Below the pieces are notes generated by a model. That model ran no database searches. It saw only the letters and a list, made by a program, of their open reading frames with translations, and was not told the origin of the DNA. A DNA stretch of 54,808 nt. Origin: Candidatus Flavonifractor intestinigallinarum (GTDB lineage Bacteria > Bacillota > Clostridia > Oscillospirales > Oscillospiraceae). Below are positions 1-54,808 of the stretch, one piece after another; position 1 is the first letter of the stretch; every line of letters begins with the position of its first letter. The DNA lies in contig DWXO01000094.1 of the NCBI GenBank assembly GCA_019119165.1, positions 1 to 54,808 on the forward strand, written 5' to 3'. The position numbers and the translations under genes were made by a program.

Positions 1-513
1 ACAGGGGGAGGAGAGCCGGTCAGACAGATACACCGGCAGGGGACAGCCCTCCACCGGGAAGGGGACCCGGCTCTTTTTCAGCCTCAGCCGGAACCGGAGG
101 TTGGCGGTGAGGAAGAAGGCGGCCATGGCGGCCATACCAACCTTCCAAACCACATCCAGCACCTGAGCCGGGGAGAGGGTGGAGGCGGGGAGGGTGGTAC
201 TGGTCTCTCCGGCGGTTGGGATGTCCTCGATCACCTGGGTCTGGGTGTTGTCCGGAATCTGTTCGGCGGCCGGTTGGGCGGGGACCTCCACCGGCCCCTC
301 CAGAACGGCGGTGAGCTGCTGCCCGGCCTGCTGGCTCACATCCAGCACCGAAACAACGGGCAGGGCGGGCAGCTGCACCGGCACCAGCAGCCGCACCAGC
401 ACCAACGCCCACAGGGCGTACTGCACCCGGCGGGGAATGGCGGCGCGGAAGAGAAACCGGAAGAGGATCAGGGCCAGGATCAACACCGACGCGGTGAGGA
501 TGACTTCTTTCAT
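1..513 (-). CDS. blaR1: BlaR1/MecR1-type M56 sensor protein, 3' part outside window
   Basis: This is the N-terminal 171 codons of a membrane-bound beta-lactam sensor/protease of the M56 (BlaR1/MecR1) family; the gene runs off the window start. The ATG at 513 overlaps the blaI stop (ATGA), so the two are translationally coupled. The visible part has a hydrophobic segment at about residues 3-22 and another at 29-46. A Pro/Gln/Thr-rich stretch (about 70-115) and a third hydrophobic segment (about 118-137) follow, then the PVYLSDRLSSP stretch that precedes the HExxH protease domain in this family. In known systems the protease responds to ligand and leads to cleavage of BlaI. The catalytic HExxH and any sensor domain lie outside, so the ligand cannot be predicted. 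The family call rests on the BlaI partner and the membrane topology. Confidence 0.85.
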   Translation of the reverse strand, partial: MKEVILTASVLILALILFRFLFRAAIPRRVQYALWALVLVRLLVPVQLPALPVVSVLDVSQQAGQQLTAVLEGPVEVPAQPAAEQIPDNTQTQVIEDIPTAGETSTTLPASTLSPAQVLDVVWKVGMAAMAAFFLTANLRFRLRLKKSRVPFPVEGCPLPVYLSDRLSSPC

Positions 514-887
514 GACGACTCCTCCTTTGCCTGCTCCAGAATGGCGGAGAGCTGGTCAATGTCCTCCTGGGTCAGGGCCCGGCTGTCCACCAGGGTACTC
601 ATCATCAGCCCCAGGCTGCCGCCGTACACCTTGTCCAGGAAGTGGCGGGTGGCGGTCTCTTCCGCCTGCTGGCGGGGGAGCAGGGGGGCGTACTCCTTGG
701 CCCTGCCCTCCTCATGGTGGGTCACCGCCCCCTTGGCCTCCAGCCGGGAGAGCATGGTGATGATGGTGTGCTTGGACCAGCCGGTGTCCCCCTCCAGGGC
801 GTGGGTCAGCTGGGTGATGGTGGCCGGACCGTCCTCCCACAGGCGGTCCATCAGCTTCCATTCGCCGTCGGACAGGTGGATCTTCAT
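510..887 (-). CDS. blaI: BlaI/MecI/CopY family transcriptional repressor
   Basis: A 125-residue winged-helix repressor of the Penicillinase_R family. The start MKIHLSDGEWKLMDRLW is chosen because a GGAGGG ribosome site lies 7 bases before this ATG; an in-frame extension upstream would run through the promoter and operators. The N-terminal half carries the DNA-binding fold (SDGEWKLMDRLWEDGPATITQ, then WSKHTIITMLSRLEAKGAV). The C-terminal half is the dimerisation region in which BlaI proteins are normally cleaved. The gene is first in the blaI-blaR1 operon. Its own promoter carries two copies of a GACA-N2-TGTC dyad, so it is probably autoregulated. No beta-lactamase gene is visible here; the regulon may lie elsewhere. 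Confidence 0.93.
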   Translation of the reverse strand: MKIHLSDGEWKLMDRLWEDGPATITQLTHALEGDTGWSKHTIITMLSRLEAKGAVTHHEEGRAKEYAPLLPRQQAEETATRHFLDKVYGGSLGLMMSTLVDSRALTQEDIDQLSAILEQAKEESS

Positions 888-903
888 AGGGCATCCCTCC
901 ATT

Positions 904-921
904 GGTGTACAGTTGTCTACC
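904..921. promoter_or_regulatory. BlaI operator 1 (downstream of -10)
   Basis: GGTGTACAGTTGTCTACC is an 18-bp imperfect dyad with 6 of 8 arm positions paired. It shares the ACAGTTGTC core with the second site. It sits between the -10 element and the ribosome site of blaI, where a bound repressor would block transcription. Confidence 0.7.
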
Positions 922-933
922 TTTTCTGATTGG

Positions 934-962
934 AGCATAGCACAAAGGTAGACAGTTGTCAA
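934..962 (-). promoter_or_regulatory. SigA-type promoter of blaI-blaR1
   Basis: On the minus strand TTGACA (957-962) and TATGCT (934-939) are separated by 17 bases. The -35 lies inside operator 2 and the -10 ends 12 bases before operator 1. Confidence 0.75.
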
Positions 963-964
963 CC
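947..964. promoter_or_regulatory. BlaI operator 2 (over -35)
   Basis: GGTAGACAGTTGTCAACC is an 18-bp dyad with 7 of 8 arm positions paired. Its centre is 43 bp from that of operator 1, about four helical turns, so two dimers would bind the same DNA face. Confidence 0.7.
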
Positions 965-975
965 AACAGATACAT

Positions 976-1001
976 AAAAAGGGCGGGGATAAACCCCGCC
1001 C
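976..1001 (-). terminator. Rho-independent terminator after ppk2
   Basis: An 8-bp perfect stem (GGGCGGGG / CCCCGCCC, 5-base loop) begins right after the ppk2 stop and is followed on the minus strand by TTTTT. The stem matches the GC-rich stems of the dispersed palindromes found elsewhere in the window. Confidence 0.8.
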
Positions 1002-2480
1002 TTATGAGGGCTGCTCCAGCGCCCGCTCCAGAGCCTCAATGACGATCTTCATGGCCTTGATGCGGGCGTATTTCTTGTCCACCGACTCCAGAATGTGCCA
1101 GGGGGCGAAGGCGGTGCTGGTGCGCTGGAGCATCTCGTTCACCGCCACCTCGTAGGCGTCCCACTTGTCCCGGTTGCGCCAATCCTCCTCGGTGATCTTC
1201 CACTGCTTCGCCGGGTCGGCCTGCCGCTCATTGAACCGGGCCAGCTGGGTATCCTTGTCGATCTGCACCCAGAACTTGATGACCACCATGCCGCAGTTGT
1301 TCAGCTCCTGCTCGAACTCGTTGATTTCGTCATAAGCACGCTGCCAGTCGTCGGTGGTGCAGAACCCCTCCAGCCGCTCCACCATCACCCGGCCGTACCA
1401 GCTGCGGTCAAAGATGGCGATATGGCCCGTCTTGGGCAGCCGCGTCCAGAACCGCCACAGGTAATGGCGGGCCAGCTCGTCCTTGGTGGGGGCGGCGATG
1501 GGGAGGACCTCATACCCCCGGGGGTCCAGGGCGGAGGCCAGCCGCTTGATGTTGCCCCCCTTGCCGGCGGCGTCCCAGCCCTCGTACACGATGACCACCG
1601 GCACCTTCTTGCGATAAAGCTCGTTGTGGAGGGCGGAGAGCTTCTTGCGGCACTTTTTCAGCTGTTTGCGGTAGTCCTTCTCCTCCAGCGTCTTGTCCAG
1701 CTCCACCTGGGCCAGGGGCAGGGTGGGGGCCAGGGGCCACTGATAGGAGGGGTGGACGGGGACGGGCCGGGCCTCCAGGGCGGCGCAGATCTGGTCGTGG
1801 AGCCAGTCCGCCGCCGCCAGGTTGGCCTGGACGGCCTGGGTGCTGTCGATGATCTTCCAGGGAGCCCAGGGCTTGTCGGTGGCGGCCAGGTAGCCGTCAA
1901 AGACCGCCAGATGCTTCTGGTAGTTCCTGTTCTGCCGCCGGTCGGCCTCGGTACACCGCCAGGCGGTGTCCTTGTCGGCGGCCAGGCCGTCCAGCCGCTC
2001 CTTCTGGCTCTGGGCGTCGATGTGGAGGAAGAGCTTCACCAGCAGATAGCCCCCGGCGGCCAGCTGCCGCTCAAAGATGTTGATGCTCTCCAGCCGGGCC
2101 TGGTACTCGTCCTCCGACAGCTCCCCGTGCAAATAGGCCCGCACGGTCTCCTCCATCCAGCCGGTATCCAGAAAGAGCACCTTGCCCTGAGCGGGGATGG
2201 TCTCAAAGTGGCGCTTGAGGAAGGGCCAGCGCTTCTCGGTATCGGTGGGGGAATTGACGCTGATCACCTTAAAGAACCGGGGGTCCAGCTCCCGGATGAG
2301 GGACTGAATGGTGCGGCCCTTGCCCGAGGCGCTCCAGCCCTCCAGCAGCACGATCACCGGCAGGCCCGCCTGCTGCAGCCGCTGCTGCAAGCCCGCCAGC
2401 TCCTCCCGCCGGACCTTCAGCAGGGCCTTGCACTCGGCCTGAGTCCGCCGCTCGGTGTGAAAGGGAAAGTCACTGAGCAT
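1002..2480 (-). CDS. Polyphosphate:AMP/nucleotide phosphotransferase, two-domain PPK2
   Basis: A 492-residue protein made of two fused PPK2 domains (about 20-240 and 265-485), the architecture of class II PPK2 enzymes that phosphorylate AMP with polyphosphate. Both halves have a Walker A (GWSASGKG at 48-55 and GWDAAGKG at 301-308). Only the C-terminal half keeps the lid signature FDRSWYGR (357-364). In the N-terminal half the matching site reads DTGWMEE, so that half is probably catalytically dead, as known for two-domain members. The start is supported by AAAGGAGG 9 bases upstream. The gene is monocistronic: its own promoter lies upstream and a terminator abuts the stop. A role in recycling AMP or storing energy as polyphosphate is inferred. 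Confidence 0.92.
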   Translation of the reverse strand: MLSDFPFHTERRTQAECKALLKVRREELAGLQQRLQQAGLPVIVLLEGWSASGKGRTIQSLIRELDPRFFKVISVNSPTDTEKRWPFLKRHFETIPAQGKVLFLDTGWMEETVRAYLHGELSEDEYQARLESINIFERQLAAGGYLLVKLFLHIDAQSQKERLDGLAADKDTAWRCTEADRRQNRNYQKHLAVFDGYLAATDKPWAPWKIIDSTQAVQANLAAADWLHDQICAALEARPVPVHPSYQWPLAPTLPLAQVELDKTLEEKDYRKQLKKCRKKLSALHNELYRKKVPVVIVYEGWDAAGKGGNIKRLASALDPRGYEVLPIAAPTKDELARHYLWRFWTRLPKTGHIAIFDRSWYGRVMVERLEGFCTTDDWQRAYDEINEFEQELNNCGMVVIKFWVQIDKDTQLARFNERQADPAKQWKITEEDWRNRDKWDAYEVAVNEMLQRTSTAFAPWHILESVDKKYARIKAMKIVIEALERALEQPS

Positions 2481-2512
2481 GGCTTATGCCTCCTTTGTGT
2501 GGTTTCGTCCTC

Positions 2513-2541
2513 AGTTTACACCCGAATACCGCCGCTGACAA
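2513..2541 (-). promoter_or_regulatory. Promoter of the PPK2 gene
   Basis: TTGTCA (2536-2541) and TAAACT (2513-2518) on the minus strand with a 17-base spacer, about 30 bases before the start codon. Confidence 0.55.
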
Positions 2542-2566
2542 GCCTTACCGCCCCAGGAAGTTTTTC

Positions 2567-2595
2567 TTGTGGCGGCGGCGGTTTTATAGTATACT
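2567..2595 (+). promoter_or_regulatory. Promoter of purB
   Basis: TTGTGG (2567-2572), 17 bases, TATACT (2590-2595), about 36 bases before the purB start. It is divergent from the PPK2 promoter. I see no purine riboswitch or PurBox in between. Confidence 0.55.
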
Positions 2596-2631
2596 ATGTA
2601 GAGTCGATTTTACGAAAAAGAGGTTTTTTGC

Positions 2632-4071
2632 ATGGATCACGCCCGTTATGAAAGTCCCCTCTCTTCCCGCTACGCCAGCGACCAGATGCAGTATATCTTT
2701 TCCCCGGACAAGAAGTTCTCTACCTGGCGGCGGCTGTGGGTCGCCCTGGCCCGGGCTGAGATGGAGCTGGGCCTGCCGGTGACCGCCCAGCAGGTGGAGG
2801 AGCTGGAGGCCCACCTCACCGACATTGATTACGACAAGGCCGCCCAGTACGAAAAGAAGCTGCGCCATGACGTGATGGCCCACGTCCACACCTACGGCGA
2901 GGCCTGCCCCAACGCCATGCCCATCATCCACCTGGGCGCCACCAGCTGCTATGTGGGGGACAACACCGACGTGATCCTCATGCGGGAGGGCCTGTGCCTG
3001 ATCCGGGACGAGATCGTGCGGGTGCTGGACAAGCTGGCCAAATTCGCCCGGCAGTACAAGGCCCTGCCCACCCTGGGCTTCACCCACTTCCAGCCCGCCC
3101 AGCTGGTCACCGTGGGCAAGCGGGCCACCCTGTGGATGAACGAGCTGCTGCTGGACCTTGCCGACGTGGAGTACCGCATCGCCAACCTGAAGCTGCTGGG
3201 CTGCAAGGGCACCACCGGCACTCAGGCCTCCTTCCTGGAGCTCTTTGACGGCGACCATGAGAAGTGCCGGGCGCTGGACCAGAAGATCGCCGCCGAAATG
3301 GGCTTTACCGCCACCGCCGCCGTGTCCGGCCAGACCTACTCCCGGAAGGTGGACTATCAGGTGGTGTCCACCCTGTCCGGCATCGCCCAGTCCGCCAGCA
3401 AGTTCGCCACCGACCTGCGGCTGCTCTGCCACCTGAAGGAGGTGGAGGAGCCCTTTGAGAAGAACCAGATCGGTTCCTCCGCCATGCCCTACAAGCGCAA
3501 CCCCATGCGCTGCGAGCGCATCTGCGCCCTGGCCCGGTACGTTATGGCCGACGCGGTCAACCCCGCGATTACCGCCGCCAGCCAGTGGTTTGAGCGCACC
3601 CTGGACGACTCCGCCAACAAGCGCCTCAGCGTACCCGAGGCCTTCCTGGCGGTGGACGCCATCCTCAACATCTGGGCCAACGTGGCCGACGGCCTGGTGG
3701 TCCATGAGAAGGTCATTGAGAAGCACGTCCTGGAGGAGCTGCCCTTTATGGCCAGCGAGAACATCATGATGGACGCCGTCAAGAAGGGGGGCAACCGGCA
3801 GGACCTCCACGAGCGCATCCGTGTGCTCAGCCAGCAGGCGGGGGCCAACGTGAAGGACCTGGGCCTGTCCAACAACCTGATCGACCTCATTGCCGCCGAT
3901 CCGGCCTTCTCCATGCTCAGCCGGGAGGAGCTTACCGCCCATCTGGAGCCGGGCCGCTACATCGGCCGCTGCCCGGAGCAGGTGGAGGAGTTCCTCAAGG
4001 AAGAGGTGGAGCCGGCGCTGGCCCGCTATCCCCAGGCCCTGGAGGGCAAGACCGCGGAATTGAAGGTTTAA
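2632..4071 (+). CDS. purB: Adenylosuccinate lyase
   Basis: A 479-residue member of the fumarase/aspartase superfamily. It cleaves SAICAR to AICAR and adenylosuccinate to AMP, both releasing fumarate, in cytosolic purine synthesis. The superfamily signature GSSAMPYKRNP is at residues 281-291. The substrate loop SERRYA-equivalent region and the TSCYVGDNTD segment (104-113) match the long bacterial PurB type of about 475 residues. The ribosome site AGAGG lies 8 bases before the ATG. It stands alone with its own promoter; other pur genes are not in the window. The terminator is not obvious, and the gap after it holds a repeat-rich element. Confidence 0.97.
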   Translation: MDHARYESPLSSRYASDQMQYIFSPDKKFSTWRRLWVALARAEMELGLPVTAQQVEELEAHLTDIDYDKAAQYEKKLRHDVMAHVHTYGEACPNAMPIIHLGATSCYVGDNTDVILMREGLCLIRDEIVRVLDKLAKFARQYKALPTLGFTHFQPAQLVTVGKRATLWMNELLLDLADVEYRIANLKLLGCKGTTGTQASFLELFDGDHEKCRALDQKIAAEMGFTATAAVSGQTYSRKVDYQVVSTLSGIAQSASKFATDLRLLCHLKEVEEPFEKNQIGSSAMPYKRNPMRCERICALARYVMADAVNPAITAASQWFERTLDDSANKRLSVPEAFLAVDAILNIWANVADGLVVHEKVIEKHVLEELPFMASENIMMDAVKKGGNRQDLHERIRVLSQQAGANVKDLGLSNNLIDLIAADPAFSMLSREELTAHLEPGRYIGRCPEQVEEFLKEEVEPALARYPQALEGKTAELKV

Positions 4072-4082
4072 TTGAGTTAGGA

Positions 4083-4170
4083 GCTAGGAGAGAGAAGATA
4101 GAAGATAGAAGATAAAATCGTCCGGCGGAGCCGGACACCGTAACTTCTATCTCCTATCCCATCACTCCTC
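4083..4170. repeat. GATAGAAG-arm palindromic intergenic element, copy 1
   Basis: Tandem GATAGAA units (4096-4113) face CTTCTATCTCCTATC (4144-4158) around a perfect 7-bp palindrome GTCCGGC-GGA-GCCGGAC (4120-4136). The same core and arms recur at 19281-19400 between leuD and leuC. It could form a long RNA stem in the purB-pfkA gap; no U-tract follows, so it is not a standard terminator. Confidence 0.6.
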
Positions 4171-4194
4171 ACTGAAATGAAGGAGGAAATTGTC

Positions 4195-5178
4195 ATGGAA
4201 AAGGCAGTTCGGCGCATTGGTGTGTTTACCAGCGGCGGTGACGCCCCCGGCATGAACGCCGCCATCCGTTCGGTGGTGCGTACCGCCATCCATATGGGCA
4301 TTGAGTGTATCGGTATCCGCCGGGGCTATCACGGCCTCATCAACGGCGACTTTGTTCCCCTGGACTTCGACAGCGTCAGCGGCCTGTCCCGCCGGGGCGG
4401 CACCATGCTCTACTCCGCCCGCAGCGAGGACTTCAAGTCCGAGGTGGGCCGTGAGCGGGCCGCCGCCACCTGCAAGCTGCTGGGGCTGGACGCCCTGGTG
4501 GGCATCGGCGGCGACGGTACCTTCCGGGGTCTGCTCACCCTGGCCGACAAGGGCCTGAGCGTCATCGGCATCCCCGGCACCATCGACAACGACATCGCCT
4601 GCTCTACTTACACCATCGGCTTTGACACCGCCTGCAACACCGCCCTGGAGTCCATCGACAAGCTGCGGGACACCATGCAGTCCCATGAGCGCTGCTCCGT
4701 GGTGGAGGTTATGGGCCGTCACGCCGGTCACGTGGCCCTCAACGTGGGCGTGGCCTGCGGCGCCACCGCCGTGGTGGTGCCCGAGCAGACCGTCAACTAC
4801 GAGGAGGACCTGATCGAGCCCATCCGCCGTGCCCGGCTGTCCGGGCGCACCCACTTCATGATCATCGTGGCCGAGGGCGTGAAGGGCGGCGCCTACGACA
4901 TCGCCCAGCACATCCATGAGGCCACCTCCCTGGATACCCGGGTCACCATCCTGGGCCACGTCCAGCGGGGCGGCGCGCCCTCCCTCCGGGACCGGGTGGC
5001 CGCCACCTACATGGGCTATGAGGCCGTCCGGCTGCTGGCCGAGGGCAAGACCTGCCGGGTGGTGGCCATGGACGGCGAGTCCTATGTGGACTACGACATC
5101 CACGAGGCCCTGCAAATGAAGAAGGGCCTGGACCAGCAGACCTACACCGTCATGCGCGCCCTCACCGGCGTGCAGTAA
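4195..5178 (+). CDS. pfkA: ATP-dependent 6-phosphofructokinase
   Basis: A 327-residue PfkA that phosphorylates fructose 6-phosphate to the 1,6-bisphosphate in glycolysis. The start MEKAVRRIGVFTSGGDAPG follows GGAGG by 8-9 bases; an upstream in-frame ATG lies before the ribosome site and is rejected. The nucleotide motif GGDAPGMN is at 14-21, GGDGTF at 106-111 and the catalytic PGTIDND at 127-133. Gly rather than Asp in GGDG, and Gly rather than Lys in PGTID, point to ATP and not pyrophosphate as donor. HERCSVVEVMGRHAG is also typical. The gene ends in a strong terminator and appears monocistronic. Confidence 0.96.
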   Translation: MEKAVRRIGVFTSGGDAPGMNAAIRSVVRTAIHMGIECIGIRRGYHGLINGDFVPLDFDSVSGLSRRGGTMLYSARSEDFKSEVGRERAAATCKLLGLDALVGIGGDGTFRGLLTLADKGLSVIGIPGTIDNDIACSTYTIGFDTACNTALESIDKLRDTMQSHERCSVVEVMGRHAGHVALNVGVACGATAVVVPEQTVNYEEDLIEPIRRARLSGRTHFMIIVAEGVKGGAYDIAQHIHEATSLDTRVTILGHVQRGGAPSLRDRVAATYMGYEAVRLLAEGKTCRVVAMDGESYVDYDIHEALQMKKGLDQQTYTVMRALTGVQ

Positions 5179-5194
5179 GGAAGCCACAGAAACG

Positions 5195-5228
5195 GAGAGC
5201 GGAGCGGGGCTCCGCTCTCTGCCTTTTT
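5195..5228 (+). terminator. Terminator of pfkA
   Basis: An 11-bp perfect stem (GAGAGCGGAGC / GCTCCGCTCTC, 3-base loop) followed by TGCCTTTTT, 17 bases after the pfkA stop. Confidence 0.9.
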
Positions 5229-5244
5229 GAAAGGAGGAAGGACC

Positions 5245-5655
5245 ATGATCCTGGCCCTGTGCGTGGACGACAAAAAGGGCATGGCCTTCAACGGCCGCCG
5301 TCAGAGCATGGACCGGCTGCTGAGAGCCGACCTGCTGGCTGAGGCGGGGGAGGGCCCCCTGTGGGTCATCCCCTACACCGCCAAGCAGTTCGACCCCGCC
5401 CCCACCGGCCTGCGGGTCTCGGAGGACTTTCTGCTCCAGGCGGGGCCGGGCGAGGTCTGCTTTGCCGAGTTTCCCCCTCTGGCCCAGGTGCTGGACAGGG
5501 TGGAGGGAATTCTCCTTTACAGATGGAACCGAACCTATCCCGCCGACCAGTATCTGGATTTTGACCCGGCGGCGGCAGGGTTCCGGCTGGTCTCCGCCGG
5601 GGACTTTTCCGGCTCCTCCCACACAACCCTGACCAAGGAGGTCTATACCAGATGA
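5245..5655 (+). CDS. Conserved hypothetical protein, 136 residues
   Basis: I do not recognise a characterised family. The start MILALCVDDKKGMAFNGRRQS follows AAAGGAGG by 8 bases; the earlier in-frame ATG precedes that site. The protein is soluble, with no signal peptide or membrane segment. Visible landmarks are the N-terminal VDDKKGMAFNGRRQSMDR, a central YRWNRTYPAD and a C-terminal FSGSSHTTLTKEVY, which look like conserved motifs. The first few residues loosely resemble the start of dihydrofolate reductase folds, but no folate motif follows. Its stop overlaps the start of the nuclease lipoprotein (ATGA), so the two are coupled and may work together or share regulation. It is the first gene after the pfkA terminator. 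Confidence 0.75.
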   Translation: MILALCVDDKKGMAFNGRRQSMDRLLRADLLAEAGEGPLWVIPYTAKQFDPAPTGLRVSEDFLLQAGPGEVCFAEFPPLAQVLDRVEGILLYRWNRTYPADQYLDFDPAAAGFRLVSAGDFSGSSHTTLTKEVYTR

Positions 5656-6554
5656 AACGCATTTCTTCCGTTCTGCTGACCCTGGCCCTGCTGTGTGCCT
5701 TGGCACTCAGCGGGTGTAAAGCAAATGAGCCTGTCTCTAGTGCCGCCCCCGCCGGGTCCTACGACCTGACCAGCCTGCCCGATTACAGCGGCGATCCTTA
5801 TGTGGCAGTCAATGACAATGTTCCTTACTTTACAGAGGACGACTATACCACCAACTCCTTCGAGTCCTACAGCGACCTGGACGCGCTGGGCCGCTGCGGG
5901 GTGGCCTACGCCTGCGTGGGGTCCGATCTCATGCCCACCGAGGACCGGGAGAGCATCAGCTCGGTGAAGCCCAGCGGCTGGATCAACGTGGAGTATGACG
6001 GGCAGTACCTCTACAACCGCTGCCACCTGATCGGCTTCCAGCTCACCGGCGAGAACGCCAACGAAAAGAACCTGATCACCGGCACCCGGTACATGAACGT
6101 GGATGGGATGTTGCCCTTTGAGAACATGGTGGCCGACTATGTGAAGGAGACGGACAACCATGTGCTCTACCGGGTGACCCCCGTCTTTGAGGGGGACAAC
6201 CTGGTGGCCTCCGGCGTGCTGATGGAGGCCTACAGCGTGGAGGACAGCGGGGAAGGGGTCACCTTCTGCGTGTACGCCTACAACGTGCAGCCCGGCATTA
6301 CCATCGACTACGCCACCGGGGCCAGCGCCGCCGGCGGGGAGGAGGTGCCCCAGGCCTCCGCCCCCGCCCAGACCACAAGCGGCTCGGAGGAGGAAACGCA
6401 GCAGTATGTCCTCAACACCAGCTCCATGAAGTTCCATGAGCCCGACTGCTCCGGGGTGGCCTCCATGAGCGACGCCAACCGCCAGGATTATACCGGCTCC
6501 CGGCAGGATCTCATTGACCAGGGGTATACCCCCTGCGTCATCTGCAAACCCTGA
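5652..6554 (+). CDS. DNA/RNA non-specific endonuclease family lipoprotein
   Basis: A 300-residue exported protein. Residues 1-21 form a lipoprotein signal with lipobox LSGC (Cys22), so it should be anchored outside the membrane. The middle (about 75-225) matches the EndA/Spd1-like branch of non-specific nucleases. The catalytic His of that family fits H125 in YNRCHLIGFQ, and the metal-binding Asn fits the NEKNLITGTRYMN segment (138-150). A C-terminal region (about 253-300) has a spaced His/Cys pattern (H, C, C, C ending CVICKP) like the Ada-type metal-binding tails found on secreted nucleases. In related proteins the role is degradation of extracellular DNA or DNA entry for competence; which applies here is unknown. 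It is coupled to the upstream unknown gene. Confidence 0.85.
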   Translation: MKRISSVLLTLALLCALALSGCKANEPVSSAAPAGSYDLTSLPDYSGDPYVAVNDNVPYFTEDDYTTNSFESYSDLDALGRCGVAYACVGSDLMPTEDRESISSVKPSGWINVEYDGQYLYNRCHLIGFQLTGENANEKNLITGTRYMNVDGMLPFENMVADYVKETDNHVLYRVTPVFEGDNLVASGVLMEAYSVEDSGEGVTFCVYAYNVQPGITIDYATGASAAGGEEVPQASAPAQTTSGSEEETQQYVLNTSSMKFHEPDCSGVASMSDANRQDYTGSRQDLIDQGYTPCVICKP

Positions 6555-6584
6555 AAACGACGGGCGCACACTGACATGGCCTGA

Positions 6585-6637
6585 AAGTCCCCCTCATCCG
6601 GCCCTGCGGGCCACCTTCCCCCCTGTGGGGGGAAGGT
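6585..6637. repeat. 53-bp dispersed repeat, copy 1
   Basis: It starts AAGTCCCCCTCATCCGGCCC and ends GGGGAAGGT. A copy of the same length with one visible difference lies at 12409-12461. It contains the small palindrome GGCCCTGCGGGCC and sits directly beside GTAG-headed palindromes in both places. Confidence 0.85.
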
Positions 6638-6660
6638 AATGGGCGGGCCTGAAATTTAGC

Positions 6661-6687
6661 GTAGGGGCCGATGCCCTCATCGGCCCG
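6661..6687 (+). repeat. GTAG-headed palindrome 1
   Basis: GTAGGGGCCGATGCCCTCAT-type element: head GTAG, then a stem GGGCCGATG facing CATCGGCCC. It is a member of the family also seen at 6695, 9702, 9753, 12324, 12361 and 20748. Confidence 0.75.
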
Positions 6688-6694
6688 TCCATCT

Positions 6695-6721
6695 GTAGGG
6701 GCGACCTTTACGGTCGCCCGC
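6695..6721 (+). repeat. GTAG-headed palindrome 2
   Basis: Head GTAGGGG, stem GGGCGACC facing GGTCGCCC. The 27 bases are identical to those at 12361-12387 and, inverted, close to 9702-9726. Confidence 0.8.
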
Positions 6722-6753
6722 CCTCATTTATTTCTTCCCAAACGAGGTTTCCC

Positions 6754-8034
6754 ATGAAAGACATCGTCACATCCTTCGGGGCCTGGATTCAGGCCCTGTG
6801 CGACAAAAACCCGGAGAAGGCCCGGAAATGGCTCACCACCGGCTACCGGGCCAAAAACCTGCAATTAAAGCTGGCCCCCGGCAAGCTCACCGCCAAGTCC
6901 GCCCAGATGGTGGCGGTCCAGACCATGAACTCCATGATCGCCCCCCTGGCCCACCCGGAGAAGGCCGCCATGGTCAGCCTGTTTCTGCCCTGTGAGCCTC
7001 TCCAGGTGCTGGGGCTGTCCCCTTACTCCTGTGAGGGCTTCGGCTGTTTTCTCTCCGGTACCCAGGCGGAGGGGGCCTTTCTCCGCTACGCCGAGAGCGA
7101 AGGCCTGCCCGAGACCTTCTGCTCCTACCACAAAATCTTCATCGGGGCGGCGGAGAAGGGCCTGATGCCCAAACCCCGGTTTATTCTGTCCACCACCCTG
7201 GCCTGCGACGCCAATCTGCTCACCTTCCGGCGGCTGGCAGAGCACTTCGGCGTGCCCCACTTCATGGTGGATGTGCCCTACCGCACCGACCAGAGCGCCG
7301 TGGACTATGTGGCCGATCAGCTGCGGGACATGACGGCCTTTCTGGAGCAGCAGACCGGCCAAAAACTGAGTCAGTCCGCGCTGGAGGAGACGGTGGCCCG
7401 CAGCAACCGCAGCCTTGCCAACTACCACCGCTATATGACCCTCAAGGCGGACAAGTGCATCCCCTGCGAGATGACGGGGGAGATGTTCGCCGCCTTCGCC
7501 CTCCACATTCTGCTGGGCACCCCGGAAACCGAAGCCTTTACCCTCCAGTGCCTGAAGGACGCAGAGGAGGCGGCCCCGGCGGAGGGAGTGCGGCTGCTGT
7601 GGCACCACACCACGCCCTTCTGGGTGGCCCCCCTGCGGCAGGTCACCGACTTCAACCGGGACGTGCAGATCGTAGGGTGTGATATGTGCTTTGAGGGCAT
7701 CCAGCCAACCTTTTCAGAGGACCCCTATGAGGCCATGGCCCAGCGGGTGGTGTACTCCGCCTTCAACGGCCCGGTGTCCCGGCGCATTGAGAAGGGGGTG
7801 GAGGCCGCCCGCCAGCTCAAGGCCGACGGTGCGGTGTGGTTCTGCCACTGGGGCTGCAAGCACACCCTGGGGGGCGCACAGCTGGCCAAGGAGACCTTTG
7901 AGGGCGCGGGCATCCCCTGTCTGGTGCTGGACGGCGACGGCTGCGACCGCAGCCACGGCGGCGAGGGCCAGCTGGCCACCCGCATGGAGGCCTTTGTGGA
8001 GCTGCTCAAGCAGGGAAAGGGGGGACAGGCATGA
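6754..8034 (+). CDS. 2-hydroxyacyl-CoA dehydratase family subunit
   Basis: A 426-residue protein of the HgdB/BcrC-like family, whose members bind a [4Fe-4S] cluster and remove water from 2-hydroxyacyl-CoA or reduce aromatic CoA by one-electron chemistry. Cys-rich stretches typical of the family are visible: CEPLQVLGLSPYSCEGFGC, TTLACDANLL, GCDMCFEG and CHWGCKHTLGG near the C-terminus. The start is an ATG with a weak GAGG site 6 bases upstream. Its stop overlaps the next gene (ATGA), which carries the second subunit and the activase, so the two genes make a full candidate system. The substrate cannot be read from sequence; amino-acid-derived 2-hydroxyacyl-CoAs are the usual ones. No CoA transferase or ETF genes adjoin it. 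Confidence 0.85.
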   Translation: MKDIVTSFGAWIQALCDKNPEKARKWLTTGYRAKNLQLKLAPGKLTAKSAQMVAVQTMNSMIAPLAHPEKAAMVSLFLPCEPLQVLGLSPYSCEGFGCFLSGTQAEGAFLRYAESEGLPETFCSYHKIFIGAAEKGLMPKPRFILSTTLACDANLLTFRRLAEHFGVPHFMVDVPYRTDQSAVDYVADQLRDMTAFLEQQTGQKLSQSALEETVARSNRSLANYHRYMTLKADKCIPCEMTGEMFAAFALHILLGTPETEAFTLQCLKDAEEAAPAEGVRLLWHHTTPFWVAPLRQVTDFNRDVQIVGCDMCFEGIQPTFSEDPYEAMAQRVVYSAFNGPVSRRIEKGVEAARQLKADGAVWFCHWGCKHTLGGAQLAKETFEGAGIPCLVLDGDGCDRSHGGEGQLATRMEAFVELLKQGKGGQA

Positions 8035-9677
8035 CCCACTATATCTGTAAATACACCCCGGTGGAGCTGTTGACCGCCTTGGGGGGCCAGTGCGCGGTAC
8101 TGGACCAGATGCCCGACTCCTTTCCTCTCAGCGACCAGCTGGGCCACCCCAACCTGTGCGGCTTCGGCAAGGCGGTGCTGGAGGCCTGCCTGTCCGGGCA
8201 GGTGAAGGAGCTGGTGCTGGTCAACTGCTGCGACGTGATCCGCAGCGTGTACGACATCCTGCTCCAGCATGGCAAGCTGGACTTCCTCTACCTGATGGAC
8301 CTGCTCCACTGCGGGGGGGACTGCGCCAAAACCCGGATGAAGGGGGAGCTGCTGGCTCTGGCCCAGGCCTACGGGGCCTATAAGGGGACCCAGTTTGACG
8401 AAACCGCCTTCCGGGCGGCCTTCACGCCTCTGGACCGGCCCACGGAGCCCTACCTCAGCGTACTGGGGGGCAGGGTAGGGGGCAAGCTCTTTGAGGCCAT
8501 GGAGGCATCTCTCCCCCTGCCGGTACGCAACGACACCTGCGTTCACAACCGCAGCGTGGCCCCGCCGCCGGAGGGCGGGGACTTTGACGCCCTGATGGGA
8601 TGGTACGCCGGGGCCCTGCTGGAGCAGATCCCCTGTATGCGGATGACCGACGCCGCCGGGCGGCGGCAGCTGGTCAACGATCTCCATCTCAAGGGTGTGG
8701 TGTACCACACGGTAAAATTCTGCGATTACTACGGCTTTGAATACTCCGGCCTGCGCCATGAGCTCACGGTGCCCATGCTCAAGCTGGAGTCGGACTATAC
8801 GGCGGGGAGCAGCGGTCAGCTCAGTACCCGGCTGGAGGCCTTTGCCGAGACCATGATCCCGGCACAACCCACGGCAAAAAAAGGAGGAAACGCCATGAGC
8901 GGCGGACGGTATTATGTGGGCATCGACAGCGGGTCCACCAGCACGGATGTGGCCATTCTGGACCGCAACCGCCAGCTGGTGGCGGGGGTGATCCTGCCCA
9001 CCGGGGCGGGGGCCTCGGCGGGAGCCGAGCGTGCCCTGGAACAGGCCCTCAAGCAGGCGGGGCTCACCGAGGTGGACATCGCCGCCACCGTCACCACCGG
9101 CTACGGACGCTCCGCCATCCAGATGGGGGACAAGTCCATCACCGAGATCACCTGCCACGCCAAGGGGGCCTACTTCCTGGACTCCTCCGTGCGTACCATC
9201 ATCGACATCGGCGGCCAGGACAGCAAGGTGATCCGGCTGGACGACCAGGGCAACGTGGTCAATTTCCTGATGAACGACAAGTGCGCCGCCGGTACCGGCC
9301 GGTTCCTGGAGCTGATGGCCCGCACCCTGGAGCTGTCCATGGAGGAGATGAGCTGGGCCGGGCTGGAGTGGAAGGAGGATATCGCCATTTCCTCCATGTG
9401 TACCGTCTTTGCCGAGTCGGAGGTGGTGTCCCTCATTGCCCAGAACAAGGACCGGGGGGATATCATCCACGGCCTGAACCAGTCGGTGGCCTCCCGCACC
9501 GCCGCCCTGTGCCGCCGTCTGGGGGGCGAGCCCAACTATATGATGACCGGCGGCGTGTCCAAGAACCGGGGCGTGGTGGAAGCCATCCAGCGGGAGCTGG
9601 GGGTGGAGCTGATCGTCTCCGACCGGGCCCAGCTCAACGGGGCCCTGGGCGCCGCCCTCTTTGCCCTGGAGGGGTAA
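8031..9677 (+). CDS. 2-hydroxyacyl-CoA dehydratase subunit fused to activase (HgdC-like ATPase)
   Basis: One 548-codon frame holds two proteins that are usually separate. Residues 1-about 280 resemble a dehydratase subunit (VNCCDVIRSVYD, LLHCGGDCAKTRMKGE). Residues 289-548 are a complete activase of the BadF/BcrA/HgdC ATPase family: phosphate loops GIDSGSTSTDVAI and IIDIGGQDSK, and the two Cys that bind the shared [4Fe-4S] cluster in NDKCAAGTGRF and SSMCTVFAESEV. The activase uses ATP to drive a low-potential electron into the dehydratase. At the junction the frame reads through A7 plus GGAGG (8876-8887) and then ATG at 8895, a perfect ribosome site and start for a free activase. A stop in the +1 frame (8896-8898) overlaps that ATG. 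The product may therefore be a fusion, two proteins, or both; one extra A may be an error or a real change. Confidence 0.85.
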   Translation: MTHYICKYTPVELLTALGGQCAVLDQMPDSFPLSDQLGHPNLCGFGKAVLEACLSGQVKELVLVNCCDVIRSVYDILLQHGKLDFLYLMDLLHCGGDCAKTRMKGELLALAQAYGAYKGTQFDETAFRAAFTPLDRPTEPYLSVLGGRVGGKLFEAMEASLPLPVRNDTCVHNRSVAPPPEGGDFDALMGWYAGALLEQIPCMRMTDAAGRRQLVNDLHLKGVVYHTVKFCDYYGFEYSGLRHELTVPMLKLESDYTAGSSGQLSTRLEAFAETMIPAQPTAKKGGNAMSGGRYYVGIDSGSTSTDVAILDRNRQLVAGVILPTGAGASAGAERALEQALKQAGLTEVDIAATVTTGYGRSAIQMGDKSITEITCHAKGAYFLDSSVRTIIDIGGQDSKVIRLDDQGNVVNFLMNDKCAAGTGRFLELMARTLELSMEEMSWAGLEWKEDIAISSMCTVFAESEVVSLIAQNKDRGDIIHGLNQSVASRTAALCRRLGGEPNYMMTGGVSKNRGVVEAIQRELGVELIVSDRAQLNGALGAALFALEG

Positions 9678-9701
9678 CAGTCGTCCATCGCCGGGGAACG
9701 T

Positions 9702-9726
9702 GGGCGACCGTAAAGGTTGCCCCTAC
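9702..9726 (-). repeat. GTAG-headed palindrome 3
   Basis: The reverse complement begins GTAGGGGCAACC and faces GGTCGCCC; one stem position differs from copies 2 and 6. Confidence 0.7.
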
Positions 9727-9752
9727 GAGGGAACGCAAAATCTCGGCAGATC

Positions 9753-9778
9753 GGGCCGATGTGGGCATCGGCCCCTAC
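9753..9778 (-). repeat. GTAG-headed palindrome 4
   Basis: The reverse complement begins GTAGGGGCCGATG and faces CATCGGCCC, matching copy 1 apart from the loop. The 9678-9919 gap otherwise shows no gene or clear promoter. Confidence 0.7.
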
Positions 9779-9919
9779 AGCAGGACATACCATAGGACCG
9801 GACGAAATTTTGCCGGGAAATCTGGTTTTGCCAGGTTTCCCGGTCTTTTTTGCCGCTGGATGTACCCAAACATACAACAAATCCCCCAAAACAGCCTACA
9901 GGTGAAAGGGGGGAGGCCC

Positions 9920-10402
9920 ATGAAGCTGGTACGCTACGGCAGGGAGGGGGCGCTGACCAACTATCTGCCCCTGCCCAGGCCGCTGCTGGAGCTGGACCTG
10001 TCGGGGACGGCCCTGCTGCTCTACGCCCTGCTGCTGGACCGGGCCACTCTGTCCCGAAAAAACGGCTGGTGGTCAGAGGAGGGGTGGGTGTATGTGCGCT
10101 ATCCCATCAAAAAGCTGGCGGCAACGCTGGGGAAGAGCCCATCAGTAATCAAGCGCAGGCTGGCAGAGCTGGACAGGGTGGGTCTGATTGAACGGATCGT
10201 CCCAAAGAGGGGGGAGGCCAGCCAAATTTTTTTATCCCTGCCCGAGGATACTTTTTGCGCCGGGGGCAGGGTCAAAAATGCACCAGGTCATGGCGCAAAA
10301 CTGAGCCCCGACCGGGTGCAAAAAGGACCCTCTAACAACCTAAGGGAACAACAGAAGTATAACAACCATTCTTATCAATATGGAGAGGGGGAGAGTTTAT
10401 AA
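9920..10402 (+). CDS. RepA_N-like replication initiator domain protein
   Basis: A 160-residue protein whose first 110 residues fit the RepA_N pattern: YLPLPRPLLELDLSGTALLL, then YALLLDRATLSRKNGWW, a V-Y-V-R-Y strand and a winged helix (KLAATLGKSPSVIKRRLAEL, DRVGLIER). Such proteins start replication of theta plasmids and are common in clostridial integrative elements. The tail (about 115-160) is polar and variable. The start follows a GGGGGGAGG site by 5 bases; the much longer open frame upstream runs through the activase gene in another frame and is rejected. The stop overlaps the start of the DnaC-like gene (TAATG), so initiator and helicase loader are coupled. Base composition is slightly more A-rich than its neighbours. 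Confidence 0.75.
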   Translation: MKLVRYGREGALTNYLPLPRPLLELDLSGTALLLYALLLDRATLSRKNGWWSEEGWVYVRYPIKKLAATLGKSPSVIKRRLAELDRVGLIERIVPKRGEASQIFLSLPEDTFCAGGRVKNAPGHGAKLSPDRVQKGPSNNLREQQKYNNHSYQYGEGESL

Positions 10403-11085
10403 TGGAAACATGGGATCGGGAGGCGCTGAAACGCGAGGCACTGGAGCAGAGCAAGGCAAAATGGGTGGCCAGGATGCGGGAACAGATGTTCAAATCCGCC
10501 CAGGAGCTGAAAAACGCCACCTTTGACAAGGACAAAGGGGCGGTGCCTCAGCTGGCCTGGGCCAGGCGGTATGTGGAGCACTGGCCGGAGATGCGCCGGG
10601 AGAACATAGGCCTGCTGTTCTGGGGCCCGTCAGGGACGGGCAAGACCTTTGCCGCCGCCTGCATCGCCAACGCTCTGGTGGAACGGGAGGTTGGCGTGCG
10701 GATGATCACCCTGGGGGACGCCCTGGTACAGCTGTTCGGCATGAACGGCGAGGAGCGGGTCCGGTATCTGGAGTCCCTGTCCAGCTGCGGGCTGCTCATC
10801 CTGGACGACTTCGGCGTGGAGCGGCGGACGCCCTACGCCCGGGAACAGGTGTATGAGATCGTCAACCGTCGGTATCTGTCCGGGCGGCCCATGGTGGTGA
10901 CCACCAATCTGACCCTGGAGGAGCTGAAAAACGCCGACCGGGACGACAGCCGGATCAACGACCGGGTGCTGGAGCGCTGCGTGCCGGTGTGCTTTGACGG
11001 CGACAGCCTGCGGCGGGAAAAAACGGCGGAGCGCGTCATGCGGATGCGGGCGCTGCTGACGCCCGACGGGCCCGCGGCGGATTGA
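10402..11085 (+). CDS. DnaC/IstB-like helicase-loader ATPase
   Basis: A 227-residue AAA+ ATPase of the DnaC/DnaI/IstB group. Walker A GPSGTGKT is at 75-82 and Walker B LLILDDFG at 131-138, followed by the sensor region VTTNLTLEEL and the arginine-rich C-terminal lid (RINDRVLERC). The family loads the replicative helicase or assists transposition. Pairing with an overlapping RepA_N-type gene indicates replication of a mobile element rather than the chromosomal loader, as in clostridial conjugative elements. It could instead be a domesticated remnant: no relaxase, coupling protein or conjugation genes are near. A tyrosine recombinase lies 214 bases downstream. Confidence 0.85.
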   Translation: METWDREALKREALEQSKAKWVARMREQMFKSAQELKNATFDKDKGAVPQLAWARRYVEHWPEMRRENIGLLFWGPSGTGKTFAAACIANALVEREVGVRMITLGDALVQLFGMNGEERVRYLESLSSCGLLILDDFGVERRTPYAREQVYEIVNRRYLSGRPMVVTTNLTLEELKNADRDDSRINDRVLERCVPVCFDGDSLRREKTAERVMRMRALLTPDGPAAD

Positions 11086-11248
11086 CAAAGGCCCGCCGGG
11101 ATGGTATCGTTGTCATAAACCGTTCAAACCGGAATTGACAAACACACACAACAGCATTTTTTATTTTGTTGCAGCAGCCGCCGCCAGGCAGGGCCGTCTG
11201 AGGCCGGGCCGGGGCCGGTTGGAGTGACCCCTCTGGACCTCAACTATA

Positions 11249-11278
11249 AACTCAACAAAATAAAAATTTTGTTGAGTT
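11249..11278. promoter_or_regulatory. Perfect AT-rich palindrome in front of the recombinase gene
   Basis: AACTCAACAAAAT (11249-11261) and ATTTTGTTGAGTT (11266-11278) form a 13-bp perfect inverted repeat with an AAAA centre, ending 3 bases before the ribosome site GAGGAGGGGG. An ATTTTGTTG half also occurs at 11163-11171. It may be an operator or a recombinase-binding site, or a stem that hides the ribosome site. Its AT-richness contrasts with the surroundings. Confidence 0.55.
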
Positions 11279-11299
11279 GAGAGGAGGGGGAAAGCCCCC

Positions 11300-12319
11300 A
11301 TGGACCACAATGACTACAAATTGACCGCCCCTGAACTGCTCCGCAACTTCCTGGTCTACCATGAGACCATTCAGGGCCATTCCAAAAAAACCGTGGATGA
11401 ATACTACCTTGATCTGCGCAACTTCTTCCGCTACATTAAAATCGAAAAAGGCCGGGTGCCCCGGACCACGCCGCTGGATCAGATCGACATCGACGACCTG
11501 GACCTGGACCTGGCCCGTTCGGTGAATCTCAGCGACGTGTACAGCTACATGAGCTACCTCAGCCGGGACCGGGTCAAGCACGCCAACAGCCCCACCTCCG
11601 GCTACGGCCTGGAGCCCTCCGCCCGGGCCCGGAAAATCGCCGCCATCCGCTCCTTTTATAAGTATCTCTCCAGCAAGGCCAAGCTGATTGGCGAAAACCC
11701 CATGCAGGACCTGGATTCCCCCCGGCTGAAGAAATCTCTGCCCCGGTATCTGTCCCTGGACGAGTCCATCATGCTTCTGGAGGCCGTGGACGAGCCCAAC
11801 CGGGCCAGAGACTACTGTATTTTGATCCTGTTTCTCAACTGCGGGCTGCGAATTTCAGAGTTAGTCGGTCTTAACCTGGCCGATGTCCGGCAGGAGCAGC
11901 TGCGGGTGCTGGGCAAAGGCAACAAGGAACGGATGATTTTCCTCAACGAAGCCTGCCGGGAGGCCCTGGACGACTGGCTGGAGGAGCGGAACAACCAGGC
12001 GGCGGCGGACAAAAACGCCCTCTTCCTCACCCGCTCCCACACCCGTATGACCACGGCTGCCGTCCATTATATGGTAAAACAGCGGCTTTTGAAGGCGGGT
12101 CTGGACCCGTCTCTCTACTCCAGCCACAAGCTGCGCCACACCGCCGCCACCCTGATGCTGCAAAACGGCGTGGATGTGCGTACCCTCCAGGAGGTGCTGG
12201 GACACGAGAACCTGAACACCACTCAAATCTATACCCACGTGGACAATGAGAACCTCCGTGCCGCCGCCAAGGCCAATCCCCTGGGCAAGGCCCGGAAAAA
12301 GAGCAAACAGAGCGAATGA
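11300..12319 (+). CDS. Tyrosine recombinase, XerC/XerD-like
   Basis: A 339-residue site-specific recombinase. The N-terminal SAM-like core-binding domain (about 8-125) carries a longer than usual insert (about 65-108). The C-terminal catalytic domain has the full active set: R184 (CGLRISEL), K206 or K209, H276 and R279 (HKLRHTAA), H302 (LGHENL) and the nucleophile Y311 (IYTHVD). It could act as a chromosomal dimer-resolution Xer protein or as the integrase of the adjacent RepA/DnaC block; the length and close Xer similarity favour a resident Xer-type enzyme. No dif-like or attachment repeats were found flanking the block. The start is backed by an AGGGGG site 9 bases upstream. Confidence 0.9.
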   Translation: MDHNDYKLTAPELLRNFLVYHETIQGHSKKTVDEYYLDLRNFFRYIKIEKGRVPRTTPLDQIDIDDLDLDLARSVNLSDVYSYMSYLSRDRVKHANSPTSGYGLEPSARARKIAAIRSFYKYLSSKAKLIGENPMQDLDSPRLKKSLPRYLSLDESIMLLEAVDEPNRARDYCILILFLNCGLRISELVGLNLADVRQEQLRVLGKGNKERMIFLNEACREALDDWLEERNNQAAADKNALFLTRSHTRMTTAAVHYMVKQRLLKAGLDPSLYSSHKLRHTAATLMLQNGVDVRTLQEVLGHENLNTTQIYTHVDNENLRAAAKANPLGKARKKSKQSE

Positions 12320-12323
12320 CAGT

Positions 12324-12348
12324 GGGCGGGGATCAACCCCGCCCCTAC
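12324..12348 (-). repeat. GTAG-headed palindrome 5
   Basis: The reverse complement starts GTAGGGGCGGGG and faces CCCCGCCC. It is 12 bases from copy 6 in opposite orientation, giving a head-to-head pair. Confidence 0.75.
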
Positions 12349-12360
12349 GAGCAACCAACC

Positions 12361-12387
12361 GTAGGGGCGACCTTTACGGTCGCCCGC
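12361..12387 (+). repeat. GTAG-headed palindrome 6
   Basis: The 27 bases are identical to 6695-6721 (head GTAGGGG, stem GGGCGACC / GGTCGCCC). Confidence 0.8.
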
Positions 12388-12408
12388 AAAGCGGGCACGC
12401 ACATTCCG

Positions 12409-12461
12409 AAGTCCCCCTCATCCGGCCCTGCGGGCCACCTTCCCCCCTGTGGAGGGAAGGT
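12409..12461. repeat. 53-bp dispersed repeat, copy 2
   Basis: Same length and nearly identical to 6585-6637, again beside a GTAG-headed palindrome but in the opposite order. Confidence 0.85.
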
Positions 12462-12468
12462 TTATAAC

Positions 12469-12499
12469 AAAAAATGGCCGCCAAATGGCGGCCATTTTT
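12469..12499. terminator. Bidirectional terminator between xer and gatD-like gene
   Basis: A 10-bp stem (ATGGCCGCCA / TGGCGGCCAT) is flanked by six A on the left and five T on the right, so it can end transcripts from both the recombinase and the convergent GatD-like gene. Confidence 0.85.
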
Positions 12500-12504
12500 C
12501 ATCT

Positions 12505-13242
12505 TCACTTGTTCGCCAAGGCGGACAGCTCCTCCAGGGTCACCTGGTAGGCCTTTTCGGCGTGGATCAGCCAGTCCGGCTTGTCCGCCGGCACCGGCAG
12601 GGCCTCCCCCCTGTTCTCCAGGATGCGCTCGGCGATCCAGGCCAGGAAGGCCGGATTCTTCACCAGCACCGGCCCGGTGATGTGGGTGCCCACCACGTTG
12701 CCGCGGCGGAAACCCTCGGCTCCTCCCTTCTGACCGTTGCCCATGCCCATGGTCATGGCCTCAAAGAGAGGCTCCTCCACCCCGCTGGTGGTGGAGCACT
12801 TGTTCATAAAGCCCACCACCGGCTCCGGGAACAGGCCGGTCTTGGCAATGGCATCGTGGGGCACCCGCTTGTCGGTCTCCACGGTGGTGAAATCCCCGAA
12901 GCCCAGGGCCTCGTACACCTTGCCCGTCCGGTCGGTCACCGACTTGCCCAGCAGCTCCATGGCGTTGCCGGTGAAGAGCAGCAGAGAATGTTCCGCAGCC
13001 TCTTTCAGGGCATCTTTATAGGGCGTTAGCCAGCCCAGGGCGGCCTTCTGTGTGCGCTCGGTGCCCGCCCCCATGTAGATGAGGTCGGCCCCGGCAAAGT
13101 CGGGGGCGTCGTCGCAGCCCACGGTCTGGATCTCCACCTGGGCTCCCCGCCAGGTGAGATAGCGCCCCAGCAGGGTGAGATTGGCGTACTCCCCGTACAG
13201 GCTCATGGCCTGGGGGTAGAGATGCAGCAGTTTGATGTTCAT
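12505..13242 (-). CDS. gatD: GatD-like glutamine amidotransferase-fold protein, catalytic residues replaced
   Basis: A 245-residue CobB/CobQ-type class I amidotransferase-fold protein, next to and coupled with a MurT homologue. MurT-GatD normally amidates the D-Glu of lipid II, with GatD freeing ammonia from glutamine. The N-terminus (LHLYPQAMSLYGEYANL) and the GTHITGPVLVKNP segment fit GatD. However, where GatD has its nucleophilic Cys (ICGGYQ), this protein reads LFTGNAMELLG, with Thr91. Where the catalytic His sits in T-x-x-H-G-P it has Thr189. Both residues of the glutaminase dyad are therefore missing. It may be a structural partner, use free ammonia, or do something else. The ribosome site GGAGG lies 7 bases before the ATG. 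The gene ends at a bidirectional terminator. Confidence 0.82.
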   Translation of the reverse strand: MNIKLLHLYPQAMSLYGEYANLTLLGRYLTWRGAQVEIQTVGCDDAPDFAGADLIYMGAGTERTQKAALGWLTPYKDALKEAAEHSLLLFTGNAMELLGKSVTDRTGKVYEALGFGDFTTVETDKRVPHDAIAKTGLFPEPVVGFMNKCSTTSGVEEPLFEAMTMGMGNGQKGGAEGFRRGNVVGTHITGPVLVKNPAFLAWIAERILENRGEALPVPADKPDWLIHAEKAYQVTLEELSALANK

Positions 13243-13254
13243 ATCCGCCCCTCC

Positions 13255-14583
13255 TTATTCCGTCCGCTGGACCCGGCTGAGCAGCTTGTCCCGGTCGGAG
13301 AAGCAGGTGACCACATACAGGTCCTCTTCCCCGTCCTGTTCCAGCAGCTCCGCCGCCTGAGCCACGGTGTCCAGGCAGGTGATCTTGTCCTGGGGCACCG
13401 CCGAGCAGTCAAACCGCAGGGCCAGGTCGTTGACATACTTGCCGCACAGCACCACCCGCTTGACGTGGGAAGCGGAGAGCTGATCGAAGTCGATGTCCCA
13501 CAGCCAGCTGGTCTCGCCGGTGAAGTATTTGCGGCTGATGGCGTCCACGATGACCAGCACCGTGCAGTCCTTGCCGGTGTCCCTGATATAGCGCAGGTTG
13601 GTGTCGTAGGCCACCGAGTTCTCGTGCTTGCTGGTAAGGAGGGTGCCGTGGTGCTTGCCCAGAGTGAATGTGACCATCCGGCCGTTTTTCAGGATGTAGC
13701 TGCCCAGCACACCGGCGATGGTATCCTTCTCCACCCCGCACAGCCGGCACAGGGACCAGGCCGCCAGGATGTTGTACACGTTGTAAATGCTGTGGAAGCT
13801 GAGGGCAATCTCGGTGTCCCCATCCAGCACCAGCTTGCCGTTTTTCAGGTCCAGGCTGGTGGCGGCAAAATCGGGATCGTGGCGGTGGTGGCCGCAAGCG
13901 GTACAGCGGTAGTGGCCGATATGGTTGTAGTGGTAAAGGGTGTACTCCATTCTCCCTTTACACACCGGGCACCGGGCGCCGTCGTCATAGACTCCGTGGT
14001 GCTCCGCCGTTGCCCCCTCCCAGGCCTCCAGGCCGAACCACTTGACCTTCTCATGGCCCTGGGCAAAGCAGGACACCAGGGGATCGTCGGCGTTGAGTAC
14101 CAGGGTGGTGTCGGGATGGATGGCGGGCAGGATGGCGTCGTACACCCACTCGGGATGGCCGTTGCGGGTGAGCTGATCCCGGTACAGGTTGGTAATGACG
14201 AAGTGGGTGGGATGGAACCACTTGAAGCTGTAGCGGGCGTAGCGCTCGTCGCTCTCCAGCAGCAGCACGTCCCCCTTCATCTTCCCGCCCAGGGTGCAGT
14301 GGGTGAGGATCAGGGTGGTGACGCCCTCGATCTGGTTGGAGCCCTCGGCGTTGTACACCACGTCCTTCCCCGCCGCTCTCAGCACAGCGGCGATCATCTC
14401 CACGGTGGAGGTCTTGCCGTTGGAGCCGGTGACGGCAATGACGTAGGAGGGCAGCTTCACCCGCCGCAGCACGTCGGGGCACAGTTTTAAGGCAAATTGG
14501 CCGGGCAGGCTGCTGCCCTTCCCCACCAGCTTGCCCACACAGCGCAGGATCTTGCACAAAATGATGGCCAGCACCATTCTCAT
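13255..14583 (-). CDS. murT: MurT-like Mur ligase family protein
   Basis: A 442-residue Mur ligase homologue related to MurT, the ATP-using half of the lipid II isoglutaminyl synthase. The ATP loop GSNGKTST is at 53-60, and NADDP (164-168) is typical. A four-Cys zinc ribbon characteristic of MurT is at C205, C208, C227 and C230. The N-terminal hydrophobic segment may associate with the membrane. Around the position of the MurT Asp that completes the GatD active centre, the sequence reads NSVAYDTNLRY and not the usual N-P-x-G-x-N type, so this half has also diverged at the interface. It is the first gene of a two-gene operon, 12 bases before the GatD-like gene, with a clear promoter upstream. 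Confidence 0.88.
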   Translation of the reverse strand: MRMVLAIILCKILRCVGKLVGKGSSLPGQFALKLCPDVLRRVKLPSYVIAVTGSNGKTSTVEMIAAVLRAAGKDVVYNAEGSNQIEGVTTLILTHCTLGGKMKGDVLLLESDERYARYSFKWFHPTHFVITNLYRDQLTRNGHPEWVYDAILPAIHPDTTLVLNADDPLVSCFAQGHEKVKWFGLEAWEGATAEHHGVYDDGARCPVCKGRMEYTLYHYNHIGHYRCTACGHHRHDPDFAATSLDLKNGKLVLDGDTEIALSFHSIYNVYNILAAWSLCRLCGVEKDTIAGVLGSYILKNGRMVTFTLGKHHGTLLTSKHENSVAYDTNLRYIRDTGKDCTVLVIVDAISRKYFTGETSWLWDIDFDQLSASHVKRVVLCGKYVNDLALRFDCSAVPQDKITCLDTVAQAAELLEQDGEEDLYVVTCFSDRDKLLSRVQRTE

Positions 14584-14617
14584 GGACCGTTCACTCCTTA
14601 TCGAATGCGTACCCTAT

Positions 14618-14647
14618 ATTATACCCACCCTTGTATCCGGAAGTCAA
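14618..14647 (-). promoter_or_regulatory. Promoter of murT-gatD operon
   Basis: TTGACT (14642-14647), 18 bases, TATAAT (14618-14623) on the minus strand, about 35 bases before the murT start. Confidence 0.75.
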
Positions 14648-14702
14648 CGGCCTGAGGCGGATTGGCGGGGGTTTTGTCATGACCTTCCCCCCTCGCCCCC
14701 AA

Positions 14703-14731
14703 AAAAGAGACCGCCAATGGCGGTCTCTTTT
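14703..14731 (-). terminator. Terminator of the aminotransferase gene
   Basis: A 13-bp stem (AAAAGAGACCGCC / GGCGGTCTCTTTT, AAT loop), 13 bases after the stop and followed by T residues on the minus strand. Confidence 0.85.
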
Positions 14732-14744
14732 CGCAGGGCGGTGC

Positions 14745-15935
<1,191 letters not shown>

Positions 15936-15969
15936 TGGAATCTCTCCCTTGTATCCGTTTTCTTGACAT

Positions 15970-16001
15970 ATTATATGCGCTGACTTGCAGAATTGCAAGT
16001 C
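15970..16001 (-). promoter_or_regulatory. Aminotransferase promoter overlapped by an operator-like dyad
   Basis: On the minus strand TTGCAA (15993-15998), 17 bases, TATAAT (15970-15975). The perfect 8-bp inverted repeat GACTTGCA-GAAT-TGCAAGTC (15982-16001) covers the -35, which suggests repression by an unidentified regulator. Confidence 0.65.
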
Positions 16002-16051
16002 CTTATTTGAAAAACTTCCGGGTTTTTGAATGACTGTCCAGTCTTTCATGC

Positions 16052-16086
16052 AAAAGGACCGCCGCGCATAAGGCGCGGCGGTCCTT
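16052..16086 (-). terminator. Terminator of coaX-ECF operon
   Basis: A 14-bp perfect stem (AAGGACCGCCGCGC / GCGCGGCGGTCCTT) followed by T residues on the minus strand, 11 bases after the ECF gene stop. Confidence 0.9.
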
Positions 16087-16096
16087 GGAAACCAAT

Positions 16097-16680
16097 TCAG
16101 GCCCGCTTTCTGGCCCCCACAACCCGGACGATCACCGTGCTGAGGACCAGATTGATGGCCAGCTCCAGCACAAAATTGACGCCGGTAAGGACAAAAATGA
16201 TGTAGTAAATCAGATCGGAGCCACCGGCCCAGGCCACCAGAATGTCGTAGAAGCACAGGGTCAGGCCCAGGATGAAAATGCCGGTGTTGACCACCGGACA
16301 AACGATACCGGCGGTGATGGAAGCTCCCATGGGGGAACGGCTGGACAGGCCCCGGAACACCAGGCCGGACACCCACCCGGCGGCGGCGCCCTTGACGATG
16401 CACAGGGCAGCGGTAAGCAGCGGGTTGGCGGTAAACAGGATGTTGCCGCCCATATCCCAGCCCGCCACGCAGGCGATGAGCACCACCACGCCGAACACAG
16501 CGCCCAGCCAGGCGCCTGCGCCCGCGCCGTACAGGGCCGCGCCGATGATGATGGGTGCCAGGGCCAGGGTGATGGAGAAGGGTCCGAACTTGACGAAGCT
16601 GGCGACTACCTGCAGGACCACGATGATGGCCGTCATTAGGGCCAGTCCGGTCAGGCGTCTGGTTTTTCGTTTGCTCTCAT
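16097..16680 (-). CDS. ECF transporter S component, probable pantothenate (PanT); apparent frameshift at start
   Basis: A small integral membrane protein of about 195 residues with roughly six hydrophobic segments. It begins LTGLALMTAIIVVLQVVASF and has the small-residue-rich pattern of ECF substrate-binding S components. Such proteins bind a vitamin and use a shared ATPase module. Lying 38 bases after coaX, the natural guess is pantothenate. The start is unclear: a strong AGGAGGG site with ATG at 16680 opens a frame that stops after 9 codons, whereas the protein frame is shifted by one. One extra A in the A5 run (complement of 16663-16667) would join them into MRANEKTRRLTGLAL. Otherwise initiation could be at ATG 16636 or GTG 16726, both with poor ribosome sites. 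Confidence 0.75.
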
Positions 16681-16764
16681 GGTTATTTCCCTCCTGCTGC
16701 CGCTCCTCTCTAAGGATGCAGCGCACGTTTATTTACCCACGGCAGTGTGCCGTTGAGTACAAAG

Positions 16765-17553
16765 TCAGGTACGCCGGCTCTTGCGGGTGTTCTTCTGATA
16801 GAGCAGATAGAGACCCCGCATCACCAGGTCGGCGTCATAGTGGGCGGTGCGCTTGCAGTAGCGCAGAATACGGGGCGCGCTGCCGCCGGTGGCCACCACG
16901 GTGACCGGTCCCCCCGCCGCCTCCTCCAGCCGGTCGATGACCCCGTCCAGCATGGCGGCGTGGCCGTAGAGCGCGCCGGAGCGCATGGCCTCCTCGGTGG
17001 TGCGGCCCAGCAGCTCCACCGGAGCGGAGCACTCCAGGGAGATGGGCGGCAGGGCGTCCGCCCGGGACCACATGGCCTCCAGGGCCAGGTTCAGGCCGGG
17101 CATGATGACGCACCCCTCGTACACGCTGCCCACAATGAGGGATGCGGAGGTGGCGGTGCCCAGGTCCACCATGACGATGGGGCTGGGATAGGCGGCAATG
17201 GCGGCCACCGCCGAGGCCACGATATCGCTGCCCAGCTGGTTGTGGATCTCCGCCTTGATGTTGAGGCCGGTCTTGATGCCCGGTCCCACCACCATGGGGG
17301 TCTTGCCGGTGAGCCGGGTGAGGGCGTCGGTAAAGACGGCGGTGAGGGGGGGCACCACGCTGGACAGGATGGACCCGTCCACCGCCTTCACGTCGGCGCC
17401 GTAGAGGCCGAACACCCCCAGCAGGTCGATGGCGCACTGGTCCCGGGTCTTGTTCCGGGAGGTCTCCAGGGTGGCCCGGAAGCGCAGCTTCCCCTCCCCG
17501 TCAAACAGACCCACCGTGGTGGTGGAATTGCCCACGTCTACCGCCAGCACCAT
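16765..17553 (-). CDS. coaX: Type III pantothenate kinase
   Basis: A 262-residue ASKHA-fold kinase that phosphorylates pantothenate, the first step to coenzyme A. The phosphate loop DVGNSTTTVGLFD (about 6-18), the catalytic Asp region with KTRDQ, the central DLGTATSASLI and the C-terminal ATGGSAPRI are family hallmarks. The length matches CoaX. The ATG at 17553 is chosen for a GAGGGGAG site about 8 bases upstream; the longer in-frame extension has no ribosome site. It is followed by a probable pantothenate transporter, forming an uptake-and-phosphorylation operon. The window lacks coaBC, which in bacilli sits between rpoZ and priA. Confidence 0.95.
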   Translation of the reverse strand: MVLAVDVGNSTTTVGLFDGEGKLRFRATLETSRNKTRDQCAIDLLGVFGLYGADVKAVDGSILSSVVPPLTAVFTDALTRLTGKTPMVVGPGIKTGLNIKAEIHNQLGSDIVASAVAAIAAYPSPIVMVDLGTATSASLIVGSVYEGCVIMPGLNLALEAMWSRADALPPISLECSAPVELLGRTTEEAMRSGALYGHAAMLDGVIDRLEEAAGGPVTVVATGGSAPRILRYCKRTAHYDADLVMRGLYLLYQKNTRKSRRT

Positions 17554-17640
17554 GCTGCCCGCTCCCCTCTTTCCTGGTCTTGAAATCCAAAATATTGTAG
17601 CAGTTTTGGCCCGGAGCGTCAAGTGGGGCGGCAGCTCATA

Positions 17641-17670
17641 AAAAGGAAGAGGCGGATTTCCGCCTCTTCC
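17641..17670 (-). terminator. Terminator of the leu operon
   Basis: A 12-bp stem (GGAAGAGGCGGA / TCCGCCTCTTCC), 9 bases after the leuB stop and followed by TTTTT on the minus strand. Confidence 0.85.
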
Positions 17671-17679
17671 CTGTTTTCC

Positions 17680-18756
17680 TTAAATCTTGGCGCAGATCAG
17701 GTCGCCCATCTGCTTGGTGCCGATGGGGGTGACCCCCGGCTCGGCAATGTCGGCGGTGCGCCAGCCCTCAGCCAGCACTCCGTCCACGGCGGCCTCCACC
17801 GCGTCGGCCTCGGCGGCCAGGTGGAAGGAGTAGCGGAACATCATGGCCACCGACAGAATGGTGGCGATGGGGTTGGCCTTGTCCTGACCGGCGATGTCGG
17901 GAGCGGAGCCGTGGATGGGCTCATAGAGGCCGGGAGCAGTGTCGCCGATGGAGGCGGAGGGCAGCAGGCCGATGGAGCCGGTGACCATGGAGGCCTCGTC
18001 GGACAGGATGTCGCCGAACATATTCTCGGTGACCACCACGTCAAATTGGCCGGGGTCCCGGACCAGCTGCATGGCGCAGTTGTCCACCAGCACATCCTCG
18101 TACTGAACGTCGGAATACTCCTCCGCCAGCCGGTGCATGACGGAGCGCCACAGCCGGGAGGTCTCCAGCACATTGGCCTTGTCCACGGAGGACACCTTCT
18201 TCCGGCGGAGGCGGGCCAGCTCAAAGGCCCGGCGGCCAATGCGCTCGATCTCCTTCTCGGAATAAGCCATCCGGTCAGCGCACTCCACGCCCCGGTCGGG
18301 GGTGTCGTACTTCTCCCGCTGGCCGAAGTAGATGCCGCCGGTGAGCTCCCGGACCATCATCAGGTCGATGCCCTTCTCGGCGGTCTCCTTCTTCAGGGGG
18401 CAGGCGTCCGCCATGGCGGGCCGCAGAGCGGCGGGGCGCAGGTTGGCGTACAGGCCCAGGTCCTTGCGGATGGCCAGCAGGGCGGTCTCAGGCCGCTGCT
18501 CGGCGGGCTTGTCGCTCCCCCACTTGGGACCGCCCACGGCCCCCAGCAGCACAGCGTCGCAGGCCTTGCACTTCTCGGCGGTGCCGTCGGGGTAGCTCTT
18601 CCCCACCGCGTCGGTGGCGCAGCCGCCCAGCAGCACATCCTCATAGGTAAAGCTGTGGCCGAACTTCTTGCCCACGGCCTCCAGCACCTTGACGGCCTCG
18701 TTCACCACCTCGGGGCCGATGCCGTCGCCCCGGATCAAAGCGATTTTGTAATTCAT
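17680..18756 (-). CDS. leuB: 3-isopropylmalate dehydrogenase
   Basis: A 358-residue enzyme of the isocitrate/isopropylmalate dehydrogenase family that makes 2-ketoisocaproate precursor in leucine synthesis using NAD. Visible are [10 protein letters not shown] near the start, the substrate arginines ([20 protein letters not shown]), the metal site DILSDEASM and the nucleotide loop [18 protein letters not shown]. The ATG overlaps the leuD stop (ATGA). It is the last gene of leuC-leuD-leuB and is followed by a terminator. leuA is not in the window. Confidence 0.97.
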
Positions 18757-19238
18757 TTGGCCACACCTCGCGCTTTCAGGGAGTTGAGCAGGCCGCCGGC
18801 CTGGATGATGTTGTCCACGAAGGCCGGGAAGGGCGCGGCCTGCCAGGTCTTGCCCTGGGTCTCGTCGGTGATGGTACCGGCGGCAAAGTCCACGCTCACC
18901 GTGTCCCCCGCCTGGATAGCGGCGGCAGCCTCGGCGCTCTCCATGATGGGCAGGCCGATGTTGATGGAATTGCGGTAGAAGATGCGGGCGAAGGAGGGTG
19001 CAATGACGCACTTCACGCCGCAGGCCTTGATGGACAGGGGCGCGTGCTCCCGGGAGGAGCCGCAGCCGAAGTTGGCCCCGGCCACGATGATGTCGCCCTC
19101 CTCCACGGTGGAGGCAAAGCTGGCGTCGATGTCCTCCATGCAGTGGGAGGCCAGGGATTTCTCGTCGGGGGCGTTGAGGTACCGGGCGGGAATGATCACG
19201 TCGGTATCCACGTTGTCGCCGTACTTGTATACCTTCAT
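18753..19238 (-). CDS. leuD: 3-isopropylmalate dehydratase small subunit
   Basis: A 161-residue small subunit of isopropylmalate isomerase, of the short clostridial/archaeal type. The start [21 protein letters not shown] follows AAAGGA by 10 bases. The motif [14 protein letters not shown] and the [15 protein letters not shown] segment are typical of the swivel domain. It works with LeuC to convert 2- to 3-isopropylmalate. It is coupled to leuB by ATGA. A 165-base gap with a palindromic element separates it from leuC, so the stoichiometry may be set by RNA structure there. Confidence 0.96.
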
Positions 19239-19280
19239 GGTAACAATATCCTTTCTTGTGGTAGTGTGAGCTTTGGGATC

Positions 19281-19400
19281 GTTAGGAGTGAGGAGATATG
19301 AGATAGGAGTGGTGGTGTCCGGCGGAGCCGGACTAATTTGAGATTCATTCGCCTCCGGCGAATACCACATCTTCTATCTCCTATCTTCTATCTCCTATCT
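19281..19400. repeat. GATAGAAG-arm palindromic intergenic element, copy 2
   Basis: It shares with 4083-4170 the 17-base core palindrome GTCCGGC-GGA-GCCGGAC (19317-19333) and arms built from GGAGATAG/CTATCTCC units (for example CTTCTATCTCCTATC at 19371-19385, then repeated). A second hairpin TTCGCC-TCC-GGCGAA is at 19348-19362. It lies inside the leu operon between leuC and leuD, so it is transcribed. Confidence 0.6.
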
Positions 19401-19403
19401 TGT

Positions 19404-20663
19404 TCAAATCTTCCGGGGATCGGCCACGCAGCCCGCCACCGCGGAAGCGGCTGCCACGGCGGGGTTGGCCAGGATGATCTCGGAGGACACGGGGCCCATG
19501 CGGCCCACGAAATTGCGGTTGGTGGTGGAGATGGCCCGCTCGTTGTCGGAGAGCACGCCCATGTGGCCGCCCAGGCAGGGGCCGCAGGTGGGAGTGGACA
19601 CGGCGCAGCCCGCCTCGATGAAGGTCTGGATCAGGCCCTCGGCCATGGCGTCCAGGGTGATCTGCTGGGTGGCGGGGATGACGATGCAGCGCACGCCGTC
19701 GGCCACCTTGCGGCCCTTGAGCACCGCCGCCGCCTGCCGCAGGTCGTCCAGACGGCCGTTGGTGCAGGAACCGATAACCACCTGGTCGATGTGGGTGCCC
19801 TCCACCTGGTCGATGGTGCGGGTGTTGGAGGGCAGATGGGGCAGGGCCACCGTGGGCTGGAGGGTGTTCAGGTCAATGACGATCTCCTGCTCGTACTCGG
19901 CGTCGGGATCGGCCTCCACCGCCTCCCACTCACGGGTGACACGGCCCTTCAGGTAGGCACGGGTCTTGTCGTCCACCGGGAAAATGCCGTTCTTGGCGCC
20001 GGCCTCAATGGCCATGTTGGCGATGGTGAAGCGGTCGTCCATGGACAGCTCCCCTACCCCGTCCCCGGCGAACTCCAGGGACTTGTACAGGGCGCCGTCC
20101 ACGCCGATCAGGCCGATCAGGTGGAGGATCACGTCCTTGCCGGACACATAGGGCTGGAACTTGCCGGTGAGGGTGACCTTGATGGCGGCGGGCACCTTGA
20201 ACCAGGCAAGGCCGGTAGCCATACCGGCGGCCATGTCGGTGGAGCCCACGCCGGTGGAGAACATCCCCACCGCGCCGTAAGTACAGGTGTGGGAGTCGGC
20301 GCCGATCATGCACTCGCCGGGGGCGGTGAGGCCCTTCTCGGGCAGCAGGGCGTGCTCCACGCCCATACAGCCCACGTCATAGAAGTGGGTGATGTTGAAT
20401 TCCTTGGCAAATTCCCGGGCCTGGGCGCACAGCTGGGCGGACTTGATGTCCTTGCAGGGGGTGGAGTGGTCCAGCACCAGGGCAATCTTGTCTTGATCAA
20501 ATACCTGGGTCAGTCCCGCCTTGCGGAACTCGGTGATGGCGACGGGCGCGGTGATGTCGTTGCCCAGCACCAGATCCAGCTTGGCCTCCACCAGCTGGCC
20601 GGGTACCACCTGGTCCAGTCCGGCGTGACGGGCCAGGATCTTTTGGGTCATGGTCATTCCCAT
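19404..20663 (-). CDS. leuC: 3-isopropylmalate dehydratase large subunit
   Basis: A 419-residue aconitase-family subunit that carries the [4Fe-4S] cluster of isopropylmalate isomerase. The cluster cysteines are C300 (SCTNGR), C360 and C363 (TCGPCLGG). [11 protein letters not shown] (121-131) and NRNFVGRMG are also signature stretches. Its length is that of the shorter bacterial/archaeal LeuC paired with the short LeuD. The ribosome site AGGAGG is 9 bases before the ATG at 20663. It is the first gene of the operon, with a promoter overlapping the divergent promoter of the Crp-type gene. Confidence 0.97.
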
Positions 20664-20700
20664 ACGAGGGCGCCTCCTTATTTCTTGTTGGTATCAGCAT

Positions 20701-20729
20701 ACCATACCCCCTTGTCATAAGAATGTAAA
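20701..20729 (-). promoter_or_regulatory. Promoter of leuC-leuD-leuB
   Basis: TTTACA (20724-20729), 17 bases, TATGGT (20701-20706) on the minus strand. The leader is only about 30 bases, too short for a T-box or attenuator. Confidence 0.65.
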
Positions 20730-20741
20730 CCATGCTACAAT
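20712..20741 (+). promoter_or_regulatory. Promoter of the Crp/Fnr-type regulator
   Basis: TTGTCA (20712-20717), 18 bases, TACAAT (20736-20741). It overlaps the leuC promoter on the other strand, so the two cannot be occupied independently. Confidence 0.6.
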
Positions 20742-20747
20742 CTTACC

Positions 20748-20772
20748 GTAGGGGCGGGGCTTATCCCCGCCC
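20748..20772 (+). repeat. GTAG-headed palindrome 7 in the regulator leader
   Basis: Head GTAGGGG, stem GGGCGGGG / CCCCGCCC. It lies in the untranslated leader, ending just before the AAAGGAGG ribosome site, so it should form a hairpin in the mRNA. Confidence 0.75.
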
Positions 20773-20793
20773 GCTCGAAAGGAGGAAACCGCC

Positions 20794-21411
20794 ATGCTGC
20801 GCAACATCTGGACGCCCCTGGCCGACGGCCAGCCCATTCTGCACAAGGAGCCGGGAGAGCTGATCTATCTCCAGGACACCCGGGCGGATTGCTTTTATTA
20901 TATTGTATCGGGCACCGCCAAGTGCTTCATCAGTTCCCCCGAGGGGGAGGAACGCATCCTCACCCTCCCCCACGCCGGCGAGCTGATGGGCGAGGCCGCT
21001 TTCTTTGACGGCCAGCCCCGGGTATCCTCCGCCATGGCCATGACAAAATGCCAGCTGGTGGCGGTGGACCGGCGGCGGCTGACCCAGGTGTTTGCCGTCC
21101 ACCCCGATCTGGCCATCGCCATGCTGGAGGACCTGGCCCGCCGTGTGCGGATGCTGTCCGGCCATGTGGACGGGGACTTTCTCCAGGCGGACAAGCGCAT
21201 TGCCCGCCACCTGCTGTCCATCCTGCCCTGGCCGGAGGATACGGTGCGCTGCACCCATGAGGAGATTGGTGCCTCCGTGGGGGTGAGCCGGGTAACGGTA
21301 AGCCGGGTGCTGGGCGAGTTCGATAAAAAGGGCTGGATCAGGACGGGCTACAAGAGCCTGAAGCTGACAGACCGCCGGGGCCTGGAAGGCTTTTTGCGGG
21401 CTGAAAACTGA
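20794..21411 (+). CDS. Crp/Fnr family transcriptional regulator
   Basis: A 205-residue regulator with an N-terminal cyclic-nucleotide-binding-type beta roll (about 12-120, with GELMGEAAFFDGQPR as the phosphate-loop region) and a C-terminal Crp-type helix-turn-helix (about 150-185, CTHEEIGASVGVSRVTVSRVL). No N-terminal Cys cluster of Fnr is present, so an oxygen-sensing Fe-S cluster is unlikely; the ligand is unknown. It is 100 bases upstream of and codirectional with the molybdenum hydroxylase genes, which makes these a plausible target, although I could not find a clear TGTGA-type dyad in their promoter. AAAGGAGG lies 8 bases before the ATG. Confidence 0.93.
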   Translation: MLRNIWTPLADGQPILHKEPGELIYLQDTRADCFYYIVSGTAKCFISSPEGEERILTLPHAGELMGEAAFFDGQPRVSSAMAMTKCQLVAVDRRRLTQVFAVHPDLAIAMLEDLARRVRMLSGHVDGDFLQADKRIARHLLSILPWPEDTVRCTHEEIGASVGVSRVTVSRVLGEFDKKGWIRTGYKSLKLTDRRGLEGFLRAEN

Positions 21412-21436
21412 ACCCAGGATTTTTCGTGATTGCCCC

Positions 21437-21465
21437 TGTACATTTCTGGCAGAAGCCGGTATAAT
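21437..21465 (+). promoter_or_regulatory. Promoter of the molybdenum hydroxylase operon
   Basis: TATAAT (21460-21465) with TGTACA (21437-21442) 17 bases upstream. The poor -35 fits a promoter that needs an activator such as the neighbouring Crp-type protein. Confidence 0.6.
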
Positions 21466-21515
21466 ATCATGTCTGCAAAACGCGAAATGACCCGAACTAT
21501 GGGGAGGAATTGGAT

Positions 21516-22313
21516 TTGTACACCATCAAGAGCTACGTGTTTCCCGAGACCCTGGAGGAGGCCGACGAGCTGCTCCAGCGGGACGCCCGTACCAGCGTCA
21601 TCCTGGGGGGCAGCTGCTGGCTGAAGCTGGGCCGCCGCCGCATCGCCCGCGCCATCGACCTGACCCGACTGGGGCTGGACCAGATCGAAGTGAAGGACGG
21701 CTGTCTGGAGCTGGGGGCCTGCGTCACCCTCCATCAGCTGGAGACCCACCCCGCCGTCACCTCCCGCTTTGACGGCATTTTGGGAAACTGCGTGTCCCAC
21801 ATCGTGGGGGTGCCCTTCCGCAACTGCGCCACCGTGGGAGGCTCGGTGTTCTCCCGGTTCGGCTTTTCCGATCTGACCTGCGCCCTGCTGGCTCTGGACG
21901 CCACTGTGGTGCTCTACCGGGGGGGCGAGGTGCCCCTGGAGGCGTTCATGGCCTCCCCCATCGCCTTCAACGACATTCTGCTGAAGGTCCGCATCAAGGA
22001 TGATGGCCGCCGGGCCGCCTACCAGAGCGTCCGCCGCTCCACCACCGACTTCCCCACCCTGGCGGCGGCGGTGAGCTGCCTGGACGGCCAGTGGACCGTG
22101 TCGGTGGGGGCACGTCCCGCCCGGGCGGTGCGGTGTGAGCGCGCCGCCGCCTGCCTGAACGAGGGCAAAGGGGCAGCCGCCGCCGGACAGGCCGCCGCCG
22201 GGGAGCTGACCTACGGCACCGACCTGCGGGCGGGGGCCGACTACCGGAAGAAGCTGGCCGCCGTCCTGGTGCGCCGGGCGGCAGAGCAGTGCATGGAGGA
22301 GAACAAGGGATGA
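21516..22313 (+). CDS. Molybdenum hydroxylase FAD-binding subunit (XdhB/CoxM-like)
   Basis: A 265-residue FAD-binding subunit of the xanthine dehydrogenase/CO dehydrogenase family. I set the start at TTG 21516, 8 bases after GGAGG, giving a protein that begins M-Y-T-I-K-S-Y; a TTG two codons earlier is too close to the ribosome site. The FAD loop LGGSCW (about 30-35) and the second FAD motif RNCATVGGSVFSRF (about 103-116) are present. It hands electrons from the Fe-S subunit to an acceptor. The gene order FAD, Fe-S, Mo with ATGA overlaps at both junctions indicates one complex. Confidence 0.9.
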   Translation: MYTIKSYVFPETLEEADELLQRDARTSVILGGSCWLKLGRRRIARAIDLTRLGLDQIEVKDGCLELGACVTLHQLETHPAVTSRFDGILGNCVSHIVGVPFRNCATVGGSVFSRFGFSDLTCALLALDATVVLYRGGEVPLEAFMASPIAFNDILLKVRIKDDGRRAAYQSVRRSTTDFPTLAAAVSCLDGQWTVSVGARPARAVRCERAAACLNEGKGAAAAGQAAAGELTYGTDLRAGADYRKKLAAVLVRRAAEQCMEENKG

Positions 22314-22783
22314 AAGTCAAGATCACCGTCAACGGGATGCTGTACAACAAGCACATCCCCAACGATATGATGCTGCTGGAGTTTTTACGCAAGTACGGCT
22401 ACGTCAGCGTGAAGCGGGGCTGCGATACCAGCAACTGCGGCCTGTGTACCGTCTGGGTGGAGGGCAAGCCTGTGCTGTCCTGCTCCTACCCCGCCGCCCG
22501 GGCCGACGGCCTGCGTGTCACCACTCTGGAGGGCGTAAAGGAGGAGGCCGCCTCCTTCGGCCGCTACATGACCGCCCAGGGCGCCGAGCAGTGCGGCTAT
22601 TGCAGCCCCGGCTTCATTATGGCGGTGCTGGCCATGCGCCGGGAGCTCACCGACCCCACCGAGGAGGAGATCTCCAATTATCTGGCGGGCAATCTGTGCC
22701 GCTGCTCGGGCTACGCCGGACAGACCCGTGCCCTGCGGGCCTGGCTCCACGACAAGCCCTGGGAGAAGGAGGGTCAGGCATGA
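22310..22783 (+). CDS. Molybdenum hydroxylase (2Fe-2S) subunit (XdhC/CoxS-like)
   Basis: A 157-residue electron-transfer subunit with two [2Fe-2S] clusters. The plant-type ferredoxin cluster is bound by the cysteines in GCDTSNCGLC and the later LSC; the second by QCGYCSPG and NLCRCSGY. It relays electrons from the molybdenum site to the FAD subunit. The ATG overlaps the previous stop and a GGAGGAGAACAAGGG stretch acts as ribosome site. The size and cysteine pattern are exactly those of the family. Confidence 0.95.
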   Translation: MKVKITVNGMLYNKHIPNDMMLLEFLRKYGYVSVKRGCDTSNCGLCTVWVEGKPVLSCSYPAARADGLRVTTLEGVKEEAASFGRYMTAQGAEQCGYCSPGFIMAVLAMRRELTDPTEEEISNYLAGNLCRCSGYAGQTRALRAWLHDKPWEKEGQA

Positions 22784-25065
22784 ATCTGAAATTCGTCAAT
22801 CAGGCCATTCCCAAGCTGGACGGGGCCGCCCTCACCGGCGGCAAGGGCGTTTATACCGAGGACATGGTGCCCCGGGACTGCCTGGTGGTCCAGGTGCTCC
22901 GCAGCCCCCACGCCCACGCCCGCATCAAATCCATCCGCAAGGACGCCGCCAGCCGGGTGCCCGGCATTTCCTGCATCCTGACCTGGGAGGACGTACCTCA
23001 GATCCGCTACACCCTGGCGGGCCAGTCCTATCCGGAGCCCTCCCCCTACGACCGCTACATTCTGGAGCGCACCGTCCGCTATGTGGGGGACCCGGTGGCC
23101 ATCGTGGCCGGCCGGGACAAGGACTGTGTGGCCAAGGCCATGGGCATGATCCAGGTGAAGTACGACATTCTGGAGCCGGTTCTGGACTTTGAGACCGCTC
23201 TGGACAACCCGGTGGTGGTCCATCCGGAGGAGGATTACTTCCACCACTTCGACATCGGCGGCGACCCCAAGCGCAACCTGGTGTCCAGCGGCTGCGACGC
23301 TGACGGCGACGTGGAGGCCGCCATGGCCGCCTGCGACGTGGTGGTGGAGGGCACCTACTACACCAAGGCCAACGCCCAGGCCATGATGGAGACCTTCCGC
23401 ACCTACACCTATCTGGACCACAACCGGCGGCTCAACGTGGTGTCCTCCACTCAGGTACCCTTCCACTGCCGCCGCACCATTGCCCGTGCCCTGGGCCTGC
23501 CCAAAAACATGGTGCGGGTGGTGAAGCCCCGGATCGGCGGCGGCTTCGGGGCCAAGCAGACCCTGGTCAGTGAGCTCTTCCCCGCTCTGGTCACCCTGCG
23601 CACCGGCAAGCCCGCCAAGATCGTGTACACCCGGAAGGAGTCCTTCCAGGCCTCCAACAGCCGCCACCAGATGCGGGTCCACGTCAAGGTGGGCGCCATG
23701 AAGAACGGCACCATCAAGGCAGTGGATATGCACGCCCTGTCCAACGCTGGGGCCTACGGCGAGCACGCCTCCACCACCATCGGCCTGGTGGGCCACAAGA
23801 GCATCCCCCTCTACGCCCGGCAGGCCGCCTTCCGCTTCTCCTGGGACGTGGTATACACCAACACCATGGCCGCCGGGGCCTTCCGTGGCTACGGCGCCAC
23901 CCAGGGCTGCTTTGCCATGGAATCCGCCATGAACGAGCTGGCGGAACAGCTGCACATGGACCCGGCCCAGCTGCGGCTTATGAATCTGCCCCATGTGGGG
24001 GAAACCATGGCCGCCTACTACAACGAGCCTCTCACCAGCTGCAAGCTGCCCCAGTGCATTGAGCGGGGCATGGAGATGATCGGCTGGAAGGAGAAATACC
24101 CCTGTGTCAAGGTGGACGACCACCGTGTCCGGGGGGTGGGCATGGCGGTGACCATGCAGGGCTCGGGCATCTCCGCCATCGACACCGCGTCGGTGACCAT
24201 CAAGCTCAACGACGACGGCTACTATACCCTGATGATCGGGGCCACCGACATGGGCACCGGCTGCGACACCATTCTGGCCCAGATGGCCGCCGAAATTTTG
24301 AACTGCCCCATGGAGCGCATCACCGTGGATGGGGTGGACACCGACCACTCCCCCTTCGATACCGGCTCCTATGCCTCCAGCACCACCTATGTCACCGGCA
24401 TGGCGGTGGTGAAGGCCTGCACCGAGCTGAACGAGAAGATTGCCGCAGAGGGAGCCCGCCGCCTGAACATCCACCCCGAGCGGGCGGAGTTTGACGGGGA
24501 CAAGGTGTACGACCGCACCAATCCCGAGACGTCCATCCCCCTGGACCAGCTGGCTCAGGAGCTGGTGGTGGGCGAGGGCACCCAGTGGCTCACCGCCACC
24601 GCCAGCCATTGCAGCCCCACCTCTCCCCCGCCCTTCATGGCGGGCTTTGCCGAGGTGGAGGTGGACCTGGAGACCGGCGAGACCAAGGTTGTGGACTATG
24701 TGGGCGTGGTGGACTGCGGCACCGTCATCAACAAGAACCTGGCCCGGGTCCAGGCCGAGGGCGGCATCGCCCAGGGCATCGGCATGGCCCTGCTGGAGGA
24801 CATCAACTACGACCCCAAGGGCCAGATGGTCAACTCCACCTTCATGACCTACAAAATCCCCTGCCGCACCGACCTGCCGGAGATCCGGGTGGAGTTTGAG
24901 GAGAGCTACGAGCCCAACGGCCCCTTCGGGGCCAAGTCCATCGGCGAGGTGGTCATCAACACCCCCTCCCCCGCCATCGCCCAGGCGGTATACAACGCCA
25001 CCGGTGTGCGGGTGCGCTCTCTGCCCATCACCGCCGAGAAGATCCTCATGGGTATGGAACCCTGA
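22780..25065 (+). CDS. Molybdenum hydroxylase catalytic subunit (xanthine dehydrogenase family)
   Basis: A 761-residue molybdopterin-binding subunit. Family marks are GGGFGAKQ (253-260), AFRGYGATQG (367-376) and the catalytic glutamate E723 in GAKSIGE near the C-terminus. The protein hydroxylates an aromatic heterocycle or aldehyde with water as oxygen donor. Known relatives act on xanthine, nicotinate or 4-hydroxybenzoyl-CoA, and the substrate pocket does not allow a choice here. No in-frame UGA suggests selenocysteine; some clostridial relatives instead carry selenium as a cofactor, which sequence cannot show. Maturation genes (XdhC chaperone, moco synthesis) are absent nearby. A bidirectional terminator follows the stop. 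Confidence 0.93.
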   Translation: MNLKFVNQAIPKLDGAALTGGKGVYTEDMVPRDCLVVQVLRSPHAHARIKSIRKDAASRVPGISCILTWEDVPQIRYTLAGQSYPEPSPYDRYILERTVRYVGDPVAIVAGRDKDCVAKAMGMIQVKYDILEPVLDFETALDNPVVVHPEEDYFHHFDIGGDPKRNLVSSGCDADGDVEAAMAACDVVVEGTYYTKANAQAMMETFRTYTYLDHNRRLNVVSSTQVPFHCRRTIARALGLPKNMVRVVKPRIGGGFGAKQTLVSELFPALVTLRTGKPAKIVYTRKESFQASNSRHQMRVHVKVGAMKNGTIKAVDMHALSNAGAYGEHASTTIGLVGHKSIPLYARQAAFRFSWDVVYTNTMAAGAFRGYGATQGCFAMESAMNELAEQLHMDPAQLRLMNLPHVGETMAAYYNEPLTSCKLPQCIERGMEMIGWKEKYPCVKVDDHRVRGVGMAVTMQGSGISAIDTASVTIKLNDDGYYTLMIGATDMGTGCDTILAQMAAEILNCPMERITVDGVDTDHSPFDTGSYASSTTYVTGMAVVKACTELNEKIAAEGARRLNIHPERAEFDGDKVYDRTNPETSIPLDQLAQELVVGEGTQWLTATASHCSPTSPPPFMAGFAEVEVDLETGETKVVDYVGVVDCGTVINKNLARVQAEGGIAQGIGMALLEDINYDPKGQMVNSTFMTYKIPCRTDLPEIRVEFEESYEPNGPFGAKSIGEVVINTPSPAIAQAVYNATGVRVRSLPITAEKILMGMEP

Positions 25066-25075
25066 TCCAAGACGC

Positions 25076-25114
25076 AAAAAACCGCTGCAATCCCTGTGGA
25101 TTGCAGCGGTTTTT
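25076..25114. terminator. Bidirectional terminator
   Basis: A 12-bp stem (CCGCTGCAATCC / GGATTGCAGCGG, CTGT loop) with six A on the left and five T on the right. It serves the hydroxylase operon and the convergent lipoprotein gene. Confidence 0.9.
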
Positions 25115-25123
25115 CTCTTGTAC

Positions 25124-25627
25124 TCAATGGACCGTGATGGACTGGACAATGTCCTCGAAGTCGTCGTCATAGTTGCCGGACACGCTGGTGAAGGTGATGA
25201 CATCCGTAAAGTCCTTGCCGAACAGATAGTACTGGGTGCCTATCATATCCACGCCGTTCATGCTGACGCCATAGGAACAGATGATGGCGTCAACGCCCCC
25301 CACCGTGGTTTTCTCAAAGGATCGCATCCCGGTGTAACCGTTGAAGGACGTGGCATAGTAGTTGTCGATCACGTCCTCGTCGTAGTTGTCGATGCTGTCC
25401 GCTGAGGTTTTGAGGATGTTGATGTTGTCGGTCCGCGCCGGATAGTCGGGGCAGTAAATGATGGGGAAGGAACCGCTCTCGTCCACCTCATAGCCCTCCG
25501 GCAGTTCAATGGACACATGGTCGTAGGTATAGATATTTCCCACCAGGCCGTCGCCGCCGGAGCAGCCGGCCAGCGCCGCCAGGCACACCAGCACGGCGGC
25601 CAACACACACAGGGTACGTCTTTTCAT
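25124..25627 (-). CDS. Hypothetical lipoprotein, 167 residues
   Basis: The start is the ATG at 25627, 7 bases after GGAG. Residues 1-21 are a lipoprotein signal ending LAGC (Cys22). The mature part is acidic and begins after a short Gly/Ser linker. It has the shape IELPEGYEVDES...SFEKTTVGGVDAIICSYGV...DFTDVITFTSVSGNYDDDFEDIVQSITV. This recalls small secreted proteins of the PsbP/DUF-type fold (a strand, KFxIDLPxGW-like opening and a closing xxDxFExIVxSI), but I do not assign a family. It is monocistronic and convergent with the molybdenum hydroxylase. Function unknown; surface-exposed. Confidence 0.8.
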   Translation of the reverse strand: MKRRTLCVLAAVLVCLAALAGCSGGDGLVGNIYTYDHVSIELPEGYEVDESGSFPIIYCPDYPARTDNINILKTSADSIDNYDEDVIDNYYATSFNGYTGMRSFEKTTVGGVDAIICSYGVSMNGVDMIGTQYYLFGKDFTDVITFTSVSGNYDDDFEDIVQSITVH

Positions 25628-25669
25628 CGGGATCTCTCCTTTTCTCTTTCTGGGTCCTCTCTGCCTGAT

Positions 25670-25698
25670 ATGATACAACATTTCCGAACCCGAAGCAA
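25670..25698 (-). promoter_or_regulatory. Promoter of the lipoprotein gene
   Basis: TTGCTT (25693-25698), 17 bases, TATCAT (25670-25675) on the minus strand. Confidence 0.5.
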
Positions 25699-25724
25699 GA
25701 CGCACCTCCCATCCTCCCGCTTTT

Positions 25725-27203
25725 TTACAGAATGATGCAGATCAGCCCGCCGGAGCCCTCGTTGATGATGCGCTGGAGGGTCTCCTGCAATTTGGAGCGG
25801 GCATCCTCCGGCATCCGCTTGAGCTTGGCGTTGAGATCCTCGCTGACCAGCTCATGGAAGGACTTGCCGAAGATGTTGGACTGCCAGATGGCCTTGGTGT
25901 CCCCCTCGAACTCCTGGAGCAGGAAGTTGACCATCTCCTCGCTCTGCTTCTCGTTGCCCACGATGGGAGAAACCTCGGTCTCGATGTCGGCCCGGATCAT
26001 GTGTATGGAGGGGGCCGATGCCTTGAGGCGTACCCCGTACCGCCCCCCCTGCCGGACGATCTCCGGCTCCTCCAGCACCAGCTCGTCGGTGCCTGGCACC
26101 ACGATGCCGTAGCCGGTGGCTTTGACCTCCTCCAAAGCACCCGCCACCTTGTCGTACTCGGCCTTGACCCTGGACAGGCGGCTGAGCAGCTCCAGCAGGT
26201 CCCCGTCGTCGTGGATGGTGAAGCCGGACTGCTGGGACAGGGTGTCGTAAAACAGGCTCCGGGGCAGCTCCAGATCGGCGGCGGCCAAACCGGTGCCCAG
26301 GTTCATGGAGGTGACCTGGGCACGGCTCACCGTGTCGCACCCACCAATGGCAGCCACTGTGCCCTCCACGTCCCGTATGCGGCGCATCCCCTTGGCGCTC
26401 TCCCGGATGGCGGCATACAGGCCGTTTTTGATGGGGTGGTCCCAGGGCAGGGCGTCCACCCAGGGGGGCAGGAACAGGTCCAGCTCCTTCACCGGGAATT
26501 CGTACAGCACCCCCTTGATGATGCCGGTCACCGCCTCCTCCTCCAGCTCCAGGCAGTTGACGCACACGCAGGTCACGTCGTACCGGCTGGCGATGTCAGC
26601 CCGGATGGCCTGGGCCCGGTCGGAGTTTGGCTGGGCGGAGTTGAGCACCACCAGGAAGGGCTTGCCCAGCTCCTTCAGCTCGGTGATCACCCGCTCCTCC
26701 GCCTCCAGGTAGTCCTCCCGGGGGATGTCGGTAACGGTGCCGTCGGTGGTGACCACGATGCCGATGGTGGAGTGCTCGGCAATGACCTTCCGGGTGCCGA
26801 TCTCGGCGGCCTCGGTCATGGGGATGGGCTCCGGGAACCAGGGGGTGGTCACCATCCGGGGCACGTCGTCCTCAAGAGAGCCCACCGCACCGGGCACCAG
26901 GTAGCCCACACAGTCGATGAGCCGCACCTTGAACACGGCCCCGCTGTCCATGGTGACCTCCACCGCCTCCTCGGGCACAAATTTGGGCTCGGCGGTCATG
27001 ATGGTGCGGCCCGAGCCGCTCTGGGGCAGCTCATCCTTGGCCCGCTCCCGGCGGTAGACGTTTTCGATGCCCGGAATGACCATCGTCTCCATAAACCGCT
27101 TGATGAACGTGGATTTTCCAGTCCGCACCGGCCCCACCACGCCGATATAGATATCCCCCTCGGTCCGCAGGGCGATATCCTCATAGAGCTTGCGTTGTTC
27201 CAC
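25725..27203 (-). CDS. spoIVA: Stage IV sporulation protein A, spore coat morphogenetic ATPase
   Basis: A 492-residue cytoskeletal ATPase that polymerises on the forespore surface to form the basement layer of the coat. The Walker A GPVRTGKS is at 24-31 and the switch-like region LIDCVGY follows. The TRAFAC-type domain, middle region and C-terminal polymerisation region (ending GGLICIIL) give the usual length of about 492. I choose GTG 27203 (product starts M-E-Q-R-K-L-Y-E-D-I) because GGAGG lies 8 bases upstream; the TTG two codons earlier is only 2 bases from that site. In the mother cell it is anchored by SpoVM and, in clostridia, bound by SipL; both genes are in this window. A SigE-type promoter lies upstream. 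Confidence 0.97.
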   Translation of the reverse strand: MEQRKLYEDIALRTEGDIYIGVVGPVRTGKSTFIKRFMETMVIPGIENVYRRERAKDELPQSGSGRTIMTAEPKFVPEEAVEVTMDSGAVFKVRLIDCVGYLVPGAVGSLEDDVPRMVTTPWFPEPIPMTEAAEIGTRKVIAEHSTIGIVVTTDGTVTDIPREDYLEAEERVITELKELGKPFLVVLNSAQPNSDRAQAIRADIASRYDVTCVCVNCLELEEEAVTGIIKGVLYEFPVKELDLFLPPWVDALPWDHPIKNGLYAAIRESAKGMRRIRDVEGTVAAIGGCDTVSRAQVTSMNLGTGLAAADLELPRSLFYDTLSQQSGFTIHDDGDLLELLSRLSRVKAEYDKVAGALEEVKATGYGIVVPGTDELVLEEPEIVRQGGRYGVRLKASAPSIHMIRADIETEVSPIVGNEKQSEEMVNFLLQEFEGDTKAIWQSNIFGKSFHELVSEDLNAKLKRMPEDARSKLQETLQRIINEGSGGLICIIL

Positions 27204-27248
27204 TGGCAATTCCTCCTTCGGCCATGTTAAGCCGGCGTTTTCTCTACA

Positions 27249-27277
27249 TAGGTATGGGGATAAGCCGTGGATTATTC
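27249..27277 (-). promoter_or_regulatory. SigE-type sporulation promoter of spoIVA
   Basis: On the minus strand GAATAAT (27271-27277), 14 bases, CATACCTA (27249-27256). This fits the mother-cell SigE pattern KMATATT-N14-CATACAHT. The same layout is found upstream of sipL. Confidence 0.6.
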
Positions 27278-27288
27278 ATGGCGGACGG

Positions 27289-27314
27289 AAAAGGACCCCG
27301 CCGAAGCGGGGTCC
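27289..27314 (-). terminator. Terminator of the flavodiiron operon
   Basis: A 9-bp stem (GGACCCCGC / GCGGGGTCC, CGAA loop) with TTTT on the minus strand, 7 bases after the flavodiiron stop. Confidence 0.85.
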
Positions 27315-27321
27315 TGAACGG

Positions 27322-28533
27322 TTACTGCATGGATTCCACAATGGCGTCGGCCAGGGCCTCCAGCTCGGCGGCCTTGTCGGCGTGGAGGGCAGAGGCGATG
27401 GACAGCCGGTCGTTGAGAACGGTCATGTTCTTCAGTTCCTCATCCACGAACTTCTGCATCAGGTCGCCCGACTTGGGGGCCCAGGAGCCGTTCTCGATGA
27501 GGGCGAAGGTGCGGTTCTGAAGGTTGAGGCCCTTCAGATGCATGAGATAGTCGTGCATCACGGGGTAAATGCCCAGGTTGTAGGTGACGCTGGCCAGCAC
27601 GATGTGGCTCAGCCGGAAGGACTCGCTGACCAGGTAGGACACATGGGTGTTGGACACGTCGTACACCCACACGTTGGTGACGCCCTTCTCGCACAGCTTG
27701 GCGGCCAGAGCCTGAGCGGCGGCCTCGGTGTTGCCGTACATGGAGGCGTAGGCGATCATGACACCCTTCTCCTCCGGCTCATAGCGGCTCCACTTGTCGT
27801 ATTTGTCGATGAAGTAGCCCAGATCCTTCCGCCATACGGGCCCGTGGAGGGGGCAAATGTACTTGATCTGGTCCAGAATGGTACCGGCCTTCTTGAGCAG
27901 CAGCTGAATGTGGGGGCCGTACTTGCCCACGATGTTGGTGAGGTAGCGGCGGGCGTCGTCGATCCAGTCCCGGTCGAAGTTGACCTCGTCGGCAAACAGC
28001 TTGCCGTCCAGGGCTCCGAAGGAGCCGAAGGCGTCGGCGGAGAAGAGAACGCCGTTGGTGGTGTCGAAGGTCACCATGGCCTCGGGCCAGTGGACCATGG
28101 GGGCGGCCACGAAAGTGACGGTGTGCTTGCCGAAGGTCTGGGTGTCCCCCTCCTTCACCTCAATCAGCTCATGGCCGTCGATCTGGAAGCCGAACTGGCG
28201 CATGAAGAGGAAGGACTTCTCGGTGGAGATCACCTTCACCTGGGGCCAGCGCAGCAGGATCTCCTCGATGGAGGCGCCGTGGTCGGGCTCCATGTGGTTG
28301 ATGACCAGATAATCCAGAGGGCGGTCTCCCAGCAGATGCTCCACGTTCTCCAGCAGCTGGCGGCAGGCCGACCAGTCCACGGTGTCGAAGAGGACGGTTT
28401 TTTCGTCCAGCAGCAGATAGGCGTTGTAGCTGACGCCCCGGGGAATGGGATGAATGTTTTCAAACAGGTGGAGCCGGTGGTCGTTGGCGCCCACCCAGTA
28501 CAGATCTTCCGTCACATTGCGGACACAATACAT
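27322..28533 (-). CDS. fprA: Flavodiiron protein (FprA-type A-flavoprotein)
   Basis: A 403-residue flavodiiron protein. The N-terminal metallo-beta-lactamase-like domain has the di-iron ligands H80, E82, D84 and H85 (HMEPDH), H148, D167 and H230. The C-terminal flavodoxin domain (about 257-400) has the FMN loop ASMYGNTE. Such proteins reduce O2 to water or NO to N2O in anaerobes, taking electrons from rubredoxin. Here the gene sits 19 bases after a gene whose protein ends in a rubredoxin domain, so the electron donor is very probably that fusion. It is the second gene of the operon. Whether O2 or NO is preferred cannot be told from the sequence. Confidence 0.96.
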   Translation of the reverse strand: MYCVRNVTEDLYWVGANDHRLHLFENIHPIPRGVSYNAYLLLDEKTVLFDTVDWSACRQLLENVEHLLGDRPLDYLVINHMEPDHGASIEEILLRWPQVKVISTEKSFLFMRQFGFQIDGHELIEVKEGDTQTFGKHTVTFVAAPMVHWPEAMVTFDTTNGVLFSADAFGSFGALDGKLFADEVNFDRDWIDDARRYLTNIVGKYGPHIQLLLKKAGTILDQIKYICPLHGPVWRKDLGYFIDKYDKWSRYEPEEKGVMIAYASMYGNTEAAAQALAAKLCEKGVTNVWVYDVSNTHVSYLVSESFRLSHIVLASVTYNLGIYPVMHDYLMHLKGLNLQNRTFALIENGSWAPKSGDLMQKFVDEELKNMTVLNDRLSIASALHADKAAELEALADAIVESMQ

Positions 28534-28552
28534 GATAGTCCCTCCTTCTTAC

Positions 28553-30463
28553 TCAGGCCTCAATAAACATATCTTTCTTTTCCGCGCACTCGGGGCACAC
28601 CCACTCCTCGGGCAGGTTCTCGAACAGGGTGCCGGGGGCCACCTCGGCGTCGGGGTCGCCCCGCTCGGGGACGTACTCGTAGCCGCAGCCGCCGCACACA
28701 TACCGCTTGCCGATGGGCTCGGGCTTGGGGGGCGCGGGGCGCTTCATCTTCACCATGGGAGGCGCGGGCTGCTTCTCCCCGGTGTCCAGGGCGGCGGCCA
28801 GCAGGGGCAGGATCTCGTTGACATCGCCCACAATGCCGTAGTCGCAGTTCTTAAAGATGGGGGCGTTGCCGTTCTTGTTGATAGCCACGATGGTGGAGGC
28901 GTCCTTGATACCCTTCAGGTGCTGGATGGCGCCAGAGATGCCGCAGGCGATGTACAGATTGCCCTTGAACTTCTGGCCGGACATACCCACATACCGGTCC
29001 AGAGGCACATACTTCAGAGTCTCGGCCACCGGGCGGGAGGAGCCCACGGCGGCGCCGGCGGCCTTAGCCAGGTTCTCAATGAGCTTCATGTTCTTCTTGT
29101 CCCCGATGCCCTGACCGGCGGAAACCACACGCTCGGCCTGGCTGATGGGGGTATCCATAGGAATGCCCACGGTAAAGTCGTGGCCGTCCTTCTTCAGGTG
29201 CTCCACCAGAGCGTTGACCTGGTCGGCAGCGCTCCCCTCCTTCAGCAGGATGCGCTTACGCACGCCGGTGACGGGGGCGGGCTTCTTGGGACGGCTGGAG
29301 GAGCCGCCCTCGCTCTTGGGGGGCTTGCCCATGATGGCGGAGGAGATAACCACCCGCTGGATCTCGTTGGTGCCCTCGTAGATGGTGGTGATCTTGGCGT
29401 CCCGGTACATCCGCTCCACGTCCATACCCTTGAGGAAGCCGGTGCCGCCGAAGATCTGGACGGCGTCGTTGGTGACCTCCAGGGCGATGTCGGAGGCGTA
29501 CATCTTGGCCATGGCCGACTCGGTTCCGTAGGGCTCGTGGTGCTCCTTCAGGTCGGCGGCGGAGTAGACCAGCATCCGGGCGCAGCGGATTTTGGTTGCC
29601 ATGTCGGCCAGCTTGAAGCCGATGGACTGGTTGAAGCCGATGGGCTTGCCGAACTGGACCCGCTCCTTGGCGTATTCCACGGCGGCCTCATAGGCCCCCT
29701 GGGCGATGCCCAGCGCCTGGGCCGCGATGCCGATGCGCCCGCCGTCCAGGGTGGACATGGCGATCTTGAAGCCCTGGCCCTCCTTGCCCAGCAGGTTCTC
29801 CTTGGGCACCTTCACGTCGTTGAAAATCAGCTCGGCGGTGGAGGAGGAGCGAATGCCCATCTTATCGTAGTGGTCGCCGAAGGTAAAGCCCTCCCAGCCC
29901 TTCTCCACGATGAAGGCGGAGATACCCCGGGTACCGATGTCGGGGGTGGTGACGGCAAAGACCACATAGGTGTCCGCCTTGGGGGCGTTGGTGATGAAGA
30001 TCTTGCCGCCGTTGAGGAGCCAGTGGTCCCCCTTGTCCACGGCGGTGGTCTCGGTGCCGCCTGCGTCGGATCCGGCGTTGGGCTCGGTGAGACCGAAAGC
30101 GCCGATCTTCTCACCCTTTGCCAGGGGCACCAGATACTTCTGCTTCTGCTCCTCGGTGCCGTAGGCGAAGATGGGCCAGGAGCCCAGGGACACGTGGGCC
30201 GACAGGATGACGCCGGTACCGCCGTCCACCCGGGACAGCTCCTCCACCGCGATGGCGTAGCTCAGGGCGTCCAGCCCGGCGCCGCCGTACTCCTTGGGAT
30301 AGGGAATGCCCATCAGCCCCATCTCCCCCAGCTTGCGGATGGCCTCGTCAGGGAACAGATTTTCCTTGTCCATCAGGAAGGCCTGGGGTTTCACCTCCGC
30401 CTCGGCGAAGGCCCGGATCTTGGCCCGCAGGGCCTCGTGTTGCTCCGTGGTCTTGAATAGCAT
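28553..30463 (-). CDS. Acyl-CoA dehydrogenase - EtfA C-domain - rubredoxin fusion
   Basis: A 636-residue three-part protein. Residues 1-380 are a complete short-chain acyl-CoA dehydrogenase, with catalytic Glu363 in IYEGTNEIQ and FAD motifs GLTEPNAGSDAGG and GGTGFLKG. After a Ser/Pro/Lys linker, residues 400-565 match the C-terminal FAD-binding domain of ETF alpha (SRPVAET at 476-482, VGMSGQ at 492-497, GISGAIQH at 508-515). The last 50 residues are a rubredoxin with C590, C593, C623 and C626. No ETF beta gene is near. The layout suggests electrons pass from acyl-CoA via flavins to rubredoxin, then to the flavodiiron protein encoded next. The EtfA part also lacks the N-terminal domain that normally pairs with EtfB, so simple electron relay is likelier than bifurcation. 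A Fur/PerR-like dyad lies upstream. Confidence 0.93.
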   Translation of the reverse strand: MLFKTTEQHEALRAKIRAFAEAEVKPQAFLMDKENLFPDEAIRKLGEMGLMGIPYPKEYGGAGLDALSYAIAVEELSRVDGGTGVILSAHVSLGSWPIFAYGTEEQKQKYLVPLAKGEKIGAFGLTEPNAGSDAGGTETTAVDKGDHWLLNGGKIFITNAPKADTYVVFAVTTPDIGTRGISAFIVEKGWEGFTFGDHYDKMGIRSSSTAELIFNDVKVPKENLLGKEGQGFKIAMSTLDGGRIGIAAQALGIAQGAYEAAVEYAKERVQFGKPIGFNQSIGFKLADMATKIRCARMLVYSAADLKEHHEPYGTESAMAKMYASDIALEVTNDAVQIFGGTGFLKGMDVERMYRDAKITTIYEGTNEIQRVVISSAIMGKPPKSEGGSSSRPKKPAPVTGVRKRILLKEGSAADQVNALVEHLKKDGHDFTVGIPMDTPISQAERVVSAGQGIGDKKNMKLIENLAKAAGAAVGSSRPVAETLKYVPLDRYVGMSGQKFKGNLYIACGISGAIQHLKGIKDASTIVAINKNGNAPIFKNCDYGIVGDVNEILPLLAAALDTGEKQPAPPMVKMKRPAPPKPEPIGKRYVCGGCGYEYVPERGDPDAEVAPGTLFENLPEEWVCPECAEKKDMFIEA

Positions 30464-30489
30464 GGTGTCGTCCTCCTTGTCTGTCTATT

Positions 30490-30511
30490 TTAATCAATAA
30501 TGAGAATGATT
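30490..30511. promoter_or_regulatory. Fur/PerR-type operator-like dyad upstream of the acyl-CoA dehydrogenase fusion
   Basis: TAATCA (30490-30495) and TGATTA (30506-30511) are inverted arms around an AT-rich centre. The stretch AATAATGAGAATGATTACT agrees with the classical 19-base Fur box at about 14 positions. It lies about 27 bases before the start codon, in the expected promoter region. I could not fix -35 and -10 elements with confidence. Confidence 0.45.
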
Positions 30512-30607
30512 ACTTTGTGAGGTCATCCTAACACAATCAAGTACCATATGTCAATAGGAATTATGGCATTTTAACAAAATATTTCCCATCTGAAAACCAG
30601 GAATTAG

Positions 30608-30653
30608 AAAAGCAGACAGCGCGGCCCATTTGGTTTGGGCCGCGCTGTCTGCT
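30608..30653 (-). terminator. Terminator of the ferredoxin-NapH-like-ArsR operon
   Basis: An 18-bp perfect stem (AGCAGACAGCGCGGCCCA and its complement at 30636-30653) starts at the arsR stop and is followed by TTTT on the minus strand. Confidence 0.9.
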
Positions 30654-30949
30654 TATTGGGCGCAATATTGTTCTTTGAGCACCGCCATCAGGGCCTGAAT
30701 ACGGCTGTCCTTGATGGAATAGGTGATAAATTGTCCGTGCTTCTCCCCCTGGATCAGTCCCCCGTCCTTCAGCTTGTGCAGGTGCTGGGACAGAGCGGGG
30801 GCGGTGATGTTGGGCACCTCCTCCCCCAGCTGGCCCACCGTTTTGGGGCCGTCCAGCAGGGCGCACAGGATGAGCAGCCGGTTTTCATTGGCCATCTGGG
30901 CCATCAGTCCGGCGATGGTCTGGGCTTTTTCCCGCAGCGTTTCGTCCAT
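30653..30949 (-). CDS. ArsR family repressor, persulfide-sensor-like
   Basis: A 98-residue winged-helix ArsR/SmtB protein (MANENRLLILCALLDGP; helix-turn-helix ALSQHLHKLKDGGLI). It lacks the ELCVCD metal site of arsenic sensors. It has exactly two cysteines, C29 in the LLILC helix and C96 two residues from the C-terminus. This is the placement and roughly the spacing (67) of the dithiol pair in BigR/SqrR/YgaV sulfide or persulfide sensors. I infer a redox or sulfur-species repressor. It is the third gene of its operon, 4 bases after the membrane protein, and a perfect dyad over the operon promoter suggests autoregulation. Confidence 0.88.
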   Translation of the reverse strand: MDETLREKAQTIAGLMAQMANENRLLILCALLDGPKTVGQLGEEVPNITAPALSQHLHKLKDGGLIQGEKHGQFITYSIKDSRIQALMAVLKEQYCAQ

Positions 30950-30953
30950 CTCC

Positions 30954-31574
30954 TCACCTCCGGCAGCCGGAACAGGAGGCGCAGCCTTCTGCCGGGGCCT
31001 TGCCCGAGCGCAGGGTGCAGATCAGCTGGGTCATGGTGCCCATGGGGCAGAACACGCACCAGGTCCGGGGCTTGAAGAGCACCATGACGATGAGGCCGAT
31101 GAGGGTGGAAGTGAGCATGATGGAGTAGAACCCGAAGGCGAACTGAGCCACCCAGGGGGCAAAGAGGGTGCCGTGATAGGCCCAGTGCCAGGGCACCTGG
31201 AAGGTCCAGAACAGCTTGACGAATTCTCCAATGTCTTTGGCCCCCGCCCCCACCAGGTAGGTAGTGAAGAGCATCTGAAGGAACATGACAAAGAAAAAGA
31301 TGAGAAACCCGTACCGGAACGCCTTTGTACGCATCCACCGGGGGGTGGGTTTGTTGCGGGACAGCTTGAGCCGCCCGCCCAGCAGGGTGAAGAACTGCCC
31401 CCGGTCGCAGTAGCGGTTGCAGTAGAGCTTGCTGCCGCCGAAGATGGAAATCAACAGGGGCAGACAGAAAAAGATCATGCCCAGCCAGGCAAAGAGGATG
31501 TTGAAGAACCCCAGTCCCAGATAGATGGGGGTGACGATCCACAGATAGTCGTACCAGTGCTTTTTCCGGTTCAT
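30954..31574 (-). CDS. 4Fe-4S membrane protein, NapH/CcoG-like
   Basis: A 206-residue membrane protein with about four or five hydrophobic segments. A Cys pair at 52 and 56 (YCNRYCDRG) and another at 173 and 176 (TWCVFCPMGT), the latter followed by a short C-terminal Cys tail (GCASCSGC). The CxxCP-type motifs after membrane helices are those of polyferredoxin quinol oxidases such as NapH and NosR, but only half the usual size. It probably moves electrons between the membrane and the small ferredoxin encoded just before it (ATGA overlap). The electron acceptor is unknown; no periplasmic reductase is nearby. Control by a persulfide-sensor-like ArsR suggests a sulfur or redox stress role. Confidence 0.8.
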   Translation of the reverse strand: MNRKKHWYDYLWIVTPIYLGLGFFNILFAWLGMIFFCLPLLISIFGGSKLYCNRYCDRGQFFTLLGGRLKLSRNKPTPRWMRTKAFRYGFLIFFFVMFLQMLFTTYLVGAGAKDIGEFVKLFWTFQVPWHWAYHGTLFAPWVAQFAFGFYSIMLTSTLIGLIVMVLFKPRTWCVFCPMGTMTQLICTLRSGKAPAEGCASCSGCRR

Positions 31575-31774
31575 GCCCCCACCTCCCTGTCCCGCAGTTC
31601 AATGGTGCCCGCCGGGCACTCCCTGGCGCACTTGCCGCAGCCCACGCACTTCTCCAGGTCCACCTGGGCGGTGACCCCCCGCCAGATGGAAATAACCGAC
31701 AAGGGACACACCTTTACACAGCAGCCGCAGGCTACACAGTGCTTCCCCACGGCGGCATAACGCTTGGATGCCAT
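31571..31774 (-). CDS. Ferredoxin, 2[4Fe-4S]
   Basis: A 67-residue ferredoxin with two full cluster motifs: CVACGCCVKVCP and CVGCGKCARECP. The fold carries one cluster from each motif, eight cysteines in all. It is first in the operon and overlaps the membrane Fe-S protein, its likely partner. The AGGAGG site is near the ATG at 31774 (TCAGGAGGACGATCT leader). The promoter and a dyad operator lie just upstream. Confidence 0.95.
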   Translation of the reverse strand: MASKRYAAVGKHCVACGCCVKVCPLSVISIWRGVTAQVDLEKCVGCGKCARECPAGTIELRDREVGA

Positions 31775-31795
31775 AGATCGTCCTCCTGATATTTA

Positions 31796-31813
31796 AGTAA
31801 TTAAGCAATTACT
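31796..31813. promoter_or_regulatory. Probable ArsR operator
   Basis: AGTAATTAAGCAATTACT is a perfect 7-bp inverted repeat with a 4-base centre. It directly follows the -10 element, where the transcript would start, as in many ArsR operators. Confidence 0.7.
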
Positions 31814-31842
31814 AATATAACAGATAGATGGGAGAAACGCAA
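31814..31842 (-). promoter_or_regulatory. Promoter of the ferredoxin operon
   Basis: TTGCGT (31837-31842), 17 bases, TATATT (31814-31819) on the minus strand. Confidence 0.7.
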
Positions 31843-31846
31843 GCAT

Positions 31847-31880
31847 AAAATAGGGCCTGCCGCTTTTATGCGGCAGGCCC
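31847..31880 (-). terminator. Terminator of sipL
   Basis: An 11-bp stem (GGGCCTGCCGC / GCGGCAGGCCC), 7 bases after the sipL stop, followed by TATTTTA on the minus strand. Confidence 0.8.
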
Positions 31881-31887
31881 CGCCTGC

Positions 31888-33414
31888 TTATCGTTTTCTG
31901 GGGATGAGCAGCAGCTGCCCGTCGGGCAGTTCCTCCTCCTCCAGGGCATTGGCCTGCATCACATCCCGGGCGGTGGTGCAGTAGGCCTTGGCGATGTCCC
32001 ACAGCCGCTCTCCCCCGCTCACCATCCGCAGCACGATGGAGGGCTGACCGGTGTGGTCAATGGGCGAATTCTCGTCGAAGGACAGGGCGCTGACGGCGGC
32101 GGCCTTGCTGCCGGTGAGGGCGAGCCAGGCAAAGCGCACCGGGAAACGAACCTCCGCCCCGCCGGACGCGGGGGCGGCATATACCGGGGCGGTGCAGGAA
32201 CACCGGCAGCCGCACCGGGCGCCCTCGGGCAGCTCCACCGGGCAGCTTACCGGGATGGTCCGGGTAACGGCGGTCATCTCCCCCGACTCGGTGCGGCAGA
32301 GCAGATGGACGTTGACCTGGACGGCGAGGGAGACCCGCTCCCCCTCCCGGCTCTGACTCACATCCCCCATGGTCACATAGGCGTCCAGCACATCCTGGGG
32401 GGCCACGCCGGTCTCCAGCAGCTCCCGGACGGCCACCTCCCGCTCTCCCCGGTCGGCCACCCGGCTCAGGTCCATGGTCCGGGTCTCGGTGTCCAGCTGG
32501 TAGAGGGTGGAATATACGTCGGTGAGCAGCTGGAACCGCCGCTCCTCCCGTATCACCGCCTGGGCCAGCAGGCCCATGGATACGCTGATGGTGCGGCCGT
32601 CTCCGTCGTCCAGCTCACAGCTCAGATCGGTGAGGATCAGCCCCACCTGACACATGGCCTCCTCCCCGGCGCCGCTCACCTCCATCAGCTGGGAGATGGG
32701 CAGCTCGAACTCCCCGGTGCTCAGTCCGCCATCGGCACAGCGGTAGAGCACCTGGAGCCGGGCGGAGCCCTTGAAAATCAGCTTGCTGCCGATAACCTTG
32801 GCCTCTCCGCAGTCCAGGGACACCCGCCACTTCAGCAGGGCCTCGGCCTCCGGGCGGCTGCCCGGCAGGGTAAGCTCGTCACTAAATGGAAAGGGTTTCT
32901 CCTGTACACACACGGTCACACAGGTATTGCAGCTCTGACTGAGCTGCTCCACCCCTGCCTGAGCCGCCTCGGGCACCGAGGCGGGGGCCCAGTCGGTCAC
33001 CGGGGCAAACACCTGGACGTCCACCGCCAGGTCGGCCCGCACCAGTACCTTCCGGGGGTTGACCAGCCGGGCGTCCGCCCCCCGCAGACGGGGCTGGGCC
33101 ACCACCCGGCAGCCGGGGGTGATGTCAGGCCCATCGGCGGTGCAGGTGAAGGGCAGATCCACCTCCAGCCGCCGCAGGCCCACCTCCCCATCGGGCTGGC
33201 ACAGCAGCAGGGCGTGGATGGTGCCGGACAGCTCCACCCGGCCCTCCATGGCCTCCTTCCGGTGGAGGCACACCACCCCCTCGGTGTCGCAGACCTCCAA
33301 CAGGTCGGGGCAGGCGTCGGGTACGATGCTCTCCACGGTCTCCTCCTGGGCCACGGCGGCGTCCAGCACCGTGTGAAATCCATCCAGCGCCGTCCGTTCC
33401 AATTCCAGTTCCAT
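31888..33414 (-). CDS. sipL: SipL-like spore coat protein (SPOCS/DUF3794 repeats plus LysM)
   Basis: A 508-residue protein with repeated SPOCS (DUF3794) domains, roughly at 30-130, 165-275 and 290-400, and a C-terminal LysM domain (about 458-508, VSGGERLWDIAKAYC... QLLLIPRKR). This is the architecture of SipL, the clostridial protein that binds SpoIVA through its LysM domain and is needed for coat attachment. spoIVA lies 4.7 kb away and spoVM 74 bases upstream on the same strand, which supports the call. A SigE-type promoter precedes it, overlapping the end of spoVM. Other DUF3794-LysM proteins exist in spore formers, so identity as SipL is strong but not absolute. Confidence 0.88.
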   Translation of the reverse strand: MELELERTALDGFHTVLDAAVAQEETVESIVPDACPDLLEVCDTEGVVCLHRKEAMEGRVELSGTIHALLLCQPDGEVGLRRLEVDLPFTCTADGPDITPGCRVVAQPRLRGADARLVNPRKVLVRADLAVDVQVFAPVTDWAPASVPEAAQAGVEQLSQSCNTCVTVCVQEKPFPFSDELTLPGSRPEAEALLKWRVSLDCGEAKVIGSKLIFKGSARLQVLYRCADGGLSTGEFELPISQLMEVSGAGEEAMCQVGLILTDLSCELDDGDGRTISVSMGLLAQAVIREERRFQLLTDVYSTLYQLDTETRTMDLSRVADRGEREVAVRELLETGVAPQDVLDAYVTMGDVSQSREGERVSLAVQVNVHLLCRTESGEMTAVTRTIPVSCPVELPEGARCGCRCSCTAPVYAAPASGGAEVRFPVRFAWLALTGSKAAAVSALSFDENSPIDHTGQPSIVLRMVSGGERLWDIAKAYCTTARDVMQANALEEEELPDGQLLLIPRKR

Positions 33415-33465
33415 AGCGTTCCACTCCTTGTACGGGCCATTGCCCAGACTGATTGCTGCTAGGGC

Positions 33466-33494
33466 AATATATGTACAAGGAGGTCCGGCTATGA
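33466..33494 (-). promoter_or_regulatory. SigE-type sporulation promoter of sipL
   Basis: TCATAGC (33488-33494), 14 bases, CATATATT (33466-33473) on the minus strand, the same KMATA-N-CATA geometry as spoIVA. It overlaps the spoVM stop. Arms CCTTGTAC and GTACAAGG also flank it as an inverted repeat (33427-33434 and 33473-33480). Confidence 0.5.
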
Positions 33495-33590
33495 CCGGCT
33501 TTCCGGCGCCAGGTCGGATTTTTTGATGCCGAATACCAGCCTCAGCAGGCTGCTGAGGGCTTTGGGGGACTTCACTACCACGATCTTCAT
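33489..33590 (-). CDS. spoVM: Stage V sporulation protein M, coat anchor peptide
   Basis: A 33-residue peptide, MKIVVVKSPKALSSLLRLVF at the start, with GGGAGG 8 bases before its ATG. It shares with Bacillus SpoVM the length class, Lys2, Lys7, the key Pro9, Lys10 and an amphipathic helix ending in a charged tail. SpoVM recognises the curved forespore membrane and anchors SpoIVA. Context supports this: it follows thiN (as in Bacillus, where thiN-spoVM are adjacent) and precedes sipL. The tail (KKSDLAPESRS) is a few residues longer than in Bacillus. It begins 3 bases after the stop of a 54-residue membrane protein, so they are probably cotranscribed. Confidence 0.85.
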   Translation of the reverse strand: MKIVVVKSPKALSSLLRLVFGIKKSDLAPESRS

Positions 33591-33593
33591 ACC

Positions 33594-33758
33594 TTATGCC
33601 TCCCTGTCAAGCCAATATCGTTTGAGCCAGCCAAAGCCCCGGCGGCCCAGCCAGGCCCCGGCCACAAAGACCGCCAGAGTGCCCGGGCGAAACAACAGCA
33701 CCGCCCCCGCGCCGCACAGAGCCGCCGCGGCAAGGGCCTTCTTGCCCTCCAACGTCAA
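33594..33758 (-). CDS. Small membrane protein, 54 residues, upstream of spoVM
   Basis: I do not recognise this family. The frame starts at TTG 33758, 8 bases after a GGGAGG site, and ends 3 bases before spoVM. The product has one or two hydrophobic stretches (LAAAALCGAGAVLLF and TLAVFVAGAWLG) between a basic N-terminus (LEGKK) and a basic, aromatic tail (GWLKRYWLDREA). Tight coupling to spoVM suggests a sporulation-membrane role or simply translational coupling. The evidence is the ribosome site, the spacing and the membrane-protein character; a chance frame cannot be excluded in GC-rich DNA. Confidence 0.5.
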   Translation of the reverse strand: MTLEGKKALAAAALCGAGAVLLFRPGTLAVFVAGAWLGRRGFGWLKRYWLDREA

Positions 33759-33832
33759 AACAGCCGCCTCCCTTCACTGGTTCTGTCCCAGTATACGCGG
33801 AAAGCGGCTGTTGTGTTCATATGGGCCGACCA

Positions 33833-33860
33833 ATGCGGGCGACCATAAAGGTCGCCTTTC
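33833..33860. repeat. Degenerate palindrome of the GTAG family
   Basis: GCGGGCGACCATAAAGGTCG resembles the stem of copies 2, 3 and 6 but has lost the GTAG head. It lies in the thiN to 54-residue-gene gap and could form a transcribed hairpin. Confidence 0.5.
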
Positions 33861-33873
33861 GGGGCCTCCTGTG

Positions 33874-34521
33874 TTATTCCCGCTGGCTGCGGATCACCAG
33901 CACCGCCCCCGCCCCCACGGCGATCTCCATCACCGGAGCGGCAGGCTCGTTGCTGACGGTCAGGGTGTCCCCACGGGTAAGCTCCGCCCCCTCCAGGGGG
34001 TACTTGACCCCACGCAAGGTAACGTCCTTTACAGTCTTGTCCAGGGGGATGAGGGACAAATAGTGGTAGTGGGGCCTGTCGGCCAGGGTGAGGGCGCCGT
34101 TTTCCAGAAAGCGCACCTCGTTGTCCCCGTCGGCCATGACGGCATTGCCGCCCCGGCGGGCGATCCACTCCAGCAGTACCAGATTGGAAGCGGTGTGGTC
34201 CAGCCGCCCGCCGGTGCAGCCGCACAGCAGCAGCTCTTTGCACCCCTGTTCCAAAGCCCAGTGGGCCGCCGCCTGGAGGTCGGTAAAGTCCTTCTCCACC
34301 GGCAGGGTGGCATAGGGCACATCCCCGGCGGGCCCGCCCCCCGAGTCCCAGTCCCCGATGAGGTAGTCCGGTTTCAGTCCGGCGGCCAGAGCGGTTTGCA
34401 GCCCGCCGTCGGCGCAGATCACCGTCCAGTCCCCCTCCTCCAGATAAGTCCCCAAAAAAGCCAGGTCGGCGCAGGGGGCTGCGCCGACGATGAGGGCCTG
34501 TTTGGTTATTTTCTCTGCCAT
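33874..34521 (-). CDS. thiN: Thiamine diphosphokinase
   Basis: A 215-residue enzyme that converts thiamine to thiamine diphosphate using ATP. DADGGLQ-type motif appears as CADGGLQTAL, the catalytic GDWDS follows (IGDWDSGGG), then DFTDLQAAAHWAL and the GCTGGRLDHTASN motif, all typical of ThiN/TPK. The start ATG 34521 lies inside the end of rsgA (16-base overlap), with AAGGAAG 7 bases upstream. In Bacillus rpe lies between rsgA and thiN; here it is missing. Downstream lie the 54-residue gene and spoVM. Confidence 0.95.
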   Translation of the reverse strand: MAEKITKQALIVGAAPCADLAFLGTYLEEGDWTVICADGGLQTALAAGLKPDYLIGDWDSGGGPAGDVPYATLPVEKDFTDLQAAAHWALEQGCKELLLCGCTGGRLDHTASNLVLLEWIARRGGNAVMADGDNEVRFLENGALTLADRPHYHYLSLIPLDKTVKDVTLRGVKYPLEGAELTRGDTLTVSNEPAAPVMEIAVGAGAVLVIRSQRE

Positions 34522-35387
34522 TCCGGCACTTCCTTTGCCTGCTGGTACAGCCGCACATAGCTTTCGTGGCGGCTGGCCGGGATCTCCCCCGCTTTTACCG
34601 CCGCAAGGACTGCACAGCCTTTTTCCTTTACATGGGCGCAGCCGGTGAACCGGCACTGGTCCAGGTAGGGGGCAAACTCCCGGAAGGTGTACTGCAGCTC
34701 CTCCGGCCGCCGCAGCTCCATCTCCTCGGTGTCGAAGGAGGAGAAGCCGGGGGTGTCGGCCACGATGGCCCCATTGTCCAGCCGGAACAGCTCTACATGG
34801 CGGGTGGTGTGCCTGCCCCGGCCCAGCTTGTCGGACACCTCCCCCACCCGGATGTGAAAGGCGGGCTGGAGGGCGTTGAGGATGGAGGACTTGCCCACGC
34901 CGGAATTTCCTGTAAAGGCAGAAACCTTTCCAGCAATTGCGGCGGCAAGGGCGTCCATGCCCTCCCCTGTCTCGGCGCTCACCCGCAGGGTGGTGAAGCC
35001 CGCTCTGGTGTAGGTGTCGTAGAGGCTGTCCGCCCCGTCCAGGTCGCACTTGTTCAGGACGATGATGCTCTCGCAGTCCCGACCCTCGGCGATGGACACC
35101 ACCCGGTCGATGAGAAAGGGGTCGGTGACCGGGATAGCACCGGAGGCCACCACCACCAGCTGGTCGATGTTGGCCACCGCCGGGCGCTGAAACTCATTTT
35201 TCCGGGGCAGGATGGCGTCCAGGATGCCGCTCTCCCCCTCCAGGGGGGTGAACTCCACCCGGTCCCCCACCAGGGGGCTCACCTTCTGGTGACGGAACTT
35301 GCCCCGGCCCCGGCAGGCGGTGAGCCTGCCGGAGCCGTCGTCCACATAGTAGAAGCCGCTGAGGGCTTTTAAAATAATCCCTTCCAT
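34506..35387 (-). CDS. rsgA: Ribosome small subunit-dependent GTPase A
   Basis: A 293-residue circularly permuted GTPase that helps late 30S maturation. An N-terminal OB domain (about 1-70) is followed by the permuted G motifs: NKCD at 112-115, GNSGVGKSS at 160-168 and DTPGFSS. The C-terminal zinc finger has C-x-x-x-x-C-x-H and a further Cys (CRFTGCAHVKEKGC). The start is one base after the prkC stop, showing tight operon packing. In Bacillus RsgA is phosphorylated by PrkC, consistent with the linkage. Confidence 0.97.
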   Translation of the reverse strand: MEGIILKALSGFYYVDDGSGRLTACRGRGKFRHQKVSPLVGDRVEFTPLEGESGILDAILPRKNEFQRPAVANIDQLVVVASGAIPVTDPFLIDRVVSIAEGRDCESIIVLNKCDLDGADSLYDTYTRAGFTTLRVSAETGEGMDALAAAIAGKVSAFTGNSGVGKSSILNALQPAFHIRVGEVSDKLGRGRHTTRHVELFRLDNGAIVADTPGFSSFDTEEMELRRPEELQYTFREFAPYLDQCRFTGCAHVKEKGCAVLAAVKAGEIPASRHESYVRLYQQAKEVPEWQRK

Positions 35388-35388
35388 A

Positions 35389-37518
35389 TCAGCCGAAGTC
35401 TTTGGGCTCGCTCAGGCTGAGCTGGCCGTCGAAGTAGACGCTGACGGTCTGGGTGCCGCTGCCCTTCAGGGGCACCGTCACCAGCTGCTGGACCGTATCC
35501 AGGGTCTTGCGGTACTGCTCCTGTCCGTCCACCGTGACCACCACCTCCACGCTGTCCCGATCCCGGGGCAGATTGACGGTGTAGGAGATGGTTTTCAGCT
35601 GGCTGCTGGGGGACTCGGTGGGCTGGTCGGTAGGCGGAGTGGACTCATTGGGATCGGTGCTGGGCTGGGTGGTGGGTTCGCCGGTGGAGGGGTCGGAACC
35701 CTTGCTCACCCGCAGGCGGATGGTCTGGCCCTTCTCCACCTCGGTGTTGGGATCGATGCTCTGCCAGCACACATGGCCAGCCTCCACCGAGTCGTCGTAC
35801 ACCTCTTCCACAGAGACCGTCAGGCCCAGCTTGTCGGCGGCATCCCGGGCTTCCTGCTCTGTCATGGTCACAAAGTTGATGACGGTCACCGGCTCCTCCT
35901 TCGGGCCGGTGCTCACCACCAGGGTCACCTTGTCCACGCCCTCCAGGCTGGCGTCGGCCTCGGGATCGGTGGAGATGACGTAATCCTTGGTCACGTCCTC
36001 GCTGGCCTCCTCCTGGATCACCAGGTTGCCCTTCTCCTCGCTGTAGCCCAGGGCGTTAAGCTCGCTGATGGCGATGCGCTTGTCCCGGTCCACCAGGTTG
36101 GGCATGACGCCCTCCTCCACCTCATCAGAGTCACTGCCGTTGCTCAGATCCACGGTGATGGTGGCACCCGCCTGGGCGTTGCGGCCGCTCTCCGGGTCCT
36201 GAGACACGATCTGTCCGGCAGGCAGACTGCTGTCCACCGTATTGCCGACCACAATATGGAAGCCAGCCTCCACCACGTCGGAGTGCTGTTCAGCCTCCTC
36301 CACGGTCATGCCAATGAGCTTGGGCACATTATACTGGGTGGAACTGCCGCCGCCCAGGCCGTTGAAGAAGGAGAACCACAGGAACACACCCATGGCCACC
36401 AGGAACAGAGCCACCGCACCGATGGCCAGGAAGATGGGCAGGCGGCTGTTTCCCCCCCGGACCTCCTCGTAGTCGTCCTCGTACCGCTTGCTCTTGGCCC
36501 GAACCCGGGGGTCCTCCTCCCGCCGGGGGCCTCTGCTTGAACGGGCCCAGGTGTCCTCCTCCTCATAGCGGGGCGGATGGGCGGGCTGGGCGCGCACATT
36601 GCTGGGGGTATTGGCCCCCAGCACCTGGGTGGGCTCATCCCCGTCGGTCACCAGCAGGTCGGCCTGGGTGTAGTCGAAGTTGATGGAGGGATTCTTGCGG
36701 AACTCCTCCAGGTCGGCCAGCATGGCGTCGGCGGAGATATACCGCTGATTCACATCGGAGGCCATGGCCTTCATGGTGATGGCCTCCAGGGCCTCGGGAA
36801 TCTCGGGATCGATCTCCCTGGGAGAGAGCGGAATGGAATTGATGTGCTGGATGGCCACCGCCACCGGGGAATCCCCCTCATAGGGCAGGCGGCCGGTGAT
36901 CATCTCATAGAGTACCACACCGGCGGAGTAGATGTCGCTGCGGGCGTCGATGTGGCTGCCCCGTGCCTGCTCGGGGGAAATATAGTGGACCGAGCCCAGG
37001 GCCTCCTGGGTCAGTGTGGCCTGAGCCGAGGAGGTGAGCCGGGCGATGCCGAAGTCTGCCACCTTCAAAGAGCCGTCCCGCAGCACCATCACGTTATGGG
37101 GCTTGATGTCCCGGTGGATGATGCCCCGGCTGTGGGCGTGGGACAGGGCCTTCATGATCTGGGTGATGAAGTGGAGGGCCTCCCGCCAGGCCAGCTTGCC
37201 CCCCTTCTTCTGCATATACTGCTTGAGCGTGATGCCGTCCAGCAGCTCCATGACGATATAGTCCAGCTCCGGGGTGTGGGACACGTCGTATACCGCCATG
37301 ATATTGGGGTGGGACAGCATGGCAACGGCCTGGGACTCGTCGTGGAAGCGGCGGCGGAACTCGGCGTCGGAGGCCAGCTCCTCCTTGAGGATCTTGATGG
37401 CCACCAGCCGGTTGAGCCGGTGATCCCGGCCCTTGTACACCACGGCCATGCCGCCGATGCCGATGCGCTCCAGGATTTCATATCGGTTGTCGAGTAATTT
37501 CCCTATGTATTGATCCAT
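35389..37518 (-). CDS. prkC: Ser/Thr protein kinase with PASTA domains
   Basis: A 709-residue membrane kinase. The kinase domain (about 12-270) has Lys42, HRDIKPHN (135-142) and DFG (155-157). A charged linker leads to a single membrane span (about 361-385), then three extracellular PASTA domains (about 396-610) and a Thr/Ser/Pro-rich linker with a C-terminal beta domain. PrkC senses muropeptides or lipid II and controls growth, cell wall and spore germination. The phosphatase gene lies directly upstream, making the usual kinase-phosphatase pair. Length is typical apart from the extra C-terminal domain. Confidence 0.96.
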   Translation of the reverse strand: MDQYIGKLLDNRYEILERIGIGGMAVVYKGRDHRLNRLVAIKILKEELASDAEFRRRFHDESQAVAMLSHPNIMAVYDVSHTPELDYIVMELLDGITLKQYMQKKGGKLAWREALHFITQIMKALSHAHSRGIIHRDIKPHNVMVLRDGSLKVADFGIARLTSSAQATLTQEALGSVHYISPEQARGSHIDARSDIYSAGVVLYEMITGRLPYEGDSPVAVAIQHINSIPLSPREIDPEIPEALEAITMKAMASDVNQRYISADAMLADLEEFRKNPSINFDYTQADLLVTDGDEPTQVLGANTPSNVRAQPAHPPRYEEEDTWARSSRGPRREEDPRVRAKSKRYEDDYEEVRGGNSRLPIFLAIGAVALFLVAMGVFLWFSFFNGLGGGSSTQYNVPKLIGMTVEEAEQHSDVVEAGFHIVVGNTVDSSLPAGQIVSQDPESGRNAQAGATITVDLSNGSDSDEVEEGVMPNLVDRDKRIAISELNALGYSEEKGNLVIQEEASEDVTKDYVISTDPEADASLEGVDKVTLVVSTGPKEEPVTVINFVTMTEQEARDAADKLGLTVSVEEVYDDSVEAGHVCWQSIDPNTEVEKGQTIRLRVSKGSDPSTGEPTTQPSTDPNESTPPTDQPTESPSSQLKTISYTVNLPRDRDSVEVVVTVDGQEQYRKTLDTVQQLVTVPLKGSGTQTVSVYFDGQLSLSEPKDFG

Positions 37519-37535
37519 AGTTCATTACCCCCTTT

Positions 37536-38267
37536 TCAAAGGATCTGGAAGAGGACCGCCGTCACATTGTCCGGCGCGCCTCTTGAGATGGTGATGTCCA
37601 GCAGCCGCTGACAGCAGTCGGCGGGGTCCCCTCCGTGGATGACCTCGTAGAGCAGCTCCTGGTCGGAGAGGATGTTGCTCAGTCCGTCGGAGCACAGCAG
37701 TAGGTAGTCCCCGCCGGTGAGCTCCCGCTCATACAGGTCGGCCCGGATACGCTCCTCCGCCCCCAGAGCCCGGGTGATCAGGTTCTTCCGGGGATGGGTG
37801 CGGGCCTGCTCCGGGGTGATGTCCCCCCGGGCCACCATGTCCTCCACCACCGAGTGGTCCCGGGTGAGCCGGGTGATGCCCCCCTCGTTGATGTGGTAGG
37901 CCCGGCTGTCGCCGATGTTCAGCAGGTAGGCGGTGTTCTCCACCACCATCACCGCCACCATGGTGGTGCCCATGCCGAAGCAGTCGGGGTCGGAGCTGGC
38001 CCGGCGGTACACCGCGTCGTTGGCCTCCTCCGCCGCACGGGCCAGCACCGCCGGCGGCGGGGTGTCCGGTTCGCCCTGGGCGTGCTGGAGGGTGTCCACG
38101 AAGGTTTCCACGGCGATGAGGCTGGCGATGTTGCCCGCCTTGGCGCCGCCCATTCCGTCGCACACCACGCCTACCGCCAGGTGTTCCGAGGGCACGTCTA
38201 AGTAATACCCGTCCTGATTCTGGGTACGCACCACGCCTTTATCGGTGATGCCCCACGCTTTGATCAT
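37536..38267 (-). CDS. prpC: PP2C-type Ser/Thr phosphatase (Stp/PrpC)
   Basis: A 243-residue PPM-family phosphatase that reverses PrkC phosphorylation. The metal-binding motifs RTQNQDGY, VCDGMGGAKAGN, LNIGDSRAY, TRDHSVV, LCSDGLSNIL and GAPDNVTAVL are all present. The gene is 17 bases before prkC. The start is the ATG at 38267. An 85-base gap without recognisable features separates it from rlmN upstream. Confidence 0.97.
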   Translation of the reverse strand: MIKAWGITDKGVVRTQNQDGYYLDVPSEHLAVGVVCDGMGGAKAGNIASLIAVETFVDTLQHAQGEPDTPPPAVLARAAEEANDAVYRRASSDPDCFGMGTTMVAVMVVENTAYLLNIGDSRAYHINEGGITRLTRDHSVVEDMVARGDITPEQARTHPRKNLITRALGAEERIRADLYERELTGGDYLLLCSDGLSNILSDQELLYEVIHGGDPADCCQRLLDITISRGAPDNVTAVLFQIL

Positions 38268-38352
38268 AGTGAATCAGCCTCTTTTCCAGCCGGCCGGCCC
38301 TGCTGCCCGGGCCTGCGGCAAAACAATGGCCTGGCGCCTGCGCCAGTGCAGC

Positions 38353-39381
38353 TCAGTCATCGGTATGCAGCATGGCCTTCCTGCGGAGCTGACCGCAGGA
38401 GGCGTCAATGTCCCCGCCCAGCTTGCGCCGCACCGTGGCGGTAACGCCGTGGGACTCCAGGCGCTTCTGGAACTGGGCCACCCGGCGGCTGGGCTTGAGG
38501 GGGCTCTCCGCCACATGGTTCAGGGGGATCAGGTTCACATGGCCCGGGGTGCCCTTCAGGTGACTGGCCAGCAGGTCGGCCTGCCAGTCAGAATCATTCA
38601 CCCCGTCCACCATGGCGTACTCGTAGGAGATCCGCCGCCCGGTCTTTTCAAAATACCGGCGGCAGGTGTCAAAGAGCTTCTCCACCCCCACGCTCTTGTT
38701 CACCGGCATAAGCCTGCTGCGGGTCTCGTCGTCAGGGGCATGGAGAGATACCGATAGGGTCAATTGTAACTGATGCTCGGCCAGTTTGTCAATTTTTTCG
38801 ACCAGACCGCAGGTAGACAGAGAGATGTGGCGCATCCCGATGTTGAGCCCGTCCGGGCTGTTGACCAGAGAGAGGAACCGCAGCACCGTGTCAAAGTTGT
38901 CCAGGGGTTCCCCAATGCCCATGAGCACAATATTGCTGATGGTGTGGCCGGAATCGATCTGGGTAAAGAGCACCTGATCCAGCATTTCAGCGGGTGTCAA
39001 GTCTCTCACCTTGCCGCCCAGGGTGGAGGCGCAGAAGGCGCACCCCATGCGGCAGCCCACCTGAGAGGAGATACACACAGTATTCCCATGATGGTAGCGC
39101 ATCAAAACGGTTTCAATGCAGTTTCCGTCGGAAAGCCGCCATAAGTATTTGATGGTGCCGTCCAGGGCGGACACCTGCTTGCGCTCCACCTCCGGCGGGC
39201 AGAGAATACAGTCTGCTTTCAGCTTCTCTCGCAAAGCCTTGGACAGGTTGGTCATCTCATCGAAGGAACGGACCCCCCGGTGGAGCCACTGAAAGACCTG
39301 CTTGGCCCGGAAGGCGGGCTCCCCCAGCTCTTTGAAATAGGCGGTCATCTCCGCCAGATCCATGGATTTGATGTCAGTCAT
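38353..39381 (-). CDS. rlmN: 23S rRNA (adenine2503-C2)/tRNA A37 methyltransferase RlmN
   Basis: A 342-residue radical SAM methyltransferase. The cluster cysteines are C110, C114 and C117 (CRMGCAFC). The resolving Cys is C329 in DASCGQLR, and GIGEPLDN and LSTCGL are further hallmarks. It methylates A2503 in the peptidyl transferase centre and A37 in some tRNAs. It lies in the conserved order rsmB-rlmN-prpC-prkC. The gap to rsmB is 1 base. Confidence 0.97.
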   Translation of the reverse strand: MTDIKSMDLAEMTAYFKELGEPAFRAKQVFQWLHRGVRSFDEMTNLSKALREKLKADCILCPPEVERKQVSALDGTIKYLWRLSDGNCIETVLMRYHHGNTVCISSQVGCRMGCAFCASTLGGKVRDLTPAEMLDQVLFTQIDSGHTISNIVLMGIGEPLDNFDTVLRFLSLVNSPDGLNIGMRHISLSTCGLVEKIDKLAEHQLQLTLSVSLHAPDDETRSRLMPVNKSVGVEKLFDTCRRYFEKTGRRISYEYAMVDGVNDSDWQADLLASHLKGTPGHVNLIPLNHVAESPLKPSRRVAQFQKRLESHGVTATVRRKLGGDIDASCGQLRRKAMLHTDD

Positions 39382-39382
39382 G

Positions 39383-41353
39383 TTACTCTCCCCTGCCGGG
39401 CCTTTCCGGCGGTGTCAGTCCGTATTTTCTATGGAGGAACGCAATCATCTCCTCCGCCGTGGGCTCCCGCTCCGGAGGCGTTGGCTTGACGGGGTGGGCA
39501 TAAGGGGCCGGGCCTGGCTCCAGAGGACACTGGGCCCGGAAGGACCCGGTCTGGACCCACACCTGGGCAAAGCACCAGCCGTGGTCCTGCTCATACTCCA
39601 GGTTTTCCGGCAGCGCCTGGATCAGTTCCTGAAATTCCGGATATGTCAGCAGCTTGGGGTGGTATGCACTCTCCCGCCACAGCTCCAGGCCCAGAGCTGG
39701 AAACTCATAGGTACAGGCCAGCTCATGGTCCTCACAGTCGCACACATAGCCGGTCTCCTTGGCCAGGGCCGGGATCAGGTCCTCGGCGTGGGTATCTGTC
39801 AGATCCAGTCCTCGGTACAGGACCTTGAGATCATCGCACCGGTCCAGTCCAATGCGGCTCAGCTTTCCGTCCTCATACTCCAACTGGAAGGTCTGGGGGG
39901 AGCCATACCCGCCGAAGCGGTGCCATACCTCCACGGCTTGGTGCTCTTCCTCATTCAGCTTGTTCAGGGCATCCTCCGCCTCCGCCTGGGTCATGCCCAG
40001 GGTGAAGGGACCCATGCCCTCGTTGGGCCGGACCTCATACACCCCCCGCATCCGCCGCAGCTTGGCGAAGAAAAAGCCGTCGGTGCCGTGGCGGTGGGGC
40101 CAGCAGGTCACCATGCCATCCCTGGCGCCTTCAAAGTCGCCGGGCACTTGAAAACCCTCTAATGTAAAGTCTTTATGCTTGTCTAAAAATGCCCGCACTA
40201 CGTCCTCATTCTCCCGCTCCAGCAGGGTGCAGGTGGCGTAGAGCAGCACGCCACCCGGCTTGACGTAGCGGCACACGTTATCCAGAATGGCCTTCTGGAC
40301 CCGGGGCAGCCCCTCCAGGGGCTTGGGGTCCTTGTAGCGGATGTCCGGCTTCTTGCGGATGATGCCCAGCCCCGAGCAGGGCACGTCGGCCAGAACCAGG
40401 TCAAATCCGTCAAGGTATTCTTCCTTACATTCCTTGCCGTCCAGGACTTGCGCGGTTATGCAGTCCAGGCCCAGCCGTTTGGCCCCCGCCCGGATCAGGT
40501 CCATTTTATGTGGGTGGATGTCGCAGGATACCACCTTCCCCCTGCCATCCATGGCGATGGCGGCGGCAAAGGACTTGCCGCCGGGGGCGGCGCAGGCGTC
40601 CAGCACGTCCATCCCCTCCCTGGGATCGGCGGCCAGCACCGCCAGCTTTGCGGCGGCATCCTGAATGTAAAAGAGGCCCTCCCGGAAGGCGGTCAGCTCC
40701 TCCAGGCTGCCGGTGTGGGACAACAGCAGGCAGTTGGGCAGCCAGGGGTGGGGTGCAACCTCCACCCCCTCCGCCCGGAGGGAATCGGCCACTGCTTCCA
40801 CCGTGGCTTTGGTGGTGTTCACCTGGGCGCAGGTGGGAGGCTCCCCGTTGTCGGCGGCCATCAGGGCGGCGGCCTCCTCCCTGCCCAGCCGGCGGGTAAA
40901 CAGGTCGGCCAGCCACCGGGGATGGCTGTACCGCACCGCCGGGTCCTCCGGCGGCTCCAGGCTGTCCTTCTGCCGCACCAGGGAGCGGAGCACCCCGTTG
41001 ACCAGACCGGCGGACCGGGGATTTTTGGAGCCCTTCCGGGCCAGATCCACCGCCTCACTGACGGCGGCGTGGTCGGGCACTCTGTCAAGGAAAAGCACTT
41101 GATAGGCACCAAGCCGCAAGGCATTGCGGACTGCTGGCTCCATTTTCTCCAGCTTTACCGTGGACAGCTTGCCCAGGTAGTGGTCCAGCAGCAGCCGGTT
41201 CTGGAGCACCCCGAAGCACAGCCGGGTGGTCAGGGCGGCGTCCCGGCTGTCCAGTCCGGCGGTACGCAGAATTTTTTTCAAAAAGCCGTCCGACCAGGCG
41301 CCCTGCTGTTCGCAGGCCACCAGGGCCCGGAGGGCCGCTTCTCTGGCAGTCAT
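39383..41353 (-). CDS. rsmB: 16S rRNA m5C967 methyltransferase RsmB with unusual C-terminal extension
   Basis: A 656-residue protein. Residues 1-434 are a complete RsmB: N-terminal NusB-like domain (1-135), SAM motif DACAAPGGK (252-260), catalytic Cys in PCSG (326) and TCT (375), and the usual closing TDGFFFAKLRR. A further 220 residues follow in the same frame, starting at Met435 (ATG 40051): MRGVYEVRPNEGMGPFTLGM and onwards, acidic, Trp- and Cys-containing. I do not recognise this part. The GPFTLGMTQAEAEDALN stretch recalls small secreted or immunity-type domains. The start ATG 41353 is chosen at MTAREAALRAL, where RsmB homologues begin. Whether the extension is made as part of RsmB or as a separate protein is open; no good ribosome site precedes Met435. 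Confidence 0.9.
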   Translation of the reverse strand: MTAREAALRALVACEQQGAWSDGFLKKILRTAGLDSRDAALTTRLCFGVLQNRLLLDHYLGKLSTVKLEKMEPAVRNALRLGAYQVLFLDRVPDHAAVSEAVDLARKGSKNPRSAGLVNGVLRSLVRQKDSLEPPEDPAVRYSHPRWLADLFTRRLGREEAAALMAADNGEPPTCAQVNTTKATVEAVADSLRAEGVEVAPHPWLPNCLLLSHTGSLEELTAFREGLFYIQDAAAKLAVLAADPREGMDVLDACAAPGGKSFAAAIAMDGRGKVVSCDIHPHKMDLIRAGAKRLGLDCITAQVLDGKECKEEYLDGFDLVLADVPCSGLGIIRKKPDIRYKDPKPLEGLPRVQKAILDNVCRYVKPGGVLLYATCTLLERENEDVVRAFLDKHKDFTLEGFQVPGDFEGARDGMVTCWPHRHGTDGFFFAKLRRMRGVYEVRPNEGMGPFTLGMTQAEAEDALNKLNEEEHQAVEVWHRFGGYGSPQTFQLEYEDGKLSRIGLDRCDDLKVLYRGLDLTDTHAEDLIPALAKETGYVCDCEDHELACTYEFPALGLELWRESAYHPKLLTYPEFQELIQALPENLEYEQDHGWCFAQVWVQTGSFRAQCPLEPGPAPYAHPVKPTPPEREPTAEEMIAFLHRKYGLTPPERPGRGE

Positions 41354-41354
41354 A

Positions 41355-42053
41355 TCAATCCCTCCGGCGGCTGTTAAAAGCCAGGATATAGCGCAGCAGA
41401 TGGGCAATGGACACCAGCAGGGCGGCCACATAGGTCATGGCGGCGGCCCCCAGTACCTTTTTGGCCCCCCGCAGCTCCTGGTCGTCCAGCATATGGGTGT
41501 CCCGCAGAGACTGGATGGCCCGGCGGGAGGCGTTGAACTCCACCGGCAGGGTGACCACCTGGAAGAAGGCGGCCACGGCGAAGAGCACCACGCCTACGGC
41601 AAACAGGGGCCGGGAGTAGAGAGCAAAGCCCAGAATAATGAGCAGAATGGAGATCTGGGAACTGAAATTGCACACCGGGATGATGGCCCCTCTCAGCTTG
41701 ATGGGGCCGTACTCCTGGGCGTATTGGACGGCGTGGCCCGCCTCATGGGCGGCCACTCCCACCGAGGCGATGCTGGTGGAGCCGTACACCGCGTCGGACA
41801 GGCGAATGGTGTTGGTCTTGGGATCGTAGTGGTCGGTGAGCTTGCCGGACACCCGGGTGATACGCACACCATACACCCCGTGGGCCCGGAGCACCTCCTC
41901 CGCCGCCTGGGCGCCGGTGAGGCCCCGGCGGCTGGCAATACGAGAATAGCGGTTGAAGGTGGATGACACGTTGATCTGGGCCAGCAGGGCGATGAGCATG
42001 GCGGGCACCAGAATGATCCAGTAGTAGCTGTCAAAGTAGTAGAAAAAGGGCAT
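41355..42053 (-). CDS. yugP: Zinc metallopeptidase, YugP family
   Basis: A 232-residue membrane metallopeptidase. The zinc motif HEAGH is at 103-107; an N-terminal membrane helix (about 8-26) and two or three further hydrophobic segments (about 120-170 and 205-225) fit the YugP/DUF-type family of neutral zinc peptidases. The substrate is unknown. In many Firmicutes it sits in this fmt-rsmB region, as here, 1 base before rsmB and 12 bases after the PIG-V-like gene. Confidence 0.92.
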   Translation of the reverse strand: MPFFYYFDSYYWIILVPAMLIALLAQINVSSTFNRYSRIASRRGLTGAQAAEEVLRAHGVYGVRITRVSGKLTDHYDPKTNTIRLSDAVYGSTSIASVGVAAHEAGHAVQYAQEYGPIKLRGAIIPVCNFSSQISILLIILGFALYSRPLFAVGVVLFAVAAFFQVVTLPVEFNASRRAIQSLRDTHMLDDQELRGAKKVLGAAAMTYVAALLVSIAHLLRYILAFNSRRRD

Positions 42054-42065
42054 AATGACCTCCAG

Positions 42066-43313
42066 TCACATGACCTGTCCCCCGTTGAGGAACCAGACCA
42101 GATTGAGCAGGAATCCCGCCCCCATGGCGGCGGCGACAACCCCTGTCAGCTTGGGCTTCCCTTGGGTAAGGGCGGCTGCAAAGAGGAAAAAGGGCAGGGC
42201 GCAGGACAGATAGCGTCCGGCGCTGAGCAACCAGGACAGAGAGTAGTTGAGCACCAGGTACACAAAGCCGTACAGGGTGTACATACCCCGGAACTTATTC
42301 CGTGCCCACACCAGCAGAGCGAAGAACACTGGGAAGAGCACAATGGTGGGGACCCAAATCTGGTACCGCACCAGCTCCGTGGGGTAGCTCAGGGCGTTTT
42401 GCAGCACATACCACAGGGTATCGGCAATGGGACAAAAGCCCTGACTCCAGTGCTGCTGCATCACTGTAAAGGCAAATGGGTTGCCGGTTACAGACCAGTT
42501 GAGGGCCAGGTACACCAGGGTGCCCACAGCGGGCAGGATCAGGGCGGGCAGTCTGCGGACAATGGCCTTCCAGTCAAAGCGGCCCAGATGCTCCACCAGT
42601 TCGGCGGCGGCCGCTCCTATGAGGAGCACGCCGTGCATCCTGGTCATGGCGGCCAGCAGCCCCCACATCCCCGCCAGCCACCAGCGATGGCGGCGGATGT
42701 ACCACAGCCCCGCGGCGGTGGTGAGCAGGAACAGGCTCTCGGTCATGATGCCGCCGAAGAAGAAGGCGTAGGGATACACCGACAGAAAAAGCACCGTCCG
42801 CACCGCGCCGCCCCGGCCCAGCTCAAAGGCGGCCAGCTTGTAGAGAAAGACGCAGCCCGCCCCGTAGCACATAAAGGACAGCAGCAGCCCCGCCGCCATA
42901 GTATTGCCCGTAATGAGGGAAACCACCCGCATCAGCCAGGGATACAGGGGGAAAAACACCAGAAACAGATTTTTCCCGTCCTCCACATAGCCGGAATAGC
43001 CCAGCTCCGCCAGGTTGACGTAGTGCAGGCCGTCCCATTTTTTCCAGATCCACAGAAAAGCGTCCGGTCCGGAACCTGGATACAGGATGAAACAGGCCGC
43101 CAGCCCCACCAGCAGAAAGATGAGAATACGGAAACCAAATGTAACGGTAAAAACCTTTACACACTCTCTGCTGTCAGGCACATAGCCCTTGGCTGCAAGT
43201 CCTTTGGCGGCCAGGGGCACCGGCACACCGGCCCGGCCCAGCCACCGCAGCACCAGGTACAAACCCAGGGCGGCCACCATGCCGGTGACCGCCAGGGTCC
43301 AGATCAGTTCCAT
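42066..43313 (-). CDS. PIG-V-like GT-C mannosyltransferase family membrane protein
   Basis: A 415-residue protein with about ten hydrophobic segments. It has the pattern of bacterial PIG-V-like (GT-C) transferases: KKWDGLHYVNLAELGYSGY, then FFPLYPWLMRVVS, then YPYAFFFGGIMTESLFLL. Such enzymes use polyprenyl-linked sugar to glycosylate lipids or proteins at the outer face of the membrane. The acceptor is unknown. Its ATG follows the fmt stop with no gap (TAAATG), an unusual inclusion in the otherwise conserved fmt-rsmB string. Confidence 0.8.
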   Translation of the reverse strand: MELIWTLAVTGMVAALGLYLVLRWLGRAGVPVPLAAKGLAAKGYVPDSRECVKVFTVTFGFRILIFLLVGLAACFILYPGSGPDAFLWIWKKWDGLHYVNLAELGYSGYVEDGKNLFLVFFPLYPWLMRVVSLITGNTMAAGLLLSFMCYGAGCVFLYKLAAFELGRGGAVRTVLFLSVYPYAFFFGGIMTESLFLLTTAAGLWYIRRHRWWLAGMWGLLAAMTRMHGVLLIGAAAAELVEHLGRFDWKAIVRRLPALILPAVGTLVYLALNWSVTGNPFAFTVMQQHWSQGFCPIADTLWYVLQNALSYPTELVRYQIWVPTIVLFPVFFALLVWARNKFRGMYTLYGFVYLVLNYSLSWLLSAGRYLSCALPFFLFAAALTQGKPKLTGVVAAAMGAGFLLNLVWFLNGGQVM

Positions 43314-44261
43314 TTAGTTGTACTCCGGCAGAGCCAGCACGGTGCCCACCGCAATGGGGTGGCCCCGCAGGTAATCGGCGGCCTTCATGCGCTTGCCGCC
43401 GTCTGGCTGGATCTCCTCCAGCCGCAGTACGGTGCCCTCCCCGCAGGCCACCGCCAGCCCCTCCTTCCCGGCGGCCAGGACAGTGCCGGGTGCGGCGTGG
43501 GTATGCTCCTCAGGAACGACAGTCCGAAACACTTTACACCGCTTGTCTCCCAAGGTAGTCACAGCGGCAGGCCAGGGGATCAGACCTCTCACCTGGTCGT
43601 GGAGCTGTCGGGCGGTGCGGGTGAAGTTCATGGGGGACAGCTCCCGGCTCAGCATGGGGGCCAAGGTGGCCTTGTCATGGTCCTGGGGGGTGCGGGTAGC
43701 GGTACCGGCCTCGATCTGCGCCACCGTCTCCACCAGCAGCTGGGCCCCCAGCTCCGCCAGCCGGTCGTGGAGGGCCACCACCGTCTCGTCGGGATCGATG
43801 GGGGTGGCGGCCTGGGAGATAATGTCTCCGGCGTCCAGATCGTGGGCCATGTGCATGATGGTCACACCGGTCTCCTGGTCCCCGTTGAGCACCGCCCAGT
43901 TGATGGGGGCGGCCCCCCGGTAGTTGGGCAGCAGGGACGAGTGGACGTTGATACAGCCCTTGGGAGGCGCCGCCAGAATATCATCGGGCAGGATACGGCC
44001 GTAAGCCGCCACCACGATAAGCTCGGGGGCCAGCTCTTGGATCTGGGCCAGGGCGGTACCGTCCCGCAGCTTGACGGGCTGGAACACCGGGATGTCGTGG
44101 GCCAGGGCGCACTCCTTCACCGGCGGGGCCTGGAGCTTCATACCCCGGTTCTTGGGCTTGTCTGGCTGGGTGAACACCCCGCAGATGGTATGCCCCGCCT
44201 GAATCAGGGCCTCCAGGGAGGGCACGGCGAAGTCGGGGGTGCCCATGAAGAGGATTCTCAT
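43314..44261 (-). CDS. fmt: Methionyl-tRNA formyltransferase
   Basis: A 315-residue enzyme that formylates initiator Met-tRNA with 10-formyl-tetrahydrofolate. MRILFMGTPDFAVPSLEAL at the start, the formyl-binding motif SLLPNYRGAAPINWAVLNGD and the C-terminal domain are diagnostic. The start overlaps the def stop (ATGA). def and fmt act in sequence on nascent chains and are a classic pair. Confidence 0.97.
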   Translation of the reverse strand: MRILFMGTPDFAVPSLEALIQAGHTICGVFTQPDKPKNRGMKLQAPPVKECALAHDIPVFQPVKLRDGTALAQIQELAPELIVVAAYGRILPDDILAAPPKGCINVHSSLLPNYRGAAPINWAVLNGDQETGVTIMHMAHDLDAGDIISQAATPIDPDETVVALHDRLAELGAQLLVETVAQIEAGTATRTPQDHDKATLAPMLSRELSPMNFTRTARQLHDQVRGLIPWPAAVTTLGDKRCKVFRTVVPEEHTHAAPGTVLAAGKEGLAVACGEGTVLRLEEIQPDGGKRMKAADYLRGHPIAVGTVLALPEYN

Positions 44262-44752
44262 GCCTCGTCCTCCTCCGCCATCAGCTCGTCCAGCTCCTCA
44301 TTGGTGTACAGCCGGCCAGCCAGCTCGGTGAACAGGTGTCCGTCCAGATGGTCGATCTCATGGCAGAAGCAGCGGGCCACAATCTCCTCGCCCTCCACCT
44401 CAAAGAAGTTGCCGTTGCGGTCCTGGGCCCGCACCTTGGCCTTCATGGGGCGCTTGACCACGCCCCAGCGGCCGGGGACGGACAGGCAGCCCTCGAAGCC
44501 CTCCTGCTCCCCCTCCCGGCTGATGATCTCCGGGTTGACCAGCTCCAGCATTTCATCGTTGGCGTCCACCACGATGACCGCCCGGCGGAGGATGCCCACC
44601 TGGGGGGCGGCCAGTCCGGCGCCGTTGGCCTGGGCCAGGGTCTCCTTCAGATCGTCCAGCAGGTCGTGGAGCTTTTCGTCAAACTGGGTCACGGGACGGC
44701 AGACCTTGTGCAGGGCGGGATCTCCGTCGGTGAGAATGGTACGCAGTGCCAT
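44258..44752 (-). CDS. def: Peptide deformylase
   Basis: A 164-residue metallohydrolase that removes formyl groups from nascent proteins. All three motifs are present: GLAAPQVG, EGCLSVPG and HEIDHLDGHLF. It is the short type of about 165 residues. It is located between priA and fmt as in Bacillus and overlaps fmt by 4 bases. Confidence 0.98.
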   Translation of the reverse strand: MALRTILTDGDPALHKVCRPVTQFDEKLHDLLDDLKETLAQANGAGLAAPQVGILRRAVIVVDANDEMLELVNPEIISREGEQEGFEGCLSVPGRWGVVKRPMKAKVRAQDRNGNFFEVEGEEIVARCFCHEIDHLDGHLFTELAGRLYTNEELDELMAEEDEA

Positions 44753-44765
44753 AGTATGTTTCCTC

Positions 44766-47225
44766 CTAATCCAGTGGGTTCACGTCGGCGGTCACCGACA
44801 CCCCTTTGTTTTCCTTATCAGTCTGGGCCGCCCGCAGCAGGGCGGCGATCATATCACGCACCGGCTTGGTGTTGGCGCAGGCCATGGTAAGCCGGTAGCG
44901 GTAGCGCTCGTTGATTTTGGCGATGGAGGCCGGGGCGGGACCCAGCAGCTGGACCTCCAGACCCTGATAGGCGGGCAATTTCAGCCACCCCTCCAGGGTG
45001 CGCCGCAGGCGCATACAGGTACGCAGCACCGCCGCCTCCAGCCTGCCGGAGGCGGTGAGCACGAACAGATCCCGGAAGGGCGGGCAGCCCCGCAGCCGCC
45101 GCAGAGCGATCTCCTGCTGATAGAAGGCGTCGTAATCCTGGCGGGCGGCGCAGCAAATCACGTCGTTGTCGGGGGTAAAGGTCTGGATGATGGCCCGTCC
45201 CCCCTTTCCGCCCCGGCCCGCTCTTCCCACCACCTGGGTGAGCAGAGAGAAGGTGCGCTCCCCCGCCCGCCAGTCGTCTACATAGAGGGACTGGTCGGCG
45301 TTGATGGCACCCACCAGGGTCACGTTGGGAAAGTCCAGACCCTTGGCCACCATCTGGGTGCCCAGCAGCACCGGGATGTTCTCCCGTTCAAACTGGGCAA
45401 ACAGCTTCTCATGGCTGTGGGTGGCTGAGATGGAGTCGGCGTCCATCCGCAGCACCGCCCGGCCGGGCAGAGCCGCTTGCAGCTCCTCCTCCACCTTCTG
45501 AGTGCCCGCCCCGATGAAGTTGAGGGTACCGCCGCAGGACGGACAGGCTGGCGGCAGGGGCTGGGAGTAGCCGCAGTAATGGCACATGAGCCGCCCGTTG
45601 GCCGAGTGGTAGGTGAGATGGACGGAACACCGGGGGCAGGTGGGCACCTCCCCGCACTCGCCGCAGGTCAACATCCGGCTGGCCCCCCGGCGGTTGAGGA
45701 GCAAAATGGCCTGCTCCCCCCGCCCGGCGGTCTCCTCCAGAGCCCGGATGAGGGGTCCGCTGAGATCGGTACCGTTGCCGGCGCGCAGCTCCCCCTTCAT
45801 ATCCACGATCTCCACCGGAGGCAGGGGCCGCTGGTTGTACCGCCCCCTCAGGGTGAACAACCGATAAGCCCCCTGACGGGCCTGGTACATGGTCTCCACC
45901 GATGGAGTGGCCGAGGCCAACAGCAGCAGAGCCCCCTGCTGAACGCAGCGGAACTTGGCCACCTCCCGGGCGTGGTATTTGGGTACGTTTTCCGACTGAT
46001 AGGTGCCCTCCTGCTCCTCATCCAACACGATGAGGCCTAAGTCTTTCAGGGGGGCGAACACGGCGGAGCGGGTGCCAACCACCACCCGGGCCTCCCCCGC
46101 CTTGATGCGCTTCCACTCGTCGTACCGCTCCCCTGCTCTCAGGGAGGAGTGGAGGACAGCCACCTGCTCTCCGAAATGGGCGGAGAACAGCCGCATGAGC
46201 TGGGGGGTCAGAGCGATCTCGGGCACCAGCACCAGGGCGGTGCGGCCCCGCCGGAGCGTCTCGTAGATCAATTTCAAATAGACCTGGGTTTTTCCGCTGC
46301 CGGTGACGCCGTAGAGCAGAGCGGCGGCGGGCTTGTTTTGGGCGGCCAGGGCGTTGAGGCCGTCAAAGGCGGCCTGCTGCTCGTGGTTGAGCACCGGCTC
46401 GGCCAGCCGCTCCACCTCCTCCATCTGCACCCGGCGGTAGACCTCCCGTTTTTCCAGGGTGATGACCCCGCTCTTGACCAGAGCGCGGAGGGTGGCCGGG
46501 CTGGCCCCGGTGAAATAGCACAGTTCCTTGGTGGAGGCTTCCCCAATGGCGCACAGCAGCTCCACCACCGCGTACTGCATGGGGGCGGTCCGCCGCCGGG
46601 CGGCGGCCTGATCCAGGGCCTCCTGGGCAGGAATGGCCAGGGAGGCCACCTGCTCGGTCTTGTCCCCCACCCCCCGCTGGGCGCTGGTCTCCAGGGCGAT
46701 GATCCCCTTGTCCCGCAGCAGCTTGAGGGCGGGATTGGGGTCCTTTGTGCCGAAGGCCTCCCGGATGGCGGTCACGTCGGCGCTGCCGCCGTTGGCAAAG
46801 AGCAGCTCCACCACCTGCCGGGCGTGGTCCGACCTGCCGGCGGCCTCAAAGGCTGCCGCCCGGTCCACCCCGGAGGCAATCTTCCACTGGTCCTGGAGAG
46901 CGTAGTACAGCCCCGCCGGCAGCATGGCCCGGGCGGCATCGTACACGGTGCAGAACCACCGCTCCCGCATCCACAGAGCCAGGCGGATGGCCTCCCCATC
47001 CAGCACCGGGCTGTCGTCCAGCACGGTGAGCACCGGCTTGAGGGAATCGCCGTTCCTGTCCTCCAGGGCCAGCACAATACCCTCGGTGCGGCGGTTGCCC
47101 GCCCCAAAGGGGATGATCACCCGCATACCGGGCCGCAGTACCGAGGCCAGCGCGGCGGGCACGGCGTAGTCGTAGGGCTTGTCGATGGCGTAGGTGGCGG
47201 CCTTGAGGGCGATTTTTGCTACCAT
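44766..47225 (-). CDS. priA: Primosomal replication protein N' (PriA helicase)
   Basis: An 819-residue 3'-5' helicase that restarts stalled forks. The N-terminal DNA-binding domain is followed by Walker A GVTGSGKTQ and the DEAH-like box, which here reads DEEQ where most PriA have DEEH. The zinc-binding cysteines are in CGEC, CPRC, CHYC and CPSC. GLDFPNVTLVG and QVVGRAGRGGKGG are helicase motifs V and VI. The start ATG 47225 is backed by GGGAGG 8 bases upstream; the longer in-frame form has none. coaBC, usually beside priA in bacilli, is missing. Confidence 0.96.
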   Translation of the reverse strand: MVAKIALKAATYAIDKPYDYAVPAALASVLRPGMRVIIPFGAGNRRTEGIVLALEDRNGDSLKPVLTVLDDSPVLDGEAIRLALWMRERWFCTVYDAARAMLPAGLYYALQDQWKIASGVDRAAAFEAAGRSDHARQVVELLFANGGSADVTAIREAFGTKDPNPALKLLRDKGIIALETSAQRGVGDKTEQVASLAIPAQEALDQAAARRRTAPMQYAVVELLCAIGEASTKELCYFTGASPATLRALVKSGVITLEKREVYRRVQMEEVERLAEPVLNHEQQAAFDGLNALAAQNKPAAALLYGVTGSGKTQVYLKLIYETLRRGRTALVLVPEIALTPQLMRLFSAHFGEQVAVLHSSLRAGERYDEWKRIKAGEARVVVGTRSAVFAPLKDLGLIVLDEEQEGTYQSENVPKYHAREVAKFRCVQQGALLLLASATPSVETMYQARQGAYRLFTLRGRYNQRPLPPVEIVDMKGELRAGNGTDLSGPLIRALEETAGRGEQAILLLNRRGASRMLTCGECGEVPTCPRCSVHLTYHSANGRLMCHYCGYSQPLPPACPSCGGTLNFIGAGTQKVEEELQAALPGRAVLRMDADSISATHSHEKLFAQFERENIPVLLGTQMVAKGLDFPNVTLVGAINADQSLYVDDWRAGERTFSLLTQVVGRAGRGGKGGRAIIQTFTPDNDVICCAARQDYDAFYQQEIALRRLRGCPPFRDLFVLTASGRLEAAVLRTCMRLRRTLEGWLKLPAYQGLEVQLLGPAPASIAKINERYRYRLTMACANTKPVRDMIAALLRAAQTDKENKGVSVTADVNPLD

Positions 47226-47263
47226 GTCCGTGCCCTCCCCACTACTTCCCCTAAGGACAGCCC

Positions 47264-47301
47264 GAGGCAAGCGACAGGCCGGAAGGTCTGCCGCTTGCCT
47301 C
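47264..47301. promoter_or_regulatory. Stem-loop in the rpoZ-priA gap
   Basis: GAGGCAAGCG (47264-47273) and CGCTTGCCTC (47292-47301) pair perfectly over 10 bp, with a weaker inner stem. No U-tract follows, so it is more likely a processing or attenuation structure than a terminator. Confidence 0.45.
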
Positions 47302-47315
47302 TCATTCCTCTCATA

Positions 47316-47516
47316 TCAGGCCTCTTCCTGGCCCAGCTCCACCTTGCCCTCGGCCACCTCACGGATGGCGATGGTAACGGGCTTGTCGTCCAGAGAAATC
47401 CCGGCGTCCTCCGCCTCGGTGGCCACCTGACGGGCCCGCTGGGCCACAACATTCACCAGCATATAGCGGCTGGGCACCTGCTCCAGCAGTTTGTTCATAG
47501 GGGGTTCCAGCATCAT
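47316..47516 (-). CDS. rpoZ: RNA polymerase omega subunit
   Basis: A 66-residue omega subunit. PPMNKLLEQVPSRYMLVNVV and the QRARQV stretch (the AR motif) match RpoZ of Firmicutes, and position right after gmk is the conserved one. Three Met codons are possible starts (residues 1, 2 and 7); I take the first because a GGAG lies 11 bases before it and spacing to the others is worse. It stabilises the beta' subunit and is tied to stringent control in some bacteria. Confidence 0.93.
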   Translation of the reverse strand: MMLEPPMNKLLEQVPSRYMLVNVVAQRARQVATEAEDAGISLDDKPVTIAIREVAEGKVELGQEEA

Positions 47517-47522
47517 ATTTGA

Positions 47523-48131
47523 TCAGACTCCTTCTACCAGATTCATACGGTTTTTGGTGCGGCAGCCCTCGGCGGTGAGGATGGAAATGATCTCCGCCGC
47601 CGCGTCCGACACCTTATCGTTGACCACCAGATAGTCGTAATTGGGGATCTCCCGGTATTCCTCCCGGGCCTTCTGGAGCCGGCCCTGAATGACCTCCTCG
47701 CTGTCGGTGGCCCGACGGTGGAGGCGGCGGGACAGCTCCTCAAAGGAGGGCGGCACGATGAAGATGCACACCGCGTCGGCACACTTGGCACGCACCTTGG
47801 CGGCGCCCTGGACCTCGATGTCCAGCAGCACGTCGATACCGGCGTCCAGCTTCTCCCGAATCACCCGCAGGGAGGTACCGTAGTAATTATGGACATATTC
47901 GGCGTATTCCAACAGTTCGTCGTTGGCGATCATCCGCTCAAATTCTTCCCGGGCGACGAAGTTGTAGTTCACTCCGTCCTCCTCGCCCACCCGGGGCTGC
48001 CGGGTGGTGAAGGACACGGAAAAATAGATGTCCTTGCGTTCGCTGAGCAGCTCGGCGATCACAGTGCTCTTTCCCACCCCGGAGGGTCCGGAGAGCACGA
48101 TAAGCGTACCCTTCTCCTTCTTCTTTCCCAT
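47523..48131 (-). CDS. gmk: Guanylate kinase
   Basis: A 202-residue kinase that converts GMP to GDP. GPSGVGKST at 15-23, the GMP-binding SFTTRQPRVGEEDGVNY and the lid region are typical. I start at ATG 48131, 7-8 bases after GGAAGAGG; a TTG one codon earlier is also possible. The ATG overlaps the remA stop by one base (TGATG). It is part of the remA-gmk-rpoZ cluster. Confidence 0.97.
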   Translation of the reverse strand: MGKKKEKGTLIVLSGPSGVGKSTVIAELLSERKDIYFSVSFTTRQPRVGEEDGVNYNFVAREEFERMIANDELLEYAEYVHNYYGTSLRVIREKLDAGIDVLLDIEVQGAAKVRAKCADAVCIFIVPPSFEELSRRLHRRATDSEEVIQGRLQKAREEYREIPNYDYLVVNDKVSDAAAEIISILTAEGCRTKNRMNLVEGV

Positions 48132-48400
48132 CAAGGCGCCTCTTCCTCCTCTGCGGCTTCTGTCTCTTTTCCGCCCAGCCGGCCCGCCACCGTCTCGGTC
48201 TGAAGGGCCGAAAGCACGATGTGGTCGCTGTCCATGATGAGCACCGCCCGGGTGCGCCGTCCATAGGTAGCGTCGATCAGGTTGCCCTTGTCCCGGGCCT
48301 CCTGCACCATGCGCTTAATGGGGGCGGATTCCGGGCTGACGATGGCGATGAGCCGTCCCGCCGACACCATGTTGCCAAAGCCGATGTTGATCAGTTTCAT
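48131..48400 (-). CDS. remA: Extracellular matrix regulator RemA (DUF370)
   Basis: An 89-residue DNA-binding protein. [30 protein letters not shown] and [17 protein letters not shown] match the RemA/DUF370 family, which in Bacillus activates matrix and osmoprotection genes as large rings. The acidic tail ([12 protein letters not shown]) is a local addition. The yicC-remA-gmk-rpoZ order is the common Firmicute arrangement. The start ATG 48400 lies 11 bases after the yicC stop. Confidence 0.95.
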
Positions 48401-48411
48401 GGGACCGCTCC

Positions 48412-49290
48412 TTACTCGATGTTCTGGATCTGCTCCCGGATCTTCTCGATCTCGGCCTTGATGTCCACCACATAGCCGGCGGTCTCGATATCGCTGCACT
48501 TGGAGCCGATGGTGTTGGCCTCCCGGTTGAACTCCTGGATCAGGAAGTCCAGCTTGCGGCCGATGGCCCCGCCCTGGCCCAGCATATGGTCCAGCTGGGA
48601 CAGATGGCTGCGCAGACGAACGGTTTCCTCGTCCACCGCCACCTTGTCGGCGTAGATGGCCGCCTCGGTGAGGATGCGGCTCTCATCGATCTGGGTGTTC
48701 TGGAGCACCTCGTTCATCCGGGCCACCAGCTTGGCCCGATAGTCGGCCACGATGCCGGGGGAGCGCGTCTCCACCTTGGACACCAGGCCCTCGATGGTGG
48801 CCGCCCGGGACCGGACGTCCTGGCACAGCTTCTCCCCTTCCCGGGTACGCATGGCGTCGAAGTCGTCCAGGGCCAGGTCCAGCACCGAGCAGATGTCGGC
48901 AGACAGGGCCTCCAGGTCCTCCTGGGTCTTTTCCACCAGGAACACGTCCTGGAACCGGGAGAGCAAGGACACCGAGATATCGTCCCGCAGGCCGTAGGTA
49001 TCCCGCAGGTCCTTCAGGGCGGCGTAGTAGCCGTCGGCCACCGGCTTGTTCACCGAAATGGCCACGTCGCCATTGGCGGAGGGGCCGATGGTGATGTACA
49101 CGTCCACCTTACCCCGGGAGATCCGGCTCTGCACCCGGCTTTTCACCGCGTCCTCGGCAAAGACATAGATGCGGGGCAGCTTGACGGTGCAATCCAGATA
49201 GCGGTTATTCACCGAGCGCAGCTCCACCGTGATGGGCCGGCCGTTGAGGTTGGCCTCTCCCCGGCCATAGCCGGTCATACTCTTGACCAA
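48412..49290 (-). CDS. yicC: YicC family endoribonuclease
   Basis: A 292-residue YicC/YloC protein. MTGYGRGEA at the start, the [11 protein letters not shown] stretch and the C-terminal [21 protein letters not shown] are conserved. Family members degrade RNA together with other ribonucleases. I place the start at TTG 49290 (protein M-V-K-S-M-T-G-Y-G) with AGGGGG 8 bases upstream; an ATG four codons later is the alternative. It is first in the long operon and has its own promoter. Confidence 0.93.
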
Positions 49291-49332
49291 ATGGGGTTCC
49301 CCCTGTTCGTATGAAAGTATTTAATCTGACTT

Positions 49333-49361
49333 ATTATATCAGACTACCGGTTCTTCCGCAA
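49333..49361 (-). promoter_or_regulatory. Promoter of the yicC-remA-gmk operon
   Basis: TTGCGG (49356-49361), 17 bases, TATAAT (49333-49338) on the minus strand. The -35 lies inside the end of the upstream membrane protein gene. An AGTCTGA/TCAGATT inverted repeat flanks the -10. Confidence 0.6.
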
Positions 49362-49883
49362 GCCCCTGTCCACCCGGGCCACATAGAAGGCAATGAGTTT
49401 GGAAAAACCGATATCATAGATCACAAAGCCGATGTTGCCGGCGGCAAAGACCATCCAGGTCTGGCTGAGGGCGGCGGGCAGGAAGGGCAGAAAGAGTGCC
49501 TTCAGCCCGAACCACAGCACCGCCAGGGCCACATTGCAGCAGGCCAGCTTGCCCACCCATTCTGCCACCCGGCTGGGCAGCCGCTCCAGCAGGCTTTTCA
49601 CCATGGGCCACAGCCCGAAGAAGATCAGGTAGAGCAGCCCCACGCTCTTGCTGGGGATGAGAAGCAGCCCCAGGATGCCGGTGGCCGCGTAGCAGAAAAA
49701 CCCGGCGGCCAGGCTGGCGGACACCACCGCTCCCGCCGGAAACACCCCCGCCACCGCCACCAGCGCCAGCTTGCCGGTGGGGGCCAGGAAGGCCAGGTAG
49801 AGGGAGATGAGGGACAATCCGGTGAGCAGACCCACCAGCGCCGTCCGCCCCGCGCCGCCGCGGTAAGAACCTCGCCCTGCCAT
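49344..49883 (-). CDS. Hypothetical membrane protein, 179 residues
   Basis: Unrecognised. It has about five hydrophobic segments (roughly 15-33, 40-62, 64-95, 108-135 and 140-168), a basic N-terminus (GRGSYRGGAGR) and a basic C-terminus (RVDRGLRKNR). The GLWPMVKSLLERLPSRVAEW loop is the most distinctive part. No transport or enzyme motif is visible. It starts 3 bases before the end of the DnaJ-like gene's downstream spacer and lies last in the cdaA-ybbR-rseC string, so it may belong to the cell-envelope functions of that string. Its length and topology resemble small putative energy-coupling or folate/queuosine-type membrane proteins, but I do not assign one. Confidence 0.8.
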   Translation of the reverse strand: MAGRGSYRGGAGRTALVGLLTGLSLISLYLAFLAPTGKLALVAVAGVFPAGAVVSASLAAGFFCYAATGILGLLLIPSKSVGLLYLIFFGLWPMVKSLLERLPSRVAEWVGKLACCNVALAVLWFGLKALFLPFLPAALSQTWMVFAAGNIGFVIYDIGFSKLIAFYVARVDRGLRKNR

Positions 49884-49886
49884 GGC

Positions 49887-50480
49887 TCAGTTCCCGCAGC
49901 CGCCGCACAGGCAGTTGAGACACATACAGGCGGTACACATATCGCAGGCGTCGGGGCCGCCGCCGTAGCCATAGGGCCGGTAAGCCTGGCCGCCCTGGCG
50001 CATCATCATCAGGGCCTGCCGGTACTCGGCGTTGGAGGGGTCCATGTTGCAGGCCATCTGGATATGCTGGGTGGCCTCGTCCAGCCAGCCCTTCCGGTAG
50101 GCCAGGGAGCCGGTGAGGAAGTGCCACTCGGCGTCCTGATTGGGAGCGCTGCGCAGCAGCTGCTCCGCCCGGCTTAGATCCCCCATGTTGATGGCCTGGC
50201 GGACCTGATTGTACAGGCTGGAGCCCTGGGAGGAGGAGCCGTAGGACTGCTGATACCCTCCCTGGTAGCCGCCGCTCTGGTGGCCGCCGCCGGAGCGCAT
50301 CTTGGTGATGGCGTCGTAGGCCTCGTTGATCTCCTTCATCTTCTCCTCCGCCAGATCGGCCAGAGGATTGTTCTGATAGTTGTCGGGATGGTACTTCCGG
50401 GCCAGTTCCCGGTACGCCCGCTTGATCTCGTCGTCGCTGGCGTCAGGTTTCACACCCAATACGCTGTAAGGATCGCTCAT
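49887..50480 (-). CDS. J-domain protein with Cys-rich tail
   Basis: A 197-residue protein. An N-terminal J domain (about 1-65) has HPD at 31-33, so it should stimulate a DnaK ATPase. A Gly/Ser/Gln-rich linker ([21 protein letters not shown]) follows, then a TPR-like helical region (about 105-165). The tail is very Cys-rich: [18 protein letters not shown], suggesting metal or cluster binding or membrane attachment. The start ATG 50480 has AGGAG 9 bases upstream. It overlaps the DUF5685 gene by 4 bases, implying coupled synthesis. The client is unknown. Confidence 0.88.
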
Positions 50481-51346
50481 GTATGTTTTCTCCTGTCTGT
50501 ATGATTGGCGGCCTTCCATTGACCGGTAAAGACCAGTTCTTCCACGGCGGGCAGGCCCAGATAGAGGATGTTCTCCACCGTCCCCTGCCAGTGGCCCAGC
50601 TCCAGCAAAGCCATGGCCGACCGGGCCAGGTTGAGGGAGTGGCGCAGGGTGGTGCGCATGGTCTCCCGCCCCTCCTCCGGCCTGCCGTCAAAGCGGATGA
50701 GAATGGGGTTGTAGGCGCCGATACGCCTGTCCTCCTCCAGATCGTCCCAGGCATCCACCAGGTAGATCCACCGCCCGATGTGGTAGAGCAGCTGTTCCAT
50801 GGCCCGGTCCCGGGCCCGGTCCCCCGAGGGGGGCGCTGCGGCGGTGAGGAGCCGGGCGAAGGTGTCCGCCGTCCGGTCGATGGAGGGGCACCTCTCCCCC
50901 TCCAGCTCCTGAAGTTCCCTCAGGCATTGGCGCACCGCGCCGTCAAAGTCGGGCCGAGCGGCGGCAGCCTTCCGGTAGCCCCGGCCCAGCAGCCGGGAGA
51001 GCAGCCGGGCGGGCAGGCCCTTCCAGAATCCGCTGTCGGCCACCGTGTCCCGCAGCTTCCAGTAGCTGAGGATGGTGCCGGCGTCGGCGGCTGCGTCCAC
51101 TCCGGCGGAGAGAACACAGCTTTTCTTCCTGCACCACAGCCGGGCGGGGCACCGCCGGGAGGCAGGCTCCGGCTTTGCGCCGTCCAGCAGCATGGCAAGA
51201 AAGGTGAAGTCGTAGTTGAGGAACATCCGGGCGGTAAAGCCGTGGCGTTTGCCCAGGGCATGGCACACCCCGCAATAGAGGGCCTCATAGTCCCGGTTTT
51301 CCCGCACCTTCAGCTCGTCCCGCCAGGGACGCACATAGCCGAACAT
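50477..51346 (-). CDS. DUF5685 family protein
   Basis: A 289-residue uncharacterised protein starting [16 protein letters not shown], which is the typical opening of DUF5685. Residues [14 protein letters not shown] and the two later Cys ([12 protein letters not shown]) suggest a metal-bound or disulfide-linked site. The C-terminal half is helical ([31 protein letters not shown]) with acidic patches. It sits between rseC (1-base overlap) and the J-domain gene (4-base overlap), a linkage that suggests a shared maturation or quality-control process. Function unknown. Confidence 0.85.
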
Positions 51347-51774
51347 CAGTCGATGGGATTGATGGCGGTAATGCAGAAGGTGATGGAGCGGCTGCGGCGG
51401 ACCTGCCGGTCCAGCAGCACCGCCAGCAGCACCCCCACGGCGAAGCCGATGCCGCCCACCGCGGCGCTGATACCGCCGCTGAGCTGGAGGGCGGCGCAGA
51501 TGAAGTAGCCCAGGAAAAACAGGATAAAGGGCACCAGATAGACCACCACGGCGGCCTTGAGGATGCCGCCGGTGGAGGACTCCACCCGCACCATGTCGCC
51601 GGGCATGGCCCGCACCGGGTTGGCCGCCATGACGGCCACGGTGGAGCTGACCATCAGCTCGCTGCACCCGCCGCCGCACTTGGAGCAGTCGTGGCCGCAG
51701 GCGGACTGGCGCTTTACCGCCACCTCCGCCCGGCCGTCGGGAAACACTTTGGTCACTTTTGCAGTTTGAATCAT
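51346..51774 (-). CDS. rseC: SoxR-reducing system protein RseC family
   Basis: A 142-residue membrane protein. The N-terminal soluble part has the RseC cysteine cluster CGHDCSKCGGGC (about 26-37), followed by two adjacent membrane helices (about 73-95 and 100-122). RseC-type proteins are linked to electron transfer (Rnf/Rsx) and SoxR reduction in other bacteria; in clostridia their exact partner is unknown. The stop overlaps the DUF5685 start. Confidence 0.92.
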   Translation of the reverse strand: MIQTAKVTKVFPDGRAEVAVKRQSACGHDCSKCGGGCSELMVSSTVAVMAANPVRAMPGDMVRVESSTGGILKAAVVVYLVPFILFFLGYFICAALQLSGGISAAVGGIGFAVGVLLAVLLDRQVRRSRSITFCITAINPID

Positions 51775-51815
51775 GGGATCACCTTGGTTTTTCTCTTTTA
51801 TTCCGTCACAAAACG

Positions 51816-53060
51816 CTAAGTCAGGGACACCGAGATGGCGTACTCCCCCACCACGCCCACGCTGCTGCTGCCGTCCAAATAGACCTTGACGGGGACGGTA
51901 CGGCTGCCGGTGGAGGGGTCGGTGTTGGACAGGTCGGCCACAATCCGCAGCTGAGACTCGGTGATCTCATTGACCTCATCCTCCGGTCCCCGGATGAGGA
52001 CGCTGCACGACTTGGTGATGGCCTCCGCCTCATAACCGGCGGGGGTGTTGATGATCTCGATGTTGTCCACCTTCATGGTACGGGTGGCCAGCCCCTGGAT
52101 GGTCACCGTCACATTCACTTCGGTAATGCCGCTGACGTTGGTCAGCTCGGGGGAGAGTTCGATCTCCTTGGTAAACACATTGGTGCCGTACACATCGGCC
52201 AGCTTGATGTCCCCCAGAGAAATCTCCTTCAGGCCCTCCACGTCGGCCTGATCGCCGGACACCATGATGGTGTCGGTGGGGCTGAAGGTCACCTTGGCAT
52301 TGTCCGCCGTGGCGCCGCCGCCGTCGATGAGGTTGACGGTGAGGGGCACCTCCTTGAGTATCTCCACCGGCAGGGTCACCAGCACGGTCTCCGGCTGGGC
52401 CTGGATGTTGGCCCCGGTCACCGGATTGCCGTTGGGATCAATGAGGGTCACAGGGCACTGCTCGCTGTAGGTGCTGGTCAGCTCCTGCTGAGACACCGTC
52501 ACCTGGGCGTACTGCACCTGATCCACCAGCTCCTCCTGGCCGCTGATGGTGATGGTCTCCGGGGTGATGGAGAACTCGCCACGCTGATAGCCCTCGGCCA
52601 CGCTGCCCTCAAAGACCGCCTGGACCGGCACGTCCTTTTCGGTCCAGCGGGACACGGTGAAGTCCACGGTGGCGGGACTGGTGTACCTGAGGTCGATGGC
52701 GTCGGTAGAGGTGATGGACCGGGGATAGCTGATAAGGCGGGTGGTGATGGGGATGGACTGCTCCCCCGGCTCGGTGATAGAGGACACGTCGATGGTCACC
52801 GTCACATCCCCCTGGGACAGGCGGTTGAACACGTCCCGGCGGGCCTGGATGTTGAGGCTCACCGTCTGCTCCGCCCCTTCGGAGATCATCAGCCCCCGCT
52901 CCTCCAGCACGTCCATGCCGCTGAACACCACCTGAACGCTGCGGACGGTGCCGGTGGTAATGGGGTTGGCCTCCTTGCCCACATAGATCCACAGGGCGAA
53001 GGCCAGCAGCAGGGAGACCAGAATATAGAACCACTTGGAATCAGTGATCTTTCTCACCAT
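51816..53060 (-). CDS. cdaR: CdaA regulatory protein CdaR (YbbR domains)
   Basis: A 414-residue protein with one N-terminal membrane helix (about 9-28) and an extracellular string of YbbR repeats (about 35-410). It regulates the diadenylate cyclase CdaA, whose gene precedes it with a 20-base overlap. The cda operon usually continues to glmM; here rseC and others follow instead. Beta-rich repeats such as VTVTIDVSSI, VPVQAVFEG and VPLTVNLI mark the domains. Confidence 0.93.
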   Translation of the reverse strand: MVRKITDSKWFYILVSLLLAFALWIYVGKEANPITTGTVRSVQVVFSGMDVLEERGLMISEGAEQTVSLNIQARRDVFNRLSQGDVTVTIDVSSITEPGEQSIPITTRLISYPRSITSTDAIDLRYTSPATVDFTVSRWTEKDVPVQAVFEGSVAEGYQRGEFSITPETITISGQEELVDQVQYAQVTVSQQELTSTYSEQCPVTLIDPNGNPVTGANIQAQPETVLVTLPVEILKEVPLTVNLIDGGGATADNAKVTFSPTDTIMVSGDQADVEGLKEISLGDIKLADVYGTNVFTKEIELSPELTNVSGITEVNVTVTIQGLATRTMKVDNIEIINTPAGYEAEAITKSCSVLIRGPEDEVNEITESQLRIVADLSNTDPSTGSRTVPVKVYLDGSSSVGVVGEYAISVSLT

Positions 53061-53928
53061 TCTGCTTCTCCCCCTTTCCGCCCCGGAACAGCGACTTGAA
53101 TTTAAACTTGGAGGGCGCTTCGGTCTGTTCCTTTTCGGGCATCAGCTCGTTGCGGAGCAGCCGCTCCAGGGTCTCGGGGGCCAGATGCCGCTTGAGCATC
53201 CCGCCCACCGCCACCGAGATGGAGCCGGTCTCCTCGGAGACGATGGCCACCACCGCGTCGGTGTGCTCGCTGGCGCCGATGCCCGCCCGGTGGCGCATAC
53301 CCAGCTCCCGGGACAGGTTCACGTTGCCCGACATGGGGAGCATACAGCCCGCGCCCACGATACGCCCGCCCCGAACGATGACGGCGCCGTCATGGAGGGG
53401 GGCCTTGTTCCAGAAGATGTTTTTCAGCAGTTCGGCGCTCACCGAGCAATCCAGGGCTGTGCCCGTCTTGATGGCATCGTCCAGCATATTTTTCCGCTCA
53501 AACACCATCAGCGCGCCGGTCTTGGACTTGGACAGAGAGGCGTAGGCCTCCACCGTCTGGGTGATGGCCCCGTCCAACTCGTTGCGCTCCTCGGCGTGGG
53601 TAAAGACCTGGCCCAGGCTGGTGCGGCCCATCTGCTCCAGGAAGCGGCGGATCTCCGGTTGGAAGATGACCACCAGGGCCACAACGCCCCATTCCACCAC
53701 CCTGCCCAGCAGGAAATTAACGGTGTTAAGCTGAAGCAGGCTGGAGGCCCACAGAGCCACAATGAGCACCAGAATGCCCTTGGCCACCGCCCCGGAGCTG
53801 GTGCGGCGGATGAGCATGATAAGCTTGTAGATGATAAACGCCATGATCAGGATATCGATGACATCGAAGATCCCGATGGGGGTCACCATCCCTTTGAGCT
53901 GCTGCAGCAGATATAAAATGCCTTCCAT
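53041..53928 (-). CDS. cdaA: Diadenylate cyclase CdaA
   Basis: A 295-residue enzyme that makes cyclic di-AMP from two ATP, a second messenger for potassium and osmotic control. Three membrane helices occupy about 15-90. The DAC domain follows, with catalytic DGA at 180-182 and the ATP-binding RHRAG at 212-216. The C-terminal tail is charged (KEQTEAPSKFKFKSLFRGGKGEK). It is first in its operon with a good promoter; the CdaR partner overlaps its end. Confidence 0.97.
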   Translation of the reverse strand: MEGILYLLQQLKGMVTPIGIFDVIDILIMAFIIYKLIMLIRRTSSGAVAKGILVLIVALWASSLLQLNTVNFLLGRVVEWGVVALVVIFQPEIRRFLEQMGRTSLGQVFTHAEERNELDGAITQTVEAYASLSKSKTGALMVFERKNMLDDAIKTGTALDCSVSAELLKNIFWNKAPLHDGAVIVRGGRIVGAGCMLPMSGNVNLSRELGMRHRAGIGASEHTDAVVAIVSEETGSISVAVGGMLKRHLAPETLERLLRNELMPEKEQTEAPSKFKFKSLFRGGKGEKQNGEKDH

Positions 53929-54009
53929 ACTCCCACGTCTCCCGCTCTCCGGCGGCGCCGGTCATTGCTGACTGGCCGGATCTGTGATCCGACCTACTTT
54001 AACCAATTT

Positions 54010-54038
54010 ATTATACTGTATTCCCCTGTGATTGACAA
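54010..54038 (-). promoter_or_regulatory. Promoter of cdaA-cdaR
   Basis: TTGTCA (54033-54038), 17 bases, TATAAT (54010-54015) on the minus strand. The leader is about 75 bases and holds a small GGATC/GATCC hairpin (53979-53991 region) without other visible signals. Confidence 0.8.
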
Positions 54039-54117
54039 GGGCAAGCAAGATCAATTTTCTGTGAATTCCGCTCACCGTTCCCCCGGCTCCGACCGGTTCC
54101 GACGCCCTGCAAGCAGC

Positions 54118-54149
54118 AAAAAACCCTCCGGGCCGGGGGCCTTGGAGGG
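54118..54149 (-). terminator. Terminator of the cysteine desulfurase-like gene
   Basis: A stem CCCTCC / GGAGGG with an inner GGCC-CCC-GGCC hairpin, followed by TTTTTT on the minus strand, 9 bases after the stop. Confidence 0.8.
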
Positions 54150-54157
54150 CATTTCGC

Positions 54158-54808
54158 TCAGCGGGATGATTGGACCAGCCGGGAGAGTTCCCACACAAAC
54201 CGGTCCACCTCCGCCGCCGTATTGAAGTCGGAGACGCTCATGCGGACAGTGCCCACCTCCAGGGTGCCGGCGTTTTCGTGGGCCAGGGGGGCACAGTGGA
54301 GCCCCGCCCGCAGGGCGATGCCCCGGCGGCTCAGGGCCTCCCCCACCGCTTCGCAGTCCATCCCCTCCACCTGGAAGGAGAGCACGCCGCTCTGACAGGC
54401 CGGGTTCCTGGCCTGAAAGGCCCTCACCCGGGGCAGCCGGGCCAGGCCCTGGGCGGCCCGGCGGATGAGGCCCCCCTCCCGTTTGCCGATGGCCTCCGGG
54501 GTGCGGGCGGCCACATAGCGCAGCCCCGCCAGCAGTCCGGCAATGCCGGGCAGGTTATGGGTCCCCGCCTCCAGCCGGTCGGGCAGATAGTCGGGCATGG
54601 TCTGGAGGGCGGAGGCGCTGCCGGTGCCTCCCTGGATCAGGGGGACTGCCTCTCCGGCGCAGAGGAGCAGCCCGGTGCCCTGGGGGCCGTACAGCCCCTT
54701 GTGGCCGGGCATGGCGATGAAGGCCGCCCCCAGCTTCTCCTGCCGCACCGGCAGGCAGCCGGCGGACTGGGAGGCGTCTACAATCAGGGGCACCCTCCGG
54801 CGGCGGCA
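54158..54808 (-). CDS. Cysteine desulfurase/class V aminotransferase, 5' end outside window
   Basis: The last 216 codons of a PLP enzyme of the SufS/NifS family; the start lies beyond the window edge. The PLP lysine is in PGHKGLYGPQGTG and the catalytic Cys in RAGLHCAP, both as in SufS/CsdA-like desulfurases that free sulfur from cysteine. The C-terminus (TVRMSVSDFNTAAEVDRF) is also typical. It belongs to the single-gene type often annotated as a cysteine desulfurase family protein in clostridia. A partner gene, if any, would be upstream, outside the window. Confidence 0.9.
   Translation of the reverse strand, partial: CRRRRVPLIVDASQSAGCLPVRQEKLGAAFIAMPGHKGLYGPQGTGLLLCAGEAVPLIQGGTGSASALQTMPDYLPDRLEAGTHNLPGIAGLLAGLRYVAARTPEAIGKREGGLIRRAAQGLARLPRVRAFQARNPACQSGVLSFQVEGMDCEAVGEALSRRGIALRAGLHCAPLAHENAGTLEVGTVRMSVSDFNTAAEVDRFVWELSRLVQSSR

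Follow-up and report, generated by a model that had tools for sequence, protein, structure and literature searches.

The two genes examined here lie in the window, the 54,808-nucleotide stretch of contig DWXO01000094.1 of Candidatus Flavonifractor intestinigallinarum that was analysed as a whole. They raise the question of where the electrons of an acyl-CoA dehydrogenase go when it is fused to a rubredoxin and encoded beside a flavodiiron protein, and what controls such a pair. We propose that the pair is a butyryl-CoA:oxygen oxidoreductase (BOOR) that would follow the electron route described below, with an operon that is probably repressed by PerR; for the enzyme, we put the probability at about 0.88. 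The interval 27322–30511 comprises both genes and part of the 5′ leader, and the parts first needed are as follows.

28553–30463, minus strand: BCR fusion gene, 636 aa
BCR aa 6–377: butyryl-CoA dehydrogenase-like domain (Pfam Acyl-CoA_dh N, M and C)
BCR aa 440–520: EtfA C-terminal FAD domain (Pfam ETF_alpha, E 4e-28)
BCR aa 587–633: rubredoxin domain (Pfam Rubredoxin, E 8e-19)
27322–28533, minus strand: class-A flavodiiron protein (FDP) gene, 403 aa, 19 nt downstream of BCR
27292–27315, minus strand: hairpin 3′ of the FDP gene, a possible terminator with a short T-run, found by folding

The sequence-only reading had described the larger protein as an acyl-CoA dehydrogenase, EtfA FAD-domain and rubredoxin fusion, and this description is borne out by the Pfam domains and, from sequence comparison, by Glu363, which we take to be the catalytic base, and Cys 590, 593, 623 and 626. 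Its further statement that the ETF alpha part lacks the EtfB-pairing domain also holds, as no Pfam match to the ETF N-terminal domain PF01012 was found in BCR at E ≤ 0.001. The EtfA FAD domain matches the solved EtfA chains 1efp and 5ol2. BCR resembles Bcd-EtfAB (PDB 5ol2) and CarCDE (6fah) in its homologous acyl-CoA dehydrogenase and EtfA FAD domain, but differs from them in lacking EtfA domain I and EtfB and in carrying a rubredoxin, and a bifurcating FAD site would not be expected. The FDP consists of an ODP domain (metallo-beta-lactamase-like diiron) and Flavodoxin_1 (Pfam), and its HMEPDH motif (80), H148, D167 and H230, presumably the iron ligands, align with the FprA-type chain 1ycf.

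The gene coordinates confirm that the flavodiiron gene follows after 19 bases and, judged from the gene order, the two form a bicistronic arrangement with a class-A FDP. The terminator said to close the pair fares less well. The hairpin at 27292–27315 is stable, with a 10-bp GC stem (-22.1 kcal/mol, z -2.7), but was not called by the consensus terminator scan because only 3–4 T follow, and as a terminator it is plausible rather than strong.

The pairing is conserved among relatives. The co-occurrence check, set beforehand, covered the best 80 of 347 relatives, a sample in which distant relatives are under-represented, and the FDP gene begins downstream of BCR in 79 of these 80 loci. A match to the FDP longer than 150 aa follows in 75 of the 80 and the FDP N-terminus reaches the contig edge in 4 more, while the 80th locus (L067) stops at a contig edge 5 nt past the BCR match.

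The enzyme is not new; the kind was first described in Fusobacterium. In the parts of PMC12288474 and PMC12630350 that were available, the BCR-FDP pair of Fusobacterium nucleatum, FN1423-FN1424 (FDP, BCR), is named BOOR, and the former, a review, credits it to Bystrom & Wolthers 2024 (Biochemistry 63:2352). The same portion of the review describes an alpha4beta4 complex with butyryl-CoA-dependent O2 reduction, tested for NO reduction with a negative result, in which acyl-CoA electrons pass through rubredoxin and FDP to O2 without free EtfAB. The window pair shares with it the three-domain BCR and the two-gene order with a class-A FDP. Homology is full-length, as measured against the F. vincentii copy rather than the assayed F. 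nucleatum proteins: the BCRs have the same length, 636 aa, and 76.6% identity, the FDPs (405 aa in F. vincentii) have 67.3% identity, and the F. vincentii genes are separated by 24 nt. The idea of a novel enzyme was rejected once the BOOR review and the Fusobacterium copy had been found, and the locus is the less surprising because the mechanism was already published. In contrast to Fusobacterium, the host here is an Oscillospiraceae-type gut anaerobe.

By this homology, the window pair very probably uses butyryl-CoA electrons to reduce O2 to water. In the route that we infer, the dehydrogenase domain would use its FAD to oxidize butyryl-CoA to crotonyl-CoA, and electrons would move from this FAD to that of the covalently joined EtfA domain and on, singly, to the iron of the rubredoxin. 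The rubredoxin would then reduce the FMN of the FDP and, through it, the diiron site, where O2 would be converted to water. The fused EtfA FAD domain would stand in for the free EtfAB shuttle, and the crotonyl-CoA formed could feed the separate Bcd-EtfAB sets of the host genome. There is indeed no etfB in the neighbourhood of the operon, as had been stated, but the genome holds two further Bcd-like and EtfA/EtfB sets elsewhere (C101 and C86). As in the Fusobacterium model, an RnfC homologue is present in the host genome.

With the enzyme placed, the control of the operon is considered from the following upstream features.

30496–30514, minus strand: Fur-family/PerR-type palindrome AGTAATCATTCTCATTATT, downstream of the predicted -10 and ahead of the BCR start
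30525–30554, minus strand: sigma-70-like promoter TTGACA-18-TAGGAT with extended TG, a consensus match only
30610–30654, minus strand: strong terminator-like hairpin between the upstream ArsR-like gene and the BCR promoter, from the terminator scan

The gene upstream of BCR is of the ArsR type (Pfam HTH_5) and is unlikely to regulate the operon, because the terminator-like hairpin intervenes and a separate promoter is predicted for the operon. No Rrf2-family gene lies directly upstream of the window BCR, and the Rrf2 matches of this genome are on other contigs. The -35 hexamer of the promoter is invariant in all eight aligned upstream regions (the window and seven relatives). No Fur-family-like box was scored at the corresponding position upstream of the F. 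vincentii pair, whereas the window promoter has one.

We suggest that a PerR-like Fur-family protein would repress the operon through this palindrome, at about -50, and that oxidative stress would induce it; we hold this step to be somewhat more probable than its contrary. Alternatively, the palindrome could be bound by another regulator, or be a chance symmetry of AT-rich sequence, with BOOR constitutive or otherwise controlled, a reading that we consider the less probable but a serious one. The window box is weak, with two mismatches to the regulon pattern, although it is stronger in several close relatives, and the canonical Fur box, first picked by eye, scores only 13/19 in the window. AT-rich promoters also give chance matches: 5% of shuffled sequences score as high against the Fur consensus as the window does. 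On the other hand, the position of the palindrome is constant, within -44 to -56, across 26 rows that all belong to one clade, 3 of them with poorly symmetric boxes (L017, L018 and L021). In six aligned upstream regions, its mean column identity is 0.90, as compared to 0.73 and 0.78 in the immediate flanks and 0.875 in the region upstream of the -35.

Because of the low score of the canonical box, the palindrome was tested across the genus. An earlier pattern was rejected as too unspecific (13 strand matches against 7 for the control). The regulon pattern used here was written from the perR and BOOR boxes, so that hits there are partly by construction, and it gave 72 strand matches (40 places) in 20 genus genomes as compared to 3 for the reversed pattern. 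The palindrome type precedes perR in all 20. Outside the perR and BOOR promoters, 9 of 15 places precede rubrerythrin or hemerythrin genes, which encode oxygen or peroxide diiron proteins and argue against a chance symmetry, while the remaining 6 match none of the eight reference proteins, which were partly drawn from the sites themselves, with the families checked afterwards. Among the 10 box-form genomes of the genus, only 5 have a BOOR promoter that itself comes within one mismatch of the pattern, which led us to raise our estimate for the non-PerR alternative. In the window genome, allowing two mismatches, there are 10 places, 4 of which precede perR, a hemerythrin gene, a rubredoxin-rubrerythrin gene and the BCR operon; 5 of the 9 places compared at this level match no reference protein.

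The gene of the PerR-like protein adjoins desulfoferrodoxin and rubrerythrin genes. The protein is the sole PF01475 match in the 85.6%-complete host genome, and such a single match is found in 7 of 10 genus genomes, the host included, with a second Fur-family protein in the other 3. It falls under the NCBIfam PerR cut-offs (98 against 180 bits). A PerR-type regulon is likely in this genus, and BOOR may belong to it, in which case PerR would bind at the operon palindrome. There is a parallel in Clostridium acetobutylicum, where PerR represses the genes of the O2-reducing class-A FDPs FprA1/2 (cited in PMC7482061, in the portion available), with the difference that the FDP operon behind the window box would be fed by butyryl-CoA; according to the part of PMC11980386 available, the fdp genes of C. 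difficile are outside PerR control. We did not find the regulatory part in the literature, and a search on Flavonifractor and rubredoxin gave no result.

Other relatives carry a different arrangement. The accessible part of a 2026 preprint (PMC13404960) describes BOOR with an NsrR-like Rrf2 regulator in gut Clostridia, and a motif search of up to 900 nt upstream likewise placed an Rrf2 regulator before BCR in many relatives, with Pfam confirming Rrf2 in all four cases checked. The enzyme pair is alike in the two arrangements, but no Rrf2 motif lies upstream in the window or its BCR clade, whose 37 rows include 26 with the box and 0 labelled Rrf2. In the row labels, Rrf2 took precedence over the box, whereas a separate scoring treated both independently; an Rrf2 gene can be missed (for L011, L020 and L034 the sequence before BCR is shorter than 300 nt, and an ORF upstream of BCR in L072, a row given the label "none", resembles Rrf2 on visual inspection), and label counts are inflated because some genomes entered twice via two collections. 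Both regulatory forms occur within one genus, their BCR proteins falling in different clades of a quick tree with SH-aLRT support only (100 rows, 88 different proteins; the long branches L110, L111 and L146 are unreliable), which points to horizontal replacement of the operon together with its control. That BOOR operons have at least two regulatory forms swapped in close relatives, one linked to Rrf2 and one in a PerR-type regulon with superoxide reductase, rubrerythrins and hemerythrin, we regard as only slightly favoured, an estimate lowered by the 5 in 10 count above.

As to the electron acceptor, the sequence-only reading had proposed a self-contained route from acyl-CoA to O2 or NO. The O2 part stands by homology to the published BOOR. 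NO as the physiological acceptor, as in other flavodiiron proteins, is improbable, although the closest FDP chains of solved structure (1ycf and flavorubredoxin chains) bear the label NO reductase and the FDP scores on the NCBIfam anaerobic NO reductase flavorubredoxin model, far under its cut-off (201 against 635 bits). The palindrome type accompanies peroxide and O2 genes in the genus. In the review's account as far as available, the Fusobacterium complex had no NO reductase activity (PMC12288474), so that NO reduction was set aside as the main role and "O2 or NO" should read O2.

Several points would suit a role of BCR as a crotonyl-CoA reductase that takes electrons from reduced rubredoxin, or as a donor to rubrerythrin or free rubredoxin with an incidental FDP. 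Acyl-CoA dehydrogenases of anaerobes frequently act as reductases, the best NCBIfam model for BCR is acryloyl-CoA reductase (score under cut-off), one BCR-like protein, L111, has no rubredoxin domain and no FDP gene beside it in the sequence covered, and the host genome has a short free rubredoxin-like match (C22). Such a role is nevertheless very improbable, given the adjacent FDP in 79 of the best 80 loci, the downhill path from butyryl-CoA to O2 and the complex reported in Fusobacterium (PMC12288474, in the part available).

BOOR ties butyrate metabolism in gut anaerobes to their defence against oxygen, and which strains carry it and what induces it bear on butyrate output and mucosal survival. 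If PerR control is true, the cue that turns the oxidation of the butyrate precursor onto O2 would be peroxide and not an Fe-S signal. If the regulatory split is true, BOOR would be inducible by peroxide in Flavonifractor-type strains and by signals that damage Fe-S in Rrf2-linked ones.

The fusion gene (BCR) and the gene of its class-A flavodiiron partner (FDP) lie on the reverse strand of the window, separated by an intergenic gap of 19 nt.

Features of the BCR-FDP region of the window
28553-30463, reverse: BCR fusion gene, 636 aa, with acyl-CoA dehydrogenase N, middle and C domains (aa 6-377), ETF alpha FAD-binding domain (aa 440-520) and rubredoxin (aa 587-633), all by Pfam
27322-28533, reverse: FDP gene, 403 aa, ODP plus flavodoxin (Pfam)
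27292-27315: hairpin 3' of the FDP gene, -22.1 kcal/mol, z -2.7, with a short T-run; not called by the terminator scan
30496-30514, reverse: predicted PerR-type palindrome (box) in the BCR promoter
30653-31574, reverse: ArsR-type regulator gene (Pfam HTH_5), preceded by a gene with a Fer4_5 match

BCR retains Glu363 and Cys 590, 593, 623 and 626, while FDP carries HMEPDH at 80, H148, D167 and H230, with equivalent motifs in the aligned FprA-type chain 1ycf; the functional roles of Glu363, the cysteines and the FDP motif residues are presumed ones. The EtfA part of BCR matches the C-terminal FAD domain of the solved EtfA chains 1efp and 5ol2, and no match to their first domain was found in it. 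The domains, the residues and the 19-nt gap bear out the sequence-only reading of a three-domain fusion followed by a flavodiiron gene. A strong hairpin separates the ArsR-type gene region from the BCR operon, and ORFs resembling a xanthine dehydrogenase-type hydroxylase (FAD, 2Fe-2S and molybdenum subunits), judged by eye, occupy 21510-25065 on the forward strand.

The domain architecture of BCR and its FDP partner is that of the Fusobacterium nucleatum pair FN1423-FN1424, characterised jointly as butyryl-CoA:oxygen oxidoreductase (BOOR) with FN1423 as the FDP, according to passages of PMC12288474 and PMC12630350. The Fusobacterium vincentii proteins (636 and 405 aa) are 76.6% (BCR) and 67.3% (FDP) identical to those of the window. 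Both the review PMC12288474 and the 2026 preprint PMC13404960 attribute BOOR to butyrogenic gut Firmicutes, which makes the window pair, judged from its sequence, a further member of an enzyme kind already known. The proposed route from acyl-CoA electrons to O2 or NO was right in kind and already published for F. nucleatum, with NO to be dropped as acceptor.

In the scheme published for Fusobacterium, crotonyl-CoA from BOOR feeds Bcd-EtfAB and Rnf. The window's own genome encodes two Bcd-like dehydrogenases separate from BCR, two EtfA/EtfB sets (contigs C101 and C86) and an RnfC homologue, a set that fits this scheme; crotonyl-CoA made by BOOR would feed Bcd-EtfAB and Rnf here as well. Contig C90 carries another FDP, distant at 27% identity, next to a rubredoxin match.

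The co-occurrence with flavodiiron genes anticipated for relatives was recovered among the best 80 of 347 genome-collection relatives: an FDP starts downstream of BCR in 79 loci. In 75 of them the match exceeds 150 aa and is separated from BCR by 13 to 568 nt, and the contig ends inside FDP in the other four (L039, L040, L076 and L086); in the 80th, L067, the contig ends 5 nt past the BCR match. In three loci (L010, L012 and L036) GC-rich, hairpin-forming sequence widens the gap to 176-568 nt; in L036, judged by eye, it seems to comprise some four repeats of a similar unit.

In one draw of 398 phylum genomes, with at most three candidates scored per genome, 190 gave matches at E <= 1e-100. Among the matches listed, nearly all span the dehydrogenase domain only, and at least five, counting the window, extend over the full set of three domains. 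One listed protein of 561 aa (L111, 1501-3186) has the dehydrogenase and EtfA FAD domain without rubredoxin, and no FDP match was found within the stretch examined around its gene; it may be related to BCR as a two-domain form that uses a different acceptor. BCR is present in 15 of 20 genus genomes, including all nine near-complete ones. The arrangement Rrf2-BCR-FDP also occurs on a plasmid record (L147, Vescimonas fastidiosa pMM35_02, 142 kb), near thioredoxin genes, a second Rrf2 gene, ferritin and another FDP-like gene of the MBL fold, whose product shares 43% identity with FDP of the window.

The upstream test set comprised 79 related loci and the window (n=80; L079, with too little upstream sequence, was excluded). 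An Rrf2-like motif lies upstream in 35 and is absent from 45, three of which have <300 nt upstream. Scored against an assumed Fur consensus, 22 of the 45 Rrf2-less loci contain a 19-mer that agrees with it at 13 or more positions, versus 1 of the 35 Rrf2 loci (Fisher p 3e-6, ignoring relatedness). In a quick BCR tree (100 rows, 88 different proteins), all 26 rows labelled box (score >=13 at -44 to -56, no Rrf2), three with poorly symmetric boxes (L017, L018 and L021), fall within one 37-row clade (SH-aLRT 97), whose remaining rows are labelled "none" (9) or "short" (2), with Rrf2 absent; the 63 rows outside it comprise 41 Rrf2, 21 none and 1 short. Both forms occur in the genus, whose 13 full-length copies divide into eight of the box form, with 97-100% identity to the window, and five of the Rrf2 form (87-88%), placed elsewhere in the tree. 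In the preprint's cluster, an NsrR-like Rrf2 gene accompanies BCR in 123 of 149 neighbourhoods, according to PMC13404960.

Across six aligned upstream regions, column conservation is 0.90 in the box versus 0.73 and 0.78 in the flanks, with the region upstream of -35 also conserved (0.875). A pattern written from four perR promoters and the BOOR boxes, allowing at most one mismatch, gave 72 strand matches in 20 genus genomes versus 3 with the reversed pattern, merging to 40 distinct places.

Distinct box places in 20 genus genomes (perR and BOOR matches partly by construction of the pattern; one representative checked per new reference family)
perR promoter: 20 of 40 (19 by reference-protein match, G401 by coordinates)
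BOOR promoter: 5 of 40
rubrerythrin: 5 of 40
rubredoxin-rubrerythrin: 2 of 40
hemerythrin: 2 of 40
matching none of 8 reference proteins: 6 of 40

Of the 15 places outside perR and BOOR, nine precede genes for diiron proteins that handle peroxide or oxygen. Ten genomes of the genus have the box form (8 full-length and 2 partial copies), and the pattern reached the BOOR promoter in only five of them; the box in the window carries two mismatches to it. At two mismatches, the own genome yielded 21 strand matches versus 3 in the control, at 10 distinct places: perR, hemerythrin, rubredoxin-rubrerythrin, the BOOR operon, five matching no reference protein and a tenth on contig C103. In this genome, whose completeness is 85.6%, the single Fur-family match is a PerR-like protein that scores under NCBIfam's PerR cut-off and is followed by desulfoferrodoxin and rubrerythrin genes; of 10 genus genomes including it, seven have one Fur-family protein and three have two. 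In the own genome (L186, contig C40) and a genus relative (L194), the PerR-type palindrome is flanked by a hemerythrin gene and a divergent GAF-GGDEF gene, and its position suggests that oxygen binding may be linked to cyclic-di-GMP signalling in the genus.

PerR control of FDPs has a precedent in Clostridium acetobutylicum, as cited in PMC7482061, whereas C. difficile is a counter-example according to PMC11980386. Our literature searches found no published account of PerR-type box control of BOOR. The possible new point is that BOOR may be controlled by a predicted PerR-type box in the window's clade, as against Rrf2 in others, and this possible split is a specific, testable claim.
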